DNA of 64,000 bases from Saprospiraceae bacterium (lineage in GTDB: Bacteria; Bacteroidota; Bacteroidia; Chitinophagales; Saprospiraceae). The position numbers were made by a program, and so were the translations under genes. How positions within the stretch are numbered: the stretch's first letter is position 1; each line of letters opens with the position of its first letter. The DNA is taken from NCBI GenBank assembly GCA_016787345.1, contig JAEUUU010000031.1, positions 1 to 64,000 of the forward strand, written 5' to 3'. Shown in pieces: positions 1 to 64,000 of the stretch. Below the pieces are notes generated by a model. The model was not told the origin of the DNA, did not search any database, and worked only from the letters and a program-made list of their open reading frames with translations.

Positions 1-180
1 ACGTTTTTGGCGAGAATAGTGATGCCGCGCTCCCGTTCCAGGTCGTTGTTGTCCAGGATCAGTTCACCGGTGACTTCATGCTCCTTGAAGACTTTTGCGG
101 CGTGAATCATTTTATCCACCAGGGTGGTTTTGCCGTGGTCGACGTGGGCGATGATGGCGATGTTGCGGATGTTTTTCATG
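1..180 (-). CDS. typA: Translational GTPase TypA/BipA, N-terminal part
   Basis: Only the first 60 codons are present; the gene runs off the left edge. The product starts [20 protein letters not shown], with the G1 P-loop (AHVDHGKTT) of translational GTPases and then the RERGITI switch-I word. The spacing and the [15 protein letters not shown] context fit TypA/BipA rather than EF-G or LepA. The family binds the ribosome and helps 50S assembly and stress adaptation. The ATG at 178-180 is the natural start because the family begins at this point. Confidence 0.9.
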
Positions 181-410
181 CAAATAAGTAGGATTGGATC
201 AGGGGGCTTTGGTTAGACAAAAAGAAATATTTATCAAAACCTCGCCCTTTTTCCAAATTTTAATCTGACAGAGCAGCTTTTTAAAACGAGCCGCAAAATT
301 ACGTTTTTTAAACGCCAAAAAAAAGCCGGTATTTGTCCCGACTTTGTTAACGATTGATGAAGTTTTTAAAAAAAGCTGCCAATCTGCTTCCGGCAGGCAT
401 TTTTGGACCG

Positions 411-1010
411 CTACCCTCCCCCGCCGGTCTGCGTTTTTCGCGGCAAAACTTCACCGCACAAATACATGATGCTGCGCAGGTTGGGCCGGGAGTTGTCATA
501 AACGACGATACCCGCCACCATCGTGCCCACCCTCCCGATGCTGTCGAATTTGACACGAATCACCGCGCTCTCGCCGGGCATAACCGGGTATTCGGGTCGT
601 GCGACGACCACACAATTGCAAGCGGTTTTTATCTCGGAGATGACGTAGGGCGACTTGCCGGTGTTTTTTACCGTAAAGGAATCGAACACGATATAGCCCG
701 ACTCCACTTTCCCGAAAAAGAGCGAATCCTTGTCCCACTCGACCGTGGTGCGCGGGGCATTGACGCCTTCGTTGTTGAGCACGGAGATGTATTGCAGGGT
801 TTTTTCCTGCCCGGCAGCCGGCAAATGTCGGTAAGCGTCCTGCAATTCCTGATCGAGCTCGCTTCCCTGGGTACGCATGTAGCCCAGCAATTTGAGTTTT
901 TGGGCGGTGCTCAGGGTGCGCAAGTGCGGGCGCAAGTCCTGCACGGGTTGCTGGGCAGACATAGAATATGCCAATAGGAGCAGGAAAAGGAGGGCAACAG
1001 GCCGGATCAT
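411..1010 (-). CDS. Secreted DUF1573 domain protein
   Basis: This 199-residue protein has a short signal peptide (residues 1-19, ending SMSA). A helical stretch follows, then a DUF1573 immunoglobulin-like domain at about residues 88-190, recognised by the order DSLFFGKVESG, then VKNTGKSPYVI, then CNCVV, then MPGESAVIRVKFDS. DUF1573 proteins are common exported proteins in Bacteroidota and no biochemical role is firmly assigned. It lies downstream of tRNA-Leu on the same strand. The domain call is good; the function is unknown. Confidence 0.8.
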   Translation of the reverse strand: MIRPVALLFLLLLAYSMSAQQPVQDLRPHLRTLSTAQKLKLLGYMRTQGSELDQELQDAYRHLPAAGQEKTLQYISVLNNEGVNAPRTTVEWDKDSLFFGKVESGYIVFDSFTVKNTGKSPYVISEIKTACNCVVVARPEYPVMPGESAVIRVKFDSIGRVGTMVAGIVVYDNSRPNLRSIMYLCGEVLPRKTQTGGGG

Positions 1011-1080
1011 GCTTTAAGATTTAATTCCCTGAAAAACGACGTGGGCCGCTCCGATGATACCGGGCGACCCACGTTTTTGT

Positions 1081-1162
1081 GCGGGAAGCGAGACTCGAAC
1101 TCGCACGACCTTGCAGCCAATGGTGTTTGAGACCATCGCGTCTACCATTCCGCCATTCCCGC
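1081..1162 (-). tRNA. tRNA-Leu (CAA anticodon)
   Basis: Read on the minus strand, this 82-base sequence folds as a class II tRNA. It has a 7-bp acceptor stem (GCGGGAA with TTCCCGC), a D arm with GGTAGACGC, an anticodon stem ATGGT/ACCAT around the loop CTCAAAC (anticodon CAA), a variable arm and a T arm with GTTCGAGTC. The long variable arm and the CAA anticodon specify leucine. The CCA end is not encoded. It follows hscB closely on the same strand. Confidence 0.95.
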
Positions 1163-1181
1163 GGCGCTCGAACCCTTCGGT

Positions 1182-1709
1182 TCAAAAAGCGGCTGCAAAT
1201 TTAGACAGATTTTCCCTTATGCGCAACAAATACCTTTTTTTGAAAAAATAGTCGCGCACTTCGGGCAGGAGGGCATCGCCCCCGGGGTCGCTGTATTGTT
1301 GTAAAACGGGCGCTATGGCCTGCTCCAGTTGTTGTTCTATGCCCTCCACTGCCCGAAGGGTTTGTTCGTAACGTTGCGCATCGAAGTCCATCTCCAGTTC
1401 CATGAGACTTTCGTTGATGTCCATCATATCCATCAAAAAATCCTGCGGAAGCGCCGGCTGATTTTGCTCATCGCCCAACAAGCCTTTGATTTCCAGGACA
1501 TAACGGATGCGTCGGTCGGGATCGGCGAGGGTATTATACGCCTCGTTGTTGAGCGTCGATTGCTCCAGCATATTGGCCTGCCGGGCCTCGTCGGCCAGGG
1601 TATGAAAATCGGGGTGGTACTTTTTGCTGTTCAGCAAAAAAGCGCGGCGCAGGGCTGCTTCATCAGGGGAAAAACCGACCGGGATACCAAAGAATTCAAA
1701 ATAGTTCAT
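1182..1709 (-). CDS. hscB: Fe-S cluster co-chaperone HscB-like J-domain protein
   Basis: This 175-residue protein begins MNYFEFFGIPVGF. A J-domain at about residues 1-75 contains the HPD tripeptide (in KKYHPDFH). A C-terminal HscB oligomerisation domain follows (LPQDFLMDMMDINESL, then a helix ending in QYSDPG). HscB delivers the IscU scaffold to the Hsp70 partner during Fe-S cluster assembly. The start chosen is the ATG at 1707-1709, which overlaps the rseP stop as ATGA; the longer open frame upstream is antisense-free rseP coding sequence in another frame. No isc genes are adjacent, so the call rests on the two domains. Confidence 0.85.
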   Translation of the reverse strand: MNYFEFFGIPVGFSPDEAALRRAFLLNSKKYHPDFHTLADEARQANMLEQSTLNNEAYNTLADPDRRIRYVLEIKGLLGDEQNQPALPQDFLMDMMDINESLMELEMDFDAQRYEQTLRAVEGIEQQLEQAIAPVLQQYSDPGGDALLPEVRDYFFKKRYLLRIRENLSKFAAAF

Positions 1710-3067
1710 TTGCCGAAAAACTGCGAAATCCAGTGCCGCCAGATGTCGTTGCCGAGGGCAAAGACCATGAGGCCGAGCAGCAGGAAGAAACCGACGGTCA
1801 CGGCGCGTTCCATGAATTTGTCGCTCACCTTGCGGCGGGTTATCACCTCCCAGAGCAGAAACATGACGTAGCCACCGTCGAGGGCCGGGATGGGCAGCAG
1901 GTTCATAAAGGCCAGAATCAGGCTCAGCTGGGCGGTCATGGCCCAGAAACGCTCCCAGTCCCACTCGGTACCGAACATTTTGCCGATACTGATCAGACTG
2001 CCGAGGTTGTCTTTAACGGCGATTTTGCCTTTGAACATTTGTCCGAAGGCTTTCATCTGGTTGTCGAGAAAGCCCAGACCCATTTCAACCCCGGCGGGGA
2101 AGGCTTCGAGGAATGAATATTTTTCGCGTTCGATCTTGTAAAAGGTACCGGCCGACTGCGGGAAGGCGCCGATTTTTCCGTCTTCGGTAAGGGTGATGGC
2201 AAAGTCGAGCGTATCTTTTTCGTTGCGCAGCACAGTGACGGTCGTGGGTTTGCCCTTGAATTCCTGGGCCAGCGGCGCAAATTCGTCGTAGAACTGCGTA
2301 GGCCGACCGTCGAGCGCGATGATCCGGTCGCCTTTTTTCAGTCCGGCCTCCGCGGCGGGTTTGCCGGCGGGTGTCGATTCGACATAAAAAGGCACCCGAG
2401 GAGCCATCAGCATGCCTTTGGGCACTTTCTGGCTGGTAAGCTGTTCGGCAATATCGGCAGGCAACTGGAGCATTTGCTCCTGCCCGTCGCGGCGGATGGT
2501 GATGTTGTGTACGTCGTTGAGCACGACGGCCTCGATGAGTTCGGCCGGCTCGACGCGATCGAAGGGTTTGTCACCAATTTTCAGGATCATATCGCCTTGC
2601 CGGAAGCCCTGACGGAGCAGGAGCGAGTCCATGGCAAGACCGTATTTCAGTTCCGAGGTGGGCACATAAGCTTTGCCATAGCCCCAGAGCATCATAGCGA
2701 AGATGAAAAAGCCGAGCAGAAAGTTGACGGTGACGCCGCCGATCATAATAATAAGGCGTTGCCAGGCTGGTTTGGAGCGGAATTCCCAGGGTTGGGCCGG
2801 TTGTTTGAGTTGTTCGGTGTCCATGCTTTCGTCGACCATGCCCGAAATTTTGACATAACCGCCGAGCGGAAGCCAGCCGATACCGTATTCGGTTTCGCCG
2901 CGTTTGACTTTCCAAAGCGAGTTGAAGGGGGCGGCATCGAAGAAGAGGTAGAATTTTTCCACCCGGGTTTTGAACCAACGGGCGGGGAAAAAGTGCCCCA
3001 TTTCGTGCAAAATGATGAGCAGAGAAAGGCTTAGCAAAAACTGCGTGATAGTGATCAGCGTATCCAT
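1706..3067 (-). CDS. rseP: Site-2 protease RseP (M50 zinc metalloprotease)
   Basis: This 453-residue inner-membrane protease has the zinc-binding HExxH motif as HEMGH at residues 21-25, inside the first transmembrane helix. Two PDZ-like segments lie in the middle (around LLRQGFRQGDMI and AAEAGLKKGDRI). The third metal ligand is in PIPALDGG near residue 395, followed by C-terminal membrane helices. RseP cleaves transmembrane anti-sigma factors and leftover signal peptides. It is translationally coupled to hscB by a 4-base overlap. Confidence 0.92.
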   Translation of the reverse strand: MDTLITITQFLLSLSLLIILHEMGHFFPARWFKTRVEKFYLFFDAAPFNSLWKVKRGETEYGIGWLPLGGYVKISGMVDESMDTEQLKQPAQPWEFRSKPAWQRLIIMIGGVTVNFLLGFFIFAMMLWGYGKAYVPTSELKYGLAMDSLLLRQGFRQGDMILKIGDKPFDRVEPAELIEAVVLNDVHNITIRRDGQEQMLQLPADIAEQLTSQKVPKGMLMAPRVPFYVESTPAGKPAAEAGLKKGDRIIALDGRPTQFYDEFAPLAQEFKGKPTTVTVLRNEKDTLDFAITLTEDGKIGAFPQSAGTFYKIEREKYSFLEAFPAGVEMGLGFLDNQMKAFGQMFKGKIAVKDNLGSLISIGKMFGTEWDWERFWAMTAQLSLILAFMNLLPIPALDGGYVMFLLWEVITRRKVSDKFMERAVTVGFFLLLGLMVFALGNDIWRHWISQFFGK

Positions 3068-3139
3068 TCAAAAAATTTACGAGTCAATTGGAGGGTCAAA
3101 TGTCTGCAAAAAACAAACGAGGATCTCCGAAGTTGCGGG

Positions 3140-3147
3140 CAAAGCTA
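3140..3147 (-). promoter_or_regulatory. Putative -7 box for rseP-hscB
   Basis: CAAAGCTA on the plus strand reads TAGCTTTG on the minus strand, a full match to the Bacteroidota TAnnTTTG box, about 73 bases ahead of the rseP start. No TTG at the usual upstream spacing was found, so this is tentative. Confidence 0.45.
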
Positions 3148-3193
3148 CGGAAGTCCTCGTTGGTTGTGACGCTTGTTGGACAAACGTCGTGTT

Positions 3194-4126
3194 TCAGACG
3201 CCTATTTCACGGTAGCGCTGGGTATTGGCGGGGTCTATTTTGGTCATGATCTGGATCACCCGTTCTTTCTGCGGTTTGGCGCCGATCTTCCACATTTCGA
3301 TGAGTTCGTCGCGTTTGGAATTGGCGAACATCTGTACGATCATGGAATTAAAATAGGCAATGCTGACCTTTTCGATCTCTTCGAGCGATTGCAAAATGGC
3401 GACTTTGCCCTGGGCAATATCGGTAGTAAACATATCCAGCCCTTTCCGGTGGTAGTTGTACATGGCGTTGCGGAAGGGTTTGACGCGCGGATTGAGCAGA
3501 TTTTCCATAATCCAGTACCGGTTGCGGTTTTTACCGCCGTCGCCCGGGCGCCAGCCCGGCGACTTGTTTGAGGTCGAGTTCTGGATATTGGTGACCAATT
3601 GCTGCGCAATCAGGAAATAAGGGTCGCCGCCCTGCGGGGAAAAGGTATCATAGTCCATGCCCAGGATGACGTAGACGTAAAAAGCGAACAAAGCGGGCAG
3701 GTTCTGGTTTTCCGAACCGTCGCGCAGAAACTCGATGGGCTGGTTTTGTTCGTAACTGAAAATAACGTCTTTGTCGAGGTGCGAAAGCAGGGGCGTTTCG
3801 TAGCTGGTACCGTACACCGGGCGCACTGCCTGTACGGCCAGCTCGGCTTCGAAGGTATTGTTGTCCTGCTCGGTTTTTATGGTCATGATGAAGTTGCATT
3901 TGATCCGCTCCTGCGGTTCGAAGGCATCTTCGGTCCATTTGGTGTTGTTGAGAAATTCGCGCAGGGCCGTTTCCAGCTGATCGAACACTCGGCGGTCCGT
4001 CCGCTGCAATTGGGGGGTATTGATCTTAACCGTGCAATTGAGTTCTCCCTGGGCAAAAACGCCGGCATTCAGCAGGAAAAACAACAAAAAGGTACAGCAA
4101 CGGACAATCGTCATTTTATTCATCAT
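3194..4126 (-). CDS. porD: Type IX secretion protein PorD (DUF4835)
   Basis: This 310-residue secreted protein has a signal peptide at residues 1-25 (ending GVFAQ). It shows the DUF4835/PorD hallmarks: LNCTVKIN, then a DRRVFDQLETALREFLNNTKW stretch, then ERIKCNFIMTI, and later FAFYVYVILGMDYDTFSP. PorD is needed for type IX secretion and gliding in Bacteroidota, although its mechanism is unclear. It is the last gene of a same-strand run bamD-rpoZ-coaBC-porD, a setting often seen for this family. At least four T9SS substrates in this window fit its presence. Confidence 0.88.
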   Translation of the reverse strand: MMNKMTIVRCCTFLLFFLLNAGVFAQGELNCTVKINTPQLQRTDRRVFDQLETALREFLNNTKWTEDAFEPQERIKCNFIMTIKTEQDNNTFEAELAVQAVRPVYGTSYETPLLSHLDKDVIFSYEQNQPIEFLRDGSENQNLPALFAFYVYVILGMDYDTFSPQGGDPYFLIAQQLVTNIQNSTSNKSPGWRPGDGGKNRNRYWIMENLLNPRVKPFRNAMYNYHRKGLDMFTTDIAQGKVAILQSLEEIEKVSIAYFNSMIVQMFANSKRDELIEMWKIGAKPQKERVIQIMTKIDPANTQRYREIGV

Positions 4127-4165
4127 AAAAAAGGTGGGACAATAGTATCGACCAATGACGCTTAA

Positions 4166-5371
4166 TCAGGCGTTCGGGTTGGCTTGCCTGATGATTTCCT
4201 CAACAATATCTGCTGCCACGGCAGTCTTGTCTTTCAGATCGAAATCGGTCTGACTGCCGTCGCGGCGCAGGATGCTGATCTTGTTGGTATCGTGTCCGAT
4301 TCCCGCGCCGGGGTCGCGCAGCGAATTCAGGACGATAAAATCCAGGTTTTTCTTTTGCAGTTTTTTGCGGGCATGCTGTACCTCGTCGTTGGTTTCGAGG
4401 GCGAAACCGACCAGAATTTGTCCGGGGCGTTTCTCCCGGCCCAGGGTTGCGGCGATGTCGATGGTTTTGGCCAACTCGATAAATAGGTCGTCGCTTTTTT
4501 TCTTGATTTTCGTTTCCGAGTAATTTTTGGGCTTGTAATCGGCCACGGCTGCCGCCAAAACGGCAATATCGCAGTGCGGAAACACCACTGCGCAGGCTCG
4601 GTGCATTTGTTCGGCCGATTCGACGCGTTCGACCCGAATGGCGGTGTTGGCGGGCCGAAGATGCGTCGGGCCGAGCACCAGCGTGACCTCGGCGCCCTGG
4701 CGGGCAAGACGCTCGGCGAGGGCGATGCCCATTTTCCCGGTAGAACTATTGCCCAGAAAGCGCACAGGATCGAGCGCTTCGTGGGTAGGACCTGCCGTGA
4801 CGAGGGCTTTTTTTCCTGTCAATGCTTTTTTTTCAGCCTGTTGATGGCCGCCCAAAGCCTGATCGACAAATGTGACGATGTCTTCGGGTTCGGCCATACG
4901 GCCGTCGCCGACGAGTCCGCTGGCCAGTTCGCCATGCCCGACGGGAATCAGCCGAACGCCATGCGTTTGCAGGCGTTGCAGGTTGTCGCGGGTGGCCGGG
5001 TGTTGCCACATGTCGAGGTCCATAGCCGGCGCTACAAATACCGGGCAACGCGCCGAGAGGTATACGGCGCTCAAAATATTGTCGCACAAGCCGTTGGCTA
5101 GTTTGGCCAGGGTATTGGCCGTGGCGGGAGCGATCACCAGCGCATCGGCCCAAAGGCCGAGTTCGACGTGGTTGTTCCAGCCTGATTCGGTACTTACTTC
5201 ACTGTGTACCGGATGTTTGGAAAGGGTGGAAAGGGTAAGCGGCGATATAAAATCCGTGGCCGCGTCGGTCATCAGCACCCGCACTTCATCGCCGCGTTTG
5301 ACCCACAAACGCGTGAGCAAAGCAGCCTTATAAGCCGCAATGGAACCGCTGACACCGAGTAAAACCCTCAT
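4166..5371 (-). CDS. coaBC: Bifunctional CoA biosynthesis protein CoaBC
   Basis: This 401-residue protein has an N-terminal flavin decarboxylase half (MRVLLGVSGSIAAYKAALL, then VIAPATANTLAKLANGLCDN, then APAMDLDMW) and a C-terminal ligase half (VTAGPTHEALDPVRFLGN, STGKMG, AAVADYKP). It makes 4'-phosphopantetheine by joining cysteine to phosphopantothenate and decarboxylating the product. The ATG at 5369-5371 is chosen because the family starts at MRVLLGVSG; the open frame extends 21 codons upstream into a repeat with no homology. It sits between rpoZ and porD. Confidence 0.95.
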   Translation of the reverse strand: MRVLLGVSGSIAAYKAALLTRLWVKRGDEVRVLMTDAATDFISPLTLSTLSKHPVHSEVSTESGWNNHVELGLWADALVIAPATANTLAKLANGLCDNILSAVYLSARCPVFVAPAMDLDMWQHPATRDNLQRLQTHGVRLIPVGHGELASGLVGDGRMAEPEDIVTFVDQALGGHQQAEKKALTGKKALVTAGPTHEALDPVRFLGNSSTGKMGIALAERLARQGAEVTLVLGPTHLRPANTAIRVERVESAEQMHRACAVVFPHCDIAVLAAAVADYKPKNYSETKIKKKSDDLFIELAKTIDIAATLGREKRPGQILVGFALETNDEVQHARKKLQKKNLDFIVLNSLRDPGAGIGHDTNKISILRRDGSQTDFDLKDKTAVAADIVEEIIRQANPNA

Positions 5372-5389
5372 AACAAGCGATAGATTATA

Positions 5390-5449
5390 AATGATGAATG
5401 ATGAATGTATTCCGATCGTAAAAGGATTCATCATTCATCATTCATCATT
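5390..5449. repeat. Inverted repeat between rpoZ and coaBC
   Basis: AATGATGAATGATGAATG (5390-5407) and its exact reverse complement (5432-5449) form an 18-bp stem with a 24-base loop. A further partial ATTCATC unit continues on the right side. It sits inside a same-strand gene run, 19 bases upstream of the coaBC start, so it could affect message processing or translation of coaBC. Confidence 0.8.
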
Positions 5450-5456
5450 CATCTCT

Positions 5457-5789
5457 TTATTCCTTGTCTTCGACAACGCGCCATTGCATATCGCCGGTCA
5501 TGAATTCATGGGTAGCGATGATGGCGGTATTGGGCAGGCGTTCGTAGAATTTGGAGATTTCGATCTGCTCTTTGTTCTCCTGTACTTCTTCTATGGTATC
5601 GGAGCTAACGGCGAACTCTTCCAGTTTGCGCTGGATTTCCCATTTCAGGTCGCTCGAAATTTGGCGCGCGCGTTTGCTGACGATGACGATGCTTTCGTAG
5701 ATGTTACCGGTTTTGTCCACGAGTTCGAGTACGTCGCGGGGTTGGACGTTGGGGTCGAGGCCTTGGGCCTTGCTTTTGATGTCGCTCAT
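5457..5789 (-). CDS. rpoZ: RNA polymerase omega subunit (RpoZ/Rpb6 family)
   Basis: This 110-residue protein contains the core omega signature: GNIYESIVIVSKRARQIS, with a conserved helix and Arg-Gln-Ile-Ser, followed by an acidic/helical tail. Bacteroidota omega proteins carry this longer C-terminus. Omega stabilises beta-prime folding in RNA polymerase. It lies between bamD and coaBC with gaps of 36 and 85 bases, which fits co-transcription. Confidence 0.88.
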   Translation of the reverse strand: MSDIKSKAQGLDPNVQPRDVLELVDKTGNIYESIVIVSKRARQISSDLKWEIQRKLEEFAVSSDTIEEVQENKEQIEISKFYERLPNTAIIATHEFMTGDMQWRVVEDKE

Positions 5790-5825
5790 GTATGCGGAAT
5801 TGCGTTTAATGTAATGATAAAATAA

Positions 5826-6647
5826 TCAGGTGGTTTTCAGGCGCTTGCGCAGTTCTTTGAGTTCGGCTTCGGCGTCTTTCCTGATTTGTTTGACTTCCCG
5901 TGCGTTGCCGCTTTTGGGATATTTTTCCAAAAACGCATCGCAGCGTGCAACGGTTTCGGAATAGCGTTCGATTTTCTTGTCGACCACACTGTTTTGGCTC
6001 AACAGGTAATCCGACTTGACGATCAGGTAGCGGACGCGCTCGGCGTCGGGGCTTTCCGGGTAGTCTTTAAGCAGGTTGTCGAATGAAATAACGGCAGCCT
6101 GGTATTGTTTGGTGTTGTAGTACAGCTCGCCTTCGGCAAATGCTTTTTCCTCCAGTTTGCGACGGCACTCGTCGATGAGTTCGTTACATTCCGGCACGCG
6201 TTTGCTCTCGGGGAAAAGGTTGACGAAGGTCTGGAATTCGTCGATCGCAGCCAGGGTATTCGACTGTTCGAGGCGGAAACTGGGCGATTGCTGGTAATTG
6301 GAATAGGCCGACATAAAAGCGGCTTCTTCGCGATAGGGCGAGTTCGTGAAGGTATTGGAAAAGTTTTTGAAATAATAGGCCGACAGCACGAACTGCTTGG
6401 TGTGGTAATGCGCGTAGGCGTACTGAAAATACGCTTTTTCAGCAGCGTCCTTGCCTTTGATCTGGTTCAGCACCAGGTCGAACAGGGTAATGGCACGCTG
6501 ATAGTCTTCTTTCTCGTAGTATTCAAAAGCTTTCTGGAGAATCAGGTCCGGATTGCCGCTGGTACGAACGATCTCGAACTTGCTTTTACAGGCGCTGACC
6601 GCTCCTAACAGGGCAAAAAACAGGAGCCAGGCGAATGTTTTTTTCAT
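5826..6647 (-). CDS. bamD: Outer membrane assembly lipoprotein BamD
   Basis: This 273-residue lipoprotein has a lipobox ending at Cys20 (LGAVSAC). Tetratricopeptide helices follow, including YYEKEDYQRAITLFDLVLNQ, AHYHTKQFVLSAYYFKNFS, SPYREEAAFMSAYS and NTKQYQAAVISFDNLLKDYP. The TPR order and the outer-membrane lipoprotein leader match BamD (YfiO), which works with BamA to insert beta-barrel proteins. It is first in the bamD-rpoZ-coaBC-porD run, and a strong -7 box lies only 7 bases ahead of its ATG. Confidence 0.9.
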   Translation of the reverse strand: MKKTFAWLLFFALLGAVSACKSKFEIVRTSGNPDLILQKAFEYYEKEDYQRAITLFDLVLNQIKGKDAAEKAYFQYAYAHYHTKQFVLSAYYFKNFSNTFTNSPYREEAAFMSAYSNYQQSPSFRLEQSNTLAAIDEFQTFVNLFPESKRVPECNELIDECRRKLEEKAFAEGELYYNTKQYQAAVISFDNLLKDYPESPDAERVRYLIVKSDYLLSQNSVVDKKIERYSETVARCDAFLEKYPKSGNAREVKQIRKDAEAELKELRKRLKTT

Positions 6648-6654
6648 AGGGGTG

Positions 6655-6662
6655 CAAAGGTA
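6655..6662 (-). promoter_or_regulatory. -7 box for the bamD operon
   Basis: CAAAGGTA reads TACCTTTG on the minus strand, a perfect TAnnTTTG. A CAAA (TTTG on the minus strand) lies 22 bases upstream at 6685-6688. The start codon is only 7 bases downstream, which predicts an almost leaderless mRNA. Confidence 0.6.
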
Positions 6663-6833
6663 CAGTTTTTGGTCAAAAAATTGGCAAAATCACTTACAAT
6701 AGCGTTAATCTTTGTCTAAACGAACAAGCCGGTCCGGATGTGACGCCCGAACGAAGAAATTTAAACCTTCACGCCGACTCCAGCGTTTTGCGCTAAAATA
6801 AGACCTTTGTCCGGCCTAACTGTCAAGTAAAAT

Positions 6834-7787
6834 ATGGATGTCCTGACCCACTCTGCCACCACACCCGAACTGGAAGCCGAATTTCAACGCAAGATCGACG
6901 CCGAGCAGCGCATCGAGCCGAAAGACTGGATGCCGGAGGCTTACCGCCGCACCCTGATCCGCCAGATCGGGCAGCACGCACATTCGGAAATTGTGGGCAT
7001 GTTGCCCGAAGGCAACTGGATCACCCGCGCGCCTTCGCTCAAACGCAAGGCCATCCTGCTGGCAAAGGTGCAGGACGAAGCCGGCCACGGACTTTATCTC
7101 TACTCGGCTGCCGAAACCCTCGGCGTAAGCCGCGACGATATGGTGGAAGAACTGCACAGCGGCAAGGCCAAATATTCCTCCATTTTCAACTACCCCACCC
7201 TCAGCTGGGCCGACATCGGAGCCATCGGCTGGCTGGTCGACGGAGCCGCCATCCTCAACCAGATCCCCATCTGCCGCTGCTCCTACGGCCCCTACGCCCG
7301 CGCCATGGTGCGCATCTGCAAGGAAGAAAGCTTCCACCAGCGCCAGGGCTTCGAAATCCTGCTCACCCTCTCGCAAGGCTCGCCCGAACAACGCGCCATG
7401 GCCCAGGACGCCATCAACCGCTGGTACTGGCCCTCCGTGATGATGTTCGGCCCCTCCGATACCGATTCGACGCACTCCGCCCAGAGCATGACCTGGAAAA
7501 TCAAACGCTTCTCCAACGACGAACTGCGCCAGCGCTTCGTCGATATGATCGCCGAACAAATCAAAGTATTGGGCCTCAACATCCCCGACCCCGATCTCCG
7601 CTGGAACGAAGAACGCGGCCACTACGATTTCGGCGCCATCAACTGGGAAGAATTCTGGAACGTGGTGAACGGCAACGGCCCCTGCAACCGCCAGCGCATG
7701 CATGCCCGGGTAAAAGCCTGGGAAGACGGCGAATGGGTGCGCGACGCGGCAAGCGCTTATGCGGAGAAGAGAAATCGGAAGAAATGA
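6834..7787 (+). CDS. paaA: Phenylacetyl-CoA 1,2-epoxidase catalytic subunit PaaA
   Basis: This 317-residue ferritin-like protein carries the two carboxylate-bridged di-iron motifs of Paa[14 protein letters not shown] at about residue 80, and [12 protein letters not shown] at about residue 160. The [17 protein letters not shown]-type substrate region (here [16 protein letters not shown]) is also present. PaaA oxygenates the ring of phenylacetyl-CoA. It is unusual that paaB, paaC and paaD are not next to it; a PaaE-like reductase lies about 17 kb away. The next gene is convergent and separated by a large hairpin. Confidence 0.92.
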
Positions 7788-7950
7788 GGATGCGAGGATT
7801 TGAGGATGCGAGGATTTGAAAAAAGGGTTATTTCTGCTCTCAAAAATGTAGTTGTCATTCGACAAGCCATCCAATGAAAAGAGCAGAAATAACCCTTTTT
7901 TCAAATCCTCGCATCCTCAAATCCTCGCATCCTCAAATCCTCGCATCCTC
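7786..7950. repeat. 55-bp perfect inverted repeat between convergent genes
   Basis: The left arm 7786-7840 and the right arm 7880-7934 are exact reverse complements over 55 bases, with a 39-base spacer. The outer part of each arm is two copies of a GAGGATGCGAGGATTT-type word; the inner part is AAAAAAGGGTTATTTCTGCT. The right side has one extra 16-base unit (7935-7950). The element starts in the paaA stop codon and ends at the stop codon of the facing gene. It may end transcription in both directions. Confidence 0.95.
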
Positions 7951-8963
7951 TATTTTCTAAAAAAGATCGGCCGGGCAAACATGAAATTCCCTTGCGCATC
8001 CGGCACGTGTACAATCGGGCAGGCTGCCACCAGGCGCGTGACCAGGCGCTTGCGCCGATCGTCCCAGTACCAGTCTTGCACGAGACCGAGCCGCAGATAA
8101 TCCGCCCCAATTTCCATCCGAGCGATTCGCACGTGTTCTTCATAGGTTTCCGGATCAAAAGTGACGATCGTGTCGGTACTGCTGTACAGGTTGGAGCGAT
8201 CGTCGGCCTGCGCGGGATAAGCCCAGTTTTTTGCTGAAAAAATATCGGTAGTAGGGTCTTCTATCACGCGTTGCATAAACATCTGCATGACAGGTCTGGC
8301 GGGTTGTTTCAAGGGTTTCAGGTCGCCGAGCAACACCTCCCGGTTCTGTACGCCGACGCGGTAAGCCCAGTTGACGGCCGGGTCCGACACCGACGGATAT
8401 GGCGCTGCCGGAGGGGCGACGGGGAGCCAGAAGGGCACATTGCCTTCTTTGAGCACCGGACCGATGGCCAGGGTAAGCAGGCCGAATTCAGCCGTTTTTT
8501 CGCGATAATAAACCAGTTGACGGACCCGAAACCCTTTGAAATCTTTGGGCGTCAGGTCTCTGTGGATGATGCGCTGCTCGCCTTCATACGTTTCCACACT
8601 GAACACCATGATGGTATCGGTCCGGCTTAATTTTTCCAGAATCCCGTCGACGTCAAGTTTTTGTTGCAGTGCTGCATCGGCAAAAACGGCCTGACCGGGT
8701 GTATTGGCCTGCGCCAGCAGGATGGCCCCCAGACTGGTGGGTTCGGAATACAATTGAGCCGGGTCGGATGCCGTGGCTTTCAGCAGCATGGGCGCTTGTA
8801 AACCCGTTTGGTTGGGATCGAAGAAACCAGTTACATCCAGCGCGATGTCAAATTCGGCCTCTGCAACCCAACTGACGGAAGGGTCGGAAAGCAATTGGTC
8901 TGCCTGAGCAGAGAGCGCGAAGGCATACAGGCATGCCAGGCAAGCAAAAAAGGTTTTTTTCAT
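7950..8963 (-). CDS. Secreted protein with two GldN-like modules (copy A)
   Basis: This 337-residue protein has a signal peptide (residues 1-19, ending FALSAQ). It appears to hold two related modules. Each opens with a DPxVxWaxxv word (LLSDPSVSWVAEAEFD, then VSDPAVNWAYRVG). Each closes with an aromatic/basic strand pair (VRQLVYYREKTAEFGLLTLA; LVQDWYWDDRRKRLVTRLVA). This order resembles GldN/PorN of the type IX secretion ring (W at the start, then LKEDWYFDKQRS-like, then an IGIAP-like strand), but the match is by eye. Its paralogue lies directly upstream, 28 bases away. The ATG at 8961-8963 is preferred over an upstream TTG. Confidence 0.6.
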   Translation of the reverse strand: MKKTFFACLACLYAFALSAQADQLLSDPSVSWVAEAEFDIALDVTGFFDPNQTGLQAPMLLKATASDPAQLYSEPTSLGAILLAQANTPGQAVFADAALQQKLDVDGILEKLSRTDTIMVFSVETYEGEQRIIHRDLTPKDFKGFRVRQLVYYREKTAEFGLLTLAIGPVLKEGNVPFWLPVAPPAAPYPSVSDPAVNWAYRVGVQNREVLLGDLKPLKQPARPVMQMFMQRVIEDPTTDIFSAKNWAYPAQADDRSNLYSSTDTIVTFDPETYEEHVRIARMEIGADYLRLGLVQDWYWDDRRKRLVTRLVAACPIVHVPDAQGNFMFARPIFFRK

Positions 8964-8991
8964 AAAATTCAAACGAGATGGGAAATGAGAT

Positions 8992-10023
8992 TCAACGGCC
9001 TGCCGTGCATTTTCGGTAAAACAGCGGCCGCCAGTACCGGAACGCTCCGTCGTCGCTCCTTATTTCCTGCAAAGGCGCCACTGCCACCAAACGGGTGAGC
9101 AGCATTTGGCGTTTGTCGTCCCAATACCAGTTTTGTACAAGCCGCAAGCGGCCGACAAGGTCCGGATTCAGCAGAAAAGGCTGGGTAACGATATGTTCTT
9201 CAAATGCTTCAAAATCAAAAGTTTCAAGGGTGTCGATCCGGCTGAAAACCTGTTCGCGCCTCTCCAGCGAAAGCGGTTTCCAATCGACGTCGAACAGCTC
9301 GACAGCGGCCCGATTGCGCGCGGCGGACAAAAAGTCGGGCATTACCGCGTAATCCGGTTGTTTCAGGGAATGTAGTTGTTTGAGGTCGGGGCTCACGTTA
9401 TTGGTTCGAATCCGGCGGGCCCAATGAATATTCGGGTTGTCGAGACTTGGAAACTTGCGCATATCGGCGCGTTTCTCCGCCGGCACGTTCCACCAGAACA
9501 GGACCCGGCCATCGGGCAATGCCGGGCCGATGGCCAGGGTAATCAGGCCGAAATCGGCGGTTCGGGCCCGATAAAAAAGCAATTGGCGCACCCGCAGGTA
9601 GGGGCAATCTTCCGGACCGGTTTCCATGACCAGCACATCGGAACTTTCGTTGTCGAACCAGAGCACGGCCGTATCTCGATACACCAGCAGTTTGTCCAGG
9701 TCTGACAACGAAAGGGGGCGACCGGGGTCGTTGCCGGCAAAAACCGGGCTGCTGCCCGACCAGGCCATTTGAAAAAGGTGATCTGTCAAGCCATCGGGCC
9801 GGTAAAACAGCTCGTCCTGACGGCCGGTATGCTGATCTTTCAATACGGCTACGGTATTGAGCGTATCGGCAGATTCCGGAATATGGCCGGCGCCATCGAA
9901 CACCAGCAGCATTTCGATCTCAGCCGCCCATACGACATCCGGGTCGGACAAAATATCGCTGCGTTGCGCCCCGGCCGACGCCAGGAGGAGCAACAACCAC
10001 CCGGAGAAAAACAGTTTTTTCAT
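8992..10023 (-). CDS. Secreted protein with two GldN-like modules (copy B)
   Basis: This 343-residue paralogue of the next gene has a signal peptide (residues 1-19, ending ASAGAQ). It shows the same two-module plan: ILSDPDVVWAAEIE with VRQLLFYRARTADFGLITLA, then LDNPNIHWARRIRTN with LVQNWYWDDKRQMLLTRLVA, ending in RPLFYRK. Copies A and B share their framework but differ widely between motifs, so the duplication is old. A role at the type IX secretion or gliding machinery is possible because the modules look like GldN. It could also be an unrelated Saprospiria family. Confidence 0.6.
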   Translation of the reverse strand: MKKLFFSGWLLLLLASAGAQRSDILSDPDVVWAAEIEMLLVFDGAGHIPESADTLNTVAVLKDQHTGRQDELFYRPDGLTDHLFQMAWSGSSPVFAGNDPGRPLSLSDLDKLLVYRDTAVLWFDNESSDVLVMETGPEDCPYLRVRQLLFYRARTADFGLITLAIGPALPDGRVLFWWNVPAEKRADMRKFPSLDNPNIHWARRIRTNNVSPDLKQLHSLKQPDYAVMPDFLSAARNRAAVELFDVDWKPLSLERREQVFSRIDTLETFDFEAFEEHIVTQPFLLNPDLVGRLRLVQNWYWDDKRQMLLTRLVAVAPLQEIRSDDGAFRYWRPLFYRKCTAGR

Positions 10024-10100
10024 GCAGGAAAGAGGTTTGAAGAATGAACGTTCAAAAATGAAGAATCTGAAAACTTGCCAAAAAAGCCCGCGCTACCACT

Positions 10101-10108
10101 TATTTTTG
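10101..10108 (+). promoter_or_regulatory. Putative -7 box for slyD
   Basis: TATTTTTG matches TAnnTTTG. A TTG at 10075-10077 lies 23 bases upstream, slightly longer than ideal. The slyD start is 137 bases downstream, leaving a long leader in which nothing else stands out. Confidence 0.4.
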
Positions 10109-10244
10109 CGGCGCTTTACATTATTTAAAAGTCAGGCGCGGTAAAATATCCTTGTTTCCCCTCTCCTGTTACCATTCACCAAGGACGAGCAGCCCCGCGC
10201 AATTTCAGCAACGCCCGACTGTTTTTCCTGCAAATCAAGTCATT

Positions 10245-10751
10245 ATGACTATCGAACCCAATAAGGTAGTGCTGGTGCACTACACCCTGACCGAGGGCAC
10301 GGCCGAAGGCGATCAGATCGAAAGCACGCAAGGCGGCGAACCGCTCGGCTTTATTTTCGGCGTAGGGATGATGATCCCCCAGTTTGAAGCCAATTTGTCG
10401 GGGCTCAAAGCCGGCGACGAGTTTGCTTTCGGCATCAAGGCCGCCGACGCTTATGGCGAATACGACGAATCCGCCCTGGTGGAAGTACCCAAAAACATGT
10501 TTGAAACCGACGGCAAAATTCCCGACGGCCTGCTCGAAATCGGCAATGTGTTGCCGCTCACCGACCAGGAAGGCAACCATTTCCAGGCTGCTGTGTCCTG
10601 GGTTGGCCTGGACAAGGTAAAACTCGACTTCAACCACCCGATGGCCGGCGTCGACCTCTTTTTTACAGGCAAAGTTGAAACGGTGCGCGAGGCCGACCCG
10701 ACCGAACTGGCGCACGGCCACGTGCACGGTAATGGTGGTCACCACCATTGA
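10245..10751 (+). CDS. slyD: FKBP-type peptidyl-prolyl isomerase, SlyD-like
   Basis: This 168-residue cytoplasmic protein starts MTIEPNKVVLVHYTL. FKBP strands flank an insert-in-flap domain (FGIKAADAYGEYDESALVEV, then a MAGVDLFFTGKV strand returning to the FKBP fold). The tail is His-rich (HGHVHGNGGHHH), as in metal-binding SlyD proteins. SlyD proteins catalyse prolyl isomerisation, act as chaperones and bind nickel. The ATG at 10245 is chosen because upstream in-frame codons have no family similarity. Confidence 0.9.
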   Translation: MTIEPNKVVLVHYTLTEGTAEGDQIESTQGGEPLGFIFGVGMMIPQFEANLSGLKAGDEFAFGIKAADAYGEYDESALVEVPKNMFETDGKIPDGLLEIGNVLPLTDQEGNHFQAAVSWVGLDKVKLDFNHPMAGVDLFFTGKVETVREADPTELAHGHVHGNGGHHH

Positions 10752-10759
10752 CCGATTTG

Positions 10760-10851
10760 CGACGTACGATTACATGAGTTGCGATTGAAGAAGAAAAGGC
10801 CCGTTTTCGTCCGGTCGAATCTAAAATCAAACTTCGTGTAATCGTACGTCG
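10760..10851. repeat. Inverted repeat between slyD and kup
   Basis: CGACGTACGATTACA (10760-10774) is the exact reverse complement of 10837-10851. Pairing continues a few bases inward with GU wobbles. The loop is about 60 bases. It lies between two plus-strand genes. Confidence 0.75.
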
Positions 10852-10976
10852 AATGCCTTGTACCTGACAGGCAAGGCTAAAAACGCCATTTCAATTGTTT
10901 TTTTGGGGCCAGATTGGCATACAAATCGCCAAAACTTCGACCTTTCGAGCGAAATAGAACGTCCAATCAATTTGAC

Positions 10977-12935
10977 ATGAGCCACAACGGAGTAAACCGT
11001 CTTTCGGCTGCCGGCCTGATCGTAACCCTCGGAATTATTTACGGCGACATCGGCACCTCCCCGCTATACGTAATGAAGGCGATCGTGGGAGAGGGTAAAA
11101 TCATAGATGCCCAAACGGTGTTGGGCGGCGTTTCGCTGGTCTTCTGGACGCTGACGATCCAAACCACGATCAAATACATCATGCTCGTGCTCCGGGCCGA
11201 TAACAACGGCGAGGGTGGTATTTTTTCCCTTTATTCGTTGGTTCGCCGGCGCCGGCGCTGGCTTATGTATCCGGCCTTGCTGGGCGGAGCAGCCGTTCTG
11301 GCCGAGGGTATGATCACCCCGCCTATTACGGTATCCTCCGCTATTGAAGGGCTTTCCATCAAATTTCCGGACATACCGACCATCGGTATCGTGATTGCCA
11401 TTATTTCCGCTTTGTTTTTTATTCAGCGGTTTGGCACAGCCGCCGTGGGGCGGAGTTTCGGGCCGGTTATGTTGTTGTGGTTCAGCATGCTGGCCATTTT
11501 GGGCATTTCCCAAATCGTTTACATGCCTGAAATTTTCAAAGCGCTCAATCCGCAATATGGCATCGAATTGTTGCGCAGCAGCCCCAATTTTCTGGTGGTG
11601 ATGGGCGCCGTTTTTCTTTGCACAACGGGGGCCGAAGCCTTGTATGCCGACCTCGGCCACTGCGGGCGGACCAATATCCGGGTAAGCTGGGGATTTGTCA
11701 AAACCAGCCTGGTACTCAACTACTTTGGCCAGGCCGCCTGGTTGTTGCACCACGAAGGACAAGCGCTGGAAGAAAATCCGTTCTTCGGGATTATGCCGCA
11801 CTGGTTTATCTGGCCGGGTATTATCATTTCGACTTTTGCGGCCATTATTGCCAGCCAGAGCATGATTTCGGGCTCTTTCACCCTGGCCTCGGAGGCCGTC
11901 CGCCTGGGTTTTTTACCCAAAATGACGGTGAAGTTCCCGACCAACATGAAAGGCCAGATTTATATCCCCGCCGTCAACACCTTTTTGTGGATCGGCTGTG
12001 TACTGGTGGTACTTTATTTCAAACACAGCTCTGAAATGGAGGCAGCCTACGGTTTGTCGGTGGTATGCACCATGCTTTGTTCGACCATCCTGATTTCCAA
12101 CTGGCTTATTCTTCACCGCACGAAAGAAGCCACAGTCTGGCTGTTTCTGCTCTTTTATCTGATCTGGGAAGGCGGCTTTTTCCTGGCCAACACGCTGAAA
12201 TTTACGGATGGCGGCTATGTAACCGTCATCATGGCATCGCTGTTGTTCGGCGTCATGCTGCTCATGGTGAACGCCAAAAACATCCGCCGCCGCTATTCCG
12301 ACGAAGTACGGATCAAGGATTACCTCGACCAGCTCATTATGCTGAGCAACGACGAGGATGTACCCAAATACGCGACCAATCTGGTATTTCTCAGCAGCAC
12401 CAAAAGCCCGAAAAAAGTAGAAGAGAAAATTCTGTATTCCATCCTGCAAACACAGCCCAAACGGGCCGACGTCTACTGGTTCGTCCATATCGAAACTACC
12501 GACGAGCCCTTCACGATGGATTATGAGGTGAATACCATAGCACCCGACGACGTATACAAGGTGAACTTCCGGCTTGGCTTCCGGGTGCAGCAGCGCATGA
12601 ACGTGTTTATGAACAAGGTGGTGGAAGATCTCGTCGAAAACAACGAGTTGTCGCTTTACTCACGCTACCACACCGTAAGCAGCAAGTACCCGACCGGCGA
12701 TATGCGTTTTATCCTGATCCTCGAATTCTTGTCGAACGAAAACGAGCTGCCCTGGAAAGACCAACTGATCATGTCGACCTACCTGACCCTCAAAGGCTGG
12801 GTGTCGTCGCCTAAAAACTGGTTTGGGCTCGACAGCGACTCTGTTGAGATCGAGGAGGCGCCGCTCGTGCTGCAACCGGTGAAAGACGTCAAGCTGCGGC
12901 GCATCGTTCGCCACCGTTCGGGAGAAGAACATTAA
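10977..12935 (+). CDS. kup: KUP/HAK family potassium transporter
   Basis: This 652-residue polytopic membrane protein opens with the family signature LIVTLGIIYGDIGTSPLYVM. It continues through RADNNGEGGIFSLYSL, MITPPITVSSAIEG and GAEALYADLGHCG, all classic Kup motifs, and about twelve hydrophobic helices. A soluble C-terminal domain starts near residue 470. Kup proteins bring in potassium, usually by proton symport. The ATG at 10977 (MSHNGVNRLS) sits just ahead of the first helix. Confidence 0.93.
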   Translation: MSHNGVNRLSAAGLIVTLGIIYGDIGTSPLYVMKAIVGEGKIIDAQTVLGGVSLVFWTLTIQTTIKYIMLVLRADNNGEGGIFSLYSLVRRRRRWLMYPALLGGAAVLAEGMITPPITVSSAIEGLSIKFPDIPTIGIVIAIISALFFIQRFGTAAVGRSFGPVMLLWFSMLAILGISQIVYMPEIFKALNPQYGIELLRSSPNFLVVMGAVFLCTTGAEALYADLGHCGRTNIRVSWGFVKTSLVLNYFGQAAWLLHHEGQALEENPFFGIMPHWFIWPGIIISTFAAIIASQSMISGSFTLASEAVRLGFLPKMTVKFPTNMKGQIYIPAVNTFLWIGCVLVVLYFKHSSEMEAAYGLSVVCTMLCSTILISNWLILHRTKEATVWLFLLFYLIWEGGFFLANTLKFTDGGYVTVIMASLLFGVMLLMVNAKNIRRRYSDEVRIKDYLDQLIMLSNDEDVPKYATNLVFLSSTKSPKKVEEKILYSILQTQPKRADVYWFVHIETTDEPFTMDYEVNTIAPDDVYKVNFRLGFRVQQRMNVFMNKVVEDLVENNELSLYSRYHTVSSKYPTGDMRFILILEFLSNENELPWKDQLIMSTYLTLKGWVSSPKNWFGLDSDSVEIEEAPLVLQPVKDVKLRRIVRHRSGEEH

Positions 12936-12937
12936 TA

Positions 12938-12977
12938 GTGATGAGTGATGAGTGATGAGTGATGAGCGATGAGTGAT
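12938..12977 (+). repeat. Short direct repeats after kup
   Basis: TGATGAG-type units repeat five to six times directly after the kup stop (AGTGATGAGTGATGAGTGAT and onward). No inverted partner was found nearby. Confidence 0.7.
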
Positions 12978-13098
12978 AAAACATTCGTTTTTCGGAGGGT
13001 TTGCATATCTTGCAGCATCTTTGGTTGCCTGGTCGACCCAATCCTTCCCCCTCATCCACATGTTGTCTGTTCCACCCCGCCCTCGGCGCCGTCGTATT

Positions 13099-15003
13099 AT
13101 GCCCAACGCATCCGTCGCCGAATCAGCGCTTTCACCCGAGCGTTTGCAACACCTGCGCCAGCTGTGCCACAGTCTGGGGCACTGGGCTTTTACGGATTTT
13201 GAAAAGGCCCGGCAGGTCCTTCAGGAACTTTCAGGGCAAGTCACGACCGACCTTCCGCTCGACATACAACTCAGTTATCACCGGTATGGCGCATTCCTCG
13301 AAAATCAGTGGAATCGCTTCGATGCCGCCCTTGAGCATGCCCGGCAGCTGATCGCGCTGCTCGAACAGCGCAACGACCCGCTTCCGCTGGCCGAAGCCTG
13401 GCTCGAAGCAGCCGCCCCGCTGCTCAACCGGCGCGACTGGCCGGCCGTACAGGAATGTCTCGACCGCGCCCGGTACCACCTGCAGGGCATCGAATCGGCC
13501 CGCCTGCACGCTCAAGTCGCTTGTCGCGAAGGTTTTCTGCACCTTCACCTGGGTAATCTGCGCAAAGCCCTCGACGCCCTGCTGGAATCGGAAAAGACCC
13601 TCCTGGGCCTCGACGACAATGCACAATTGCCCGATTATTACATGCTTGCCCTGGTGACCGGCGGCCTGGGCGATTTGTACGAGCGGCTCGACGAAAAAGA
13701 TAAAAGTCTCGATGCCTACCGGCGTGTATTGCCCATCGTGGAAGAACACGGCCTGCGTCCGCGCCTGGCCTGGCACTACCTCAACGCCGGCCGCGCCGCG
13801 CTGGCGCAGAACGATTTGTCGGAAGCGCGTTTGTGTTTTGAAAACGTGGCAAAATTTGCCGGAGAAGGCGATCTGGAAGCAAAAGCACACGCACTGGCCA
13901 ACCTCGGCATCCTCGCTTTTTTGGAAAACAAACCTGCCTCGGCGGTCTGGGCTTTGTTCGACGAAGCCGCGCGCCAGATCGAATCGCCGGGAAAACCGGC
14001 CGACTTTACCAACCTCTCCCGGATTGAAAGCTGGCGCGCCGAACTGTTGCTCCGCATCGGTAATCATGAAGATGCCGAGCGCCATCTGCTCAAGGCATTT
14101 GAACTTGGAGAAAAAGGCCACGACCTGCACCACCTCAAACAAGTTGCCCAGGCCCTTGCCGCGGTGAGCGCACAAAAAGAAGACTTTGCCGAAGCCTTCC
14201 GCTGGCAGCACACCGCCACCGAACTGGCTGAAAAACACTTTCACGAACTCCGCGACCGCGAACGCCAGGAACTTGAGGCCCGTTACGAACTGGAACGCAG
14301 CCGGCAGGAAGCTCAAATGGCCCGTTTGCGCGTCACCGGCCTGCAAAGCCGGGCCCTGCGCGCACAAATGAACCCGCACTTTTTGTTCAATGCGCTCAAC
14401 GCCATCCAGGGCTTTATTACGTCGGGGCGCAACAACGAAGCCGAAACCTATCTCGCCCGCTTCGCCAAACTGATGCGGCAAACGCTCGAATATTCTGCCG
14501 TGGAAGTGGTCACCCTGGCGCAGGAGATCGAATTCCTCAACCGCTACCTCGAACTGAACCGCAAACTCCGCTTCGACAGCAAACTCGATTTCCGCATCGT
14601 CCCCCCGCCCGGCGCCGACCCCGACGACCTCTGTATCCCGACCATGATCGTGCAGCCTTTTGTCGAAAACGCGATTGAACACGGGCTGCGCCCCAAAAAA
14701 GAGGGCAAACTGCGCATCGAATTCCACCTGACCGACGACGAGAATATTGTGCTTTGCAGTATCGAAGACAATGGCGTGGGCTACAACAAAGGCAGAGAAA
14801 AACAACTGAAAACCCCTGAATTTCAGTCGCATCGCTCCCGCGGACTTGAAATCACGCGCGATCGCCTTACGTTGTTGCACCAACTGCGCAAAACGCCCGC
14901 CACCCAGTTTATCCGCATTACCGACCTGGCCGACGAAGTGGACAACCCCAACAGCGGAACCCGGGTAGAGGTGTTGTTGCCCGTTTTGGAAGAGGAAAAC
15001 TGA
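13099..15003 (+). CDS. LytS-type sensor histidine kinase with TPR sensor region
   Basis: The protein is about 634 residues. The N-terminal ~410 residues are helical TPR-like repeats (for example NDLSEARLCFENVAKFAGEG and EDAERHLLKAFELGEKGHD). A coiled segment follows, then the His_kinase domain with MNPHFLFNALNAIQGFI, where the phospho-accepting His lies. The HATPase part has VQPFVENAIEHG and ELYG-like glycine boxes. Such kinases usually pair with a LytTR regulator, but none is adjacent. The start is uncertain: in-frame ATGs exist at 12973, 13060 and 13099. A TATCTTGC -7-like word near 12997 favours one of the later two. Confidence 0.85.
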   Translation: MPNASVAESALSPERLQHLRQLCHSLGHWAFTDFEKARQVLQELSGQVTTDLPLDIQLSYHRYGAFLENQWNRFDAALEHARQLIALLEQRNDPLPLAEAWLEAAAPLLNRRDWPAVQECLDRARYHLQGIESARLHAQVACREGFLHLHLGNLRKALDALLESEKTLLGLDDNAQLPDYYMLALVTGGLGDLYERLDEKDKSLDAYRRVLPIVEEHGLRPRLAWHYLNAGRAALAQNDLSEARLCFENVAKFAGEGDLEAKAHALANLGILAFLENKPASAVWALFDEAARQIESPGKPADFTNLSRIESWRAELLLRIGNHEDAERHLLKAFELGEKGHDLHHLKQVAQALAAVSAQKEDFAEAFRWQHTATELAEKHFHELRDRERQELEARYELERSRQEAQMARLRVTGLQSRALRAQMNPHFLFNALNAIQGFITSGRNNEAETYLARFAKLMRQTLEYSAVEVVTLAQEIEFLNRYLELNRKLRFDSKLDFRIVPPPGADPDDLCIPTMIVQPFVENAIEHGLRPKKEGKLRIEFHLTDDENIVLCSIEDNGVGYNKGREKQLKTPEFQSHRSRGLEITRDRLTLLHQLRKTPATQFIRITDLADEVDNPNSGTRVEVLLPVLEEEN

Positions 15004-15027
15004 GGCAGAGCGCGGCACAAAGGCAAA

Positions 15028-15045
15028 CTTAACATTAACTTAATA
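15028..15045 (+). promoter_or_regulatory. Pho-box-like direct repeat upstream of the phosphate transporter
   Basis: CTTAACA, then TTAA, then CTTAATA gives two 7-base repeats with a 4-base spacer. This is the architecture of a PhoB/PhoP-type box, and TTAACA is also the B. subtilis PhoP half-site. It lies about 100 bases ahead of the PiT gene. The regulator is not in this window. Confidence 0.45.
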
Positions 15046-15145
15046 CGGCCAACCAAATGAAATTTGGCCTTAGACCTACTTTCGCCCCCAGTTTCCTAAC
15101 CTTTGTTTGTATTCTTCATTTTAACTACTAAAATGCCCTCCAGGT

Positions 15146-16537
15146 ATGGCACTCGGCTTTATTGCGGATTTATCCATCAATGCCTCTCTCCTCTTAGTTT
15201 TCTGTTTGTTGGCGGTATGCTTTTTTGAAGCAATCAACGGCTTTCACGACACGGCCAACGCTGTTGCTACGGTCATTTACACCAAAACACTTCCACCGGT
15301 TTTTGCCGTCATCTGGGCCGGCATCTGGAACTTTCTGGGCGCTATGCTGGGCGGTATCGCCGTAGCCATGGGGATCGTTAAACTCATGCCGGTCAACGAC
15401 CTGTTGTCGGTCCCGCTGGGTGAAAACATCGCACTGGTACTTTCGATCCTGATCTCTGCCATCGCCTGGAACCTGGGCACCTGGTATTTTGGCATTCCCT
15501 GCTCGAGTTCGCACACCCTGATCGGCTCGCTGCTGGGCGGCGGTTTTGCTTTTTGGACGGTCAATGGTGGCTCCGGTGTCAACTGGAAAAAAGCGGAAGA
15601 AATCGGTATGTCGCTGCTGGTTTCGCCACTTTTTGGTTTTAGTCTGGCCATCCTGCTGATGTTCATCTTGCGCGCAACGATGAAGAAGAACAAAATGATC
15701 TTCGACGAGCCCCACAAGAAAAAAGCGCCGCCTACCTGGATACGCGCTATCCTGATTGGCACCTGTACGCTCGTCAGTTATTTCCACGGCAACAACGACG
15801 GCCAAAAGGGCGTAGGCCTGCTGATGGTAGTCATGATGGCCTTCCTGCCGCTGCAGTTTGCCCTCAACCCGCATCTCCCGCCGGGCGACCTTGCCGGCGC
15901 AAGCCGCCGCATCGAAGCCTCCCTGAATGCCGCGGCAGCCAACGGCGACCACAACAGCCAAAGCCTGATCGCACTGGCCGGCAAAAGCGGCGCACTCGCG
16001 GCACAACTTGACACAACCGACGTCAAAGACCGCACTGAACTGGTTGCCGCACGCAAGAATATTCAAGGCCTGAATAAAAACCTGGAAAGCTCTATCAAAG
16101 GAGGCGTAATCACCGGCGAAACGGCCAAGGTGGTCAAAGCGGAGGTAAAAACCCTGGCGCATTCCTACGAATTTCGGGTAACCTGGATCGTGCTGTTGAT
16201 TTCGCTTTGCCTGGGTGTTGGCACCATGATCGGCTGGAAACGAATTGTTGTCACGATCGGTGAAAAAATCGGCAAAAGCCACCTGACCTACGCCCAGGGC
16301 GCGAGCGCAGAGTTGTGTGCTGCCGCTACCATCGGCGTGAGTTCCTGGTTTGGCTTGCCCGTCAGTACGACCCACGTACTCTCATCCGGGGTAGCCGGCA
16401 CGATGGTCGCGCAGGGCGGTGTACAAAACCTGCGTAAAAAGACGATCATCAATATCGCGTTGGCCTGGCTGCTCACGCTGCCCGTCACGATGCTGCTGTC
16501 TGCCATATTTTTCTTCCTTTTCAGGCTGTTCGTTTGA
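15146..16537 (+). CDS. pit: PiT-family inorganic phosphate transporter
   Basis: This 463-residue membrane protein has the two PiT signature repeats: NGFHDTANAVATVIYT near residue 30 with CSSSHTLIGSLLGG, and SYFHGNNDGQKGVGL near residue 212 with GLPVSTTHVLSSGVAG. A soluble helical insertion of about 110 residues (roughly 235-345) splits the two halves. PiT carriers move phosphate, or metal-phosphate, with protons or sodium. It lies upstream of an OprP-like porin; no phoU/DUF47 gene is adjacent. The ATG at 15146 begins MALGFIADLSINASLL. Confidence 0.92.
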   Translation: MALGFIADLSINASLLLVFCLLAVCFFEAINGFHDTANAVATVIYTKTLPPVFAVIWAGIWNFLGAMLGGIAVAMGIVKLMPVNDLLSVPLGENIALVLSILISAIAWNLGTWYFGIPCSSSHTLIGSLLGGGFAFWTVNGGSGVNWKKAEEIGMSLLVSPLFGFSLAILLMFILRATMKKNKMIFDEPHKKKAPPTWIRAILIGTCTLVSYFHGNNDGQKGVGLLMVVMMAFLPLQFALNPHLPPGDLAGASRRIEASLNAAAANGDHNSQSLIALAGKSGALAAQLDTTDVKDRTELVAARKNIQGLNKNLESSIKGGVITGETAKVVKAEVKTLAHSYEFRVTWIVLLISLCLGVGTMIGWKRIVVTIGEKIGKSHLTYAQGASAELCAAATIGVSSWFGLPVSTTHVLSSGVAGTMVAQGGVQNLRKKTIINIALAWLLTLPVTMLLSAIFFFLFRLFV

Positions 16538-16550
16538 ACATAGCCGAAGC

Positions 16551-16592
16551 GGCGAGGGGTTGCAAAGGGTAGTTTTTAACCCGCCCCTCGCC
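16551..16592 (+). terminator. Hairpin between pit and porin genes
   Basis: GGCGAGGGG (16551-16559) pairs with CCCCTCGCC (16584-16592), with an inner GGGT/ACCC pairing, and a pyrimidine-rich tail follows (CTTTCCTTTTCTGTTT). It may be a partial terminator that lowers expression of the porin relative to pit. Confidence 0.5.
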
Positions 16593-16640
16593 CTTTCCTT
16601 TTCTGTTTGATTTTTTCCTAACCTGCTGTATTAACTACTA

Positions 16641-17882
16641 ATGACTTCTCTGCAACGCCTCGCGGCGCTTGTGGCCTTGTCCGCTATTTGCCTGTCTGTG
16701 CATGCACAAACACCGGTTGATTCGTTGATCAAGCCACAAACGCCCGTGCCCGCCGCCAGCCATTCTTCAAAATGGTACGACAAGATCTCTTTGCGCGGCT
16801 ATGCACAATTTCGCTACAACCGCCTGCTGGAAACCAATCCCGATCTGCGTTGCGAACAATGCGACCGTTCGATCGGCCAGAATCAGGGTTTTTCATTTCG
16901 CAGGTCGCGCCTGATCTTCAGTGGCCAACTGAATCCGCGCTTTTTTGCCTACATTCAGTTCGACTATTCGGCCGACGCCAGTTCCACCAACAAACATTTT
17001 CTTCAGGTTCGCGACGCCTATTTTGATCAGGCTTTCGACGCCGATCAGGCCTGGCGCATTCGGGTCGGGCAAAGCAAGGTGCCGTTTGGCTTCGAGAATA
17101 CCCAGTCGAGCTCCAACCGCCTTCCGTTCGACCGTTCGGACGCACTCAACTCAGGCGCACCCAATGAGCGGGATTTCGGCGTGTTCGGTTATTATGCGCC
17201 GAAAAAGATACGGGCCCGCTTCAAACGGCTGCTGGACGAAGGCTTGAAAGGGTCGGGCGACTACGGCGTCGTCGCTTTCGGCTTTTACAACGGCCAGGGG
17301 ACAAACAAACCCGAGAACAACAACAATCTGCACGCAGTAGCTCGCATTTCCTATCCTTTTCAATTCAAAAACGGGCAGATTATCGAACCAGGCATTCAGG
17401 CCTATACAGGCAAATACACCCTGCCCAAAGACCAACTCAGCGCCGGCGTGAAAGCCCGCAAAGACCCCACCTATATCGATCGCCGCATTGCCGCCTCTTT
17501 TGTTCTTTACCCCCAACCATTCGGAATTTTGGCAGAATACAACTGGGGCGAAAGTCCGGGCTTCGACGCGGCAACCGACTCCATCCAGACCCGCGGCTTG
17601 CACGGTGGTTTCGTAACATTCAGCTACCAGACGCATTTTGGAAAAAAATTCAAATGCATGCCCTATTTGCGCCTCCAGGCATACGACGGGGCTAAAAAGC
17701 ACGAACTGGATGCGCGCTACTATCAGGTTCGCGAAACCGAATTCGGCATTGAATGGCCGGTGTCCAAAAACGTGGAGATTTCGGTGGCCTACGCCATCAG
17801 TCACCGAAAATACCAGAACCTGGGGGTGAACTACGACGAAAGCGGCCGTTTTTTACGCCTGCAGTTCCAAGCGAATTATTAA
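16641..17882 (+). CDS. Phosphate-selective porin (OprO/OprP family)
   Basis: This 413-residue outer-membrane beta-barrel has a signal peptide (residues 1-22, ending SVHAQ). It shows the porin O/P pattern: SLRGYAQFRYN, then FRRSRLIFSGQLNPRFFAYIQFD, then a VGQSKVPFGFEN motif and a C-terminal aromatic strand (LRLQFQANY). Together with the upstream PiT carrier it would form an outer-plus-inner-membrane phosphate route. Its stop overlaps the stop of the convergent next gene through TTAA. Confidence 0.85.
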   Translation: MTSLQRLAALVALSAICLSVHAQTPVDSLIKPQTPVPAASHSSKWYDKISLRGYAQFRYNRLLETNPDLRCEQCDRSIGQNQGFSFRRSRLIFSGQLNPRFFAYIQFDYSADASSTNKHFLQVRDAYFDQAFDADQAWRIRVGQSKVPFGFENTQSSSNRLPFDRSDALNSGAPNERDFGVFGYYAPKKIRARFKRLLDEGLKGSGDYGVVAFGFYNGQGTNKPENNNNLHAVARISYPFQFKNGQIIEPGIQAYTGKYTLPKDQLSAGVKARKDPTYIDRRIAASFVLYPQPFGILAEYNWGESPGFDAATDSIQTRGLHGGFVTFSYQTHFGKKFKCMPYLRLQAYDGAKKHELDARYYQVRETEFGIEWPVSKNVEISVAYAISHRKYQNLGVNYDESGRFLRLQFQANY

Positions 17883-19498
17883 CCATTGTATTTGCGCAGT
17901 TCGACGCTCACGCCGGTCCTGTTCAGTTTCGCTTCCAGCCAGGCCATTACCATGCCGTACATCCGCAAGGCGGGCGTCTGTGCCAGGTGTTTGTGCAGGT
18001 CGGTCAGCAATTCGGGCAGACCGTCGCGGGTAAGCGCACGCGGATTGCGAAACACCAGCGTGACCGCTTCGAGCAAAGTTTCGAGAAAATCGGTCAGCAA
18101 GCCTGCGCGCCGCAGGGCGCGACCGAAATTGATGATCGGACGCGCCGGGTTTTCTTCCTTGCGGTATACGCCTTGTTCGTACAGGCATATAATGGTCAAT
18201 AATTTACCCAACCAAACCACATCGGGACGGATTTCGGGGCGCATTCCGGCGATCTGGTCGAACCACTCCCCCGCCCCTCCGAAATCGTCGAGCCCGAAAT
18301 AAGCCTGACCGCAGGTAAATCGCAGGGCAAGCAAGCGAGACTCCAGCAGGCGGTTTTTGTACTTTTCCAAAGCCGCCGCCAACTGGTGCCGCTGGATAAA
18401 ATCGCGGGCCTGCCTGAACTCGTTTTGCCGGATATGGTGGAGCAGTTGCACATACGCAACCGAGCGGCAAAACAAAAAGCCGTCTTTCTCCGCGGTGATC
18501 GCGCCGATATGCCGCTCCACCTCGTCGAGCCTGCCCAGGCGAAGACAACGATTGATATAACCTTCCAATGCAATGGTATACTGGGCCTGCTCTTCTTCAA
18601 AAAACATGGGATCGGCGCGATAGGCATCCAGAATTTGCTGTTGAAAAAAGAGCGATTTTTCCAGATTGGCCATCCTCAGCAAACTGCCTTCGGCATACTT
18701 GTCGTGGGTGTGCTGGAGTTCGTAAAAAGAAGTCAGCACAGCGCCGAGCCTGACTTTCAGGCGCAGCGACAGGCCGGCGGGCAAACCTTCGCGGTTTTCG
18801 GGCAACAAATTCAACACTTCAGTTGCGGCAGATTCGGTCACGGTATCGCGGCTCGAGAGCAGGTAAGCCAGTTCGTAGGCCAGCGCGTTGTACCGGTTGA
18901 ACCGGATGATGCGCTCTTCCAGACTGCGTTCTTCGTCGCGTTGGCCCTGAAAATACTCCTCGCGGTGGCGGTGGCGCTCATTGGCCCGCGCCCGGCGTTC
19001 CCAGGACAGCAGTTCCAGTTCGAGCGCAGGTTTGTCCAGGGCTTTGGCCAGCAGGCGCGCTTCATCGATCATCGGCAGGCAATCGGAGAGGAGGTTTTTG
19101 TGGTAGACAAACAGGATGTCCTGCATCAGCGCGTACAGACGCGAGAGGTGCGGCGAATGTTCGGGGGTGGTGCGCATGCTTTCCAGTATCTTTTTGTACA
19201 GGTAAAGCGCCGTAGCGCTCAAATCGGCAGGTTTTTCGCCAAATTTTTTCCGGACCAACAAGTAGTGCAGCAATTCCTCCTCCTTTTTACCGGCCTGCAC
19301 AAATGCGCACATGGCGTCGAAAAGCCGCAGGTATTTCCGCCCGCCTTTTCCGCTCCAGAACTTCACGTATTTTTTAAAATCCCGCTTCTGTGCCTGGGTC
19401 AGCGACCGGACAAGGCGCGTCAGCCTCAGTAAAACCGGAGAAATTTTTGACAATCCCCGATTCTCATTTTGGCTTTTGACTTTTATATTTAACTTCAT
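17879..19498 (-). CDS. Uncharacterised helical-repeat protein (539 residues)
   Basis: No catalytic motif is visible. The sequence is almost wholly helical, rich in Leu, Arg and Glu, and opens with a basic segment (KISPVLLRLTRLVRSLTQAQKRDFKKYVKFW). TPR/SEL1-like helix pairs follow, such as LGRLDEVERHIGAI and RQARDFIQRHQLAAALEKYK. The SLTQAQKRDFKKY start looks like a small conserved N-terminal domain. It has no signal peptide and is probably cytoplasmic. It shares its terminal TTAA with the facing porin gene. Function unknown; a scaffold or regulatory TPR protein is one possibility. Confidence 0.75.
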   Translation of the reverse strand: MKLNIKVKSQNENRGLSKISPVLLRLTRLVRSLTQAQKRDFKKYVKFWSGKGGRKYLRLFDAMCAFVQAGKKEEELLHYLLVRKKFGEKPADLSATALYLYKKILESMRTTPEHSPHLSRLYALMQDILFVYHKNLLSDCLPMIDEARLLAKALDKPALELELLSWERRARANERHRHREEYFQGQRDEERSLEERIIRFNRYNALAYELAYLLSSRDTVTESAATEVLNLLPENREGLPAGLSLRLKVRLGAVLTSFYELQHTHDKYAEGSLLRMANLEKSLFFQQQILDAYRADPMFFEEEQAQYTIALEGYINRCLRLGRLDEVERHIGAITAEKDGFLFCRSVAYVQLLHHIRQNEFRQARDFIQRHQLAAALEKYKNRLLESRLLALRFTCGQAYFGLDDFGGAGEWFDQIAGMRPEIRPDVVWLGKLLTIICLYEQGVYRKEENPARPIINFGRALRRAGLLTDFLETLLEAVTLVFRNPRALTRDGLPELLTDLHKHLAQTPALRMYGMVMAWLEAKLNRTGVSVELRKYNG

Positions 19499-19634
19499 AC
19501 AAATATCTGTATAACAATAATTTAGATTATTATTTTTTAGTTTTTATTCAATTTGAAAGTCAAATTTAATTCAATAGTGGCAGAATACAAACGTAAAACC
19601 GCCTGCATCTTTGTCTCATCAAACGCAACGAACC

Positions 19635-20072
19635 ATGTCGATCAGCAAAAACGAAAATTTCCCGCCCGGCCAAAGTATCGAACCGCGTTATCAGCGGATC
19701 ATACAGGACCCCGGCACCGGTCTCATCATCATCGATGACGTCATGACGCCCGGTATTGCTGAGACACATACGGAGGTCAACCGCTCCACGGCCTGGCTGA
19801 AAGTTGAACCCGGCTTCCACGTGACGGTGCTGTCCGGCGCACCCTCCGGTTTGTCGGCGCTCGATACGATTGCTCCCTGGAGCCGCCTCGAAGTGCTGGT
19901 TCAATCGAATGAATTGTATGTGATTGAACATTCCGCACTGCCGATGTCGGTGGCGAATCAGCAAAAAGTAACCGGTTTTGTCTTTGGCGCCCCGGGCGAT
20001 TCGATCGTCATCAAGATCGACCAAAGCAGCAACTCGATCACCTTGTACGAAAGTAACGGCCGTTCGGTCTGA
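19635..20072 (+). CDS. Uncharacterised 145-residue protein
   Basis: The protein is beta-rich with no signal peptide: SISKNENFPPGQSI, then GTGLIIIDDVMTPGIAETHTEVN, then repeated short strands ending SITLYESNGRSV. No family is recognised. The ATG at 19635 is preferred to the open-frame start at 19611 because a CATCTTTG word resembling a -7 box lies just upstream of 19611, placing transcription start close to it. A large non-coding gap follows. Confidence 0.55.
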   Translation: MSISKNENFPPGQSIEPRYQRIIQDPGTGLIIIDDVMTPGIAETHTEVNRSTAWLKVEPGFHVTVLSGAPSGLSALDTIAPWSRLEVLVQSNELYVIEHSALPMSVANQQKVTGFVFGAPGDSIVIKIDQSSNSITLYESNGRSV

Positions 20073-20465
20073 AGATACCAACCCAAACTCAACCAGCCCA
20101 CGGATTGCCACGTTCCGGCAGCACCACGTTTTAGTCTGAAAACCTGTGAAAATGGATTTGTGCCCTGTAAACTCTGCCGAATCAAATGAAAACGAAACCT
20201 ATCTGAAACGCTTGCAGTGCTGCCGGAACACCCCCAAAAAATCAATGAATTCGCCCTTGATTGCCCCAACTAACCGGAAATATAACTTCATGGCTTTTGA
20301 TTTCCCAGCCTAAAAACCTATTTAACCCCAAACAAACCAACCCCAAACCACCCCAGGAATTTGCCAGATTGAAAACCGAGCCTAACCGTCAGGAAGCCAC
20401 CCCAACCTAAGTCCCAAAGCCCTGACCTTTTGAAAACCAACCTTGAAACTGTAATGGTCTGCGGA
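20073..20465. other. Long non-coding gap with strand-biased composition
   Basis: No credible gene is seen. The plus strand is poor in G and rich in A/C runs (for example around 20323-20360). GTTCCGGCAGCAC (20112-20124) is the exact reverse complement of 20217-20229, a 13-bp pair spanning 92 bases. This could be an untranslated structured RNA or simply decayed sequence. Confidence 0.5.
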
Positions 20466-20498
20466 GTCGCCCGATGCAACATCGGGCGACTTTTTTGT
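20466..20498 (+). terminator. Intrinsic terminator
   Basis: GTCGCCCGAT (20466-20475), loop GCAAC, then the exact complement ATCGGGCGAC (20481-20490), followed by TTTTTTG. This is a 10-bp perfect GC-rich stem with a U tract. It ends transcription coming through the preceding gap and so suggests that the gap is transcribed. Confidence 0.88.
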
Positions 20499-20504
20499 TT
20501 TTGC

Positions 20505-20512
20505 TATCTTTC
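20505..20512 (+). promoter_or_regulatory. Putative -7 box for the following secreted protein
   Basis: TATCTTTC differs from TAnnTTTG at one base. It sits 23 bases ahead of the next start codon and directly after the terminator T tract. Confidence 0.4.
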
Positions 20513-20535
20513 GCAGGTCAACCAACTTATTTGCC

Positions 20536-22737
20536 ATGCGCCTGCTTCTTTTCCTGTCTGCCATACTGGCCACCCCCTTCCTGCCTGCACAAAACTACGA
20601 TCAAATCCTCTCCGTGCCCGTCGCAGCCACGGTTTCCGAGGGCCCCAACGCCATCACCCTGCACTGGCAGGGATCGCCGGATGCCACCGGATTCCTGATT
20701 CACCGAAAAAATAAAACCGCGCAGGTCTTTTTTACCCAGGTTGCCAGTTTGCCGGCCGGCAGCAGCACCTGGACCGACACCAATGTCCAGATCGACGTTT
20801 CTTACGAATACCGGGTGCAGGAACTGGGCACCGGGGGTACAGGCTACATCAACAGCGGGCTTTCCCTGCCGGTGGTTCACTTTCGCGGACGGGCCATTGT
20901 CGTTGTGGAAAGCGGTATTGCCGCGGCGCTGGAACCGGAACTCGATCAGTTTATGGCCGACCTCGACGGCGACGGCTGGGCTACAGCCCGGATCGACGTG
21001 CCAGCCAGTATGCCCGTAAACGAAGTAAAGCAACTGATCGTCGCTGCCTACCAGCAAAACCCAGACGAAACCAAAGCGTTGTGCCTCGTCGGGCACGTTC
21101 CGGTGCCCTATTCCGGCAATATTTATCCCGACGGCCACCCCGACCACCAGGGCGCCTGGCCCAGCGACGGCTATTACGGCGATATGAACGGCGTCTGGAC
21201 CGACAATACCGTCAATTCGACCGTTGCCGGCGCCACCCGCCACCACAATGTACCCGGCGACGGCAAATTTGACCAATCCAGCTATCCCTCTGTCCTCGAA
21301 TTACAGGTCGGTCGGATCGACTTTGCCAACCTGCCGGCTTTCCCGACAAGCGAAGTAGAACTACTGCGCCGCTATTTTCAAAAAAACCACGCCTGGCGGC
21401 ACAAACAATTCACGGCAACGGCACGCGGGGCCATTGAAAACAACTTCGCCGGCTATGCGGAGGGCTTTGCCCAGAGCGGCTGGAAAAACTTCGCTCCGCT
21501 CGTCGGGATCGATTCGGTCCGTTACTTCGACTGGGACGGGCTGAAAAACGAAGACTACCTGTGGATTTACGGTTGTGGCGGCGGTTGGTACCAGGGCGCC
21601 AGCGGCATCACCACCACGCCGCAACTGGTCAACGACACCCTTCACGCCGTATTTGCTATGACCTTCGGCAGTTATTTCGGCGACTGGGACAGCGAAGACA
21701 ACCTCCTGCGCGCCACGCTGGCTTCGCCGGGCAGCATCCTGACCAATGCCTGGGCCGGTCGCCCCAACTGGCAGTTCCACCACATGGGCATGGGCGAAAC
21801 GGTAGGTTATGGGGCCCTGATTACCCAAAACAACCAGGGCGCCTACGTGCCGGGCTTTGGCGGTGGGCAGGTACACATGGCGCTGATGGGCGACCCTACC
21901 CTGCGCATGACCATCGTAGCGCCGCCGCAGGGCCCGGCGATTGCGGATGTCTATGCCTCCAATATCGCCCTGGATTTTGGCGAATCGCCCGATACTGCTG
22001 TGCTTGGCTACCTGATTTATCGGCGTTTGCACGGCGATTCAATCTGGTTTCCCTTGCTTGAATATTTTACCACCGAGTCCTATTTCATCGACTCTTGCCT
22101 TGGCGCGGGCGTCGCGTACGATTATATGATCAAAACGCTGAAACTGGAGACCACCCCTTCGGGCACTTATTTCAACCTCAGTCAGGGCCTGGTCGTCGAA
22201 AACCTGGCAGCGCCGGAATCGCCCGCGGTACCGAATGTAAGTTTCGAGGTTTTTCTGACCACCGGGCCCCTGAGCGCTTTGTTTGAGGCAAATATCAGCC
22301 ATTGCAGCAGCTGGACCTGGGATTTTGGTGATGGTACGACGTCGGACAACGACACCAGTATCGTGCACTTTTACACAGCCGGCGTATTCATCGTCACGCT
22401 GACCGGATACGGCGAATGCGGGCAGGTCGCCATTGCCACCGATACGGTGTATATGAGCAGCAGCACGGCGGAACAATTCAGCGCTGCCGGCTGGAGCCTG
22501 ATGCCCAACCCGGCTTCGGAGTATTTGTGGCTGGAAAACCGGGGCGAATCGATGCAACAGGCGGTGTTGCGCATTTTTGCTGCCGACGGCCATCTGGTCA
22601 TGCAATACCCCGGCGTTCAATTGGCGCCCGGCGAACGATTGCGCACTTCGGTGAACAATTGGCCGGAAGGTTTGTATTTACTCGACCTTCAAACGGATCA
22701 GGGGCATTTTGCCCGACCCATTATGGTCCAACATTGA
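20536..22737 (+). CDS. T9SS-exported multidomain protein, gingipain (C25)-like core
   Basis: This 733-residue protein has a signal peptide (residues 1-18). A fibronectin-III-like domain (about 20-110) is followed by a large central alpha/beta domain (about 120-470) with [43 protein letters not shown] and IYGCGGGW. A second FN3-like stretch comes next, then a PKD domain ([11 protein letters not shown] near residue 595) and a type A T9SS sorting tail ([16 protein letters not shown] to the end). The centre resembles peptidase C25 in layout (VGR plus a late Cys-Gly-rich loop), but the catalytic His/Cys pair was not proven. It is a secreted surface protein, possibly a protease. Confidence 0.7.
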
Positions 22738-22741
22738 TCTT

Positions 22742-22972
22742 ATGCTCAAAAAACTGCTCATTCTACCCATTCGGTTCTATCAACTGGCTATCTCGCCCAT
22801 GTTAGGCCCGAACAAGTGCCGTTTTCAACCCACCTGTTCGCACTATGCCATTCAGGCGATTGAAGAATGGGGCATCTTCAAAGGATTCTATCTGGCTGTT
22901 CGCCGTATTCTGCGTTGCCATCCCTGGGGAGGGCATGGCTACGACCCGGTGCCGGACAATCCCGACAAATAA
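22742..22972 (+). CDS. yidD: Membrane protein insertion efficiency factor YidD
   Basis: This 76-residue protein carries the YidD signature in order: [38 protein letters not shown], and [18 protein letters not shown]. YidD is a small amphipathic membrane-associated protein that aids YidC-dependent insertion. It lies 4 bases after the preceding gene and 14 bases before a monooxygenase, so it may be co-transcribed. The ATG at 22742 is chosen; the longer frame begins inside the preceding gene. Confidence 0.93.
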
Positions 22973-22986
22973 TCCGTCTTTTCCTC

Positions 22987-24279
22987 ATGAATCTTTCCGC
23001 TCCGACACAACCCGCCATAGCCGTAGTCGGCGCCGGCTGTTCCGGCCTGGCCGCCATCAAAATGCTCTCCGAAGCTGGGCTGGATAATATCGTATGTTTT
23101 GAAAAAGGTCGTTCTCTGGGCGGCAACTGGGCGTACAGCCCCGACGAATCGCATAGCAGCGTCACGGAAACCACGCACCTGATTTCCAGCAAAACCATGT
23201 CGCAGTTCAGCGACTTTCCCATGCCGGCCGAATATCCCGATTATCCGAGCCACCGGCAGGTATTGGCGTATTTTGAAGCTTATGCGCGGCATTTTGACCT
23301 GGAGAAATATATCCGCTACAACACGGAAGTTGTTTCGGCCGACAAACTCCCGGGAGAAAAATGGCAACTCCGGCTTTCCGATGGCAGCAGCCCTGTATTT
23401 GACTATCTGCTGGTCGCCAATGGTCACCACTCCGTACCCCGCCATCCGGCATGGCGCGCTCATTTTACCGGCAGGTACTTGCATTCGCATAGTTTTAAAA
23501 ACACCCGCGGTCTTGAAGGACAGCGGGTACTTGTCGTCGGCGCCGGCAACTCGGGCTGCGATTGCGCCGTCGAATCGAGCCGGGTGGCAGATTGTGTGGA
23601 TTTGAGCGTGCGTTCGGCGCAATACATCGTGCCCAAATTTATGATGGGGCGACCGACCGATACCTTTGCCGCGCGTATGAAGTGGCTGCCCCGGGGGCTC
23701 CAAAATCTGCTGCACCGGCTTAGTTTGCGCATCACGGTAGGCGATTACCGCGATTATGGTTTGCCCCGGCCCGATTTTCCGGTCACACGGGCCCATCCGA
23801 CCGTCAACAACGAATTACTCGACCGCATTCGTCACGGCAAAATCACACCCAGGCCGGGGGTGCAGAAAGTGGAAGATCAAACCGTATTTTTTACCGACGG
23901 GACCCGGCAAACCTACGATGTGGTCGTGGCTGCTACCGGCTATAAAACAGTCTTTCCTTTTTTGGATAAAAAACTACTCGACTGGGAGGAGGCTACCAAT
24001 ATTCCCTTGTATCTCAGGGTTTTCCACCCCGATCATCCGAGCCTGTTTTTTATCGGTCTGGTGCAACCGCAGGGCAGCGTTTGGCCGCTTTCCGAAGCGC
24101 AGGCGCGGCTCGTCGCCCGGCTGCTGAACGGGCAGTGGCGGCTCCCAACCGACTGGCGGGAGCGGGCTATACAAGAAGGCCGCGGCATTGAAAAGTCGTT
24201 TATTGCCAATCCTCGCCATGCCGTTGAGGTCCATTTTCTCCCTTATTTACACCGGCTGGAAAAACTTGCCCGCTCCTGA
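22987..24279 (+). CDS. Flavin-containing monooxygenase (FMO-like)
   Basis: This 430-residue enzyme has an FAD Rossmann motif (VVGAGCSGLAA) at about residues 14-24. The FMO fingerprint FTGRYLHSHSF (FxGxxxHS) follows near residue 160, then an NADPH motif VVGAGNSGCD near 180, and an ATGYK word near 318. Such enzymes oxygenate N, S or carbonyl centres with NADPH. Only 2 bases separate it from a PaaE-like ferredoxin reductase, which suggests a shared oxidative pathway. The substrate cannot be told from sequence. Confidence 0.85.
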   Translation: MNLSAPTQPAIAVVGAGCSGLAAIKMLSEAGLDNIVCFEKGRSLGGNWAYSPDESHSSVTETTHLISSKTMSQFSDFPMPAEYPDYPSHRQVLAYFEAYARHFDLEKYIRYNTEVVSADKLPGEKWQLRLSDGSSPVFDYLLVANGHHSVPRHPAWRAHFTGRYLHSHSFKNTRGLEGQRVLVVGAGNSGCDCAVESSRVADCVDLSVRSAQYIVPKFMMGRPTDTFAARMKWLPRGLQNLLHRLSLRITVGDYRDYGLPRPDFPVTRAHPTVNNELLDRIRHGKITPRPGVQKVEDQTVFFTDGTRQTYDVVVAATGYKTVFPFLDKKLLDWEEATNIPLYLRVFHPDHPSLFFIGLVQPQGSVWPLSEAQARLVARLLNGQWRLPTDWRERAIQEGRGIEKSFIANPRHAVEVHFLPYLHRLEKLARS

Positions 24280-24281
24280 AC

Positions 24282-25340
24282 ATGGAATCCGTCCGCCGTC
24301 TTCGCATCATCGGCAAGCACCAGGAAACGCCCGACACGGCCACCTTCACGCTGGAAGCGGCCGATGAAAAGGCATTGCCGGCTTATCGGCCGGGGCAGTT
24401 TTTGTCGCTCATACTCTATCCACATGGCAAGGAGATTAGAAGAGCATACTCGTTTTCCAGCAGCCCGGCAACGGATAAAGCCCTGACGATCACGGTCAAA
24501 CGGGTCGTCAACGGAGCAGCTTCCAACTGGCTGCTCGATCATGTTGACGCTGGCGACGAGGTGCTGTCGGCCAGTGTGGCCGGGCAATTTGTTTTGCCTG
24601 CTCCCCTGCCCCGCCGGCTCGTATACCTGGCGGCAGGCAGCGGCATTACACCGGTAATGAGCCATTTGAAAACGCTTTTGGCCACTCCGGAGGGGCCCGA
24701 AATTTTACTGCTGTACGCCAACCGCGACAGCGCGAACACTATTTTTAAAAAACAGATCGACGACTGGCAAGAACAATTTCCGGAGCGATTTACCTGCCGT
24801 TATTTTTTCAGTCGGGAGAAAAATGCGGCGCATTCGACGTTTGGGCATTTGAATAAATCAGGTTTTGAAGAAGCCCTGCATCGCTTTCTGGGCAGACGCA
24901 TCACAGGCGCCCATCGCCGGGACACCGTCTTTTTTCTTTGCGCGCCCAATGCCCTGATGCGGATGGCCCGCATGACCCTGCGGGTGCTTGATTTTCCGGA
25001 AAAAAACATCCGGCAGGAATTTTATCAGCCGGTCCGGCAGCCCGCTTTGCGCACGGTCGATACGACGAAGACCCACACCATTCGCGTCGTGCAGGGTGGC
25101 GAACAATTTCAGTTTGAGACTTTTGAAGGCGAAACGATCCTCAATGCAGCCCTGCGCCAGGGCATCCAGTTGCCCTACACTTGCAAGGCGGGAGTTTGCC
25201 TCACCTGTCTGGCACAATGTACCGGTGGGCAGGTCGATCTTGTTTTTGCCGAAAGCACCCGTCGCGAAGGGAGCGGGGCAATGATCAATACCTGCATTGG
25301 CTATGCAGCAAGCAAAGCCGTCGATCTGAAACTGGAGTAA
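24282..25340 (+). CDS. PaaE-like ferredoxin reductase (FAD, NAD(P)H, 2Fe-2S)
   Basis: This 352-residue protein has a ferredoxin-reductase FAD region (RRAYSFSSSP), an NAD(P)H domain (LAAGSGITPVMSHLK) and a C-terminal plant-type 2Fe-2S domain (CKAGVCLTC, with the fourth Cys in INTCIG). The order matches PaaE/PaaK, the electron donor of phenylacetyl-CoA epoxidase, and also fatty-acid desaturase or hydroxylase reductases. paaA is 17 kb away on the same strand. It could instead serve the adjacent monooxygenase operon or another oxygenase. Confidence 0.82.
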   Translation: MESVRRLRIIGKHQETPDTATFTLEAADEKALPAYRPGQFLSLILYPHGKEIRRAYSFSSSPATDKALTITVKRVVNGAASNWLLDHVDAGDEVLSASVAGQFVLPAPLPRRLVYLAAGSGITPVMSHLKTLLATPEGPEILLLYANRDSANTIFKKQIDDWQEQFPERFTCRYFFSREKNAAHSTFGHLNKSGFEEALHRFLGRRITGAHRRDTVFFLCAPNALMRMARMTLRVLDFPEKNIRQEFYQPVRQPALRTVDTTKTHTIRVVQGGEQFQFETFEGETILNAALRQGIQLPYTCKAGVCLTCLAQCTGGQVDLVFAESTRREGSGAMINTCIGYAASKAVDLKLE

Positions 25341-25347
25341 GTGCAGG

Positions 25348-25965
25348 TTATTGCCATTTCAGGCTCGACACGAGTCGGTCGAGGTCCTGTTTCATAAACT
25401 CGATGACCGGGGCCAGCGAATCGGGGCGGGATTGGGTATTGAAATAGAGCGCGCCGCGAAGGAAATGGCGCGTAGAGTCGGTGAGAAAGAACTGATAGGA
25501 CGATGCCGCCGGGCCTTCTACGTTAAATACGACGCCGTGAACGTGGTCGGCATCGCGATGCACCGGGATATTGTCGATATAGCTGGCTTTGATGTTGTGT
25601 TTTTGGGTGATGGCGTGTGCGTCCTGTACCAGTTCGTCGAAACGGCCGCGGTTGGTAACCGGGTAGTAACTGCAATAGATTTTGGCGTTGAGAGCGGGAA
25701 CGGAAAGATTGAACCAGCAATCACTCTCAGGCCGTTCGCCAAAAAAAGAAGTGTCCTGTTCAACCGTCGCATATACCGGCTGATCGAAGGTAAAAGCGCA
25801 ATAATGCTCGTCGAATGGTTTGTATTTTTTCTCCGGATAAATCACCCGAGGGTAGTCGTGCGGCTTGGGTGTAGGCACATGGTCTTCACAGGCGGAAAGG
25901 AAAAAAATGGCAAAGACAAGCAGCAAGGCAGCCGCCAAAGGATAGTGGCAACGGGCAAACATCAT
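25348..25965 (-). CDS. gldD: Gliding motility lipoprotein GldD
   Basis: This lipoprotein of about 205 residues has a lipobox ending FLSAC. The GldD pattern is clear: PTPKPHDYPRVIYPEKKY, then CWFNLSVPALNAKIYCSY, a KHNIKASYI stretch and SSYQFFLTDSTRHFLRGAL. GldD is required for gliding and type IX secretion-related functions in Bacteroidota. The start is one of two adjacent ATGs (25965 or 25962); a TTG further up is less likely. It ends 7 bases from the facing reductase gene. Confidence 0.92.
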   Translation of the reverse strand: MMFARCHYPLAAALLLVFAIFFLSACEDHVPTPKPHDYPRVIYPEKKYKPFDEHYCAFTFDQPVYATVEQDTSFFGERPESDCWFNLSVPALNAKIYCSYYPVTNRGRFDELVQDAHAITQKHNIKASYIDNIPVHRDADHVHGVVFNVEGPAASSYQFFLTDSTRHFLRGALYFNTQSRPDSLAPVIEFMKQDLDRLVSSLKWQ

Positions 25966-26029
25966 GGACGAAACAGTTTGGCTCAATAATCGGCAAAGGT
26001 GGGCAAATATTGTCTTTCGGGTCCTACAA

Positions 26030-26953
26030 TCAGTTATTGTTCCATTTATCGAGGCGGAGTTGGTAGCGCTTGTCGTTCACGGGCCAGGCTGATTTGTCGA
26101 GCGAGGCTTCGAGTTCTTCGTCGAGGCCCTTGAGTAATTTGGGGAAAAAATCGATTCCGGTCAGTTTTTCCACCTGATCGATGCTCACGGCGTAATCCAT
26201 CAAAGGTTTGTCGCTGCGCTGATTGGGCATGACGAAAGCGATGGCGCGGTGCTGCTCAGGCGCCAGCAGGACTTTGTAAAAATAGGCGGGGACCGTCACT
26301 TTGCTGAACCCGATCTGGCCGAGGCCGGGGCGGCTCAGCACCGGGCCGCTCACGACGTATATTTTTTTGAATTTTCGGCCCCAGTCGCGGGTATTTTCTT
26401 CCAGTTCGCGCCAAACTCCACCATTAAAGGCATGCACTTGCGGGCTGATATTGCTCATAAAAAAAGTTTCGGAGATGGCTTCTTCCCGGAAGGCCATATC
26501 AGCGGCGGGCACCAGGTGCCCGCGGTCGTAGCCGCTGCCGCTGTAATCGCGCGGGGTAGCGCTCTCGGTGCGCACCGCGGGGTCGGGCAAAAAGGTAGCG
26601 GGGCGTTCGGCCCAGTTTTCATTCAGTCGCTCGCGGTTGATCTCGTGGACGGTCCAGGTCGCCTGTTCGTGGGTTTCGTCATAAGCCAGGGCGAACCAGG
26701 TATGTCGAACCAGTTCGGCGCCAGCGGGTACGGCAGGCAATATTTCATCCGGAATGGCGCCCGGGAGGTCGGCGGCAGGTGTTTGCGGTTCGCCGGACTG
26801 TGTGGGAAGTTCGGTTACCGGACCGGCAGGTTCATCGGGTGTTTTGCCGGAGAACTGGTTAAATGCCCAATAAGCCAGGCCGGCCAGTACGGCAAACAGA
26901 CCGGTTTTGAACAAAATACCGCCCGAATCGGACGAAGAAGAACGACGCGCCAT
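26030..26953 (-). CDS. DNA/RNA non-specific endonuclease (NUC1 family), membrane-anchored
   Basis: This 307-residue protein has one N-terminal transmembrane helix (ILFKTGLFAVLAGLAYWAF) and a Pro/Glu-rich linker. A beta-beta-alpha metal nuclease domain follows with the DRGH motif (GYDRGHLVPAADM) and the downstream Asn region (FFMSNISPQVHAFNGGVW). Family members cut DNA and RNA without sequence preference using the His of DRGH and a magnesium ion held by the Asn. The anchor suggests periplasmic action. The ATG at 26953 (MARRSSSSD) is chosen. Confidence 0.9.
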   Translation of the reverse strand: MARRSSSSDSGGILFKTGLFAVLAGLAYWAFNQFSGKTPDEPAGPVTELPTQSGEPQTPAADLPGAIPDEILPAVPAGAELVRHTWFALAYDETHEQATWTVHEINRERLNENWAERPATFLPDPAVRTESATPRDYSGSGYDRGHLVPAADMAFREEAISETFFMSNISPQVHAFNGGVWRELEENTRDWGRKFKKIYVVSGPVLSRPGLGQIGFSKVTVPAYFYKVLLAPEQHRAIAFVMPNQRSDKPLMDYAVSIDQVEKLTGIDFFPKLLKGLDEELEASLDKSAWPVNDKRYQLRLDKWNNN

Positions 26954-27049
26954 TTTTATACCTTTTGTTTGGCGCGAAATTAAACATTTTGTTGAAGAAG
27001 GCAGCAGAATTCCTTTTGGGTAAATGATGAAGGAAATTTTCGCGTAGGG

Positions 27050-27080
27050 TTGGCGAAATCGGCGAAGCGGCATACCTTTG
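27050..27080 (+). promoter_or_regulatory. Promoter of tRNA-Met
   Basis: TTG at 27050-27052, a 20-base spacer and a perfect TACCTTTG at 27073-27080 form a textbook Bacteroidota promoter, ending 15 bases before the tRNA. Confidence 0.75.
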
Positions 27081-27095
27081 TGCCCGCTTTAAAAA

Positions 27096-27169
27096 GGCGC
27101 GGTAGCTCAGCTGGTCAGAGCGTGCGATTCATAATCGCAAGGTCGCGAGTTCAAGCCTCGCCCGCGCTA
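27096..27169 (+). tRNA. tRNA-Met (CAT anticodon)
   Basis: The 74-base cloverleaf has acceptor GGCGCGG/CCGCGCT with a terminal GU pair, D arm GCTC/GAGC, anticodon stem TGCGA/TCGCA around TTCATAA (anticodon CAT), and T arm GCGAG/CTCGC with TTCAAGC. CCA is not encoded. It is elongator-like rather than initiator because pair 1-72 is formed (G-U) and the anticodon stem lacks the three GC pairs. A lysidine-modified tRNA-Ile cannot be excluded from sequence alone. Confidence 0.92.
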
Positions 27170-27194
27170 CAAAATTGAATGAGCCATTCCTGCA

Positions 27195-27596
27195 TCAGGA
27201 TGGCTCATTTTGTTTTTCTGCGCTTTGTTCCGGCCATTTTCGGATCATTTTGAGCACTCCTGCCTCTATTTCTGCAAAAGGCAGTTCTTCTTTACCCAGG
27301 TACATCAACATAAGCGCGACGCGGCGGCCGGCCAGTTTTTCGTACAATTCGTGCTTGTGCAGGCGGTAGGCTTCCCGGATACGGCGTTTGAGCAGGTTGC
27401 GGGCAACGGCGGTTTTGAAGTGCCGCTTGGGCGCCGAAACCACCACCTGAACGGGGGCGAAAGTTTCACTGGCGGGCAATTCAAGCCAGGCAACCCGAAT
27501 CGGATATGCCACAAACGAGTGCCCCTCCTTGAACAGGCGAGACAGTAACGTCCGGCTTTTCAGCCGCTCCTGCCGGGTAAAACTAAAATCGGGCAT
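27195..27596 (-). CDS. rnpA: Ribonuclease P protein component
   Basis: This 133-residue basic protein has the RnpA pattern: FTRQERLKSRTLLSRLF at the start, VVVSAPKRHFKTAVARNLLKR with the RNR-like substrate region (here ARNLLKRRIREAYR), and ending in a helical tail. It supports the RNase P RNA in maturing tRNA 5' ends. It lies downstream of rpmH on the same strand, the usual pairing, separated here by a hairpin. Confidence 0.93.
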   Translation of the reverse strand: MPDFSFTRQERLKSRTLLSRLFKEGHSFVAYPIRVAWLELPASETFAPVQVVVSAPKRHFKTAVARNLLKRRIREAYRLHKHELYEKLAGRRVALMLMYLGKEELPFAEIEAGVLKMIRKWPEQSAEKQNEPS

Positions 27597-27639
27597 GTAG
27601 CAAAGGAAAGGAAATGGCCCCGAAGCTTTTTACTCAAAG

Positions 27640-27679
27640 ACGCAAAGCGCGCAAAGAATAGACTTTGCGCGCTTTGCGT
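27640..27679. repeat. Inverted repeat between rpmH and rnpA
   Basis: CGCAAAGCGCGCAAAG (27641-27656) and its exact complement (27663-27678) form a 16-bp stem, plus one outer A-T pair, with a 6-base loop. The word belongs to the CGCAAAG type also found at 41.6-42.05 kb and near 61.26 kb. Confidence 0.85.
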
Positions 27680-27741
27680 GACTTTATAAAAGTTGTGGCC
27701 TTGCCATTTAAGGCGGAAACCCACCGATCTGGAGGTCGGCG

Positions 27742-27897
27742 TTACTTGAGGCGGCGTTCGTCAGACACCGACAGTTTCCAGCGGCCTTGTTTGCGGCGGC
27801 GGGCCAATACTTTACGGCCGTTCTTGGATTCCATACGCGAGCGGAAACCGTGCTTGTTTTTGCGGACGCGGCGGGATGGTTGGTAGGTACGTTTCAT
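27742..27897 (-). CDS. rpmH: 50S ribosomal protein bL34
   Basis: This 51-residue, very basic protein starts [20 protein letters not shown] and continues with [19 protein letters not shown], the full bL34 pattern. It has a short extended tail ([12 protein letters not shown]) typical of Bacteroidota. It is upstream of rnpA. The ATG is at 27895-27897. Confidence 0.97.
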
Positions 27898-27940
27898 CGC
27901 TATTTCGAAATAATAGTATTCTTGTCCAAAAAAGGGAGCG

Positions 27941-27948
27941 CAAAGGTA
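27941..27948 (-). promoter_or_regulatory. -7 box for rpmH-rnpA
   Basis: CAAAGGTA reads TACCTTTG on the minus strand, 43 bases ahead of the rpmH start. No clear TTG was found upstream. Confidence 0.55.
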
Positions 27949-28180
27949 GCCCTAGGTTTTGGAAAATCCAGCATACTGCCCACAAAAAAATCCACAACCG
28001 GGCGCTGAAATTTTCAAGAGCGCCGGCCGCGGCTTCAACAAAGGCTGCCAGAAGCGTTAAGAATGTCTGATTTTTGACAAAATACCCGGTTAATAATGTT
28101 TTAAAACCCTGATAATTTTCGGCTGGCCCATACCAATACCCGTACTTTGCAGGACTTTAAATTTGTCCAATCCTTTCTCC

Positions 28181-30301
28181 ATGAAATTACGATTGCTGCT
28201 TCTTGCCTTGCTGAGTACGGCCAGCTTGCTCGCCCAAAATCCGGTCAAATGGTCGTTCTCGACAAAAGACAACGGTAATTGCCAGATTGACCTGATTTTC
28301 ACCGCGACTATCGACGACGGCTGGTACACCTACTCTCAATTCCTTGAAAGCGATGAAGGCCCCGTAGCCACCTCCTTTACCTATGCCGAGGGTCCGCACT
28401 ACAAACTGGTCGGAAAAGCCGTAGAAGGCGGAGAAAAAATCAAGGTATTCGACAAAGTCTTTGGCATGAACCTCACCAAGTTCAAGCACAAAGCCATTTT
28501 TACGCAGCGCGTAGAAGTCAAAGACCCCTCCAAGCCCATCGAAGGCTATCTGGAATTTATGGTCTGCAACGACGAATCCTGCCTGCCGCCCACCACGGTC
28601 GACTATAAATTCGCCGTCAGCTGCACCTCGGCCCCGGCGGATGCCAAACCCGGAGAAAAACCGGCCGATGGCAAAACCGGAGAAGTGGCGCCACCCTCTC
28701 CTGCCGATACCGGCAGTACGGCCGTGGCCGCAGGGCCGACGACGGCGACGCCTGACGACCCCAATTTCAAAGGCTTTTTCGATGCCAAACGCGCAGCCAT
28801 CAATTCCGCCAAATTCGTCAACGACTGCGGCATCGCCGAATCGGAAGACTCTTCGCTGCTCTGGGTGTTTATCGGCGGTTTTTTGGGCGGCTTACTGGCC
28901 CTGCTGACGCCCTGCGTGTTCCCGATGATCCCGATGACGGTGAGTTTTTTTGTCAAAAGATCAAAAGACCGCGCCACCGGTCTGCGCAATGCCTTGTGGT
29001 ATGGCAGCAGCATCGTGGTGATTTATGCCGGCATCGGTATTTTGCTCACCAGTTTGTTCGGCCCCACTATTTTGAATGAATTGAGCACGAATATGTGGTT
29101 TAACATCGCATTTTTCGTGATTTTTATCGTTTTCGCGCTTTCGTTCTTCGGCTTGTTCGAGATCACCCTGCCTTCCTCCTGGGTGAACAAAAGCGACCAG
29201 ATGGCCGACAAAGGCGGTATGCTGGGCATCTTTTTTATGGCTGCCACTCTGGCCCTGGTATCGTTCTCCTGCACCGGCCCGATCGTGGGCACCCTGCTGG
29301 TCGAAACGGCCAAAACCAACGCCGGCGAAGCGCTTTTCGGCTTTATTCCGGTGCGGCCCACGGTTGGTATGTTCGGCTTTGGTCTGGCGCTGGCGCTTCC
29401 TTTCGCCTTGTTTGCCATGTTTCCCGGCTGGCTCAACTCCCTGCCCAAATCGGGCGGCTGGATGGACAATGTAAAAATCACCCTGGGTTTCGTCGAAGTA
29501 GCCCTTGCCCTCAAATTCCTGAGTACAGCCGACATGGTGTCGCACTGGGGTTTTCTGAAATTCGAACTTTTCCTGGGTCTTTGGCTGATTATCGGCCTGC
29601 TGCTTTCGGCCTACCAACTGGGGCTTTTCAACTGGAAAGGCGCCAAGGGCCGCCCCGGCTTTACCCGCCTGACCGTGGGCCTCGCTTCGGTGGCATTCAG
29701 CATTTACCTGGGTTACGGCCTGCTGAATTACCAATCGCTGTCGTTGCTGAGCGGACTGGCGCCCCCGGTACACTACAACTTCTTCCGGCCGATGGATTGT
29801 CCGCACGGACTGGATTGCTACCACGATTTCGATGAAGGCCTGGCCGAAGCCAAACGCCAGAACAAGCCGCTTTTTGTCGACTTTACCGGCTATGGCTGCG
29901 TCAACTGCCGCAAAATGGAAGAAAATGTGTGGCACCGCCCCGGCATCATCGAACACCTGCGCAACAATTACGTCGTGGTGTCGCTGTACGTCGACGACAA
30001 GGAACGCCTCTTTCCCGACAACAAATTCTCTTATCTGCTCGATCCCAATACCGGTGAAAAACTGCGCACCGTGGGCGACAAGTGGAGCGCCTTTCAGGTC
30101 AACAACTTTGGCGTGAGCGCCCAGCCCTATTACGTGCTTATGCACAACGACGGCACTACCCTGCTCAACCAGCCCACCGACTACCAGAAGGGTCATGAAC
30201 CGGATGTGTACAAGGCATTTCTGGATTGCGGATACAATGCGTTTTTGAGTTTGAAAGACAAACCTCAACAGCAGCCTCTGCTGGGTATTGGAACGGAATA
30301 A
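28181..30301 (+). CDS. dsbD: DsbD-like thiol:disulfide interchange protein
   Basis: This 706-residue protein has a signal peptide (ending SLLAQ). A periplasmic DsbD-alpha-like domain follows (about 20-155, with Cys pair MVCNDESCLPP), then a Pro/Ala linker. A membrane domain begins near residue 225 (LLALLTPCVFPMIPMTV, later SFSCTGPIVGTLLV, the paired membrane cysteines). The C-terminal thioredoxin-like domain has the active site GYGCVNCRKME. It passes reducing power from the cytoplasm to periplasmic proteins. The ATG at 28181 is chosen over a TTG 6 codons upstream. Confidence 0.9.
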   Translation: MKLRLLLLALLSTASLLAQNPVKWSFSTKDNGNCQIDLIFTATIDDGWYTYSQFLESDEGPVATSFTYAEGPHYKLVGKAVEGGEKIKVFDKVFGMNLTKFKHKAIFTQRVEVKDPSKPIEGYLEFMVCNDESCLPPTTVDYKFAVSCTSAPADAKPGEKPADGKTGEVAPPSPADTGSTAVAAGPTTATPDDPNFKGFFDAKRAAINSAKFVNDCGIAESEDSSLLWVFIGGFLGGLLALLTPCVFPMIPMTVSFFVKRSKDRATGLRNALWYGSSIVVIYAGIGILLTSLFGPTILNELSTNMWFNIAFFVIFIVFALSFFGLFEITLPSSWVNKSDQMADKGGMLGIFFMAATLALVSFSCTGPIVGTLLVETAKTNAGEALFGFIPVRPTVGMFGFGLALALPFALFAMFPGWLNSLPKSGGWMDNVKITLGFVEVALALKFLSTADMVSHWGFLKFELFLGLWLIIGLLLSAYQLGLFNWKGAKGRPGFTRLTVGLASVAFSIYLGYGLLNYQSLSLLSGLAPPVHYNFFRPMDCPHGLDCYHDFDEGLAEAKRQNKPLFVDFTGYGCVNCRKMEENVWHRPGIIEHLRNNYVVVSLYVDDKERLFPDNKFSYLLDPNTGEKLRTVGDKWSAFQVNNFGVSAQPYYVLMHNDGTTLLNQPTDYQKGHEPDVYKAFLDCGYNAFLSLKDKPQQQPLLGIGTE

Positions 30302-30320
30302 TCAGGTTGTTTAAAAAATA

Positions 30321-30360
30321 AAAAAAGCCTGCCGCGCTGAGCACCGCGGCAGGCTTTTTT
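30321..30360. terminator. Bidirectional intrinsic terminator
   Basis: A 16-bp perfect stem (30321-30336 with 30345-30360) starts AAAAAAGCCTGCCGCG and ends in TTTTTT, with an 8-base loop. It has U tracts in both directions and lies between the convergent dsbD and M23 peptidase genes. Confidence 0.93.
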
Positions 30361-30421
30361 ATTTTTCAAAAGGCTGTTTTCCAGCAGAATCAGCCTTTAT
30401 AAACCTCATCAACTAACAATT

Positions 30422-31786
30422 TCACGGATTTGCCCCGTCTTTCAGCTCCGCAGCTGCCCGATCTTTGTAAATCTCTTCCTGCGTACGGTAGGGCACGGCG
30501 TTGAGTTGTTGCATCAGTTGGTCGCGCACGACGACGAATTGTTCGAAATCGGCGCCGGTGATGGGCTGAGGCTGCGGCAGGTTGAGGCGCAGGTGGTCCA
30601 CTTCGCGGCCGTTTTTCCAGAAACGGAAGCATACGTGCGGGCCGGTGGCGAGGCCGGTGGAACCGACGTAGCCGATCGTCTGGCCCTGTGCCACGCGGGT
30701 GCCGGGGCGGATACCTTTGGCAAAACCGCTCATGTGCAGGTATTGCGTCTGGTAAGTGCCGTCGTGGCGGATTTTGACGTAGATGCCGTTGCCGCCTTTG
30801 CGGGTGGCCTCGGTCACGACACCTTCGGCCACGGCGATGATCGGCGTGCCGTGGGGCGCTGCGTAGTCGGTACCGTGGTGGGGGCGGTTGTAACCCAGGA
30901 TCGGGTGCAGGCGATTTTTGCTGTAACGGCTCGAAATACGGCTGAATTTAACCGGCGCTTTCAGGAAAGCCTTGCGGGCCGGACGGCCGTCGAAATCGAA
31001 GTAATTGCATTTTTCTCCTTCTTTTTCGAAGTTGAAAGCGTAGGATTCTTTGCCCTCACGCTCGTACACGGCGGCGATGATTTTGCCGGCGCCTACGGGC
31101 TGACCTTCCACGTAGTGTTGTTCGTACACCACTTTGAAACGATCGCCCTGTTTTTGATGGTAAAAGTCGACCGAAGAGGAAAGGATATCGATCATGCCGT
31201 CGGCAACTTCGTCGCTGAGGCCGTTGTCGGTCATAGCTTGCCAGAAACTGGTTTCGAGCACGCCCGAATTGGCCACGATCTTCGTTTCCACTTCACGTTT
31301 CACCACTTCGACGTTGAAGGGTTCGCGCAGTTGGAACACAACGTATTCGTAAGGCGAGGGTTCGTACACCATGGCGACAGGCGTGCCGCCGGCGGGTTCG
31401 GACAAAAAGTTGAGTTTTTTGCCCACGCGCATGGCGTTGATATTGAATTTCCCCTTGCAGTTTTCAACCAGACGGTTGACGTCGGCATAGGCAATGCCCT
31501 GTTCGACGAGGATTTCGCCCAACACGTCGCCGGAGCGAAGTTCGTCTTCAAACAGGTGAAACTTATCGAGTGAATAGCCCCAGCGCACATTTTCGGGAAT
31601 CACCGGCAACTCATCGAGTGCGGGGTCGGCGAAGGCAAGGGCGGCAGCCTGATTATTTTTGGTCAATTGAAAAGTGGCTGCCAAAAGCGCTACGGCGAGA
31701 CCGGCGAAGCCGGTGAGGATAAGGGAGCGGCGCCGGCGCCAAAAACGCCGCAATCTCGACTGCGGCTTGTTCTCGTGGTTATGCAC
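30422..31786 (-). CDS. M23 family metallopeptidase (Cys variant of the HxH motif)
   Basis: This 454-residue protein has a basic N-terminus and one transmembrane helix (LILTGFAGLAVALLAATF). A LysM/OapA-like region follows (SGDVLGEILVEQGIAYADV), with the peptidase domain at about residues 300-405. The first metal motif is NRPHHGTDYAAPHGTPI and an LHMS word follows. The usual HxH is HVC (ATGPHVCFRFWKNG). The Cys form appears in other Bacteroidota M23 proteins, as I recall, so it may be a subfamily trait. It probably acts on peptidoglycan cross-links or stems. The only in-frame start is GTG at 31784-31786, since a stop lies six codons upstream. Confidence 0.85.
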   Translation of the reverse strand: MHNHENKPQSRLRRFWRRRRSLILTGFAGLAVALLAATFQLTKNNQAAALAFADPALDELPVIPENVRWGYSLDKFHLFEDELRSGDVLGEILVEQGIAYADVNRLVENCKGKFNINAMRVGKKLNFLSEPAGGTPVAMVYEPSPYEYVVFQLREPFNVEVVKREVETKIVANSGVLETSFWQAMTDNGLSDEVADGMIDILSSSVDFYHQKQGDRFKVVYEQHYVEGQPVGAGKIIAAVYEREGKESYAFNFEKEGEKCNYFDFDGRPARKAFLKAPVKFSRISSRYSKNRLHPILGYNRPHHGTDYAAPHGTPIIAVAEGVVTEATRKGGNGIYVKIRHDGTYQTQYLHMSGFAKGIRPGTRVAQGQTIGYVGSTGLATGPHVCFRFWKNGREVDHLRLNLPQPQPITGADFEQFVVVRDQLMQQLNAVPYRTQEEIYKDRAAAELKDGANP

Positions 31787-32114
31787 GTTTTTCTCGGGTG
31801 ATTAGATGAACGGTTTAGCAAAATCGCGCCGTTTCGGAAGAAAGACTGGCTGGAAACGGGAGGAAGGTTTTTACGGCTTTGCTTGAATTCACAGAATCGA
31901 AGTTGTATTTAACAAATTGAAAATGAGAACTTTGCTCCGTCAAATTTGTTCTTTCGCTCCTGCTGGTTATCAGTTGGACACATCCCGGGGGTGGCGGCAA
32001 AAATAGAAGGGCATTTCAATTTTCCGCCAATCAACTGTTTAAATTAACTAAAAAAGTGCGACGACGCCGGCGCTGTTCGGCCAATTTTCGTCGGGCTTTT
32101 ACCGCTTTTATCCT
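31787..32114. other. Divergent intergenic region, 328 bases
   Basis: No gene is visible. CAAAAATA at 31998-32005 reads TATTTTTG on the minus strand and could be a -7 box for the M23 gene, with TTG 22 bases upstream. No repeat comparable to those in other gaps was found. Confidence 0.4.
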
Positions 32115-33818
32115 ATGCGTCAATGGATTGTTGCAGCGCTCCTCACCCTGCGCTTCGGGGCCGCCGCCCAGGTACACACTTTCGACACCGGAAGCCTCGA
32201 CTGGGGCGCCACAGGTGATCCTACAAGTGAAAACGCCGCCTGGATCGCCAACGGCGGCAACCCGGGCGGTTATATCCGCGTCACCGATGCGGCCGTGGGC
32301 GGCACCTGGTATTTCGATGCGCCGCAGGATTTTACGGGCAACAAATGCGATGCCTACGGCAAGTTTTTGCGCTACGACCAGTTTACCAGCGATACCGCCA
32401 ACCAACAACAAACCGCCGGCCGCCCCGATGTACTACTCTTCGGCGCCGGCCTGATCCTGGCTTTCGACAACCCCAACAACCCGGGCCTCAGCTGGACGCA
32501 CTACGACGTGCCGCTCAGCACCGGCGCCGGCTGGCGCATCAACGACAACAACGGCCCCCTGGCCACCGAAACACAAATCCGGGCCGCCCTGGCCGACGTG
32601 TCGGGCTTGCGCATCCGGGGCGAATACCGCTCCCAGGACGATTTCGGGGGGCTCGACAACGTCGTCCTCGAAAGTAATTTCCGCTTCGACCTCGACGGCA
32701 ACGACGACTCCGGGGCGTTCAACGGCGACTACCTCTCCGATACGCTCTGCGCCCTTCCGGCCAGGATCGTCGACGAAGACATCATCCTGACTTCGGAAGC
32801 CAGCGTGGATTCCATCCGGGTCCGGATCCTTTTCCCCTTCGCACTGGAACAACTGATCGCCTCCGGCAGCCTGCCCTTCTCGATTATGGTGCAGGGACTT
32901 TCATCGGCGCAGGTCACCCTGGTCAACACCGGACAGGCTTCCACTTCCGATTTCGTTGCGGCCCTGAAAGCACTATTGTTCCAAGACCTCTCCCCCACCC
33001 CGCTTCGCGATACCCGTTTGATCGAGTTCCGGGTGTTTACCAGCTGCGGCGAAGCATCGGTGGTCAATGCTTATTTGCCCGTTTTTCCAAAACCTTTTGC
33101 CGGATTCGACGGCGATACCACCGCTTGCGCGGGCGGCAACGTACTGGCGCTGTTCGATCTGCTGGGCGGCGTTCCGGAACCCGGCGGCTTCTGGAAACCG
33201 GCCACGGTAACCGGTGGTATTTTTGACCCGGACCGGGATGCGCCGGGCGACTACCTGTACATTTTACCCGACGCCGGCGAATGCCCGGGCGATACCGCCC
33301 GCGTGTCGGTTATCGTTCAGCAAGGTTTTGATTTACAAAATGATACGACCATCTGCTACGAAGACACCCTGGCACTGACAATACCGCCCGGACTGGCCAA
33401 CTGGCAATGGAGCGACGGCAGCCGCGGCCAAAGCCTGGCCGTCACCGAGCCCGGCGAATACGGCCTTTCGGGACAATTGGGCGAGTGTACCTTTTCCGAC
33501 AGCATGAATGTCGGTTTCTTTACCTGCCGCGAATGCCCGTTCTACGCGCCCAATGCTTTTTCGCCAAACGACGATGGCGAAAACGATCAATTCCAGGTGT
33601 TTTTGCCCTGCCTTTGGGCGCAATTCCGGCTGGAAGTGTTCGACCGCTGGGGCAATCTGGTGTTCGCTGCCGACGATCCTGAAACCGGCTGGGACGGCGC
33701 CGCCAGGGGCCGCGAACCCGTGCCGGGCGTGTACGTGTGGCAGGTGGAATGGACCGGCGAATTGTTCGGCCAACCCCGCGTCGTGAAAAAAGCGGGCGAC
33801 GTTTTGCTGGTGCGCTGA
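32115..33818 (+). CDS. Secreted protein with laminin-B-like domain and CHU_C/gliding-type C-terminus
   Basis: This 567-residue protein has a short leader (residues 1-17). A laminin-B-like jelly-roll domain at about 18-195 follows (HTFDTGSLDWGATG, then LRIRGEYRSQDDFGGLDN). Beta domains of unknown type come next, then the type B T9SS C-terminal domain (APNAFSPNDDGENDQFQV, FRLEVFDRWGNLVF, GVYVWQVEW). The last is the gliding-motility-associated C-terminal domain that directs export and surface attachment. No enzyme motif is seen; an adhesin or matrix protein is likely. Confidence 0.8.
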   Translation: MRQWIVAALLTLRFGAAAQVHTFDTGSLDWGATGDPTSENAAWIANGGNPGGYIRVTDAAVGGTWYFDAPQDFTGNKCDAYGKFLRYDQFTSDTANQQQTAGRPDVLLFGAGLILAFDNPNNPGLSWTHYDVPLSTGAGWRINDNNGPLATETQIRAALADVSGLRIRGEYRSQDDFGGLDNVVLESNFRFDLDGNDDSGAFNGDYLSDTLCALPARIVDEDIILTSEASVDSIRVRILFPFALEQLIASGSLPFSIMVQGLSSAQVTLVNTGQASTSDFVAALKALLFQDLSPTPLRDTRLIEFRVFTSCGEASVVNAYLPVFPKPFAGFDGDTTACAGGNVLALFDLLGGVPEPGGFWKPATVTGGIFDPDRDAPGDYLYILPDAGECPGDTARVSVIVQQGFDLQNDTTICYEDTLALTIPPGLANWQWSDGSRGQSLAVTEPGEYGLSGQLGECTFSDSMNVGFFTCRECPFYAPNAFSPNDDGENDQFQVFLPCLWAQFRLEVFDRWGNLVFAADDPETGWDGAARGREPVPGVYVWQVEWTGELFGQPRVVKKAGDVLLVR

Positions 33819-33835
33819 GTGGGCGGGTTGGACAG

Positions 33836-33930
33836 GATGTTTTTTTAGACAGGTTGTTTTTTTAGACAGGATGAACAGGATTTGTCGGGACAAGGACTGT
33901 CAAATCCTGTGGATCTTGTTCATCCTGTCC
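33836..33930. repeat. GACAGGATGAACAGGAT-type inverted repeat
   Basis: GACAGGATGAA (33865-33875) pairs with TTCATCCTGTC (33919-33929), and CAGGATTTG (33876-33884) pairs with CAAATCCTG (33901-33909), with a bulge. Two partial TTTTTTTAGACAGG copies precede it. Words like this recur in many bacterial genomes. Confidence 0.8.
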
Positions 33931-33956
33931 AAACATAATAAATCCCGTCTTCTCGA

Positions 33957-33964
33957 TACTTTTG
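33957..33964 (+). promoter_or_regulatory. -7 box for the TMTC-like gene
   Basis: TACTTTTG is a perfect TAnnTTTG, 48 bases ahead of the ATG at 34013. No TTG at standard spacing. Confidence 0.45.
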
Positions 33965-34012
33965 GGCCCGGTTACCCAAAGCACCTTGTCCAAATCCAAG
34001 ACCGCCTTTTTC

Positions 34013-36037
34013 ATGGCCAAGAAAAAACACACCGCCCAGCCCGCCAAATCCGCCGCCCCGTCAGCACAGTCTGCCGAGCCGACAAGGACGGAGGAAACTT
34101 CCATATCGGCGCCCAACCCTTCGTTTTTGGGGTTGAATAACTGGCTGCTGGCCGGTATTCTGGTCGCGGCCACGGTGGCCGTGTACTATGCGTCTTTGTC
34201 GAACGACTTCATGATCTTCGACGACGACAAGGCCATCCGGTACAACAACGTGATCAAAAACCCCACCCTGCGCGGCATTTTCGGGGGCAACAACCTGGGT
34301 ATGTACGCCCCGATCACCTGGCTGGGCTACGCGCTGGTGTATGGTCTGGCGGGTGAAAATGCCGCGGCTTTTCATACGTTCAACCTGATTTTGCACGCCG
34401 GTTCGGCGGTAGCGGCCTTTGCCCTGCTCAACCTCCTGCAACGCAATCGTGAAATCTCGTTTTTTGCCGCCCTGCTTTTTGCACTGCACCCCCTGACGGT
34501 GGAGCCGACCTGCTGGATCGCCGGACAAAGCACCCTGACTTTTTCTTTCTTTTACCTGCTTAGCCTGATCGCCTACGTACAATGGCAAGGCAACCAGAAA
34601 GCGGCGTTTTACGGTTTGTCGCTCTTCCTGTTTTTGCTTTCCATTCTGGCCAAATCGGCGGCCGTAACCCTGCCGCTGGTCCTGTTGTTGTTCGACTGGT
34701 ACCGCAATGGCGCCCTGAACTGGAAAAACGTGCTGGGCAAGGCCCCGTATTTCCTGGCCAGTCTGGCCTTCGGGCTCTACACTTTTTCCACCCGCGCGGC
34801 CGAGGGGCACAAACTGGTGGTCAGTTCGAGTGCCTACAACCTGCTCGACCGCTTTTTCATGGTGTGTCACTCGCTGTTGTTTTACCCGGCCAAACTGCTG
34901 CTGCCGGTGCAACTGAGTATTTTTTACCCCATGGAAAAACAAAACGGCGCCTGGCCGATAGGCTATTACCTGGCGCCGCTGATCGTGGCTGCGCTGGCCT
35001 GGCTCGTATGGAAATACGGCCGCCAAACCCGCGAAATCGCCCTTGGCGCCGGCTGGTACCTGCTGCCGCTGGCGGTGATGCTGCCCTACGTGTCGGTCGG
35101 CACTTTCGAGATGCGCTCTGACCGCTACGTGTATATTTCCTCGATCGGTTTCTGGTTTTTGGCGGTATGGGCCTTGCAAAAACTGCAGGCGGCGCCCCGG
35201 CGGACCATATTGCTGGTGGCGGCAGTGATATTCGGCTTTTTGACCCACGAGCACAGCAAGGTGTGGAAAAACGAAGTGTCGGTGTTTCAGAACTGCGTTG
35301 ACCGCTATCCCGACGCGGCTTTGTGCAATTGCAACCTCGCTTACGGTCAGCTGCTCAATTTTGATTTTGAAAACTCCATCAAACACTACAACAAAACCCT
35401 CGAACTCGACAAGGGCTACGTGGAGGCCTACAACGGCCGCGGTCAGGCCTTTTTGATGACCAACAAATTCAAGGAAGCCTACGCCGACTTCGACAACGCC
35501 ATCAAAGCGGGCATCGTGACACCCAAACTGTACCTCAACCGGGGCAAATGCCTCGTCATTCTCAACAAACCGACCGAGGCCATCCCCGACCTGACGGAGA
35601 GCATCCGGCTCGAGCCGCGCAACCCCGAAACCTACTACTTCAAAGCCGTGGCCGAAAGCAAAACCGGCGCCGAAGACGAAGCCATAGCCGACTACGGCAA
35701 AGCCATCGAACTCAACCCGAAATACGTGGAGGCGCTCGTCAACCGCGGCCTGATCTACGCCCAGCGCAAAAACTACGAAGCGGCCATCGCCGACTACACC
35801 GCCGCCCTGGCCGCCGACCCCAAAGTGGTGATCGCACTCAACAACCGTGCTGCCGCGCACATGAGCCTGGGCCAATACGACAAATCGATCGAAGACCTGA
35901 CCCGCGCCATTCAGTTGCAGCCCAACTACGCCCGCGCCTACGATACCCGCTCGCGGGTGTATCAGTTGATGGGACAGCCCGACAAAGCGGCGGCGGATGC
36001 GGCGAAGGCGAAGGAGTTGATGGGAGGAGGGAAATAG
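34013..36037 (+). CDS. Polytopic membrane protein with C-terminal TPRs (TMTC/GT-C-like)
   Basis: This 674-residue protein has an Ala/Thr-rich cytoplasmic start and about ten transmembrane helices (residues ~45-435). The first loop contains the acidic motif FDDDKAIRYNNVIKNP, typical of GT-C glycosyltransferases. The C-terminal half holds at least six TPRs (for example LCNCNLAYGQLLNF and DEAIADYGKAIELNPKYVEA). The layout matches TMTC O-mannosyltransferase-like proteins that use lipid-linked sugar donors. Substrate unknown. It ends 2 bases from the stop of the facing PIN gene. Confidence 0.75.
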   Translation: MAKKKHTAQPAKSAAPSAQSAEPTRTEETSISAPNPSFLGLNNWLLAGILVAATVAVYYASLSNDFMIFDDDKAIRYNNVIKNPTLRGIFGGNNLGMYAPITWLGYALVYGLAGENAAAFHTFNLILHAGSAVAAFALLNLLQRNREISFFAALLFALHPLTVEPTCWIAGQSTLTFSFFYLLSLIAYVQWQGNQKAAFYGLSLFLFLLSILAKSAAVTLPLVLLLFDWYRNGALNWKNVLGKAPYFLASLAFGLYTFSTRAAEGHKLVVSSSAYNLLDRFFMVCHSLLFYPAKLLLPVQLSIFYPMEKQNGAWPIGYYLAPLIVAALAWLVWKYGRQTREIALGAGWYLLPLAVMLPYVSVGTFEMRSDRYVYISSIGFWFLAVWALQKLQAAPRRTILLVAAVIFGFLTHEHSKVWKNEVSVFQNCVDRYPDAALCNCNLAYGQLLNFDFENSIKHYNKTLELDKGYVEAYNGRGQAFLMTNKFKEAYADFDNAIKAGIVTPKLYLNRGKCLVILNKPTEAIPDLTESIRLEPRNPETYYFKAVAESKTGAEDEAIADYGKAIELNPKYVEALVNRGLIYAQRKNYEAAIADYTAALAADPKVVIALNNRAAAHMSLGQYDKSIEDLTRAIQLQPNYARAYDTRSRVYQLMGQPDKAAADAAKAKELMGGGK

Positions 36038-36039
36038 GG

Positions 36040-36447
36040 CTAGGCTTCCGAAAGGATGGCTTTGAATTCATCCAGCTTTAATAAAACTAATTTAGGGAAT
36101 TCCACTTGCGACAAAATACGAAATCCGCGATCCTCTGAAACCAAAGCATCTGCCCCACAGGCAACCGCGGCATCTACAAATTTATTGTCATCGGCATCTG
36201 ATAACAGGTTCCAGTTGAAATAGACATTCGTGCGTACAACATTGGGTAAAAAGTCTAGTGCATCCAGAAAAGTATACGCAACTTCCCGGCCATACTTAAT
36301 ACTCAAAACCTCCTCATACTCAGCAAGAATTTCATTTGTGACGGCAAGTTCGTAAGTTCCCTCCATTAAAAGCTGAATCACCCAGTTACTTGAAGAACGG
36401 CGGGAAAGAGATGAAACAAGGATATTGGTATCCAGCACAACCAGCAT
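36040..36447 (-). CDS. PIN-domain toxin (putative ribonuclease)
   Basis: This 135-residue protein starts MLVVLDTNILVSSL with the first PIN Asp. It has a central Glu (EILAEYEEVL) and the conserved acidic cluster SDADDNKFVDAAVACGADALVSEDRGF. This is the 'putative toxin-antitoxin system toxin component, PIN family' type. PIN toxins cut RNA with a metal ion held by the acidic residues. The start is 2 bases after the antitoxin stop, so they are co-translated; an upstream in-frame start (36471) would overlap the antitoxin. Confidence 0.85.
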   Translation of the reverse strand: MLVVLDTNILVSSLSRRSSSNWVIQLLMEGTYELAVTNEILAEYEEVLSIKYGREVAYTFLDALDFLPNVVRTNVYFNWNLLSDADDNKFVDAAVACGADALVSEDRGFRILSQVEFPKLVLLKLDEFKAILSEA

Positions 36448-36449
36448 AA

Positions 36450-36665
36450 TTAAACTTTGCCTTTTCTCCATTCCTCCATTAACATATCGGAATATCCGCG
36501 TTCATCCCATACCCGATCCGCTCCGCTCATGGCTTTTTCGAGTAAATACGCGGCAATCATGCGGCGGATTTCAAGCAGGTCTTTATCCGGCAGGTCGATT
36601 GCAAATACCTTTAACAATTCGCGTTGGAGATTAGTCAGCGAAGGTTGTGCTGCTGTGCTCATCAT
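36450..36665 (-). CDS. Putative antitoxin partner of the PIN toxin
   Basis: This protein of about 71 residues begins MMSTAAQPSLTNLQREL and carries LLEIRRMIAAYLLEKAMSGADRVWDERGYSDMLMEEW. The C-terminal DRVWDERGYS...MEEW pattern is typical of small partners encoded next to PIN toxins. No DNA-binding motif is certain. The ATGs at 36665/36662 are favoured because a perfect -7 box lies 12 bases upstream; another ATG at 36704 lies above that box. Confidence 0.7.
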   Translation of the reverse strand: MMSTAAQPSLTNLQRELLKVFAIDLPDKDLLEIRRMIAAYLLEKAMSGADRVWDERGYSDMLMEEWRKGKV

Positions 36666-36677
36666 CAGAAATTTATA

Positions 36678-36685
36678 CAAAGATA
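36678..36685 (-). promoter_or_regulatory. -7 box for the toxin-antitoxin pair
   Basis: CAAAGATA reads TATCTTTG on the minus strand, a perfect TAnnTTTG, 12 bases ahead of the antitoxin ATG at 36665. Confidence 0.55.
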
Positions 36686-36733
36686 ACCCATTCGGACATT
36701 CCATTTTCAGGGCAGACAAAAAAACATACGTTG

Positions 36734-36741
36734 TAATTTTG
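36734..36741 (+). promoter_or_regulatory. -7 box for the NACHT gene
   Basis: TAATTTTG is a perfect TAnnTTTG, 20 bases ahead of the NACHT ATG. It is divergent from the toxin-antitoxin promoter, with 48 bases between the two boxes. Confidence 0.5.
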
Positions 36742-36761
36742 TTTCAAATCACGACGTCTTT

Positions 36762-39299
36762 ATGCTGAACCTCAATATTCTCGATGGCCTTTTCGGCGCC
36801 CTAATGGAAACTGCATTCGGCAAAACAGCCGATGCCTTCGAAAAGCGGAACGCCTTCAAACGAGACTTGCTCACCTTTCTGAACGACCAGCAAAAACATA
36901 CCTCGCTGGATGTTTTTTTATTCTCCCGAAGGCCCAAGTATGGCACTGAGGAAAACCCGGAAGATTTCCTGACACTTGAAGAAATCTATATCCCGCTCCG
37001 ACTGGATCAATTGCGTGGCACTTTGCCTGAATTTCAACACCTTAGAGAGATAAGCGGCCAGCAGGATGCCCCGGGCGATCAAAAGATTGAAGACCTTCAT
37101 ATCGGCGGACTGCTTGATCTGATGCAATACAACGAACATTTTCGAAAAGTCATGATCATCGGCCAGGCAGGCAGCGGGAAATCCACTTTTATGAAGTACC
37201 TCACCCGGTTGCTGACGGCTGAAAAACCGGCGGTGAAAGTGGTTGAAAAAACTGAAGAGGGCAAAGCAAACGAAACCACCCGTCCGGTATCCTTCAAAGC
37301 CGTGCCTGTTTTTGTGCGCCTGCGCGATCTGGAAGGAAAGCTGCGTGAAAACGGTCGGTCCGATTGGGATGACAATTATTCCATGGAATCGTTTGTGGCC
37401 GCGTTGTGCGGTCAGCGCTTCGACACCTCTAACTTCTTAGGAAAACTGTTCCGCGATCTGCCCTGCGTCTTTCTCTTCGATGGCATCGATGAGGTGCCCG
37501 AAAACAAAACGATTGACGGGATAACCATCTCCCGCCTGAAGGTTATTTCCTGGCTGTTGCGACAGATGGAACACCTGCGAAAATTCAACCCCGAGGCGCG
37601 TTTTGTACTGACATCCCGACCTACGGATACAGGGGCTTTGGCCCGGCATTTTCAGATATTCGAAACCAAAAAATTCGATGCTGCCGAAATCGACCTTTTC
37701 ACCAAATACTGGTACGAGGGGTGTGAAAAAACCTTTCGGGCCAATGCCAGGGCAGAGTACGTGCCCCACAAGAAGGAAAAATGGCAGCATCGCTGCGATT
37801 ATTTGCCCGAAAGCAGGGCCAATTTTCAGCAGAACGTTAATCGCGAGCCCCTGAAAAGCATAGTTGACAACCCCTTGCTCCTGTCGCTCGCGCTGTTTAT
37901 GCACGTCATCGATCAGCGATTTTCCACGGAGAACCGCGAAAACCTTTACCAGCGTTTTTGCGAGGCCTTTCTTTACGAATGGGACGAAGTGCGCGACATG
38001 GATTTTTATCCGGCCCTTTTCGGGCGCGGCCATTACGAGCGCCTGTTTGAAGTCACTTTTCGGCTGGCATTGCATTTTTCAGAAAACAACACAACAAAAA
38101 TGACGGTGCGCGAATTGCTACCTGCCGTTCAAAAGGCGGTCAGTCGCTACCCGCTTCCAACGGAGACGCCCATGGAAGAACACGCCCTGGAACTCCTGCG
38201 CGCCTTCGACAATCGCAACGGCTTGCTGACCGGCCGCACCACCAGCGACGATTTTTTAGACACCGAATTCGAGTTTCAGCACAAAAGTTTTCAGGATTAC
38301 CTCGCCGCCCAATGTATCAGCCAGGACCGTTTGATCGAACGGAATCAATTCAGTTTTGTGGACAAACTGGATGCAGACTTCTGGCAGCGCACCCTCGAAT
38401 TTTATGTCAATCTCTCCTCCCCCGACCTGTTTTTTGAACAGACCATCGCACTGATTGAGCCGGATCATCCCATCGTGGGCAAACTGCATTATTTCGTTCA
38501 ACACTTTCTCCATGCGCGGCAAAAAGACCCGGCCCTGACGACAGCATTGGCTGAAAAAGTTTGGGAAGTCTTTTTAACAAGCGACACAGTCTGGAATATT
38601 TTTATGGCCAGCCAATGCCTGCACTGGCTGCCTGAAACGCGAACAGAAGTACTGTTTGAACTTGTTCGGCACAGGCATTCCGACGAATTAAATGCATTTC
38701 GGGCAGGGAAAGCCGTTTGGCTGTTGTATAGTAAGGGGCACTACGCTGAATTGCGGAATGTATTGGCCTCAAAAATGGCCGATATTTTTGCAGCCCCTCG
38801 CGAGTATGATTTTATTGACCTTTCTCAATGGCAACTCATTCCGATTGTGAGTAGAGATGTACACTTTCTATGTTTTTATTTTACTTCTCTTCGCTCCGCC
38901 GATAAGGCTTATGGAGGTTTAATGTTGCTGGATTTGCGGTATTTGCGGTATTTGCTGGATTTGCGGTATTTGCTGGATTTGCGGGATTTGCGGGATTTGC
39001 TGGATTTGCTGGATTTGCGGGATTTGCGGGATTTGCTGGATTTGCGGTATTTGCGGTATTTGCGGGATTTGCTGGATTTGCGGGATTTGCGGGATTTGCG
39101 GGATTTGCGGGATTTGCGGTATTTGCGGGATTTGCGGGATTTGCGGGATTTGTATCCTTTTCTCAGGGAAAGAAATAATATAAACTTACAACAGATCAAC
39201 ACCTACCTTGAACGAGTCATATCCAAACTGGACAACCTCACGCCGGAAGAAGAAGCGCGATTATTCAAACCTTATCCACCGCTCGAAACGAACAACTGA
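36762..39299 (+). CDS. NACHT/STAND NTPase with a C-terminal LRD tripeptide-repeat tract
   Basis: This 845-residue protein has an uncharacterised N-terminal region (1-120). The NTPase core has Walker A GQAGSGKST at 134-142, Walker B CVFLFDGIDEVPE with Asp240, and a sensor word RFVLTSRPTD. Winged-helix and helical parts follow, with a FQHKSFQDYLAAQ word typical of NACHT proteins. After a variable helical region, residues 722-796 are 25 uninterrupted tripeptides (LRD 12, LLD 7, LRY 6), then a 49-residue charged tail. NACHT proteins in bacteria often serve as phage-sensing immune ATPases; that role here is inference. No transmembrane helix is evident. It faces away from a PIN toxin-antitoxin pair. 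Confidence 0.85.
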   Translation: MLNLNILDGLFGALMETAFGKTADAFEKRNAFKRDLLTFLNDQQKHTSLDVFLFSRRPKYGTEENPEDFLTLEEIYIPLRLDQLRGTLPEFQHLREISGQQDAPGDQKIEDLHIGGLLDLMQYNEHFRKVMIIGQAGSGKSTFMKYLTRLLTAEKPAVKVVEKTEEGKANETTRPVSFKAVPVFVRLRDLEGKLRENGRSDWDDNYSMESFVAALCGQRFDTSNFLGKLFRDLPCVFLFDGIDEVPENKTIDGITISRLKVISWLLRQMEHLRKFNPEARFVLTSRPTDTGALARHFQIFETKKFDAAEIDLFTKYWYEGCEKTFRANARAEYVPHKKEKWQHRCDYLPESRANFQQNVNREPLKSIVDNPLLLSLALFMHVIDQRFSTENRENLYQRFCEAFLYEWDEVRDMDFYPALFGRGHYERLFEVTFRLALHFSENNTTKMTVRELLPAVQKAVSRYPLPTETPMEEHALELLRAFDNRNGLLTGRTTSDDFLDTEFEFQHKSFQDYLAAQCISQDRLIERNQFSFVDKLDADFWQRTLEFYVNLSSPDLFFEQTIALIEPDHPIVGKLHYFVQHFLHARQKDPALTTALAEKVWEVFLTSDTVWNIFMASQCLHWLPETRTEVLFELVRHRHSDELNAFRAGKAVWLLYSKGHYAELRNVLASKMADIFAAPREYDFIDLSQWQLIPIVSRDVHFLCFYFTSLRSADKAYGGLMLLDLRYLRYLLDLRYLLDLRDLRDLLDLLDLRDLRDLLDLRYLRYLRDLLDLRDLRDLRDLRDLRYLRDLRDLRDLYPFLRERNNINLQQINTYLERVISKLDNLTPEEEARLFKPYPPLETNN
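38925..39149 (+). repeat. 25-copy perfect 9-bp tandem repeat inside the NACHT gene
   Basis: The unit is TTGCGGGAT, with only two variable positions: base 5 (G or T, giving Arg or Leu) and base 7 (G or T, giving Asp or Tyr). All 25 units are in frame. Leu is always TTG, Asp always GAT and Tyr always TAT, so no silent change is present. Adding or losing units would keep the reading frame. Confidence 0.97.
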
Positions 39300-39420
39300 A
39301 ATAAGGAAAATCTTACCCGCTTTTTTCTCTTAAATTGCATTATCTCCGATGTCGGAGTCCTACTGCTGTAACATCCTGATTGCCCCCATTTTCACCAACA
39401 TCTTCACCTCCCACAGCCCC

Positions 39421-39515
39421 TGCCCTGCCCGATCGGTTCAATTTTGTGCTCAAACCTGGCAAACGCGTGGCCTTGGGAGTTATAACGGCACTCAAACAGG
39501 CCTTGCTCTGAGCCA
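39421..39515 (+). pseudogene. Decayed fragment of an ABC-F gene 5' end
   Basis: Bases 39430-39470 match 39687-39727 of the intact downstream ABC-F gene at 36 of 41 positions, and most differences fall at third codon positions of that gene. After a one-base deletion the frame reads GLGSYNGTQTGLALS against GLVGRNGAGKSTLLK, so the Walker A motif is lost. It is too short and degraded to be functional. Confidence 0.65.
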
Positions 39516-39541
39516 ATGCCGAAGCGTGTTGTTATAGTTTC

Positions 39542-39574
39542 TGACAGATTGGGAATCCAATTCCCAATCTGTCA
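39542..39574. repeat. 15-bp perfect hairpin upstream of the ABC-F gene
   Basis: TGACAGATTGGGAAT (39542-39556), loop CCA, then the exact complement (39560-39574), followed by AAAAA. There is no U tract in either direction, so a classical terminator is unlikely. It lies 46 bases ahead of the -7 box of the next gene. Confidence 0.8.
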
Positions 39575-39619
39575 AAAAACGCATGCTTTCGAAACCTGAG
39601 CGGTTTGGTCAAACAGCCT

Positions 39620-39627
39620 TACCTTTG
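39620..39627 (+). promoter_or_regulatory. -7 box for the ABC-F gene
   Basis: TACCTTTG is a perfect TAnnTTTG only 9 bases ahead of the ATG at 39637, which predicts a very short leader and supports that start. Confidence 0.55.
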
Positions 39628-39636
39628 CGCCCGCTT

Positions 39637-41538
39637 ATGCTCAGTCTCTCCAATATCTACGTCCAATACGGCAACCGCATCCTGCTCGACCGGGTCAATT
39701 TTGTACTCAAACCCGGCGAACGCGTGGGCCTCGTAGGCCGCAACGGTGCCGGCAAGTCTACCCTGCTCAAAATCATCGCCGGCGAAATGTCGCCCCACGA
39801 AGGCAATGTGGTGCAACCCTCGCACTTCACCCTGGGTTATCTGCACCAGGACATGCTGCTGCCCAAAGGCAAAACCGTGATCGCCGAAACCATGTCGGCC
39901 TTCGAAGAAGTGCTGCTGCTCGAAAAACGCTTCGAAGCCGTCAATCACGAACTGGCCGTCCGCGAAGACTACGAGTCGGATTCCTACCATGCCCTCATCG
40001 AAGAACTGGGCGACCTGACCGAACACCTGCGCCACCTCGGCAGCCACCACACCCAGGCCGACGCCGAAAAAGTGCTGGCCGGCCTGGGCTTCCAGGCTTC
40101 GGACATGAACCGCCTCACCGACGAATTCTCCGGAGGTTGGCAAATGCGCATCGAACTGGCCAAAATGCTGCTCCGCGAACCCGATATGCTGCTGCTCGAC
40201 GAGCCTACCAACCACCTCGATATCGAGAGTATTCTCTGGCTCGAAGACTTCCTCAATGGCTACCCGGGCATGGCCGTCATCATCAGCCACGACCGCCGTT
40301 TTCTCGACAACACAACCAACCGCACCGCCGAAATCTCGCTGGGTAAAATCCACGACTACAAAGCGCCTTACTCCAAATACGTCGAACTCAGCGCCGAACG
40401 CCGCGAACAAATGGCCAACGCCGCCGAAAACCAGCAGCGCATCATCGCCGACCGCGAACGCACCATCGCGCGCTTCATGGCCAAGGCGACCAAAACCAAA
40501 ATGGCCCAGTCGATGCAAAAACAGCTCGACAAAATGGAGCGCATCGAAATCGACGACGTCGATACGGCCGTCATGAACCTGCGCTTCCCCGAACCGCCCC
40601 GCTCGGGCGAGGTCGTGGCCAAAGGCGAACACGTGACCAAGCGCTACGGCAACCTGAAAGTGCTGGAAAACGTCGATTTTCAAATCCTGCGCGGCGAACG
40701 CGTGGCATTTGTCGGGCAAAACGGCCAGGGCAAAACCACCCTCGCCAAAATCCTCACCGGCCAGGAGCCGGCCACCTCAGGCGACGCCAGCCTGGGTTAC
40801 AATATCCACCTGGGCTACTACGCCCAAAACCAGGCCGAAACCCTCGACCCGAAAATCACCCTGCTCGAAACCATGGAGCGCTTTTCACCGCCCGAAATGC
40901 GCACCAAACTGCGCGCCATCCTCGGCGGCTTCCTGTTCAGCGGGCAGGACGTGGACAAAAAAGTGGTCGCCCTCTCCGGCGGCGAACGCGCGCGACTGGC
41001 CCTGGCCTGCATGCTGTTGCGCCCCATCAACTTCCTTGTGCTCGACGAACCGACCAACCACCTCGACATGCTCTCTAAAGACGTGCTGAAACAGGCGCTG
41101 CTCGATTTCGAGGGCACCCTGCTGGTGGTGAGCCACGACCGCGAGTTCCTGAGCGGCCTGACTACCCGCACCATCGAATTCCGCGACCACAAACTGATCG
41201 AATACCTCGGCGACGTCAACTACTTCCTCGATAAAAGGAAACTGGACAACATGCGGGAGGTGGAAAAAAGAACCGTCGGCGCCAACAACGCCAACGCAGG
41301 CAACGCGGGCAACAACCTCAATGCCGAGGAGAAAAAACAATTGCAAAAAGCGGTGCAAAAAGCGGAACGCCGCATCAGTGAACTGGAAGCCGACATCGCT
41401 AAAATCGAAACCAAAATGGCCGCCCCCGATTTTTATACCAGTCCCGAGGCCGACAAGGAATTGAAAAAATACAATACCCTGAGAGAGGAACTCTCCCAGG
41501 TGTACGGCGAGTGGGAAAAGGCAGTTGAACAACTGTAA
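39637..41538 (+). CDS. ABC-F family ATPase (Uup/EttA-like)
   Basis: This 633-residue soluble protein has two ATP-binding cassettes: Walker A GRNGAGKST and GQNGQGKTT, signatures SGGWQMR and SGGERAR, and Walker B words LLLLDEPTNHLD and FLVLDEPTNHLD. An ABC-F linker with a basic helix lies between them (ARFMAKATKTKMAQSMQKQ). The C-terminal coiled coil (KKQLQKAVQKAERRISELEAD) is Uup-like. ABC-F proteins act on ribosomes, easing stalled translation or conferring antibiotic resistance. No membrane domain or partner permease is present. Confidence 0.93.
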   Translation: MLSLSNIYVQYGNRILLDRVNFVLKPGERVGLVGRNGAGKSTLLKIIAGEMSPHEGNVVQPSHFTLGYLHQDMLLPKGKTVIAETMSAFEEVLLLEKRFEAVNHELAVREDYESDSYHALIEELGDLTEHLRHLGSHHTQADAEKVLAGLGFQASDMNRLTDEFSGGWQMRIELAKMLLREPDMLLLDEPTNHLDIESILWLEDFLNGYPGMAVIISHDRRFLDNTTNRTAEISLGKIHDYKAPYSKYVELSAERREQMANAAENQQRIIADRERTIARFMAKATKTKMAQSMQKQLDKMERIEIDDVDTAVMNLRFPEPPRSGEVVAKGEHVTKRYGNLKVLENVDFQILRGERVAFVGQNGQGKTTLAKILTGQEPATSGDASLGYNIHLGYYAQNQAETLDPKITLLETMERFSPPEMRTKLRAILGGFLFSGQDVDKKVVALSGGERARLALACMLLRPINFLVLDEPTNHLDMLSKDVLKQALLDFEGTLLVVSHDREFLSGLTTRTIEFRDHKLIEYLGDVNYFLDKRKLDNMREVEKRTVGANNANAGNAGNNLNAEEKKQLQKAVQKAERRISELEADIAKIETKMAAPDFYTSPEADKELKKYNTLREELSQVYGEWEKAVEQL

Positions 41539-42075
41539 CCCGCTGTCTTACAAGTTCGGGCCGGCTCAGATATTATTTCACACAAGTCGTGAAGCGCGCA
41601 AAGAGTTTTTTTTGTTGCACGCAGAGACACGGAGGGATTTGAGTTTCACGCAAAGGGCGCAAAGGAGCAAAGCGCGCAAAGGGGGATTTTTTGTTGCACG
41701 CAGAGGCGCAGAGGGATTTGAGTTTCACGCGAAGGGCGCAAAGGAGCAAAGCGCGCAAAGGGGGGAGGTAAAGTTGTTTTGTTGCACGCAGAGACGCGGA
41801 GGCGCAGAGTTTTTGATTGTGAATTATAATCTCTTTCCTCATATGATTTGCTCCTTTGCATCCCGCTGTGTCACTGCATGCAATAACAAGTCCCTATCCA
41901 TCTTTGCGCGCTTTGCTCCTTTGCGCCCTTTGCGTGAAGCTCTAAGCCCTCTGCGCCTCTGCGTGCAATAAAAACGCGCTTTGCTCCTTTGCGCCCTCCG
42001 CGTGAAACTCTAAGCCCTCCGCGTCTCTGCGTGCAACACCCCTCCCTTTGCGTGATTAGCGGCGCAGCGCGCATA
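41539..42075. repeat. Large repeat cluster between convergent genes
   Basis: Two plus-oriented units (41641-41685 and 41725-41765) contain TTTCACGCAAAGGGCGCAAA and GGAGCAAAGCGCGCAAAGG. Two opposite copies (about 41902-41940 and 41974-42006) carry the complements. GCACGCAGAGGCGCAGAG-type words lie between them. The units can pair as long stems. No transposase or open frame with a recognisable product is present. Confidence 0.8.
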
Positions 42076-45000
42076 TTACTGTACCGTCACCGGCACGCTA
42101 CGCACACCAAACCGGCCTGCCACGCGCAGCGAATACCTTCCTTTCGGCAAATTCAATCCTTCCAACTGGTGCCGCTGCCGGCCGGCGTTTTGCACCACCT
42201 GGCGGCTGTATACCCTTCGACCCAGCGCATCGAACAAATCAAGTTGCAGGGTTTCAGCGCGCGGCAAATCCACATCCAGGCTGAAATCGCCGGCGGTCGG
42301 GTTGGGCGACACCTGCAACAAAGCGGGCGCGGGCCAATCGGCTACCCCGACCGTCAGGGCGATGAGCATGGAATCGGTCACCGTTTTACATTCATTGATT
42401 GCCTGCATTTTTACATTATAGGCGCCGCCACCGGCATAGGTATGCGTCGGAGAAGCCTCCGTGCTGGTCGCGCCGTCGCCGAAGTCCCAGAGGTAGGACG
42501 CGGCGTTTTGGCTCAGGTTGTTGAAACTGACGTTCAGGCCATCGACGCTGGCGCCGAAATTGGCCGCGGGGAAACCGAGCACCGTCAGCAATTGCACGCT
42601 GGTATCGCTGCCCAGAGGATTGGAAACGACCAGACGGACCTGCTTAATCCCCGGCGTCGGGTAGATGACATCGTGCGGCCCCTGTCCGAAAGCCAGCACC
42701 GGAATGGCGCCCGACCCGAACGACCAGTTGTATTCCGCCAGATTGCCGGCAGACTGGGCGCTGTAAGTCAGCGTCGTGCCCCGGCAGATCGTATCGGGCA
42801 GGGCAAATGCGGCGAGCGGGGCGTTCAGATTGACCGACTGGATGCCGACGTTGTCGAGAAAAATATTGTTGCCGTAGTCATTGGTCGCCACGATCCGGAT
42901 CAACACTTTTTGTCCGGCAAAATCAGCAAGACTGGCTACTTCCGAGCGCCAGTCGGCCGCTTCATTCGGGAAAAATGCGCCGGTGATCGGGTTGGTCGTA
43001 GCCAACGCCGGGTCGGCTTTTTCCCAAATCACGACGGGCTGGGCTTCCGGATCGCAGGCCGGGAATACTTCCACCCGCAATTTTTCCACGTGATTGGTCA
43101 GACGCGCGTGCGCCAGATCAAAGACCAGCGAGGGATTGGCCAGATTGGTCAGATCGACCGGAATCAGTTGCAATGCATCCTGCTGGCCGATACTGGCATA
43201 ATTGAAACAATCGATCCAGGCCGCCCGCGTGGAGTTGCCATTAATGCCCGTGACGCTTGCGCTGCGTTGCCAGGTGATCGACCCATCGGGATTTTGCACC
43301 GACCAGCCCGGTTTGGGGAACACGTTATTTGAAAAATTCTCGGTAAAATAGTTGGTTGCAGGCTGTACCAGCACGGGTATCGTGATGCGCAAGGTATCGT
43401 TCCAATTAAAGTCGTCGTCGGGGAAATCGGCCCAAATGGCCAGTCGCAACGAGTCGTTGTTGTTGATCGAATAGCCGTTTTGAAACGTATGCGTCAGTGC
43501 CGCGCCGGGCGCCAGATCGGGCAAGGCTTCACCCGTCGGGGCGCCGTTGTTGATTTTGAGGTACAACGTTGCACCCGAAATCGCTTCGAGGCCCTCGTTG
43601 CGCACCATTACGGAAAAAGATTGCTGAATGGGTTCGCAGGCATAAATGCCGTTGGGATCGGGATCCATCAGCACCCGCACACCCAGGTCTTTGTTTTGGG
43701 TGCAGTTTTCCAGTTCGCCCGGCCAGCGCACGGCATTGGATCGGCGGCCTGCAAGACCATTGTCATTGATCGCGCTGACGGCCACCCATTTTTCCTGCAA
43801 AGGATAAGAGATAGGGAAGGTAAAACTGGAGGCATCGGTGGTTCCGATCGGATCCATATAGCGGTCGCCGAGCAGGTAAACTTCGTAAGAAAGTGTGTCT
43901 TGCAACGGGTTCCAGCTCAGGGTCATCGAATCGGGGCATACCTTGGCCACGGTGATATTGGAAGGCACCCGTACGATACTGAATGGCTCGGTCGTATGGG
44001 AAATGCCGTTGCGCGTGAGGCGCAGCCGGGCATTGGCCGTGACGATATTGGGCACCGTCCAGTCGTAAAACTGGTTCCAGAAATTGGGCGTTGCCAGCAC
44101 CGACCAGCTTTGTCCGTTGAAAAATTCGAGGGTAAAATTGCTGCCGTCGGACGTGCCGAAGGCATCCCAGCGAATGCGTTCCACCTCGCCGGGCGCCAGG
44201 CCTTCACCGCCGGCGGGATAGGTGATCATGACCGAATCATTGAGAAATTCCCAGACCACCCAAAAAGTCTGCGGGCCTTCGGGCACAGCAAAGGGCGTTA
44301 CGGTGGCGAGGTAAGCGCCGGGTTGCGGGTTGTTGAGCACCACCTGCTCCATGTTGTTCAGAGAATCGCGGCGAGGTATGGCAACGGCGGTAATAGCGGC
44401 TGATGTAGGGGTCGGGTCGAGCACCAGCGGTCGGTACTGAGTCGCATTATTTACATCCGACACCACCAGATCGAGGTCGTTGACCAGGTCGCGGGCAGCC
44501 GAAGGCAAAGCCGGCGGATCGGGCCAGAGCAGCATAATGCGCGCCTGGCGGGTACCGGTCGGCACGTTGACCACCACGGTGGTGCCGGGTTGGCCCTGGT
44601 CGACCTGATAGGTATAAAAGCGGTTTTGGTCGAGCAGGTTCCAGGCCCGCCATGCGTTCACCTGGCCGTAACCGAATTCGAAATCGGGGCCTGCATTGCC
44701 CAGGTCGGTGGCGGTATTCAAAATAGCGGCTTTGAGCAATGCGGTGGGCGGGTTTTCGCCGTTGTGGCTTTCTTTCCAGCCCTGTGTAAGTTGGGCCAGA
44801 CAGCCCACAATACCCGGCGCGGCGCCGGAAGTGCCGCCGAAAGTGATATAGGTATGATTCGGGCTGGTGGAAGTATGGCCATTGCCGTTGGCGGAAATAT
44901 CCGGTTTCAGGCGGCCGTCGAAAGCAGGCCCGCGGCTCGATGTTTCGTCGAGCGTACCGTCCTGCCGGAGATTGGCTGTTGCGATGGAATTTTTAGCCAT

Positions 45001-46131
45001 TTTATGGCCGCCGGTGATGGTGCCCCAAACCGGACCTGCGCCGTAGCCGCAATCTTCCTGCCCCTGATTGCCCGCAGAAAAGACGTGCATCAGGGTCGGA
45101 TTTTCATATATCTGCTCATCCACGGTCAGCGCGTTGAAGGTGTACCCGACATTGCAACCGTCGGAGTAGGAAGAGTTGGTCAGGGTGACGTTCTCGTTCA
45201 GGTGCATGGGCAGGGTTTCATCCTGAAAACCGGAGGTGTAAGAGATAATTTTGATCTCTGCCCCCGAGGCCATGCCCTGTTTGGAAGGGTCGCGGTTGCC
45301 CGCCCCGGCCAGGATGCCCGTAACGCCGTCGGCATGTTGATCGGCGCCATTGTCGGTGGTCAGGTTTTGCAGTCGACCCTGAAAGTCGATATGCGGCCCG
45401 ACGAGCCCGTCGTCGCGCACGAGCACGGTCACACCGGAGCCGTCGAGTTGCAGGCCATCGGAGCCGGCGCGATCCAGCAGGTTGGAGCGGTGCAGGGAAC
45501 GCCCGCGGGTATCGTCGGGTTCGGGTGGGGCCGGGGCGATGTCGAGGTATTGCACGAAAGGTTGTTCGGCGAGGCGTTCCAGTTGGGCAATGGGCGCGCG
45601 CAACTGCAAAATACCGTTTTGGCTGCCCTCTTCGAGCACCGTCAGGCCCATTTGCCGGCACAATTCGCCGCCCCGGGAAATGCTCAGGTGCGGATATACC
45701 TGTATTTGAAGGTCGATTTGATCGCCATGAAGCGCCCAGGAGGGGTAAGGGGGCTCTTTCAGGCGGCGGGCCATTTTCCAGTCGGCCAAAACCGGCACGA
45801 CGCTGCGAACGCCGTAAGGGCGCAGTTTGGCTGCATCGAACTCGGCGGGCCAGCTGAGCAAGTAGGCCCCAAAATCGATGTAGCCGATAAACTGCACCCC
45901 CTCGTCCTGCAGTCGCGCGCGGTCGGCGGCGGTCAGCAGCGCTGAGGACTGCACAAAACGAACGATCCGGCCGTCGATAATCTCGGCCGGATCGGGCGCG
46001 GGCTGTGCCTGGTCGATGTTGTCGGGAAACACCACCGGCCCCTGGTCAAAACGGACGGGGGGGCGGGAGTTTTGGGCAAAATTCGGGGAGGCGAGGAAGA
46101 ACAGACAGAGTAGTAGAAAGCAATACTTCAT
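42076..46131 (-). CDS. T9SS-exported subtilisin-like serine protease (S8)
   Basis: This 1351-residue protein has a signal peptide (1-20, ending NFAQ). A propeptide-like region is followed by a peptidase S8 domain: Asp240 or Asp241 (VLVRDDG), His266 (DQHADGVTG), oxyanion Asn355 (FSAGNQG) and Ser435 (FGGTSGAAPG). Beta domains follow, including a jelly-roll with WQRSASVTGINGNSTRAAW, a MAM-like fold, and a PKD domain (WDFGDGATSTEASPTHTY). A type A sorting tail closes the protein (LLQVSPNPTAGDFSLDV to the end). It is a secreted or surface protease. The ATG at 46131 (MKYCFLLL) is chosen over a longer frame. Confidence 0.92.
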   Translation of the reverse strand: MKYCFLLLCLFFLASPNFAQNSRPPVRFDQGPVVFPDNIDQAQPAPDPAEIIDGRIVRFVQSSALLTAADRARLQDEGVQFIGYIDFGAYLLSWPAEFDAAKLRPYGVRSVVPVLADWKMARRLKEPPYPSWALHGDQIDLQIQVYPHLSISRGGELCRQMGLTVLEEGSQNGILQLRAPIAQLERLAEQPFVQYLDIAPAPPEPDDTRGRSLHRSNLLDRAGSDGLQLDGSGVTVLVRDDGLVGPHIDFQGRLQNLTTDNGADQHADGVTGILAGAGNRDPSKQGMASGAEIKIISYTSGFQDETLPMHLNENVTLTNSSYSDGCNVGYTFNALTVDEQIYENPTLMHVFSAGNQGQEDCGYGAGPVWGTITGGHKMAKNSIATANLRQDGTLDETSSRGPAFDGRLKPDISANGNGHTSTSPNHTYITFGGTSGAAPGIVGCLAQLTQGWKESHNGENPPTALLKAAILNTATDLGNAGPDFEFGYGQVNAWRAWNLLDQNRFYTYQVDQGQPGTTVVVNVPTGTRQARIMLLWPDPPALPSAARDLVNDLDLVVSDVNNATQYRPLVLDPTPTSAAITAVAIPRRDSLNNMEQVVLNNPQPGAYLATVTPFAVPEGPQTFWVVWEFLNDSVMITYPAGGEGLAPGEVERIRWDAFGTSDGSNFTLEFFNGQSWSVLATPNFWNQFYDWTVPNIVTANARLRLTRNGISHTTEPFSIVRVPSNITVAKVCPDSMTLSWNPLQDTLSYEVYLLGDRYMDPIGTTDASSFTFPISYPLQEKWVAVSAINDNGLAGRRSNAVRWPGELENCTQNKDLGVRVLMDPDPNGIYACEPIQQSFSVMVRNEGLEAISGATLYLKINNGAPTGEALPDLAPGAALTHTFQNGYSINNNDSLRLAIWADFPDDDFNWNDTLRITIPVLVQPATNYFTENFSNNVFPKPGWSVQNPDGSITWQRSASVTGINGNSTRAAWIDCFNYASIGQQDALQLIPVDLTNLANPSLVFDLAHARLTNHVEKLRVEVFPACDPEAQPVVIWEKADPALATTNPITGAFFPNEAADWRSEVASLADFAGQKVLIRIVATNDYGNNIFLDNVGIQSVNLNAPLAAFALPDTICRGTTLTYSAQSAGNLAEYNWSFGSGAIPVLAFGQGPHDVIYPTPGIKQVRLVVSNPLGSDTSVQLLTVLGFPAANFGASVDGLNVSFNNLSQNAASYLWDFGDGATSTEASPTHTYAGGGAYNVKMQAINECKTVTDSMLIALTVGVADWPAPALLQVSPNPTAGDFSLDVDLPRAETLQLDLFDALGRRVYSRQVVQNAGRQRHQLEGLNLPKGRYSLRVAGRFGVRSVPVTVQ

Positions 46132-46259
46132 AGAGCAGTTGATCTGGTTTGATCGAAAAGTAATCCGGACACGTCGGAGAATTGTCATTTTCGGCAACTA
46201 AATAAAGGCAAAGCCGTTTTGTTGAACCGAGCCTCAAAAATAACACTGAATTTTGCGGG

Positions 46260-47228
46260 ATGATAGACCCTATTGTTTGGATCGCCTTTATTACCCTGGT
46301 GGTCGGCCTCATGGCCCTGGATCTGGGGGTGTTTAATAAAAAAGCCCACATTCCCAGCGCCGGCGAAGCATTTGTCGCCACGATCGTCTGGGTTTCCCTG
46401 GCCCTGGCTTTTTGTCTTTTTATCTACTTCGCCTACGAGTACAAGTGGCTGGGCCTGGGTTTGTACGAATACGAGCCCATGGACGGCCGGACGGCGGCGA
46501 TCAAATACCTCACCGGTTATTTGCTGGAAGAGGCGCTCAGCGTCGACAACCTGTTCGTCATGGCGCTGGTATTCGCCCAGTTCCGGGTTCCCAAAAAATA
46601 CCAGCACCGCATTCTTTTCTGGGGCATTCTCGGGGTTTTGGTGTTCCGGGGCATCCTGATCGGGGTGGGTATCGCACTGGTGCATTATTTCACCTGGCTG
46701 TTTTACCTGTTCGGACTGCTGTTGTTGTGGTCGGCATTCAAGATGTGGCGCCAGGGCGATACGCACCACGACCTCGACAACCACGGCGTGGTGAAATTCA
46801 TCCGCCGCTTTTATCCGGTGTCGTCGAGTTACGACGGCGGCAATTTTTTTACCATTGAGAACGGCCGCAAAGCCGTAACGCCCATGTTCGTGGCGCTGAT
46901 GATTATCGAAACGACCGACATTCTTTTCGCATTCGACTCGGTGCCGGCCGTTTTTTCGATCACCACCGACCCATTCCTGGTGTTTTCTTCCAACATTTTC
47001 GCCATTCTGGGGCTGCGATCCCTGTATTTCGTACTGGCCGACATACTCGACCGTTTCGAATACCTTAAATACAGCCTGATCGCCATCCTGTTTTTTATCG
47101 GGGTGAAAATGATGCTCATTCCACAAAAAATCCACCTTCCCGAACTGGCGTCCCTGTTGATAATCGGCGTTTTATTGTTAGCCGGCGTAATCGCATCCCT
47201 CACCATGCGGGGCCGGCGGGAGATCTGA
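46260..47228 (+). CDS. TerC family membrane protein (Alx-like)
   Basis: This 322-residue protein has about nine transmembrane helices with TerC motifs: LMALDLGVFNKKAH, the acidic LLEEALSVDNLFVMALVF, and FVALMIIETTDILFAFDSVPA. The acidic residues in membrane segments are shared with manganese and other metal exporters (Alx, MntX-type, TerC). The likely role is metal efflux or metal loading of exported proteins. The ATG is at 46260. The sequence just after its stop contains one arm of an inverted repeat. Confidence 0.9.
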   Translation: MIDPIVWIAFITLVVGLMALDLGVFNKKAHIPSAGEAFVATIVWVSLALAFCLFIYFAYEYKWLGLGLYEYEPMDGRTAAIKYLTGYLLEEALSVDNLFVMALVFAQFRVPKKYQHRILFWGILGVLVFRGILIGVGIALVHYFTWLFYLFGLLLLWSAFKMWRQGDTHHDLDNHGVVKFIRRFYPVSSSYDGGNFFTIENGRKAVTPMFVALMIIETTDILFAFDSVPAVFSITTDPFLVFSSNIFAILGLRSLYFVLADILDRFEYLKYSLIAILFFIGVKMMLIPQKIHLPELASLLIIGVLLLAGVIASLTMRGRREI

Positions 47229-47230
47229 AA

Positions 47231-47353
47231 ATTTTAGGCATAAAAGTTGGTGAAACAGATGAAGGGCCTATTTTTGTACTTGCTCGCGCGGTACAAACGC
47301 GTTTAACCCGCGCAAATAGCTTCATTTCCAAACTTTCACCAACATCCTAAAAT
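47231..47353. repeat. Nested inverted repeats between terC-like gene and small ORF
   Basis: ATTTTAGG (47231-47238) matches CCTAAAAT (47346-47353), and GTTGGTGAAA (47246-47255) matches TTTCACCAAC (47334-47343). Inside lies a GCGCGG/CCGCGC pair. The arms embrace the promoter of the following small gene. Confidence 0.65.
47247..47276 (+). promoter_or_regulatory. Promoter of the 49-residue protein
   Basis: TTG at 47247-47249, a 19-base spacer and TATTTTTG at 47269-47276 match the Bacteroidota consensus exactly. A leader of roughly 80 bases follows. Confidence 0.7.
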
Positions 47354-47363
47354 CGCTTTTACC

Positions 47364-47513
47364 ATGAAACATTGGGAAAAAGGCAAAAAAGACCACCGCC
47401 GCGACGACGAACGTCAATCCATCCAGGAATCCCACAAAAAGAAAAAACTCAAGCCTGTCGAAAAAAACAAATATCGACTCAGGCTGCATGGCGACGACAA
47501 TATGGATGATTGA
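47364..47513 (+). CDS. Small highly charged protein (49 residues)
   Basis: The frame starts MKHWEKGKKDHRRDDERQSI and ends RLRLHGDDNMDD. About half of the residues are charged, and it has no Cys and no hydrophobic segment. It is preceded by a perfect promoter, and its stop overlaps the edge of a hairpin element, as at paaA. No known family was recognised. It may be a small nucleic-acid-binding or stress protein; that is only a guess from charge. Confidence 0.65.
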   Translation: MKHWEKGKKDHRRDDERQSIQESHKKKKLKPVEKNKYRLRLHGDDNMDD

Positions 47514-47668
47514 GGATTCGAGTATTTGAGGATTCGAGTATTTGAAAAAAGGGTTATTTCTTCCCTCTAATTGCGATGATTTCAGACGATAGAAATCGCA
47601 TATGAGAGCAGAAATAACCCTTTTTTCAAATACTCGAATCCTCGCATCCTCAAATCCTCAATCCTCAA
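47512..47668. repeat. Inverted repeat element, second copy of the 20-base core family
   Basis: Bases 47530-47561 are the exact complement of 47610-47641 (32 bp), with a 48-base spacer. The inner part is again AAAAAAGGGTTATTTCT; the outer part is GGATTCGAGTATTTGA-type. The right side carries further CTCGCATCCTCAAATCCTCA units. It fills the gap between two convergent genes. Confidence 0.92.
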
Positions 47669-49855
47669 TCATTGCTTCATCATCTCCCCGCTCATACCCA
47701 GCAAGCCCATCATCCAGGAATATTCCAGGGCGCGTTCTTTAAGCACCTCGAAGCGGCCCGAGGAGCCGCCGTGCGAGCCGCTCATATTGGTTTTGAAGAG
47801 CAGGTTGTTGTTGCCGGTCTTTTTGTCGCGCAGGCGGGCGACCCATTTGGCGGGTTCGAAGTATTGCACCTGCGAATCGGCAAATGACGTCAGTACGAGC
47901 AGGTTGGGATAATTTTGGGCCTTCACGTTGTCGTAGGGCGAGTATTGTTTCATGTAATTGTACTCGTCGGCATTGGCCGGATTGCCCCATTCGCTGTATT
48001 CGCCGGTGGTCAGCGGGATACTGGGATCGCTCATGGTGGTGAGCACATCGACGAAGGGCACGCCGGCGATAATGCCCTTGTATTGCTCTGGCGCCATATT
48101 GGCCACGGCGCCCATGAGCAGGCCGCCGGCCGAACGGCCCGAGGCAAAAAGGCGGTCGGCAGAAGTATATTTCTGATCGCAAAGGGCTTTGGAGCAGTCG
48201 ACGAAATCGGTGAAGGTGTTCATCTTGTGCTGCATTTTACCGTTTTCATACCAGGAGTAACCCATTTCCATACCCCCCCGGATGTGTGCGATGGCGTACA
48301 CGAAACCGCGGTCGAGCAGGCTCACGGCATTGCGGTTGAAGCCCGGATCGTAGGAGAAACCGTAGGAGCCGTAGCCCACCAGCAGGCAGGGGGCGTTGCC
48401 GTCGCGTTTGACGCCCTTGCGGTATACCAGCGACACCGGCACCAGGGCGCCGTCGCGGGCCTTGACGCGGATAAACTCCGTGACGTAGTTGTCGGCATTG
48501 AAGCCGCCGAGCACGGGTTGTACTTTTTTTACGGTCTTTTGGCGGCTCGCCGGATCGTAGTCGATCACCGTGGCGGGTGTTTTCAGCGAGGAAAAATTGT
48601 AGCGCAGCACCTTGGAATTGAAGTCCGGAAGCGGGAAGATGCCCGCGTCGTAGGTCGGTTCGCCAAAATCGAGGTAGTGCTCGCTTTTATCGGCCCAGCG
48701 GATGATGCGGATTTGTTTGAGGCCGTCTTTGCGTTCGCCCACGACGAGAAAATCCTGGTACACATCCACGCCATAGAGCAGCACGTCGGCGCGGTGGGGC
48801 AGCATTTCTTTCCAGTTGGCCGGCGAGGGATCGCTGTCGGGAGCGGTCATAAGGCGGAAGTTCTGCGCATTCCAGTTGGTTCGGATGACGAACTGGTCGC
48901 CCCAGTGGTCGACGTCGTAGAAAAACCCTTTTTCCCGCGGCCGGATGACGCGGAATTCGCCCGTCGGATTATCGGCGGAGAGGTAGTGGTTTTCCACGGT
49001 TTCCGTATAGGCGTGGGTGATAAAGATGAATTTATCGTCTTTCGACTTGCCCAGGTAGGCGTAGGTGGTTTCGTCGGTTTCCGTGAATACCAGGGCATCT
49101 TTTTTGGTGGGCGCGCCCATTTCGTGCCGCCAGACCTTGTCGGTGCGCAAGGTGACGGGGTCTTTGGTATCGTAGAAAAAGTATTTGCCGTCGTTCGACC
49201 AGGCCGAGGTGCCGGCGGTTTCGAACTCATCGGGCAAGGCGCGGCCGGATTGCAGGTCGAGGAATTTTCCTTTGAACAGGTTGCGGCCCGTGTAATCGAC
49301 GATGTAGTACAGCGTACGGTTGTCGGGACTGACGCTCAGCCCCTCCACCATGCAGTAGTCGTGGCCTTTGGCCATTTGGTTGACGTCAATCAGGATTTCC
49401 TCGGCGGCTTCTAGGCTGCCTTTTTTGCGGCAATGAATGGGGTATTCCTTGCCCGTTTCGAAGCGGGTGTAGTACCAGTAGCCGTTTTTGAAATAAGGAA
49501 CCGAGTTGTCGTCTTCCTTGATGCGGGCGCGCATTTCTTCGTAAAGTTGGTCGCGCAGGGTAGCCACGGGCGCCAGTACGGAGTCGGCATAGCGGTTTTC
49601 GGCTTCGAGGTAGGCGCGCACTTCCGGGTTCTCGCGTTCGTTGAGCCAGTAGTACTCGTCGACGCGTTTGTCGCCGTTGGCGGCGGTGAGTTCTTTGGGC
49701 TTTTGAGCCGGGTGAGGCGCGGTAAATTGTTCGGGATGAAAAACGGATGGAGGCATGGGTGTTACGACAGAAGTAGTTTCGGCTGATTTATCGGATTGCC
49801 CGCAGGCAGCGAGCAAAAGCAGCAGGACAGGGCATAGAAAACGCAAAGATTTCAT
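47669..49855 (-). CDS. ptrB: Prolyl oligopeptidase family protease, oligopeptidase B-like (S9A)
   Basis: This 728-residue protein has a lipobox-like leader (LLLLAAC) and so may be a lipoprotein. An N-terminal propeller follows (starting near DEYYWLNERENPEV). The C-terminal alpha/beta hydrolase has the nucleophile GRSAGGLLMG, the Asp region TSFADSQVQYFEP and His in MSGSHGG. The RGG word (HIRGGMEMGYSWYENGKM) is typical of oligopeptidase B, which cleaves peptides after basic residues. The ATG at 49855 is preferred to a TTG two codons upstream. Confidence 0.92.
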   Translation of the reverse strand: MKSLRFLCPVLLLLLAACGQSDKSAETTSVVTPMPPSVFHPEQFTAPHPAQKPKELTAANGDKRVDEYYWLNERENPEVRAYLEAENRYADSVLAPVATLRDQLYEEMRARIKEDDNSVPYFKNGYWYYTRFETGKEYPIHCRKKGSLEAAEEILIDVNQMAKGHDYCMVEGLSVSPDNRTLYYIVDYTGRNLFKGKFLDLQSGRALPDEFETAGTSAWSNDGKYFFYDTKDPVTLRTDKVWRHEMGAPTKKDALVFTETDETTYAYLGKSKDDKFIFITHAYTETVENHYLSADNPTGEFRVIRPREKGFFYDVDHWGDQFVIRTNWNAQNFRLMTAPDSDPSPANWKEMLPHRADVLLYGVDVYQDFLVVGERKDGLKQIRIIRWADKSEHYLDFGEPTYDAGIFPLPDFNSKVLRYNFSSLKTPATVIDYDPASRQKTVKKVQPVLGGFNADNYVTEFIRVKARDGALVPVSLVYRKGVKRDGNAPCLLVGYGSYGFSYDPGFNRNAVSLLDRGFVYAIAHIRGGMEMGYSWYENGKMQHKMNTFTDFVDCSKALCDQKYTSADRLFASGRSAGGLLMGAVANMAPEQYKGIIAGVPFVDVLTTMSDPSIPLTTGEYSEWGNPANADEYNYMKQYSPYDNVKAQNYPNLLVLTSFADSQVQYFEPAKWVARLRDKKTGNNNLLFKTNMSGSHGGSSGRFEVLKERALEYSWMMGLLGMSGEMMKQ

Positions 49856-49961
49856 CGTCAATATATTGTTGGAGGGTTTAATGAAGGGTAAATGTATAAA
49901 AGACGCCCATTTGACAAAAAAACAAAACGGAATACCTTCACCTCGTTAAGTTTATTTCAAC

Positions 49962-51281
49962 ATGAAAAATCTGTTACTACCTATCCTGGGCGCCCTCTTC
50001 TGCCATGTATTGCCCGCCCAAACGCCCTACATCAGTTATATGACCGGCGACCCGGCCGACGTCGCTGCCGCGCCGCGCGGCGGCATTGTGCTCATGGGCG
50101 GCGCAGGCGAGGTGGACAATGCCATGCGCTGGTTTCTCGAACAAAGCGGCGGCGGCGATATCCTGGTCCTGCGCGCCAGCGGCTCCAATGGCTACAACGA
50201 TTACCTCTACGACGAACTGGGCGAATCGGTCAATTCCGTCGAAACCATCGTCACGCCCAGTCAGGCTGCCGCCGACCATCCCTACGTGATCCAGCAAATC
50301 TATAATGCCGAAGCACTCTGGATTGCCGGGGGCGACCAGGCCAATTACGTCGATTTCTGGAAAGATGGTCCGGTAGAAGACGCGATTCGCTACCTCATCC
50401 ACGTCAAAAAAGCGCCCGTCGGCGGGCTGAGCGCCGGCATGGCCATTCAGGGCGATGCCTATTTTTCGGCCATGAACGGCACCGTACTTTCCGCCGAAGC
50501 ATTGGCCGATCCGTACGCGCCGGAAATGACCATCGGCTACGGCGATTTTCTCGATCACCCCATCCTGAAAGACGTCATCACCGACACCCATTACGACGAC
50601 CCTGACCGCCGGGGCCGCCACCTGGCTTTCCTGGGCCGGCTGGCCGAAGACTACGGCATTCGGGCCAAAGGCATCGCCTGCGAGGAATACGTGGCGGTTT
50701 GTATCGATACGCTGGGCATCGCGCACGTGTACGGCAACTACCCCAACGAACCCGACTTTGCCTGGTTTGTGCAAACCAACTGCGCCGGCGACGATTTCAG
50801 CCCCGAAACCTGCCAGCCCGGCCAGCCGCTGAACTGGGTCCGCAACAATGCCGCCGTGCTGGCGCTGCGCGTATCCGCCCGACCCGACGGGGCCAACACC
50901 TTCGATCTCAACGACTGGAAAACATTCAGCGGCACAGATCCTTCTTACTGGACCAACTGGTATTCAGCGGATGGCACTTTCACCGCGACATGGCCCGGCA
51001 CGGAACCCGACTGCGCCACCGCTGCACCCGAACCGGTCGAAACGCCCGCCCTGCGCATCTGGCCGGTACCTGCCGACGAGGTGTTGTACACTGCCTTCGA
51101 AGGCCTCGAAGGACCTGCCGACCTGGTCGTTGCGGATATGCTGGGCCGGGTGGTATTACACACGACCGTCGCGGATGGCAGAGGAGAAATCAATGTGGGA
51201 GGATTGGAGAAAGGCGTGTATGCGGTAATGGCAAGGGGATGGAAAGGGGTAGTGTATGCACTTCCCTTCGTTGTAAAATAG
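49962..51281 (+). CDS. T9SS-exported S51 peptidase, cyanophycinase-like
   Basis: This 439-residue protein has a signal peptide (1-19, ending LPAQ). An S51-type domain follows, with GGIVLMGGAGEVDNAM, IAGGDQANY, the nucleophile GLSAGMAIQG (Ser at about 158), and a TDTHYDDPDRRGRH word. The tail after about residue 355 is a T9SS sorting domain (ALRIWPVPADEVLYTAFEG to the end). Cyanophycinases split cyanophycin dipeptides, but many secreted Bacteroidota relatives have unknown substrates. Confidence 0.82.
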   Translation: MKNLLLPILGALFCHVLPAQTPYISYMTGDPADVAAAPRGGIVLMGGAGEVDNAMRWFLEQSGGGDILVLRASGSNGYNDYLYDELGESVNSVETIVTPSQAAADHPYVIQQIYNAEALWIAGGDQANYVDFWKDGPVEDAIRYLIHVKKAPVGGLSAGMAIQGDAYFSAMNGTVLSAEALADPYAPEMTIGYGDFLDHPILKDVITDTHYDDPDRRGRHLAFLGRLAEDYGIRAKGIACEEYVAVCIDTLGIAHVYGNYPNEPDFAWFVQTNCAGDDFSPETCQPGQPLNWVRNNAAVLALRVSARPDGANTFDLNDWKTFSGTDPSYWTNWYSADGTFTATWPGTEPDCATAAPEPVETPALRIWPVPADEVLYTAFEGLEGPADLVVADMLGRVVLHTTVADGRGEINVGGLEKGVYAVMARGWKGVVYALPFVVK

Positions 51282-51303
51282 CAGCAAACCGGTTCGAAAA
51301 GAC

Positions 51304-51690
51304 CTACCCCTTAAACGTAAAAGTATAATTCGCCCAAAAATTCCACAAGGTCACCACACCGGTCGCCACGAGTTTGGCGAGGTAAAAATTGGTGCGCATC
51401 CGCTCGGTGAGCAGGTAAATAATGGCGTTGTTGATCGCCAGGCCGACCAGGGAAGCCAGCAGGAATTTGGAGAACTGCATGGCCACTTCCGGATCGTGAC
51501 TATGGAAAGTCCAGATGCGGTTGAGCACGTAATTACTGGCTACTGCGCAAAGAAAACCGGTCGTATTGGCGATGTATTTGTTGACGCGCGCTTTTTCTTT
51601 CAGCAGCCAGGTGATGCCGAAATCCACGAAGACGCCGGAGAAACCCACGACGCCGAATTTGAGAAATTTGATCAGAAGGTCATTATTCAT
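51304..51690 (-). CDS. GtrA family membrane protein
   Basis: This 128-residue protein has four predicted membrane helices and the GtrA pattern: FLKFGVVGFSGVFVDFGITW, then NTTGFLCAVASNYVLNRIWTF, then LYFLTER-like (here YLLTERMRTN), ending FWANYTFTF. GtrA proteins help flip polyprenyl-phosphate sugars for cell-surface glycosylation. Its first 8 bases overlap the end of the upstream glycosyltransferase-like gene, so they are coupled. Confidence 0.9.
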   Translation of the reverse strand: MNNDLLIKFLKFGVVGFSGVFVDFGITWLLKEKARVNKYIANTTGFLCAVASNYVLNRIWTFHSHDPEVAMQFSKFLLASLVGLAINNAIIYLLTERMRTNFYLAKLVATGVVTLWNFWANYTFTFKG

Positions 51691-52858
51691 GGGCCTCAAT
51701 CGATGCTTCCGCCCGCGGGCGGCTGTTAAAAAGGGTTCGGATTAAACCGGCCGTCAGTAAGGCCCAAAGGGCAATACAAGGCACGGCTTTCAAAACATAA
51801 GGTTGCACAATTTGCTCGCGCAACGCCCTGGGGCAAAGATCGGTCGGCGTAAGCGATACGAAGGCAAAAGTACCCCACAAAGCTACGGTTTGCCAGCGCG
51901 CCGCTCGTTCTACGGCAAGGTACCACATCGCCACACCGCTCAATGCAATCACAAAGGTAGGCGACTCTGCCTTGTGGTTGAAGATCACCACCCAGATCAG
52001 TACCGATGCAGCCAGCAAGGTCCGGCGCCGGAGGCTCGGCGCCCGGTACACGGCCAGTGCGCTCAGCGCGAGCAGCAGTAATCCGGCAGCGGTCACCGCG
52101 TTTTTATCGGGCAACCAGCCAAACCAGCTGTCGAGCCAGCCGGCAACCGAAAGCCCGAGCGATACGGCGTGATCCTGTTGCAACAGTTCGACCCACCAGC
52201 GGTACACCTGAAGGGTTTGTGAAGGTGATAAAACCAGCAGGGGCGAGAGCAGAAAAACCAGTCCCCAGGCCAGTCCGGACAACACAAAGCGGCTTTTGCC
52301 GCTGTACGCCGGCGCCCAAACGGCCGCGAAAATACCGAAGATTTTGAGGAAGGCGCCAGCTACCGCCCACAAGGCAGCACGACTGGATCGGCCGCGCTCG
52401 AAAGCCACAAAAGCCCACAACAACAGGGCCGCAGTAAGGCCGTTGCTTTGACTGTTTTGCAACGACGTGATGAGTTCGAGCAACACGAACCAGGCCATAA
52501 AACGCCGCTTTCGGGCATCCAGCACAGGCAGGGCAAGAATAGCCGACAGCAGGCTAAGGGCATTCAGCAGGTTCCAGAGCGGCAAACCCAGCCAGTCGGG
52601 CAGCACCGAAAACGGCGCCATGAACAAGGCAAAAGCCGGACTGTATTTGAACAAATCCCACTGCTCGGCGGGGAAAGCGGCATAGGGGTTTTGCCCGGCC
52701 AAAAGGTGGGTGAAAGCGTTGCGGAAAATGACGTAATTCTCATAGGAGGTATATCCCGCGTCGTTGGGGCCCTGAGTCAGTTTTTGCACCGACACCAGTA
52801 TGGCCGCCAGCGCGTAAACCGCCCAAAGAAAACGTTCGTCTTTCCAAATGGCTTTCAT
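51683..52858 (-). CDS. GT87/DUF2029-type polytopic glycosyltransferase
   Basis: This 391-residue protein has about ten transmembrane helices. The first loop carries an acidic/Asn cluster (GPNDAGYTSYENYVIFRNA) and FKYSPAFALFMAPF, both seen in GT87 mannosyltransferase-like proteins. GT87 enzymes transfer sugars from polyprenyl-phosphate donors outside the cytoplasmic membrane. The overlap with gtrA supports a shared lipid-linked sugar step. Donor and acceptor unknown. Confidence 0.78.
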   Translation of the reverse strand: MKAIWKDERFLWAVYALAAILVSVQKLTQGPNDAGYTSYENYVIFRNAFTHLLAGQNPYAAFPAEQWDLFKYSPAFALFMAPFSVLPDWLGLPLWNLLNALSLLSAILALPVLDARKRRFMAWFVLLELITSLQNSQSNGLTAALLLWAFVAFERGRSSRAALWAVAGAFLKIFGIFAAVWAPAYSGKSRFVLSGLAWGLVFLLSPLLVLSPSQTLQVYRWWVELLQQDHAVSLGLSVAGWLDSWFGWLPDKNAVTAAGLLLLALSALAVYRAPSLRRRTLLAASVLIWVVIFNHKAESPTFVIALSGVAMWYLAVERAARWQTVALWGTFAFVSLTPTDLCPRALREQIVQPYVLKAVPCIALWALLTAGLIRTLFNSRPRAEASIEAHE

Positions 52859-53568
52859 CAGTGTCGCTCCTCCGATTTGGCGTTTTCCTGGGCTTCTTCT
52901 ACCCCATCGATACTTTTGACCAGTTCGATCAGGTCTTTAGCGCTGATCTGTGCAGGATCGTACGAGACGACCCAGATGTTTTCCGGACCGGTACGGCGCA
53001 GCAGTCGCAGGTCCAGTTCGGTGATTTGGCCCATGACGTTGCCGGCGTTGGCATCGGGTTTGAATTTGACCAGCAGTTCGGGCCGGTTTTTAGCGGGCGG
53101 GCGGTTGGGATTGACGCCTTCCCGGACCTGATACTCGTGGGCCGTGGCGATGTCGACCATCATACGTTCCAGTTCGAGCAATGGCTCCGGCCGGTCGATG
53201 GTGCCGGTCACGGTTTTCGATTGTCCGCCTTTCCACGCGGTGAGGGTGCCATAGGGCGCGTCGGCCACCTGCGTAGGGATGCGGTCGGGGTATTGCCAGA
53301 GGTTGACCGCCGCGACTTTTTCGCGCAGCGCGGCCAGTTCGGCAGCGCTGATTTGCACGGAGTCGAGACCCGGTTTGGCGACGTTGCGTTTGCCTTCGTA
53401 CACCATCGAGCCGTCGTTGTGGAACGTGAGGCGATAGACGGGGCAAAAGCCGAAACAGGGCCCCATTTCCAGTTGGGCGAACGGACTGTGATCGGCAGCA
53501 GCCGGCGGCTGTTTTTGCGGACACTGGGCAGCAAGCAGCGGCAACAGGAGAAAAAGCAGGTATTTCAT
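52858..53568 (-). CDS. DUF6438 domain lipoprotein
   Basis: This 236-residue secreted protein has a leader whose cysteine (LLAAQC) may be lipidated. The DUF6438 signature GPCFGFCPVYRLTFHNDGS is near residue 37. A second domain (about 160-236: ELLVKFKPDANAGNVMGQ...SIDGVEEAQEN) looks like a small ferredoxin-like fold. Its stop overlaps the next start by one base (TGATG). Function unknown. Confidence 0.75.
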   Translation of the reverse strand: MKYLLFLLLPLLAAQCPQKQPPAAADHSPFAQLEMGPCFGFCPVYRLTFHNDGSMVYEGKRNVAKPGLDSVQISAAELAALREKVAAVNLWQYPDRIPTQVADAPYGTLTAWKGGQSKTVTGTIDRPEPLLELERMMVDIATAHEYQVREGVNPNRPPAKNRPELLVKFKPDANAGNVMGQITELDLRLLRRTGPENIWVVSYDPAQISAKDLIELVKSIDGVEEAQENAKSEERH

Positions 53569-53605
53569 ATTTTTTCGGTTAGCGTCAAAAGCGAAATTTT
53601 TAAAT

Positions 53606-53776
53606 AAGGTTGATGAGGGTTGATGAGAGTTGATGAGGGTTTATATGGTTTATAGAGGGCAGAAATAACCCTTTTACCAAAACCTAAAACCCAAAACCCG
53701 ATTAGAGAGCAGAAATAACCCTTTTACCAAAACCCAACGCCCAAAACCCAACACCCAAAACCCAACACCCAAAACC
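53606..53776 (-). repeat. Direct repeats carrying the GAGCAGAAATAACCCTTTT core
   Basis: Two direct copies of GCAGAAATAACCCTTTTACC (starting at 53659 and 53709) are each followed by CAAAACCC-type runs. Short TTGATGAGGG repeats precede them (53610-53640). No inverted partner arm is present. The gap lies between two minus-strand genes. Confidence 0.85.
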
Positions 53777-54967
53777 TCACCCCTTCAACGCCTGCTCGAA
53801 ATCGGCGATCAAATCGGCGGGGTTCTCGATGCCCACGGATACCCGGATGAGGCCGTCGGTGATGCCGTTTTGCTCGCGCAGTTCCTTCGCTACGTGCAGG
53901 TGCGAGCTGCTGGCCGGGTGCAGGATGAGCGTATCCACATCGCCGAGCGTGGGCGCCAGACTGCCCATTTTCAGGGTGTTCATACAATGCAAACCGGCCT
54001 CCATACCGCCGCGCAACTCAAAACTGAGCATGCCGCCGCTGCCGCGCGGCATTTGTTTTTGCGCCAGGGCGTGGTCGGGGTGCGTTTCCAGTCCGGGGTA
54101 ATTGACCCGCTCGACGGCAGGGTGCTGGGCGAGGAAACGGGCCAGGGCCAGCGCATTGCTGCTGTGCCGATCCATGCGCAGGGCCAGCGTTTTCATACCG
54201 TTGTGGGTAAGCCAGGCCTCGAAGGGCGAACAGTTGGTACCGGCGAGTTTCATGGCGCGCCACACCTGTTGGCGCATGAGTGTGCGGTCGCGGCCCACCA
54301 CCACGCCGGCGATGCTGTTGCCGTGTCCGTTGAGGTACTTGGTGGTGGAATGCACGATAAAATCGACGCCAAAAGCAAAAGGCTGCTGCAAATACGGCGT
54401 GCTGAACGTGTTGTCGATGGCGCACAGTGCGCCCTGCGCATGCGCAAGCCACGAGAGCGCCTGAATGTCGACGCAGGCGAGCGTCGGGTTGGCGGGGGTT
54501 TCGCAATACAGCAGGCGGATGGCGGGGTCGTGGCGGAGCAAGGTTTCGACCTGGTGCAGGTCGCGCAGGTCGGTAAAGACCGGCTCGACGCCGAACTGGC
54601 GGAACAGGCCGTTGAGCAATTCGGTGGTGCCGCCGTACAAATTGCCCTGTGTCAGCACTTTATCGCCATTTTTCAAAATACCCAGAAAAAGCGTCGAAAT
54701 CGCCGACATGCCACTCGACGTCATCACGGCCTCGGCTTCGAAGCCCAGTCCGTGCGATTCGAGCAGGGCGATTTTGCGCGCCACGGTGTCGACGGTCGGG
54801 TTGGCGTAACGACTGTACGCGTGGCCGCTTTCGATGTCTTTAAAAATGCCGATACCCTGTTCGATATCCGAAAAAGCGAAAGACGAGGTGGCGTAAAGCG
54901 GCAGGACGTGCGGGTCGGTGGTGCGGTTTTCGGGGATTTCGCGCGCGAGTAGCGAGTCGATGTTCAT
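53777..54967 (-). CDS. Cys/Met metabolism PLP enzyme (trans-sulfuration family)
   Basis: This 396-residue fold-type I PLP enzyme has HAYSRYANPTVDTV, SSGMSAIST, the Asp region CAIDNTFSTPYLQQP and the PLP lysine in VHSTTKYLNGHGN. It ends with the LIRVSVGIENPADLI tail of the family. It could be cystathionine gamma-lyase, cystathionine gamma-synthase or methionine gamma-lyase; sequence by eye cannot separate them. The ATG at 54967 begins MNIDSLLARE; the longer frame starts upstream without support. Confidence 0.88.
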   Translation of the reverse strand: MNIDSLLAREIPENRTTDPHVLPLYATSSFAFSDIEQGIGIFKDIESGHAYSRYANPTVDTVARKIALLESHGLGFEAEAVMTSSGMSAISTLFLGILKNGDKVLTQGNLYGGTTELLNGLFRQFGVEPVFTDLRDLHQVETLLRHDPAIRLLYCETPANPTLACVDIQALSWLAHAQGALCAIDNTFSTPYLQQPFAFGVDFIVHSTTKYLNGHGNSIAGVVVGRDRTLMRQQVWRAMKLAGTNCSPFEAWLTHNGMKTLALRMDRHSSNALALARFLAQHPAVERVNYPGLETHPDHALAQKQMPRGSGGMLSFELRGGMEAGLHCMNTLKMGSLAPTLGDVDTLILHPASSSHLHVAKELREQNGITDGLIRVSVGIENPADLIADFEQALKG

Positions 54968-54991
54968 GCGGGTGCCTGTTTGAGTTCGCGG

Positions 54992-54999
54992 CAAAGGTA
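54992..54999 (-). promoter_or_regulatory. -7 box for the trans-sulfuration gene
   Basis: CAAAGGTA reads TACCTTTG on the minus strand, 24 bases ahead of the ATG at 54967. It supports that start over the upstream frame opening. Confidence 0.55.
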
Positions 55000-55036
55000 C
55001 CCAAACCCCCGCTATGCTAAAGCCGTGAAGGCGGCT

Positions 55037-56443
55037 TCAATAGGTGTAATTGAGCACCAGATTGTACTGCGACATGTTCACGCGATTGATCACCAGCCGG
55101 TCGTTGCCGTACACTTCACCGAGGCGCCCTTTCCATACGTACAGGAACTGCGCCCGCAAGCCCTCGAACATACCGCCGAAGCGATAATGAACGTCGAAAT
55201 TGAACTGGTTGTACGCCGGGAAAGCGTATTTGCTGAGCCGCGTATTTTTCACGTCGGGCAAATAAAAGTGCCCGTAAGCTGCTTCCAGGCGCAGGCGGCT
55301 GTTTTCGGGTTGCCAGTTCAGGCGCCCGACGACCGAATGACTGTCGCCGCTGCCCTCTACCCGCTCGCGCGACATAAAGGTGTAAAACGGCTCGCGGCCC
55401 CATTCGCGCGGGAAAAGGAAACGCCCGTCGTCGGTCACCCGGGTATAGGCCAGCAGTGTTTTCCAGGCCCCTTTTTGCCAGCCCAATTGTGTACTGAACG
55501 CGTTGGAATGGCTGTTTTTCATAAAATAGGTTTTGGTGTCGTCTTCGTTTCCGCCATGGGCCAGGGCATTCTGGTGGGTGTACTGAGCGCCGGCAAAAAG
55601 GCGGTGTCCGTTGGAGAGCGGGTGCGTATAATCGGCCTGGATAAAGGCCGTGTTGAAAATATTCTCGACGTAATAATCCCAGACCTGCACCTTCACGCGT
55701 TTGCCGGCCTGGCGGGTGATGCCCAAAACGCCGACGCCTTTGCTTTCCAGGTTTTCAGGGTATCCGCTGGCCGTGCCGTCGGGGTTGAGGCCCTTGGGAT
55801 AAAGGCCGATGGATTCCCCGATGCCGAACCACTCGACCGTGCTGCGGGGCGACATTTTCCAGAGCCAGCCGCCTTCGATACGGGTTTGTTCGATTTCGTT
55901 GAATTCCGCCCAAATGCCCGCTTCGGCGGTAGGGCGCATGCGGCCGTCCTGATAATTGATGAAAGGCGTTTGCAAAGCCTGCTGGCCCAGGGTCAGGCGG
56001 GAGTTTTTCCACTGATAACGCAGCCAAAGTTCTTCGATGCGGTCGAGGTCGTTGCGGTTTTCGGGGTCCTCCACGTCGAACAGCCCGATTTCGTAGCGGT
56101 TGACGGCGCCGGTGGCCGGGTCTTTGGCCGACAGATCGGAGGAAGCGAGGTTGTAGTGAAATATACCGCCGATGCCGAAACTGAATCCTTTCCAGGGCGC
56201 CGTGCTGAAATGCAGTCCGCCGCCCGCGGCCAGGGCGTAATAATCGGACAATTGGCGCTCATTGTCGGTCGCCATAAAAAAGCTGCGAAAGTGGCCGTGA
56301 AAATGGCCGTGCTCGAAGGCTTCCAGCAGAGAGGCAGCGTGTTTGCCTTTTGTTTTGGAGGAATCTGCCGGTTCGGCAGGGTGTTGGGCAAAAACAGCGA
56401 CGGCAAAGAACAGAGCCGTTATGGGAAAAATGATACGTTTCAT
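55037..56443 (-). CDS. OprD-like outer membrane porin
   Basis: This 468-residue protein has a signal peptide (1-19, ending AVFAQ) and repeated amphipathic strands with terminal aromatics (for example FGIGGIFHYNL, EELWLRYQWKNSRLTLGQQ, RFGGMFEGLRAQFLYVWKG). The last strand is YNLVLNYTY, as in barrel proteins. The RLTLGQQALQTPFINYQDGRM word is like OprD-type porins for small organic acids or amino acids. A Crp/Fnr-type operator lies 69 bases upstream, matching one ahead of the neighbouring permease. Confidence 0.78.
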   Translation of the reverse strand: MKRIIFPITALFFAVAVFAQHPAEPADSSKTKGKHAASLLEAFEHGHFHGHFRSFFMATDNERQLSDYYALAAGGGLHFSTAPWKGFSFGIGGIFHYNLASSDLSAKDPATGAVNRYEIGLFDVEDPENRNDLDRIEELWLRYQWKNSRLTLGQQALQTPFINYQDGRMRPTAEAGIWAEFNEIEQTRIEGGWLWKMSPRSTVEWFGIGESIGLYPKGLNPDGTASGYPENLESKGVGVLGITRQAGKRVKVQVWDYYVENIFNTAFIQADYTHPLSNGHRLFAGAQYTHQNALAHGGNEDDTKTYFMKNSHSNAFSTQLGWQKGAWKTLLAYTRVTDDGRFLFPREWGREPFYTFMSRERVEGSGDSHSVVGRLNWQPENSRLRLEAAYGHFYLPDVKNTRLSKYAFPAYNQFNFDVHYRFGGMFEGLRAQFLYVWKGRLGEVYGNDRLVINRVNMSQYNLVLNYTY

Positions 56444-56511
56444 ACAGGGCAATACAGCGTTTACAGACTAAAAACCGCTGCAAAATTGCCCCTGTCGGCA
56501 GCCGGGAAAGT

Positions 56512-56525
56512 GTGACTTTTATCAC
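56512..56525 (-). promoter_or_regulatory. Crp/Fnr-type operator upstream of the porin
   Basis: GTGACTTTTATCAC is a perfect GTGA-N6-TCAC dyad, 69-82 bases ahead of the porin ATG. The same architecture occurs ahead of tauE (57521-57534), and a Crp/Fnr gene is two genes away. Confidence 0.7.
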
Positions 56526-56612
56526 TCCCGGTCCAATTATACCGCACACCGCCAGGTTTTCAGCACAAGCAGGCTCATAAACCCCTATGAACCAATATCA
56601 ACCTTATAAAAT

Positions 56613-57437
56613 TTAATGCGCCGCCACGCCTGCCGGGCTGAGGTACAATTCTTTGAAAAGGATATAAATACCCATCACCAGCACAAACCAGCCGAAGGCT
56701 TTTTTGAGTTTGGCGCCGTCGATTTTACGGCTCAGGCGGTTGCCCAAAAAGATGCCGGCAATGGCCAGCACGGTTACGCTGCCCAGCAGCACCCAGTCGA
56801 GTTTGTAATGCGACAAATCACCCAGAAAGCCGAACAGCGACTTGGCTGCAATAATGAGCAGCGAGGTGCCCACGGCTTGTTTCATCGGTAGTTTGCTGAA
56901 CAATACAAGCGCCGGGATAATGAGAAAGCCGCCGCCTGCGCCAACCAAACCGGTAAGCACCCCTACGATTGCGCCTTCCAGCAGGATCATCGGGTAATTG
57001 AATTGTTGTGGGCCGCTATCCCCGTTGTCTGCCGCCGCGCCCTTTTTGTCGCGGATCATTGAAACCGAAGCGAAAACCATGAGCAGGGCGAACAAACCCA
57101 TCATCAACATGGCTTTTGATACGACGAAACTGCCCACGGAAAAAACCGGATTGGGAATCAGGGGCACCAGCCAGGCACGGGTGGCATATACGGCGAGAAT
57201 GGAGGGGATACCGAAAATCACCGCCGTTTTCAGGTTGACCATGCCCTCGCGGTATTTGGGCAAGGCGCCGACCAGACTGGTAGAACCGACGATGAAAAGC
57301 GAATAGGCGGTTGCCAAAACAGGATCGACGCCAAAAAGATAAACCAATACAGGCACCGTAAGAATACTGCCGCCGCCGCCAATCAATCCGAGTGAAATGC
57401 CGATGAGTACCGATGCAAAATAGCCAATGATTTCCAT
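56613..57437 (-). CDS. Sulfite exporter TauE/SafE family permease
   Basis: This 274-residue membrane protein is built as two repeats: SVLIGISLGLIGGGGSILTVPVLVY near the start (glycine-rich), and IVGVLTGLVGAGGGFLIIPALV in the second half, with about eight helices. TauE/SafE proteins are thought to move sulfite, sulfoacetate or related sulfur-containing anions. It lies between an OprD-like porin and a Crp/Fnr regulator, with a matching operator upstream. Confidence 0.9.
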   Translation of the reverse strand: MEIIGYFASVLIGISLGLIGGGGSILTVPVLVYLFGVDPVLATAYSLFIVGSTSLVGALPKYREGMVNLKTAVIFGIPSILAVYATRAWLVPLIPNPVFSVGSFVVSKAMLMMGLFALLMVFASVSMIRDKKGAAADNGDSGPQQFNYPMILLEGAIVGVLTGLVGAGGGFLIIPALVLFSKLPMKQAVGTSLLIIAAKSLFGFLGDLSHYKLDWVLLGSVTVLAIAGIFLGNRLSRKIDGAKLKKAFGWFVLVMGIYILFKELYLSPAGVAAH

Positions 57438-57520
57438 AAAAACAGGTGGGTAGACGAACCCCGGGTTTTAGAACAAGTCCGGATTTTGTGCAAAGGTTGG
57501 CCTATTCCCGCTTGTCGCCT

Positions 57521-57534
57521 GTGATTTATGTCAC
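57521..57534 (-). promoter_or_regulatory. Crp/Fnr-type operator upstream of tauE-like gene
   Basis: GTGATTTATGTCAC is a perfect GTGA-N6-TCAC dyad, 84-97 bases ahead of the permease ATG and just beyond the regulator stop. An AACCTTTG word between it and the gene could be a -7 box. Confidence 0.7.
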
Positions 57535-57559
57535 GGGCTGCTGAAATCAAGGACATTAA

Positions 57560-58195
57560 TCAAATCTTCAACAACTCGATACCCTGTTTGAGCAGCCGCA
57601 CTTTGCCTTGTTCCGAGAGTTTTTTCATCAGACGGGAGACGACTTCCCTCGAAGAATTCAACTCCTGTGCGATCTGGGTATTGGTCAGGTCGAGAACTTT
57701 GGTCCCCAACGCTTTGCTGTGGCGGCGCAGGTAAAATTCGAGCCGCTCGTCCATGTTCTGAAAAGCGATATGATCGATGGTTTCGAGCAGTTCTTCGTAG
57801 CGTTTGCGGTAGGTGCCCACCACGAAATGATACCAGGTGCGGTATTGCCGCATCCAGTTTTCGGTCACCTCGACCGGCACGACGAGCAGCACGGCATCCG
57901 TGTCGGCTTTGGCAGTGACGGCGCTGGCTTTGATCGTGCGATCGCAAATCAGCGAGAGGGCGCATCCTTCGCCGGCATTGAGGTGGTACATAAAAAACTC
58001 GTTGCCCTCCTCGTTTTCGCGGTACAACTTGACCAGCCCGTCGAGCACGATCATCGTGTTGCGGATGTTCTGCCCGGTTTGAAGGAGCACCTGGCCGGCT
58101 TTGGCTTCCAGAATCCGACCTTTTTCGGTCAATTCCTTGAGCAGGCCCTCTTCCAGATCGCGCAGCAGGTGTCGGTAGTTTTCAATCTTATTCAT
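57560..58195 (-). CDS. Crp/Fnr family transcriptional regulator
   Basis: This 211-residue protein has a cyclic-nucleotide-binding-type beta roll (KAGQVLLQTGQNIRNTMIVLDGLVKLYREN near residues 32-62), a long dimerisation helix and a C-terminal winged helix with NTQIAQELNSSREVVSRLMKKL as recognition unit. There is no Cys set for a Fe-S cluster, so it is unlike oxygen-sensing FNR. The effector is unknown. An ATTGTAACAAT palindrome at 58201-58211, next to its start, could allow self-control. Confidence 0.9.
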   Translation of the reverse strand: MNKIENYRHLLRDLEEGLLKELTEKGRILEAKAGQVLLQTGQNIRNTMIVLDGLVKLYRENEEGNEFFMYHLNAGEGCALSLICDRTIKASAVTAKADTDAVLLVVPVEVTENWMRQYRTWYHFVVGTYRKRYEELLETIDHIAFQNMDERLEFYLRRHSKALGTKVLDLTNTQIAQELNSSREVVSRLMKKLSEQGKVRLLKQGIELLKI

Positions 58196-58255
58196 ACGCT
58201 ATTGTAACAATTCAAGCCGGTAAAGGTTAGGTTTGACCCGGCGCCTGCCGGGATT

Positions 58256-59224
58256 TCAGTCCATCGGCCAGAAGTGTTCGCATATTTTTTTCAAAAACTC
58301 GCCGGGCCGGGCCATGGAGGACAAAAAGAGCGAACTGCGGCCGCTGACTTCAAAGGGGCTGTCGTCGATAACGGCATCGGGTTTGTTGTCGCCGTCGAGG
58401 TCGCCGTACCATTGCAGACTCACCGTCGGGCTGATTTCCGGCACTTCCGGACTGACCCAGTGGCTCAAATCCTGTCGTGTGGCCGGCTGCGTGGTGTAGT
58501 CCAGAGCGTACAAGCGATAATTGCGCACCACGACGTAATCGTCCACAAATTCGGCGCAACCGACAGCGGAGAGTACGTAGGTAGCCTTTGTCGTCGTATC
58601 GCCTTCGGGGTAGCCGGGGCTGATACCCATCGTCGCGCCGGGGCCAAGGCTGCCGTTGGCAAAAAAATCATTGACCGTATATACGCCCAGCGGGCCGGCG
58701 TAGCCGGTTCGGAAGGGTTTGTGGGTGCCCAGTATAAATTTGCTGGTTTGTTTTTGATTGGTTTTCAACACTGTAATCTTTCCTCCCCAAAATTCGCTGT
58801 ATTCTTCTACGGCTCGTATTTCAATCTTCCTGATCTCGTCGGCAAACGAATCACGCGCATAAACGCCGTACCAGTTGAGCGGCGGAAGCGCCGAATAAAT
58901 CTGGTCGTTTTCATAATACAGGCCGATGGTCGGCGCCAGGTAAGCCCCGAATGCGTACCCCGTTTTCCCCTGGTAGCGCACCTGCAGCCAGCGGTCGTAT
59001 ACGGAATCGACCTCGATATACTCGCCGTTGAGCGCTACACCGACAAACTGAACGACCGAACCCCTCGGCAGGCTCGCGACTTTTTTGGCTTTGGCATCGG
59101 GCGCATCGCGCAGGTTGAGCGAGCTGGCGGTCACGACATATTCTTCGGGAAAAAACGGAACGCCTTGCGCGGTCAGAAGGCTAACTGAACTTAGCGACAG
59201 GAAGAGGGAGAAGATAATTTTCAT
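58256..59224 (-). CDS. Secreted SH3b-domain protein
   Basis: This 322-residue protein has a signal peptide (1-19, ending LLTAQ). A bacterial SH3 domain at about 28-95 follows (VVTASSLNLRDAPDAKAKKV, then WLQVRYQGKTGYAFGAYLAP). The rest is a beta-rich domain with an FG-GAP-like calcium word LDGDNKPDAVIDDSPF near its end. SH3b domains often bind peptidoglycan. Function unknown. It is likely periplasmic or outer-membrane associated. Confidence 0.75.
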   Translation of the reverse strand: MKIIFSLFLSLSSVSLLTAQGVPFFPEEYVVTASSLNLRDAPDAKAKKVASLPRGSVVQFVGVALNGEYIEVDSVYDRWLQVRYQGKTGYAFGAYLAPTIGLYYENDQIYSALPPLNWYGVYARDSFADEIRKIEIRAVEEYSEFWGGKITVLKTNQKQTSKFILGTHKPFRTGYAGPLGVYTVNDFFANGSLGPGATMGISPGYPEGDTTTKATYVLSAVGCAEFVDDYVVVRNYRLYALDYTTQPATRQDLSHWVSPEVPEISPTVSLQWYGDLDGDNKPDAVIDDSPFEVSGRSSLFLSSMARPGEFLKKICEHFWPMD

Positions 59225-59289
59225 TGCATTGAATTTGAAGATAAAGCAAAGTCTTGTTAGCGGGAAACCGCGGTGTGCAACAATAAAAA

Positions 59290-59829
59290 CTAACGCAAGG
59301 TCATCACGCGATAGCCGAGTAAACCCTTGCGCACCGGCAGCAAAACAGGGTCGCCGGGTTGGGTATTGGGGTAATAAGCCTGGGTTTTGTATTTGAAACG
59401 GAGCAAGCGCCCATTTTCACGAACCTGGAGATGATAACCCGTCGGTTGCAGTTTTTCACCTTTCAAAAAGCCGTAATTGGAGGCGAGGTAGGGGGTTTCG
59501 GCCAAAAATTCAAATGACAGGTACTCTTCGCGCCCGCCCAGTCGGTTGAGCAAACTGAGCATTAGCGGCCCCAGCAAAACGGTAAATACCAGAATCGTCA
59601 TCAGTTCCGGTACGTGGTTGGCCAGGGGCGTCAGTCGGCGCCGAAGGGCGTAAAGCAGGCCACCCGCCAGTACAGCGCCGGCAATCAGGCCGGTCACGAC
59701 CAGTTGGCCGGCGTCGATGGTGTTGGAAAATACCGGAAATTCGCGGACGTACAAAGCAATCAGGCCGAAAAAGACCAGCACGCCGGCGACAGCCGTAGCG
59801 TAAAAAAGAGGACCGGGTTTGTTTTCCAT
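59290..59829 (-). CDS. Uncharacterised membrane protein (179 residues)
   Basis: Three hydrophobic helices are visible (YATAVAGVLVFFGLIALYV, VVTGLIAGAVLAGGLLYAL, LMTILVFTVLLGPLMLSLL). A C-terminal soluble domain of about 75 residues follows, with short strands (YHLQVRENGRLLRFKYKT). No family is recognised. The ATG at 59829 is preferred because the longer frame would overlap the divergent next gene. Confidence 0.65.
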   Translation of the reverse strand: MENKPGPLFYATAVAGVLVFFGLIALYVREFPVFSNTIDAGQLVVTGLIAGAVLAGGLLYALRRRLTPLANHVPELMTILVFTVLLGPLMLSLLNRLGGREEYLSFEFLAETPYLASNYGFLKGEKLQPTGYHLQVRENGRLLRFKYKTQAYYPNTQPGDPVLLPVRKGLLGYRVMTLR

Positions 59830-59899
59830 AAAAACTGAATTTTGCAGCGCAACCGAATTGCGTTTTTGCGGGTTTACCGCTGCGAATGTCTGATCCTTC

Positions 59900-60802
59900 A
59901 TGCTAAAAATTGCATTTTCCCCCACCTACAAATACGAATTGCCCGAAGGACACCGCTTCCCGATGGCGAAATACGAACTGGTGCCCGACCAGTTGCTGTA
60001 CGAAGGAACGGTGCGGGAGGAGAATTTTTTTCACCCGGGCCTGCTCGATGAACCCACCGCCTTGCTCACCCACACGTCCGAGTACTGGCGCAAACTGAAC
60101 GACGTCAGCTTGTCGGAAAAAGAAATCAGGGCCATCGGTTTTCCGGTCAATGAAAAATTTATGCTGCGCGGCCGGCACATCGCCCAGGGCACCATCGAAT
60201 GCGCCCTGCACGCCCGCCAGCACGGCGTCGCGCTGAACGTGGCCGGCGGCACCCACCATGCTTTTGCCGATCGCGGCGAGGGGTTCTGCTGTTTCAACGA
60301 CCAGGCGGTAGCGGCCAATTATCTGCTCCGGAACGACCTGGCCCGGCGCATTCTCATCGTCGACCTCGACGTGCACCAGGGCAACGGTACGGCGGCTATT
60401 TTTCACGACGAACCGCGGGTATTTACCTTTTCGATGCACGGCGAGCGCAATTATCCCCTGCGAAAAGAGCAATCCGACCTCGATATCGGCCTGCCCGACG
60501 GGCTCGACGACGGCCCCTACCTGCGCCTGCTGCGCGAAACCCTGCCCCGTCTTATCGACGAGTTTCAGCCCGATTTTGTTTTTTACCAAAGCGGCGTCGA
60601 TATACTCGATACCGACAAACTGGGCCGTCTCTCGGTGAGCCGCGCCGGATGCCGCGAACGCGACCGGATCGTATTCGAACTTTGCCGCCGCAACCGCCTG
60701 CCGATAGCGGTGAGTATGGGAGGCGGCTATTCGCCCCGCCTGGCCGATATCGTGGAGGCGCACGCCAACACGTTTCGCACAGCCCAGGAAGTGTTTTTTT
60801 GA
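59900..60802 (+). CDS. Histone deacetylase family hydrolase
   Basis: This 300-residue zinc hydrolase has GGTHHAFADRGEGFCCFND (tandem His), DLDVHQGNGT (zinc Asp and His) and QSGVDILDTDKLG (third zinc Asp). These are all class I/II HDAC superfamily residues. In bacteria such enzymes deacetylate acetylated lysines, polyamines or acetoin-related substrates. The real substrate is unknown. It is monocistronic. Confidence 0.9.
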   Translation: MLKIAFSPTYKYELPEGHRFPMAKYELVPDQLLYEGTVREENFFHPGLLDEPTALLTHTSEYWRKLNDVSLSEKEIRAIGFPVNEKFMLRGRHIAQGTIECALHARQHGVALNVAGGTHHAFADRGEGFCCFNDQAVAANYLLRNDLARRILIVDLDVHQGNGTAAIFHDEPRVFTFSMHGERNYPLRKEQSDLDIGLPDGLDDGPYLRLLRETLPRLIDEFQPDFVFYQSGVDILDTDKLGRLSVSRAGCRERDRIVFELCRRNRLPIAVSMGGGYSPRLADIVEAHANTFRTAQEVFF

Positions 60803-60864
60803 GAAAACAGTCCGACCGGTCCAGTTTTTTTTATTTCAGGTTTATTTTTGTCAAACAGGAACTT

Positions 60865-60872
60865 TACCTTTG
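60865..60872 (+). promoter_or_regulatory. -7 box for rpsU
   Basis: TACCTTTG is a perfect TAnnTTTG, 48 bases ahead of the rpsU ATG. Confidence 0.55.
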
Positions 60873-60905
60873 CAGCCCGAAATTTTATCGACCATTTTTA
60901 TCACT

Positions 60906-60913
60906 AAAAGGAG
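60906..60913 (+). promoter_or_regulatory. Shine-Dalgarno sequence of rpsU
   Basis: AAAAGGAG, 7 bases ahead of the ATG, is a strong Shine-Dalgarno. This is unusual in this window, where most genes lack one. In Bacteroidota the 16S tail is generally masked, partly by bS21, and a strong site on rpsU is known to allow self-regulation. Confidence 0.85.
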
Positions 60914-60920
60914 TAATTTC

Positions 60921-61115
60921 ATGTTGATCGTTGAAGTAAAAGACGGCGAAGCCATTGACAAGGTGCTGAAAAAGTACAAGCGCAAATTCGAGCGCGCCGG
61001 CATTCTTAAAGAACTGCGTCGCCGCAAGAACTTCACCAAGCCTTCGGTGACCCGCCGCACGGAGGTACTCAAAGCGGTTTACAAAGAAGAAATGTACGGC
61101 AACAAGAACGATTAA
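60921..61115 (+). CDS. rpsU: 30S ribosomal protein bS21
   Basis: This 64-residue basic protein starts MLIVEVKDGEAIDKVLKKY and continues KRKFERAGILKELRRRKNF, the bS21 pattern. It binds near the 3' end of 16S rRNA. The ATG at 60921 is fixed by the Shine-Dalgarno sequence. A terminator follows. Confidence 0.95.
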   Translation: MLIVEVKDGEAIDKVLKKYKRKFERAGILKELRRRKNFTKPSVTRRTEVLKAVYKEEMYGNKND

Positions 61116-61167
61116 TTCGTTCGTACGCAGCCTTTGGCTGCCAAGGCCCCTGCATTTTAAAGATACC

Positions 61168-61199
61168 AGGCAGCTGTCGTATTCGGCAGCTGCCTTTTT
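61168..61199 (+). terminator. rpsU intrinsic terminator
   Basis: AGGCAGCTGTCG (61168-61179) pairs with CGGCAGCTGCCT (61184-61195) with one GU pair and loop TATT, followed by TTTT. Confidence 0.88.
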
Positions 61200-61340
61200 G
61201 CGTTACGGGCATTACGGCCGCCTCTCTCCTAAGTCTGAGTACCCCGGGAACTTGTGGGCGAAAAAGTTTCACGCAAAGCCGCAAAGTCGCCTAGGGACAA
61301 ATTCTTCGCGCGCTTGGCGGCTTTTCATGAAATAATAATG

Positions 61341-61784
61341 CTACGATTTCAGGCCCTCCTCTTTCGATCCGGCAGATTCGGCGTCCGCACTCGGTTCCTC
61401 CGCCGCTTCTCCTTTATTTTTCCGGAACAGATTTTTCGCCACGACGACAAGGGTCGGGATGGCCTGTATCAGGATGGGCAACAGGATACGCAACAGCCGG
61501 GCTCTTTTGGAATTACGCGTCAGCGTATTGACCGCAAAATCGGTTGCCAGTCGTATGCTGGCAGGATTCTGAATAATCGTGTTCAGCAAACCCGAGTCTA
61601 CAGGTTTTGAAAACGAACGCATGGTGTACTTCAACAGGCGAGCCGGCGTCAGATCTTCTTTCAAGGCGCCCAGGGTCTGGCGAAGTTCCTGGCGCTGCTG
61701 CTGCATTTTATCGGCCAGCCGCTGTTTGCGCTGCAGCAACTCCGTCAGGTTGTCGACATCAACTTTCTTTCGGAAGATCTTCAT
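61341..61784 (-). CDS. Uncharacterised 147-residue protein downstream of the holin-like gene
   Basis: The protein has an N-terminal coiled region (NLTELLQRKQRLADKMQQQR), one hydrophobic segment (ILLPILIQAIPTLVVVAKNLF) and an acidic tail. It overlaps the preceding gene by 26 bases in another frame, so the two are coupled. The pair resembles DUF1469/holin-like envelope-stress gene pairs (inference). Function unknown. Confidence 0.7.
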   Translation of the reverse strand: MKIFRKKVDVDNLTELLQRKQRLADKMQQQRQELRQTLGALKEDLTPARLLKYTMRSFSKPVDSGLLNTIIQNPASIRLATDFAVNTLTRNSKRARLLRILLPILIQAIPTLVVVAKNLFRKNKGEAAEEPSADAESAGSKEEGLKS

Positions 61785-62139
61785 CGCTCAACATATTTTG
61801 AATGATTTTTTCGCGAAATAAGGGCCGGATGACATAAAATGCCAGGGCCCCGATCGGTATGAGAATCAGCGACGACAAGGCAAAACCGCCGGCTTTGTTT
61901 CCGATCAGGTCGCCCAGCCACAAAGCCAGCGCTACGCACAACAACATCAGGACCATGAGCGCGAAGGCCAGGGCCACAATCATACCGGCCAGATTGGAGA
62001 GCAGGGCCGACATCTTCTCAGCGAAGGTAAGCGTGGCATATTCCCATCGGGTTTCAAGGTGATCGAGTAGTTGGTCGGTCAGTTGTTCGAGTCGGGCGCT
62101 GGGGCCCTGCATGTCGTCGGGGTCGGCGTCGGGTTTCAT
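61759..62139 (-). CDS. Phage holin superfamily III / DUF1469-like membrane protein
   Basis: The 126-residue protein has an N-terminal helix (LEQLTDQLLDHLETRWEYA), two adjacent transmembrane helices (MIVALAFALMVLMLLCVALAL and ALSSLILIPIGALAFYVI) and a short charged tail. This plan matches the chromosomal Holin-X/DUF1469 family. No phage genes surround it, so a lysis role is unlikely. Confidence 0.75.
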   Translation of the reverse strand: MKPDADPDDMQGPSARLEQLTDQLLDHLETRWEYATLTFAEKMSALLSNLAGMIVALAFALMVLMLLCVALALWLGDLIGNKAGGFALSSLILIPIGALAFYVIRPLFREKIIQNMLSDEDLPKES

Positions 62140-62197
62140 GGTTAAAATGTTGTTTAGAGACCTGAAAAATCAAGGCAGCCGGAAGCCTTGTCTTGCA

Positions 62198-62205
62198 CAA
62201 AGATA
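62198..62205 (-). promoter_or_regulatory. -7 box for the holin-like pair
   Basis: CAAAGATA reads TATCTTTG on the minus strand, a perfect TAnnTTTG, 58 bases ahead of the ATG. Confidence 0.45.
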
Positions 62206-62262
62206 ATCAGGCAAGCGGCGCATGTCGCGGATTTTCCCGATTTTGGGGCAGGAAAGCGCAAC

Positions 62263-63162
62263 ATGTTTTACGAAGACAGTTTTTACCAATACCTCGCTCT
62301 CGAACGCAGATTCTCCCCCCATACCCTGGCGGCATACCGGCGCGACCTGTCGCAATTCATCGCTTTTCTCGACAGCCAGCAAGTGGATTCCGTCGCGGTG
62401 GTCCGGCACGGCCATATTCGCGCCTGGATCGTGCAACAAATGCAAGCCGGTCAAAGTCCGCGCAGCATCAACCGCCGCTTGTCGTGCCTCAAAAGCTATT
62501 TCCGGCTCCTGCGCAAACGGCGCCTGATCGAGCACGACCCGCTCAAAAAAGTCGTGGCGCCCCGCACCGGTAAACGCCTGCCGGTTTTTGTGCCCGAACA
62601 GCAGGTGAACCATCTGTTTACCCGGGTTGATTTCCCTGCCGATTATGCCGGTCAGCGCGACCGCCTTATTCTCGAAATGCTCTATGCCACCGGCCTGCGC
62701 AGAAGCGAGTTGTCGTTGCTCAAAATCAACGACATCGACCTCGGCCGTTTCGTGCTGCGGGTGCAGGGCAAAGGCGGAAAAGAACGGATCGTACCCTTTG
62801 CTCATTACCTGGCGCGCCTGATCGAACAGTATTTGTCGCTTCGTGAAAAAAGTTTCCCCGGCGCTGCGGAGCCCTGGCTGCTGCTCAACCGCAAAGGCGC
62901 CCGCATGAGCCCGGAAAGCATCTACTCCGCGGTGCACAAATACCTGTCGATGGTGACGACGACCGAACAACGCAGCCCGCACGTGTTGCGCCATTCCTTT
63001 GCCACCCACCTGTCGGACCACGGCGCCGACATCAACGCCATCAAGGAATTACTGGGCCACGCCAACCTCGCCGCTACCCAGATCTACACCCACAACAGCA
63101 TCGAAAAACTCAAAAAGGTGTACGACCAGGCGCATCCGAAAAGCAAGGAAGACGAGCCCTGA
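62263..63162 (+). CDS. xerC: Tyrosine recombinase XerC/XerD
   Basis: This 299-residue protein has an N-terminal SAM-like domain (HTLAAYRRDLSQFIAFL) and a catalytic domain with TGLRRSELSLL (first Arg), a Lys in GKGGKERIVPF, HVLRHSFATHL (His-x-x-Arg), GHANLAATQIYTH (His and the Tyr nucleophile). Length and motifs fit the chromosome dimer resolvase type, not an integrase. XerC versus XerD cannot be settled by eye. It is a single gene without attachment sites nearby. Confidence 0.9.
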   Translation: MFYEDSFYQYLALERRFSPHTLAAYRRDLSQFIAFLDSQQVDSVAVVRHGHIRAWIVQQMQAGQSPRSINRRLSCLKSYFRLLRKRRLIEHDPLKKVVAPRTGKRLPVFVPEQQVNHLFTRVDFPADYAGQRDRLILEMLYATGLRRSELSLLKINDIDLGRFVLRVQGKGGKERIVPFAHYLARLIEQYLSLREKSFPGAAEPWLLLNRKGARMSPESIYSAVHKYLSMVTTTEQRSPHVLRHSFATHLSDHGADINAIKELLGHANLAATQIYTHNSIEKLKKVYDQAHPKSKEDEP

Positions 63163-63276
63163 ACACGGGCCGTAACAATCCGCTAACGAGCCGTGATAAA
63201 ATGGCGTTAAACTGCCGTCCGGGGCGCCGCCAATCGCAGATTTCCCGCGTAATTGCAGCAAAAATCAGTTCAAACC

Positions 63277-63819
63277 ATGCGTGCCACCTACCTTTTGCTT
63301 CTGGGCGCCATCGGCCTGCTCGGCGCCTGCAGCCCCACCCTCACCCCCTTTTCCCGCGAGCTCTACGAGACGCAAAACTGGACCGACAACGACCTGAAAC
63401 GCGTACAGTTCTACCTCTCCGACGACCTCACGATCTACCGCAACATCGATGAAGACAGCCGGGTCAATATCTCCAGCGGCGAGATTAAAATCCGCAACGG
63501 CCGCAAAGTGCAACAAATCCACTTCCGCCGCGGCACCCCGGGCGTATTCCTGTTTCGGCCCAAAGACGATCACTTCGCCATCAGCTTCGAAAACAAAGAC
63601 GACACCCATTACCTCATGTTCGGCCCCAATCCGAAAATCAGCGGCGAATACCAGTTGCTGGCCTCGGAATGGAACCGCCGTTCGGGTACTGTAACCTATG
63701 CCGGCGAAAAATTCCAGACCGACTCCGATGTGATTCCGCGACTGCTCGTCAACCTCAAACGCGAAGGCAGCTACAAACAAGTGAGCCGTACCGCCTCCGG
63801 CCGGAAAGTGAAGGGATGA
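63277..63819 (+). CDS. Uncharacterised lipoprotein (180 residues)
   Basis: The lipobox is IGLLGAC. The mature protein is beta-rich: QFYLSDDLTIYRNID, then VQQIHFRRGTPGVF, then TVTYAGEKFQTDSDVIPRLL. No known family is recognised. The ATG at 63277 is chosen over a TTG eight codons upstream. A short GATGCGAGG-type repeat follows its stop codon. Confidence 0.7.
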   Translation: MRATYLLLLGAIGLLGACSPTLTPFSRELYETQNWTDNDLKRVQFYLSDDLTIYRNIDEDSRVNISSGEIKIRNGRKVQQIHFRRGTPGVFLFRPKDDHFAISFENKDDTHYLMFGPNPKISGEYQLLASEWNRRSGTVTYAGEKFQTDSDVIPRLLVNLKREGSYKQVSRTASGRKVKG

Positions 63820-63866
63820 TGATGCGAGGATGCGAGGATTTGAGTGCAGAGATTTGAATATTTAAA
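63817..63866 (+). repeat. GATGCGAGGATTTGAG-type half element
   Basis: GATGCGAGGATGCGAGGATT (63821-63840) starts at the lipoprotein stop codon. It is the same word as the outer arm of the 7786-7950 element, but no complementary arm is present. Confidence 0.75.
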
Positions 63867-63910
63867 ACAAAATATGTCAACTCGGTGAGCGTCAGACGCT
63901 TGCGATGCAC

Positions 63911-63918
63911 TACTTTTG
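63911..63918 (+). promoter_or_regulatory. -7 box for recN
   Basis: TACTTTTG is a perfect TAnnTTTG, 26 bases ahead of the recN ATG. Confidence 0.5.
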
Positions 63919-63944
63919 CGTTTTACCATACCCGGGTTGTCCTT

Positions 63945-64000
63945 ATGCTGAAACGCCTCCGTATTCGCAATTACGCGCTCATCGACGCACTGGAAATCGA
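63945..64000 (+). CDS. recN: DNA repair protein RecN, N-terminal start
   Basis: The first 18 codons read MLKRLRIRNYALIDALEI, the typical RecN opening (MLxxLxIxNYALID). The gene runs off the right edge. RecN is an SMC-like protein in double-strand break repair. In many Bacteroidota recN follows porD; here porD is at 3.2 kb with no recN beside it. Confidence 0.75.
   Translation, partial: MLKRLRIRNYALIDALEI

Follow-up and report, generated by a model that had tools for sequence, protein, structure and literature searches.

An Array of LRD, LLD, and LRY Tripeptides near the C-Terminus of a Bacterial NACHT Protein, and Its Parallel in Candidatus Aminicenantes

1. Introduction

The described systems closest to the protein considered here are the bacterial NACHT/NLR-related defence proteins, such as bNACHT25 (NCH1) and bNACHT02/12 (SNaCT) (PMC12169576), the NACHT antigen sensors in which a C-lectin domain is mutagenised via the reverse transcriptase of a diversity-generating retroelement (DGR; PMC10907252), and, among eukaryotes, the fungal NLRs, for which the accessible part of the source describes highly conserved WD, ANK, and TPR repeats with changes in repeat number, concerted evolution, and, at few positions, positive selection (PMC4986451). 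The gene under study lies in a stretch of 64,000 nucleotides (contig C12, positions 1–64000, of the 5.28-Mb draft assembly, in 191 contigs, of a Saprospiraceae bacterium), the whole of which is called the window below.

Like the bacterial NACHT defence proteins, the protein of the window has a central NACHT module, a variable C-terminal part, and an NLR-like predicted fold; unlike them, it carries no recognised C-terminal or effector model and is known from sequence alone, and the available sections of the source make no mention of a tripeptide arm for bNACHT25 or bNACHT02/12 (PMC12169576). With the fungal NLRs it has in common near-identical repeats towards the C-terminus of an NLR-type protein. 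The fungal repeat units are whole repeat folds of some 30–40 residues, whereas the unit in the window consists of three residues; moreover, the fungal data compare isolates, and those on the window come from one genome. The DGR-diversified sensors are, like the window protein, bacterial NACHT proteins, and as far as described they have a hypervariable sensor part; the window protein carries a tandem array, unlike their C-lectin domain. Four NACHT proteins with the NCH2 domain (PF22727), namely L279, L280, L186, and L188 (four of the eight proteins scanned), have a Leu/Arg/Asp/Ala-type tract shortly before NCH2; the window protein differs from them in that NCH2 is absent among the best 25 of 27 Pfam families (E ≤ 1), that its unit is a tripeptide, and that C or T is not the usual ending of its tract codons.

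The NACHT protein itself is of a known kind, and the undescribed system announced by the original prediction was too strong a claim for a bacterial NLR-related protein whose C-terminal arm is unusual; what is new here is the parallel array found at locus L149 of Candidatus Aminicenantes. A published description of such tracts in NACHT proteins was not found among the titles and abstracts searched, although their absence from print is not established.

2. The NACHT Gene and Its Protein

The features of the gene are the following:

36762..39299, + strand: NACHT gene, 845 aa, ATG start; open frame with 0 stops, self match over residues 1–845
37146..37691, + strand: NACHT NTPase domain, residues 129–310; Pfam PF05729, 31.4 bits (cut-off 26.7)
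inside the NACHT domain, + strand: motifs GQAGSGKS (residues 134–141) and DGxDE (residues 240–244), which we take to be the P-loop and the acidic DGxDE motif
38379..38924, + strand: helical stretch leading from the NACHT core to the tract, residues 540–721; AlphaFold2 helices with falling pLDDT
38925..39149, + strand: tripeptide array of 25 units (LRD, LLD, LRY), residues 722–796; TRF, in-frame split, parallel in L149
39150..39299, + strand: tail of 49 residues (797–845), partly helical, and stop codon; AlphaFold2, weak similarity to the L149 tail

By its curated model, its P-loop and DGxDE motifs, and its NLR-like fold, the protein belongs to the NACHT/STAND NTPases, and its reading as a NACHT protein in the original prediction is borne out by the PF05729 score above cut-off together with the predicted fold. 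Residues G137, G139, K140, T142, D240, G241, D243, and E244 are invariant in 8/8 aligned proteins. The AlphaFold2 model, built from 58 sequences, has a mean pLDDT of 73.7 and a pTM of 0.70 (alignment A5 comprises 57 proteins and the window protein, alignment A6 28 proteins, L149 included, and the window protein). The best PDB matches in Foldseek are 4kxf (NLRC4; E 4e-11), 5irm (NOD2; E 1e-9), and 8ej4 (NLRP3; E 4e-9), with low whole-chain TM-scores to NLRs of about 0.26–0.36; as modelled, with a NACHT module and an NLR-like predicted fold, the protein appears to be built like the animal NLR immune sensors. Between residues 540 and 721 the 10-residue mean pLDDT drops from ~89 to ~39, the helices reaching about residue 720; the tract is modelled as low-confidence helices (pLDDT about 39–58), and in the tail helices are placed at 809–824 and 828–834, where the 10-residue mean is 55–77. 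The opposite strand is likewise open across the tract (38909–39202).

Among the best 25 of 27 Pfam families (E ≤ 1) none is a model for LRR, pentapeptide, TPR, or WD repeats, in line with the earlier remark that the period is unlike those of LRRs, pentapeptides, and TPRs, and no domain is found at the N-terminus. The NCBIfam matches are only of the ABC/ECF-ATPase type and far under cut-off, and those in PADLOC are weak and confined to the P-loop region, plus one to residues 229–275. The gene has as its nearest neighbours a PIN-domain gene, which comes with a small partner, a gene for a TPR protein, and one for an ABC-F-type ATPase. PADLOC has nothing for the PIN pair or the TPR protein; its mad3 model (E 3e-45) and further ATPase models match the ATPase, which we read as general ABC-ATPase similarity. 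The neighbours examined do not form a clear defence island.

Database searches brought distant matches to the NACHT core and no close homologue. Only 2 of 149 relatives (the protein itself and one NACHT-only match) and 2 of 395 in the phylum (itself and one) match the window protein, and 13 of 72,556 plasmid records have NACHT-region matches of 21–25%. Residues 1–713 gave no match in the phage collection; the whole protein against genome_contigs gave 16 stretches that fit a pattern and 0 relatives, and residues 1–719 against viral_contigs 5 stretches and 0 relatives. The tract as protein query against viral_contigs returned 148 pattern stretches and, as the only relative, L230, which is a repeat of the QEQMELVELLDL type and was set aside; the same holds for the viral contigs with the 9-mers of the array (L036–L040), whose frames differ or which are apparently unrelated, and for L191, which looks like an intergenic TACCTCC repeat.

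A wider collection was obtained by scanning genome_contigs (84,980 species) with a NACHT alignment, which yielded at least 368 relatives, with 80 loci kept. From other genomes 34 NACHT matches were fetched, and the C-termini of 33 of them (the second L105 match being omitted) were analysed together with L108 and L109; L103 is a NACHT frame of 1499 residues without tract, and some C-termini are cut, L089, L095, and L100 touching the end of the fetched stretch and L212 and L214 ending with the contig. On plasmids there were 38 match rows, some from the same records; 14 were fetched, corresponding to 12 NACHT genes distinct by DNA, two of which carry a tract.

3. The Tripeptide Array

In the window TRF reports an array at 38925–39152 with period 9, 25.3 copies, and 91% matches; its score of 365 is the highest among the 18 TRF rows for the 64 kb, and it is the one array in the ORF. 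Split in frame, 38925–39149 gives exactly 25 whole units of 9 bp, as expected of the period-3 tract of 25 tripeptides claimed for residues 722–796; this tract is not, as had also been thought, the end of the protein, since 49 residues (797–845) come after it. There are 12 units TTGCGGGAT (LRD), seven TTGCTGGAT (LLD), and six TTGCGGTAT (LRY), in the order LYYLYLRRLLRRLYYRLRRRRYRRR (R = LRD, L = LLD, Y = LRY), written with the codons TTG, CGG or CTG, and GAT or TAT. Variation is confined to bases 5 and 7 of the unit, each being G or T; seven of the nine positions are constant, all three third-codon positions among them, and the word LLY is absent from all 25 units. The array thus contains 0 silent changes, its variants being all replacements, just as the original prediction stated. 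Two random single changes would, by computation, both be replacements about half of the time, so that the missing silent change is unsurprising in one array; it is the comparison with L149 (see below), not this lack taken singly, that carries the weight of the argument. Codon homogeneity of this degree is typical of recent expansion or of homogenisation, and the earlier proposal that the array had undergone one or the other is consistent with it.

The array is the only one of its kind in its draft genome: a 27-base tract pattern has 23 matches in the 5.28-Mb assembly, 23/23 of them overlapping inside the array, BLAST of 38780–39330 against the same genome returns the segment itself and one 31-base match (E 0.056), and a 36-base tract pattern, searched among 298 family genomes, is confined to the window's own genome (0/297 others), on which origin from a dispersed repeat was rejected. 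In the PDB, the match between the tract and the 25-residue “Nascent chain” of 9c3h (E 0.0002) was taken as a low-complexity match, and matches to internalin are weak (E ≥ 0.03).

Since the assembly is a draft of 191 contigs, the exact copy number of 25 is not proven. That assembly should have produced the array or a wrong copy number is nevertheless very improbable, given three unit types in irregular order, a frame kept on both sides, the same vocabulary in the independent assembly that contains L149, and the presence of tracts of the wider set (see below) in plasmid records titled complete (L279, L280).

4. The Parallel Array in Candidatus Aminicenantes

Locus L149, which came from a short-repeat scan of the C-terminal parts of the 80 kept NACHT loci, encodes a NACHT protein of 806 residues from Candidatus Aminicenantes (Pfam NACHT, 55.9 bits). 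At the place corresponding to that of the window array it carries an array of 14 units (6627–6752), in the order LRY LLD LRY LLD LLD LLD LRY LRD LLD LRD LRD LRY LRD LRD. The three words are the same as in the window, and the same two G-to-T changes yield the variants in both arrays; the codons differ, being CTC, CGA or CTA, and GAC or TAC, so that LRD is written CTC CGA GAC as against TTG CGG GAT in the window. Inside each array all variation is replacement, and between corresponding units of the two arrays all differences are silent, which is the reverse of the pattern that an ordinary gene would show. For a second array to vary by exactly those two single-base changes, the chance is ~0.003 if equal rates are assumed, a figure computed before counting the shared LRD word.

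The two proteins are otherwise distant. Their identity is 23% over residues 129–562; a weak similarity is found in the N-terminal part (shuffle p 0.011) and in the tail (p 0.01), and that of the middle region is not significant (shuffle p 0.08). They are not mutual nearest relatives, many other loci among the matches listed fitting better. The pattern of the L149 array has 12 overlapping matches, all in one array and nowhere else in its 8.2-Mb genome, and no such tract was seen in the frames of ten other NACHT-type matches in that genome; as in the window, the tract is modelled as low-confidence helices (pLDDT about 35–53). The 14 units of L149 are a subsequence of the 25 of the window (shuffle 0.009); conservation of unit order is not claimed, the value becoming 0.09 when units are shuffled within halves and 0.43 for the alignment score.

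The recurrence of the same words in a distant phylum and in different codons suggests that the repeats are kept for the function of the protein. Both an independent origin under protein-level selection and an old array rehomogenised in each lineage fit the data, and under either origin it would be the protein sequence that is kept. The window protein and L149 can be grouped as “period-3 LRD-tract NACHT proteins,” in which an array of LRD, LLD, and LRY leads from the body to a short tail. The earlier idea of a tract of variable length is supported in so far as L149 has 14 units against 25; the refuting case named with it, close homologues without a tract, found no application, since no close homologue turned up.

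5. Arrays outside NACHT Genes

A profile built from the tracts of the window and of L149 matched 6 of 365 and 9 of 371 genomes (5 and 8 other genomes), and 9 and 14 other places were viewed. No third period-3 LRD tract in a NACHT gene was found in these 365 and 371 genomes, which leaves two in all. At the other places lie 9-bp arrays, or arrays much like them, in frames that are short or antisense and read LRE, LRD, LKD, LSD, LHD, LRS, and so on, for instance L235 (GAATTACGA), L237 (GTTAGAGAA), L239 (CTGCGTGAT), and L256 (TTAAGAGAT), besides L258, L259, L264, L265, L266, and others; no NACHT gene was recognised at any of the places viewed, of which one, L262, has a long frame.

Leu-rich period-3 frames of apparently non-coding 9-bp arrays are therefore not rare, and an array in frame by chance is possible. 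The array of the window would then be a minisatellite without a function, which spread in frame close to the end of the gene and whose 9-bp units are tolerated since they keep the frame, an explanation that we hold to be possible but rather doubtful: the similar arrays in short or antisense frames of other genomes, variants that are replacements only and never silent, the low structural confidence of the tract, and the opposite strand open across it at 38909–39202 speak for it, whereas the same words in different codons at the corresponding place of a protein from another phylum, the concentration of tract-type regions in the C-terminal parts of NACHT proteins (see below), and the continuation of the frame into a partly helical tail speak against it.

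6. Short-Period Tracts in Other NACHT Proteins

Sixteen further NACHT proteins have short-period tracts of the Leu/Arg/Asp/Ala type near the C-terminus (18 tracts in all), for example RALDRALDRALD, DLALDLALDLAL, RVLDLDLDRVLD, and LASALDLDLASALDLD; the carriers include L077, L078, and L082 of the same genus, L109 of another Bacteroidota family, and members of the cyanobacteria, Thiotrichaceae, Poribacteria, Planctomycetota, and others. In three of the eight proteins scanned the tract follows a match to FGE-sulfatase, that of L118 being just under cut-off. With a criterion chosen after seeing some of the tracts (no more than two residues in 40 taken from K, E, G, P, Q, T, M, W, and C), such regions occur in 8/77 NACHT C-terminal parts (80 minus 3 shorter than 40 residues), 0/80 N-terminal parts, and 1/229 neighbour ORFs (Fisher p 9e-5), the lone neighbour ORF, L112, being the C-terminal, tract-bearing half of a NACHT gene in another frame; at ≤3/40 the counts are 11/77, 0/80, and 6/229. 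Neither a perfect-repeat score ≥8 (9/80 NACHT tails, 12/229 neighbour ORFs) nor a composition entropy <2.6 bits (7/77 and 10/229; p 0.15) clearly separates the two groups.

The orthologues L077 and L078, which have common flanking genes, are identical at 456/520 residues (88%) without gaps before the tract, at 23/44 aligned residues with 38 gap columns in the tract, and at 34/57 in the tail after it; tract and tail having both diverged, change is rapid across the entire C-terminus and most rapid in the tract. The claim of a fast-changing region is supported to this extent, namely that in a single pair of orthologues among other NACHT genes the corresponding region varies more than any other part.

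The tracts also have a codon signature. Fourfold codons end in C or T at a proportion of at least 0.83 in 13 of 16 tracts, compared to 0.41–0.60 upstream in the same genes, and with the two plasmid genes (106/112 and 42/42) 15 of 18 tracts follow the rule. It is broken by L114 (16/30), L149 (15/40), and the window (4/30), the counts for the window and L149 being taken over 95 and 91 residues, which is more than the arrays themselves cover; a set of “C/T-ending Leu/Arg/Asp/Ala-tract NACHT proteins” would therefore leave out the window protein at 4/30, and since the rule fails for both the window and L149, the other tracts may be a different thing. By entropy, the third codon base is the least variable in 17/18 tracts versus 8/18 upstream parts, and in 3/14 repeats from neighbour ORFs, the L112 tract being among the three (Fisher p 3e-5 versus tracts); this measure is partly biased by picking tracts poor in K, E, Q, M, and W, a bias which the fourfold count avoids. 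The fixed third base suggests that the tracts may have grown from short repeats and then undergone replacement changes, either by selection or by a process sparing position 3. In the window array its equivalent is the complete absence of silent change.

Mutagenesis of AAY codons by a DGR would vary codon positions 1 and 2 more than 3. The wider set of tracts does vary in this manner, and DGR-diversified NACHT sensors, some with C-lectin targets, have been described (PMC10907252), so that diversification of the tract by such an element deserves mention; we regard it as scarcely credible, because the variation in the window is G/T at two unit positions and not at adenines, the three reverse-transcriptase matches of the genome (E ≤ 1e-5) lie on C117, C118, and C146 and not on C12, and the array is tandem and not a C-lectin region. 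Neither the adjacent reverse transcriptase nor the adenine-specific variation of a DGR target is thus found for the window tract; moreover, the tracts contain few codons for Gly, Pro, Thr, and Cys, partly owing to how tracts were picked.

7. A Possible Sensor Arm

The explanation that we prefer, to which we would give an even chance, is that the array is the sensor arm of a bacterial NLR-like (STAND/NACHT) switch protein, grown by slippage and selected at the protein level. The arm would consist of Leu-x-x tripeptides that follow the NACHT/helical body and precede a short helical part at the end; two positions of the tripeptide have two states each, the one being Arg or Leu and the other Asp or Tyr. 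The array would grow and shrink in 9-bp steps by slippage or unequal exchange, processes that would also homogenise its silent sites, and selection on the protein would keep the three-word vocabulary and the mix of words. The arm, helical according to a low-confidence prediction, may make contact with a ligand, which would probably be an invader or a stress protein, and either the make-up or the length of the arm may set what is bound or the threshold for nucleotide exchange at the NACHT module, which would lead to oligomerisation and then to a response; the step from ligand to oligomerisation belongs to general NLR biology.

The array might instead be a structural spacer or an oligomerisation helix, whose composition matters and which senses nothing. 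The helix predicted at low confidence in both the window protein and L149, the richness in Leu, Arg, and Asp, and the position of the tract in relatives, with the NACHT body before it and a terminal helical domain after it, agree with such a role; we find it distinctly unlikely, given that hypervariability in one orthologue pair and a maintained word mix suit recognition better, and that a period of 3 would give no fixed face on an ordinary alpha helix.

The idea of a sensor arm can be carried further, at the price of becoming speculative and, in our estimate, unlikely: in bacterial NLR-like proteins, arms of micro-repeats, each of 2–4 residues, would serve as a combinatorial code for recognition (here Leu-[Arg/Leu]-[Asp/Tyr]). 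Such arms would be made and remade by some process acting on codon positions 1 and 2 and leaving 3 unchanged, through which unrelated lineages arrive at the same words.

8. Conclusions

DGRs are one proposed route by which bacterial NLR-like proteins diversify their sensing. The shared three-word vocabulary in differing codons, together with third codon bases that are frozen and first and second ones that vary, provides a concrete signature that can be searched for, and three residues with two two-state positions make a simple, testable part. If the sensor-arm explanation is true, slippage-driven repeat change would be linked to bacterial innate sensing, as conserved repeats may be in fungal NLRs; if the micro-repeat code is true as well, it would represent a repeat-based diversification of sensors distinct from LRRs, from the shuffling of whole-domain repeats, and from DGRs.

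Apparently Split, Shortened and Plasmid-Borne NACHT Genes

At two loci carrying other tract-bearing NACHT genes, the C-terminal half of the gene, together with its tract, is separated from the NACHT part:
L112, 6374-7522: C-terminal half with tract, in a frame different from that of the NACHT part
L179, 5601-6590: C-terminal half with tract, in the same frame as the NACHT part, past a stop codon

These apparently split genes are either inactivated genes or errors of draft assembly. Shortened members of the NACHT family represented by the orthologues L077 and L078 are found at L076 and L091, in other species of the same genus; their proteins stop short of the tract. In two cyanobacterial plasmids, whose records are titled complete (L279 and L280), the NACHT proteins carry long Ala/Arg/Asp/Ser and Thr-Ser-Ala-Leu tracts, and MoxR and VWA genes adjoin the NACHT gene of L279.

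Repeats outside NACHT Genes

Nine-base arrays, one frame of which reads as Leu-x-x words, lie in apparently non-coding DNA at eight places matched by the tract-profile searches (L235, L237, L256, L258, L259, L264, L265, and L266); their hosts belong to Bacteroidota and to the phylum of the Candidatus Aminicenantes locus L149. Tandem-repeat and inverted-arm analysis of the window gave two elements:
7778-7942: element 1, inverted arms of 63 nt, 95% complementary
47502-47669: element 2, inverted arms of 66 nt, 88% complementary

Their arms consist of 8/16-bp tandem units, GAGGATTTGA-like, and the two are possibly members of a dispersed element family. At 41592-42038, a short way downstream of the neighbouring ABC-F-type gene, CGCAAAG/CGCAGAG-type repeats form a cluster whose inverted arms measure 64-79 nt.

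Genes Adjoining NACHT Genes

Two neighbouring genes were recorded:
Window, 36040-36719, minus strand: PIN_3-domain gene, shortly before the NACHT gene
L149, 3335-4498, same strand as the NACHT gene: AAA_16/KAP-like ATPase gene

The former is overlapped by an upstream ORF of 89 aa, with which it likely forms a toxin-antitoxin pair; the latter immediately precedes the Aminicenantes NACHT gene, at a spacing of 1 base, and is a possible partner.
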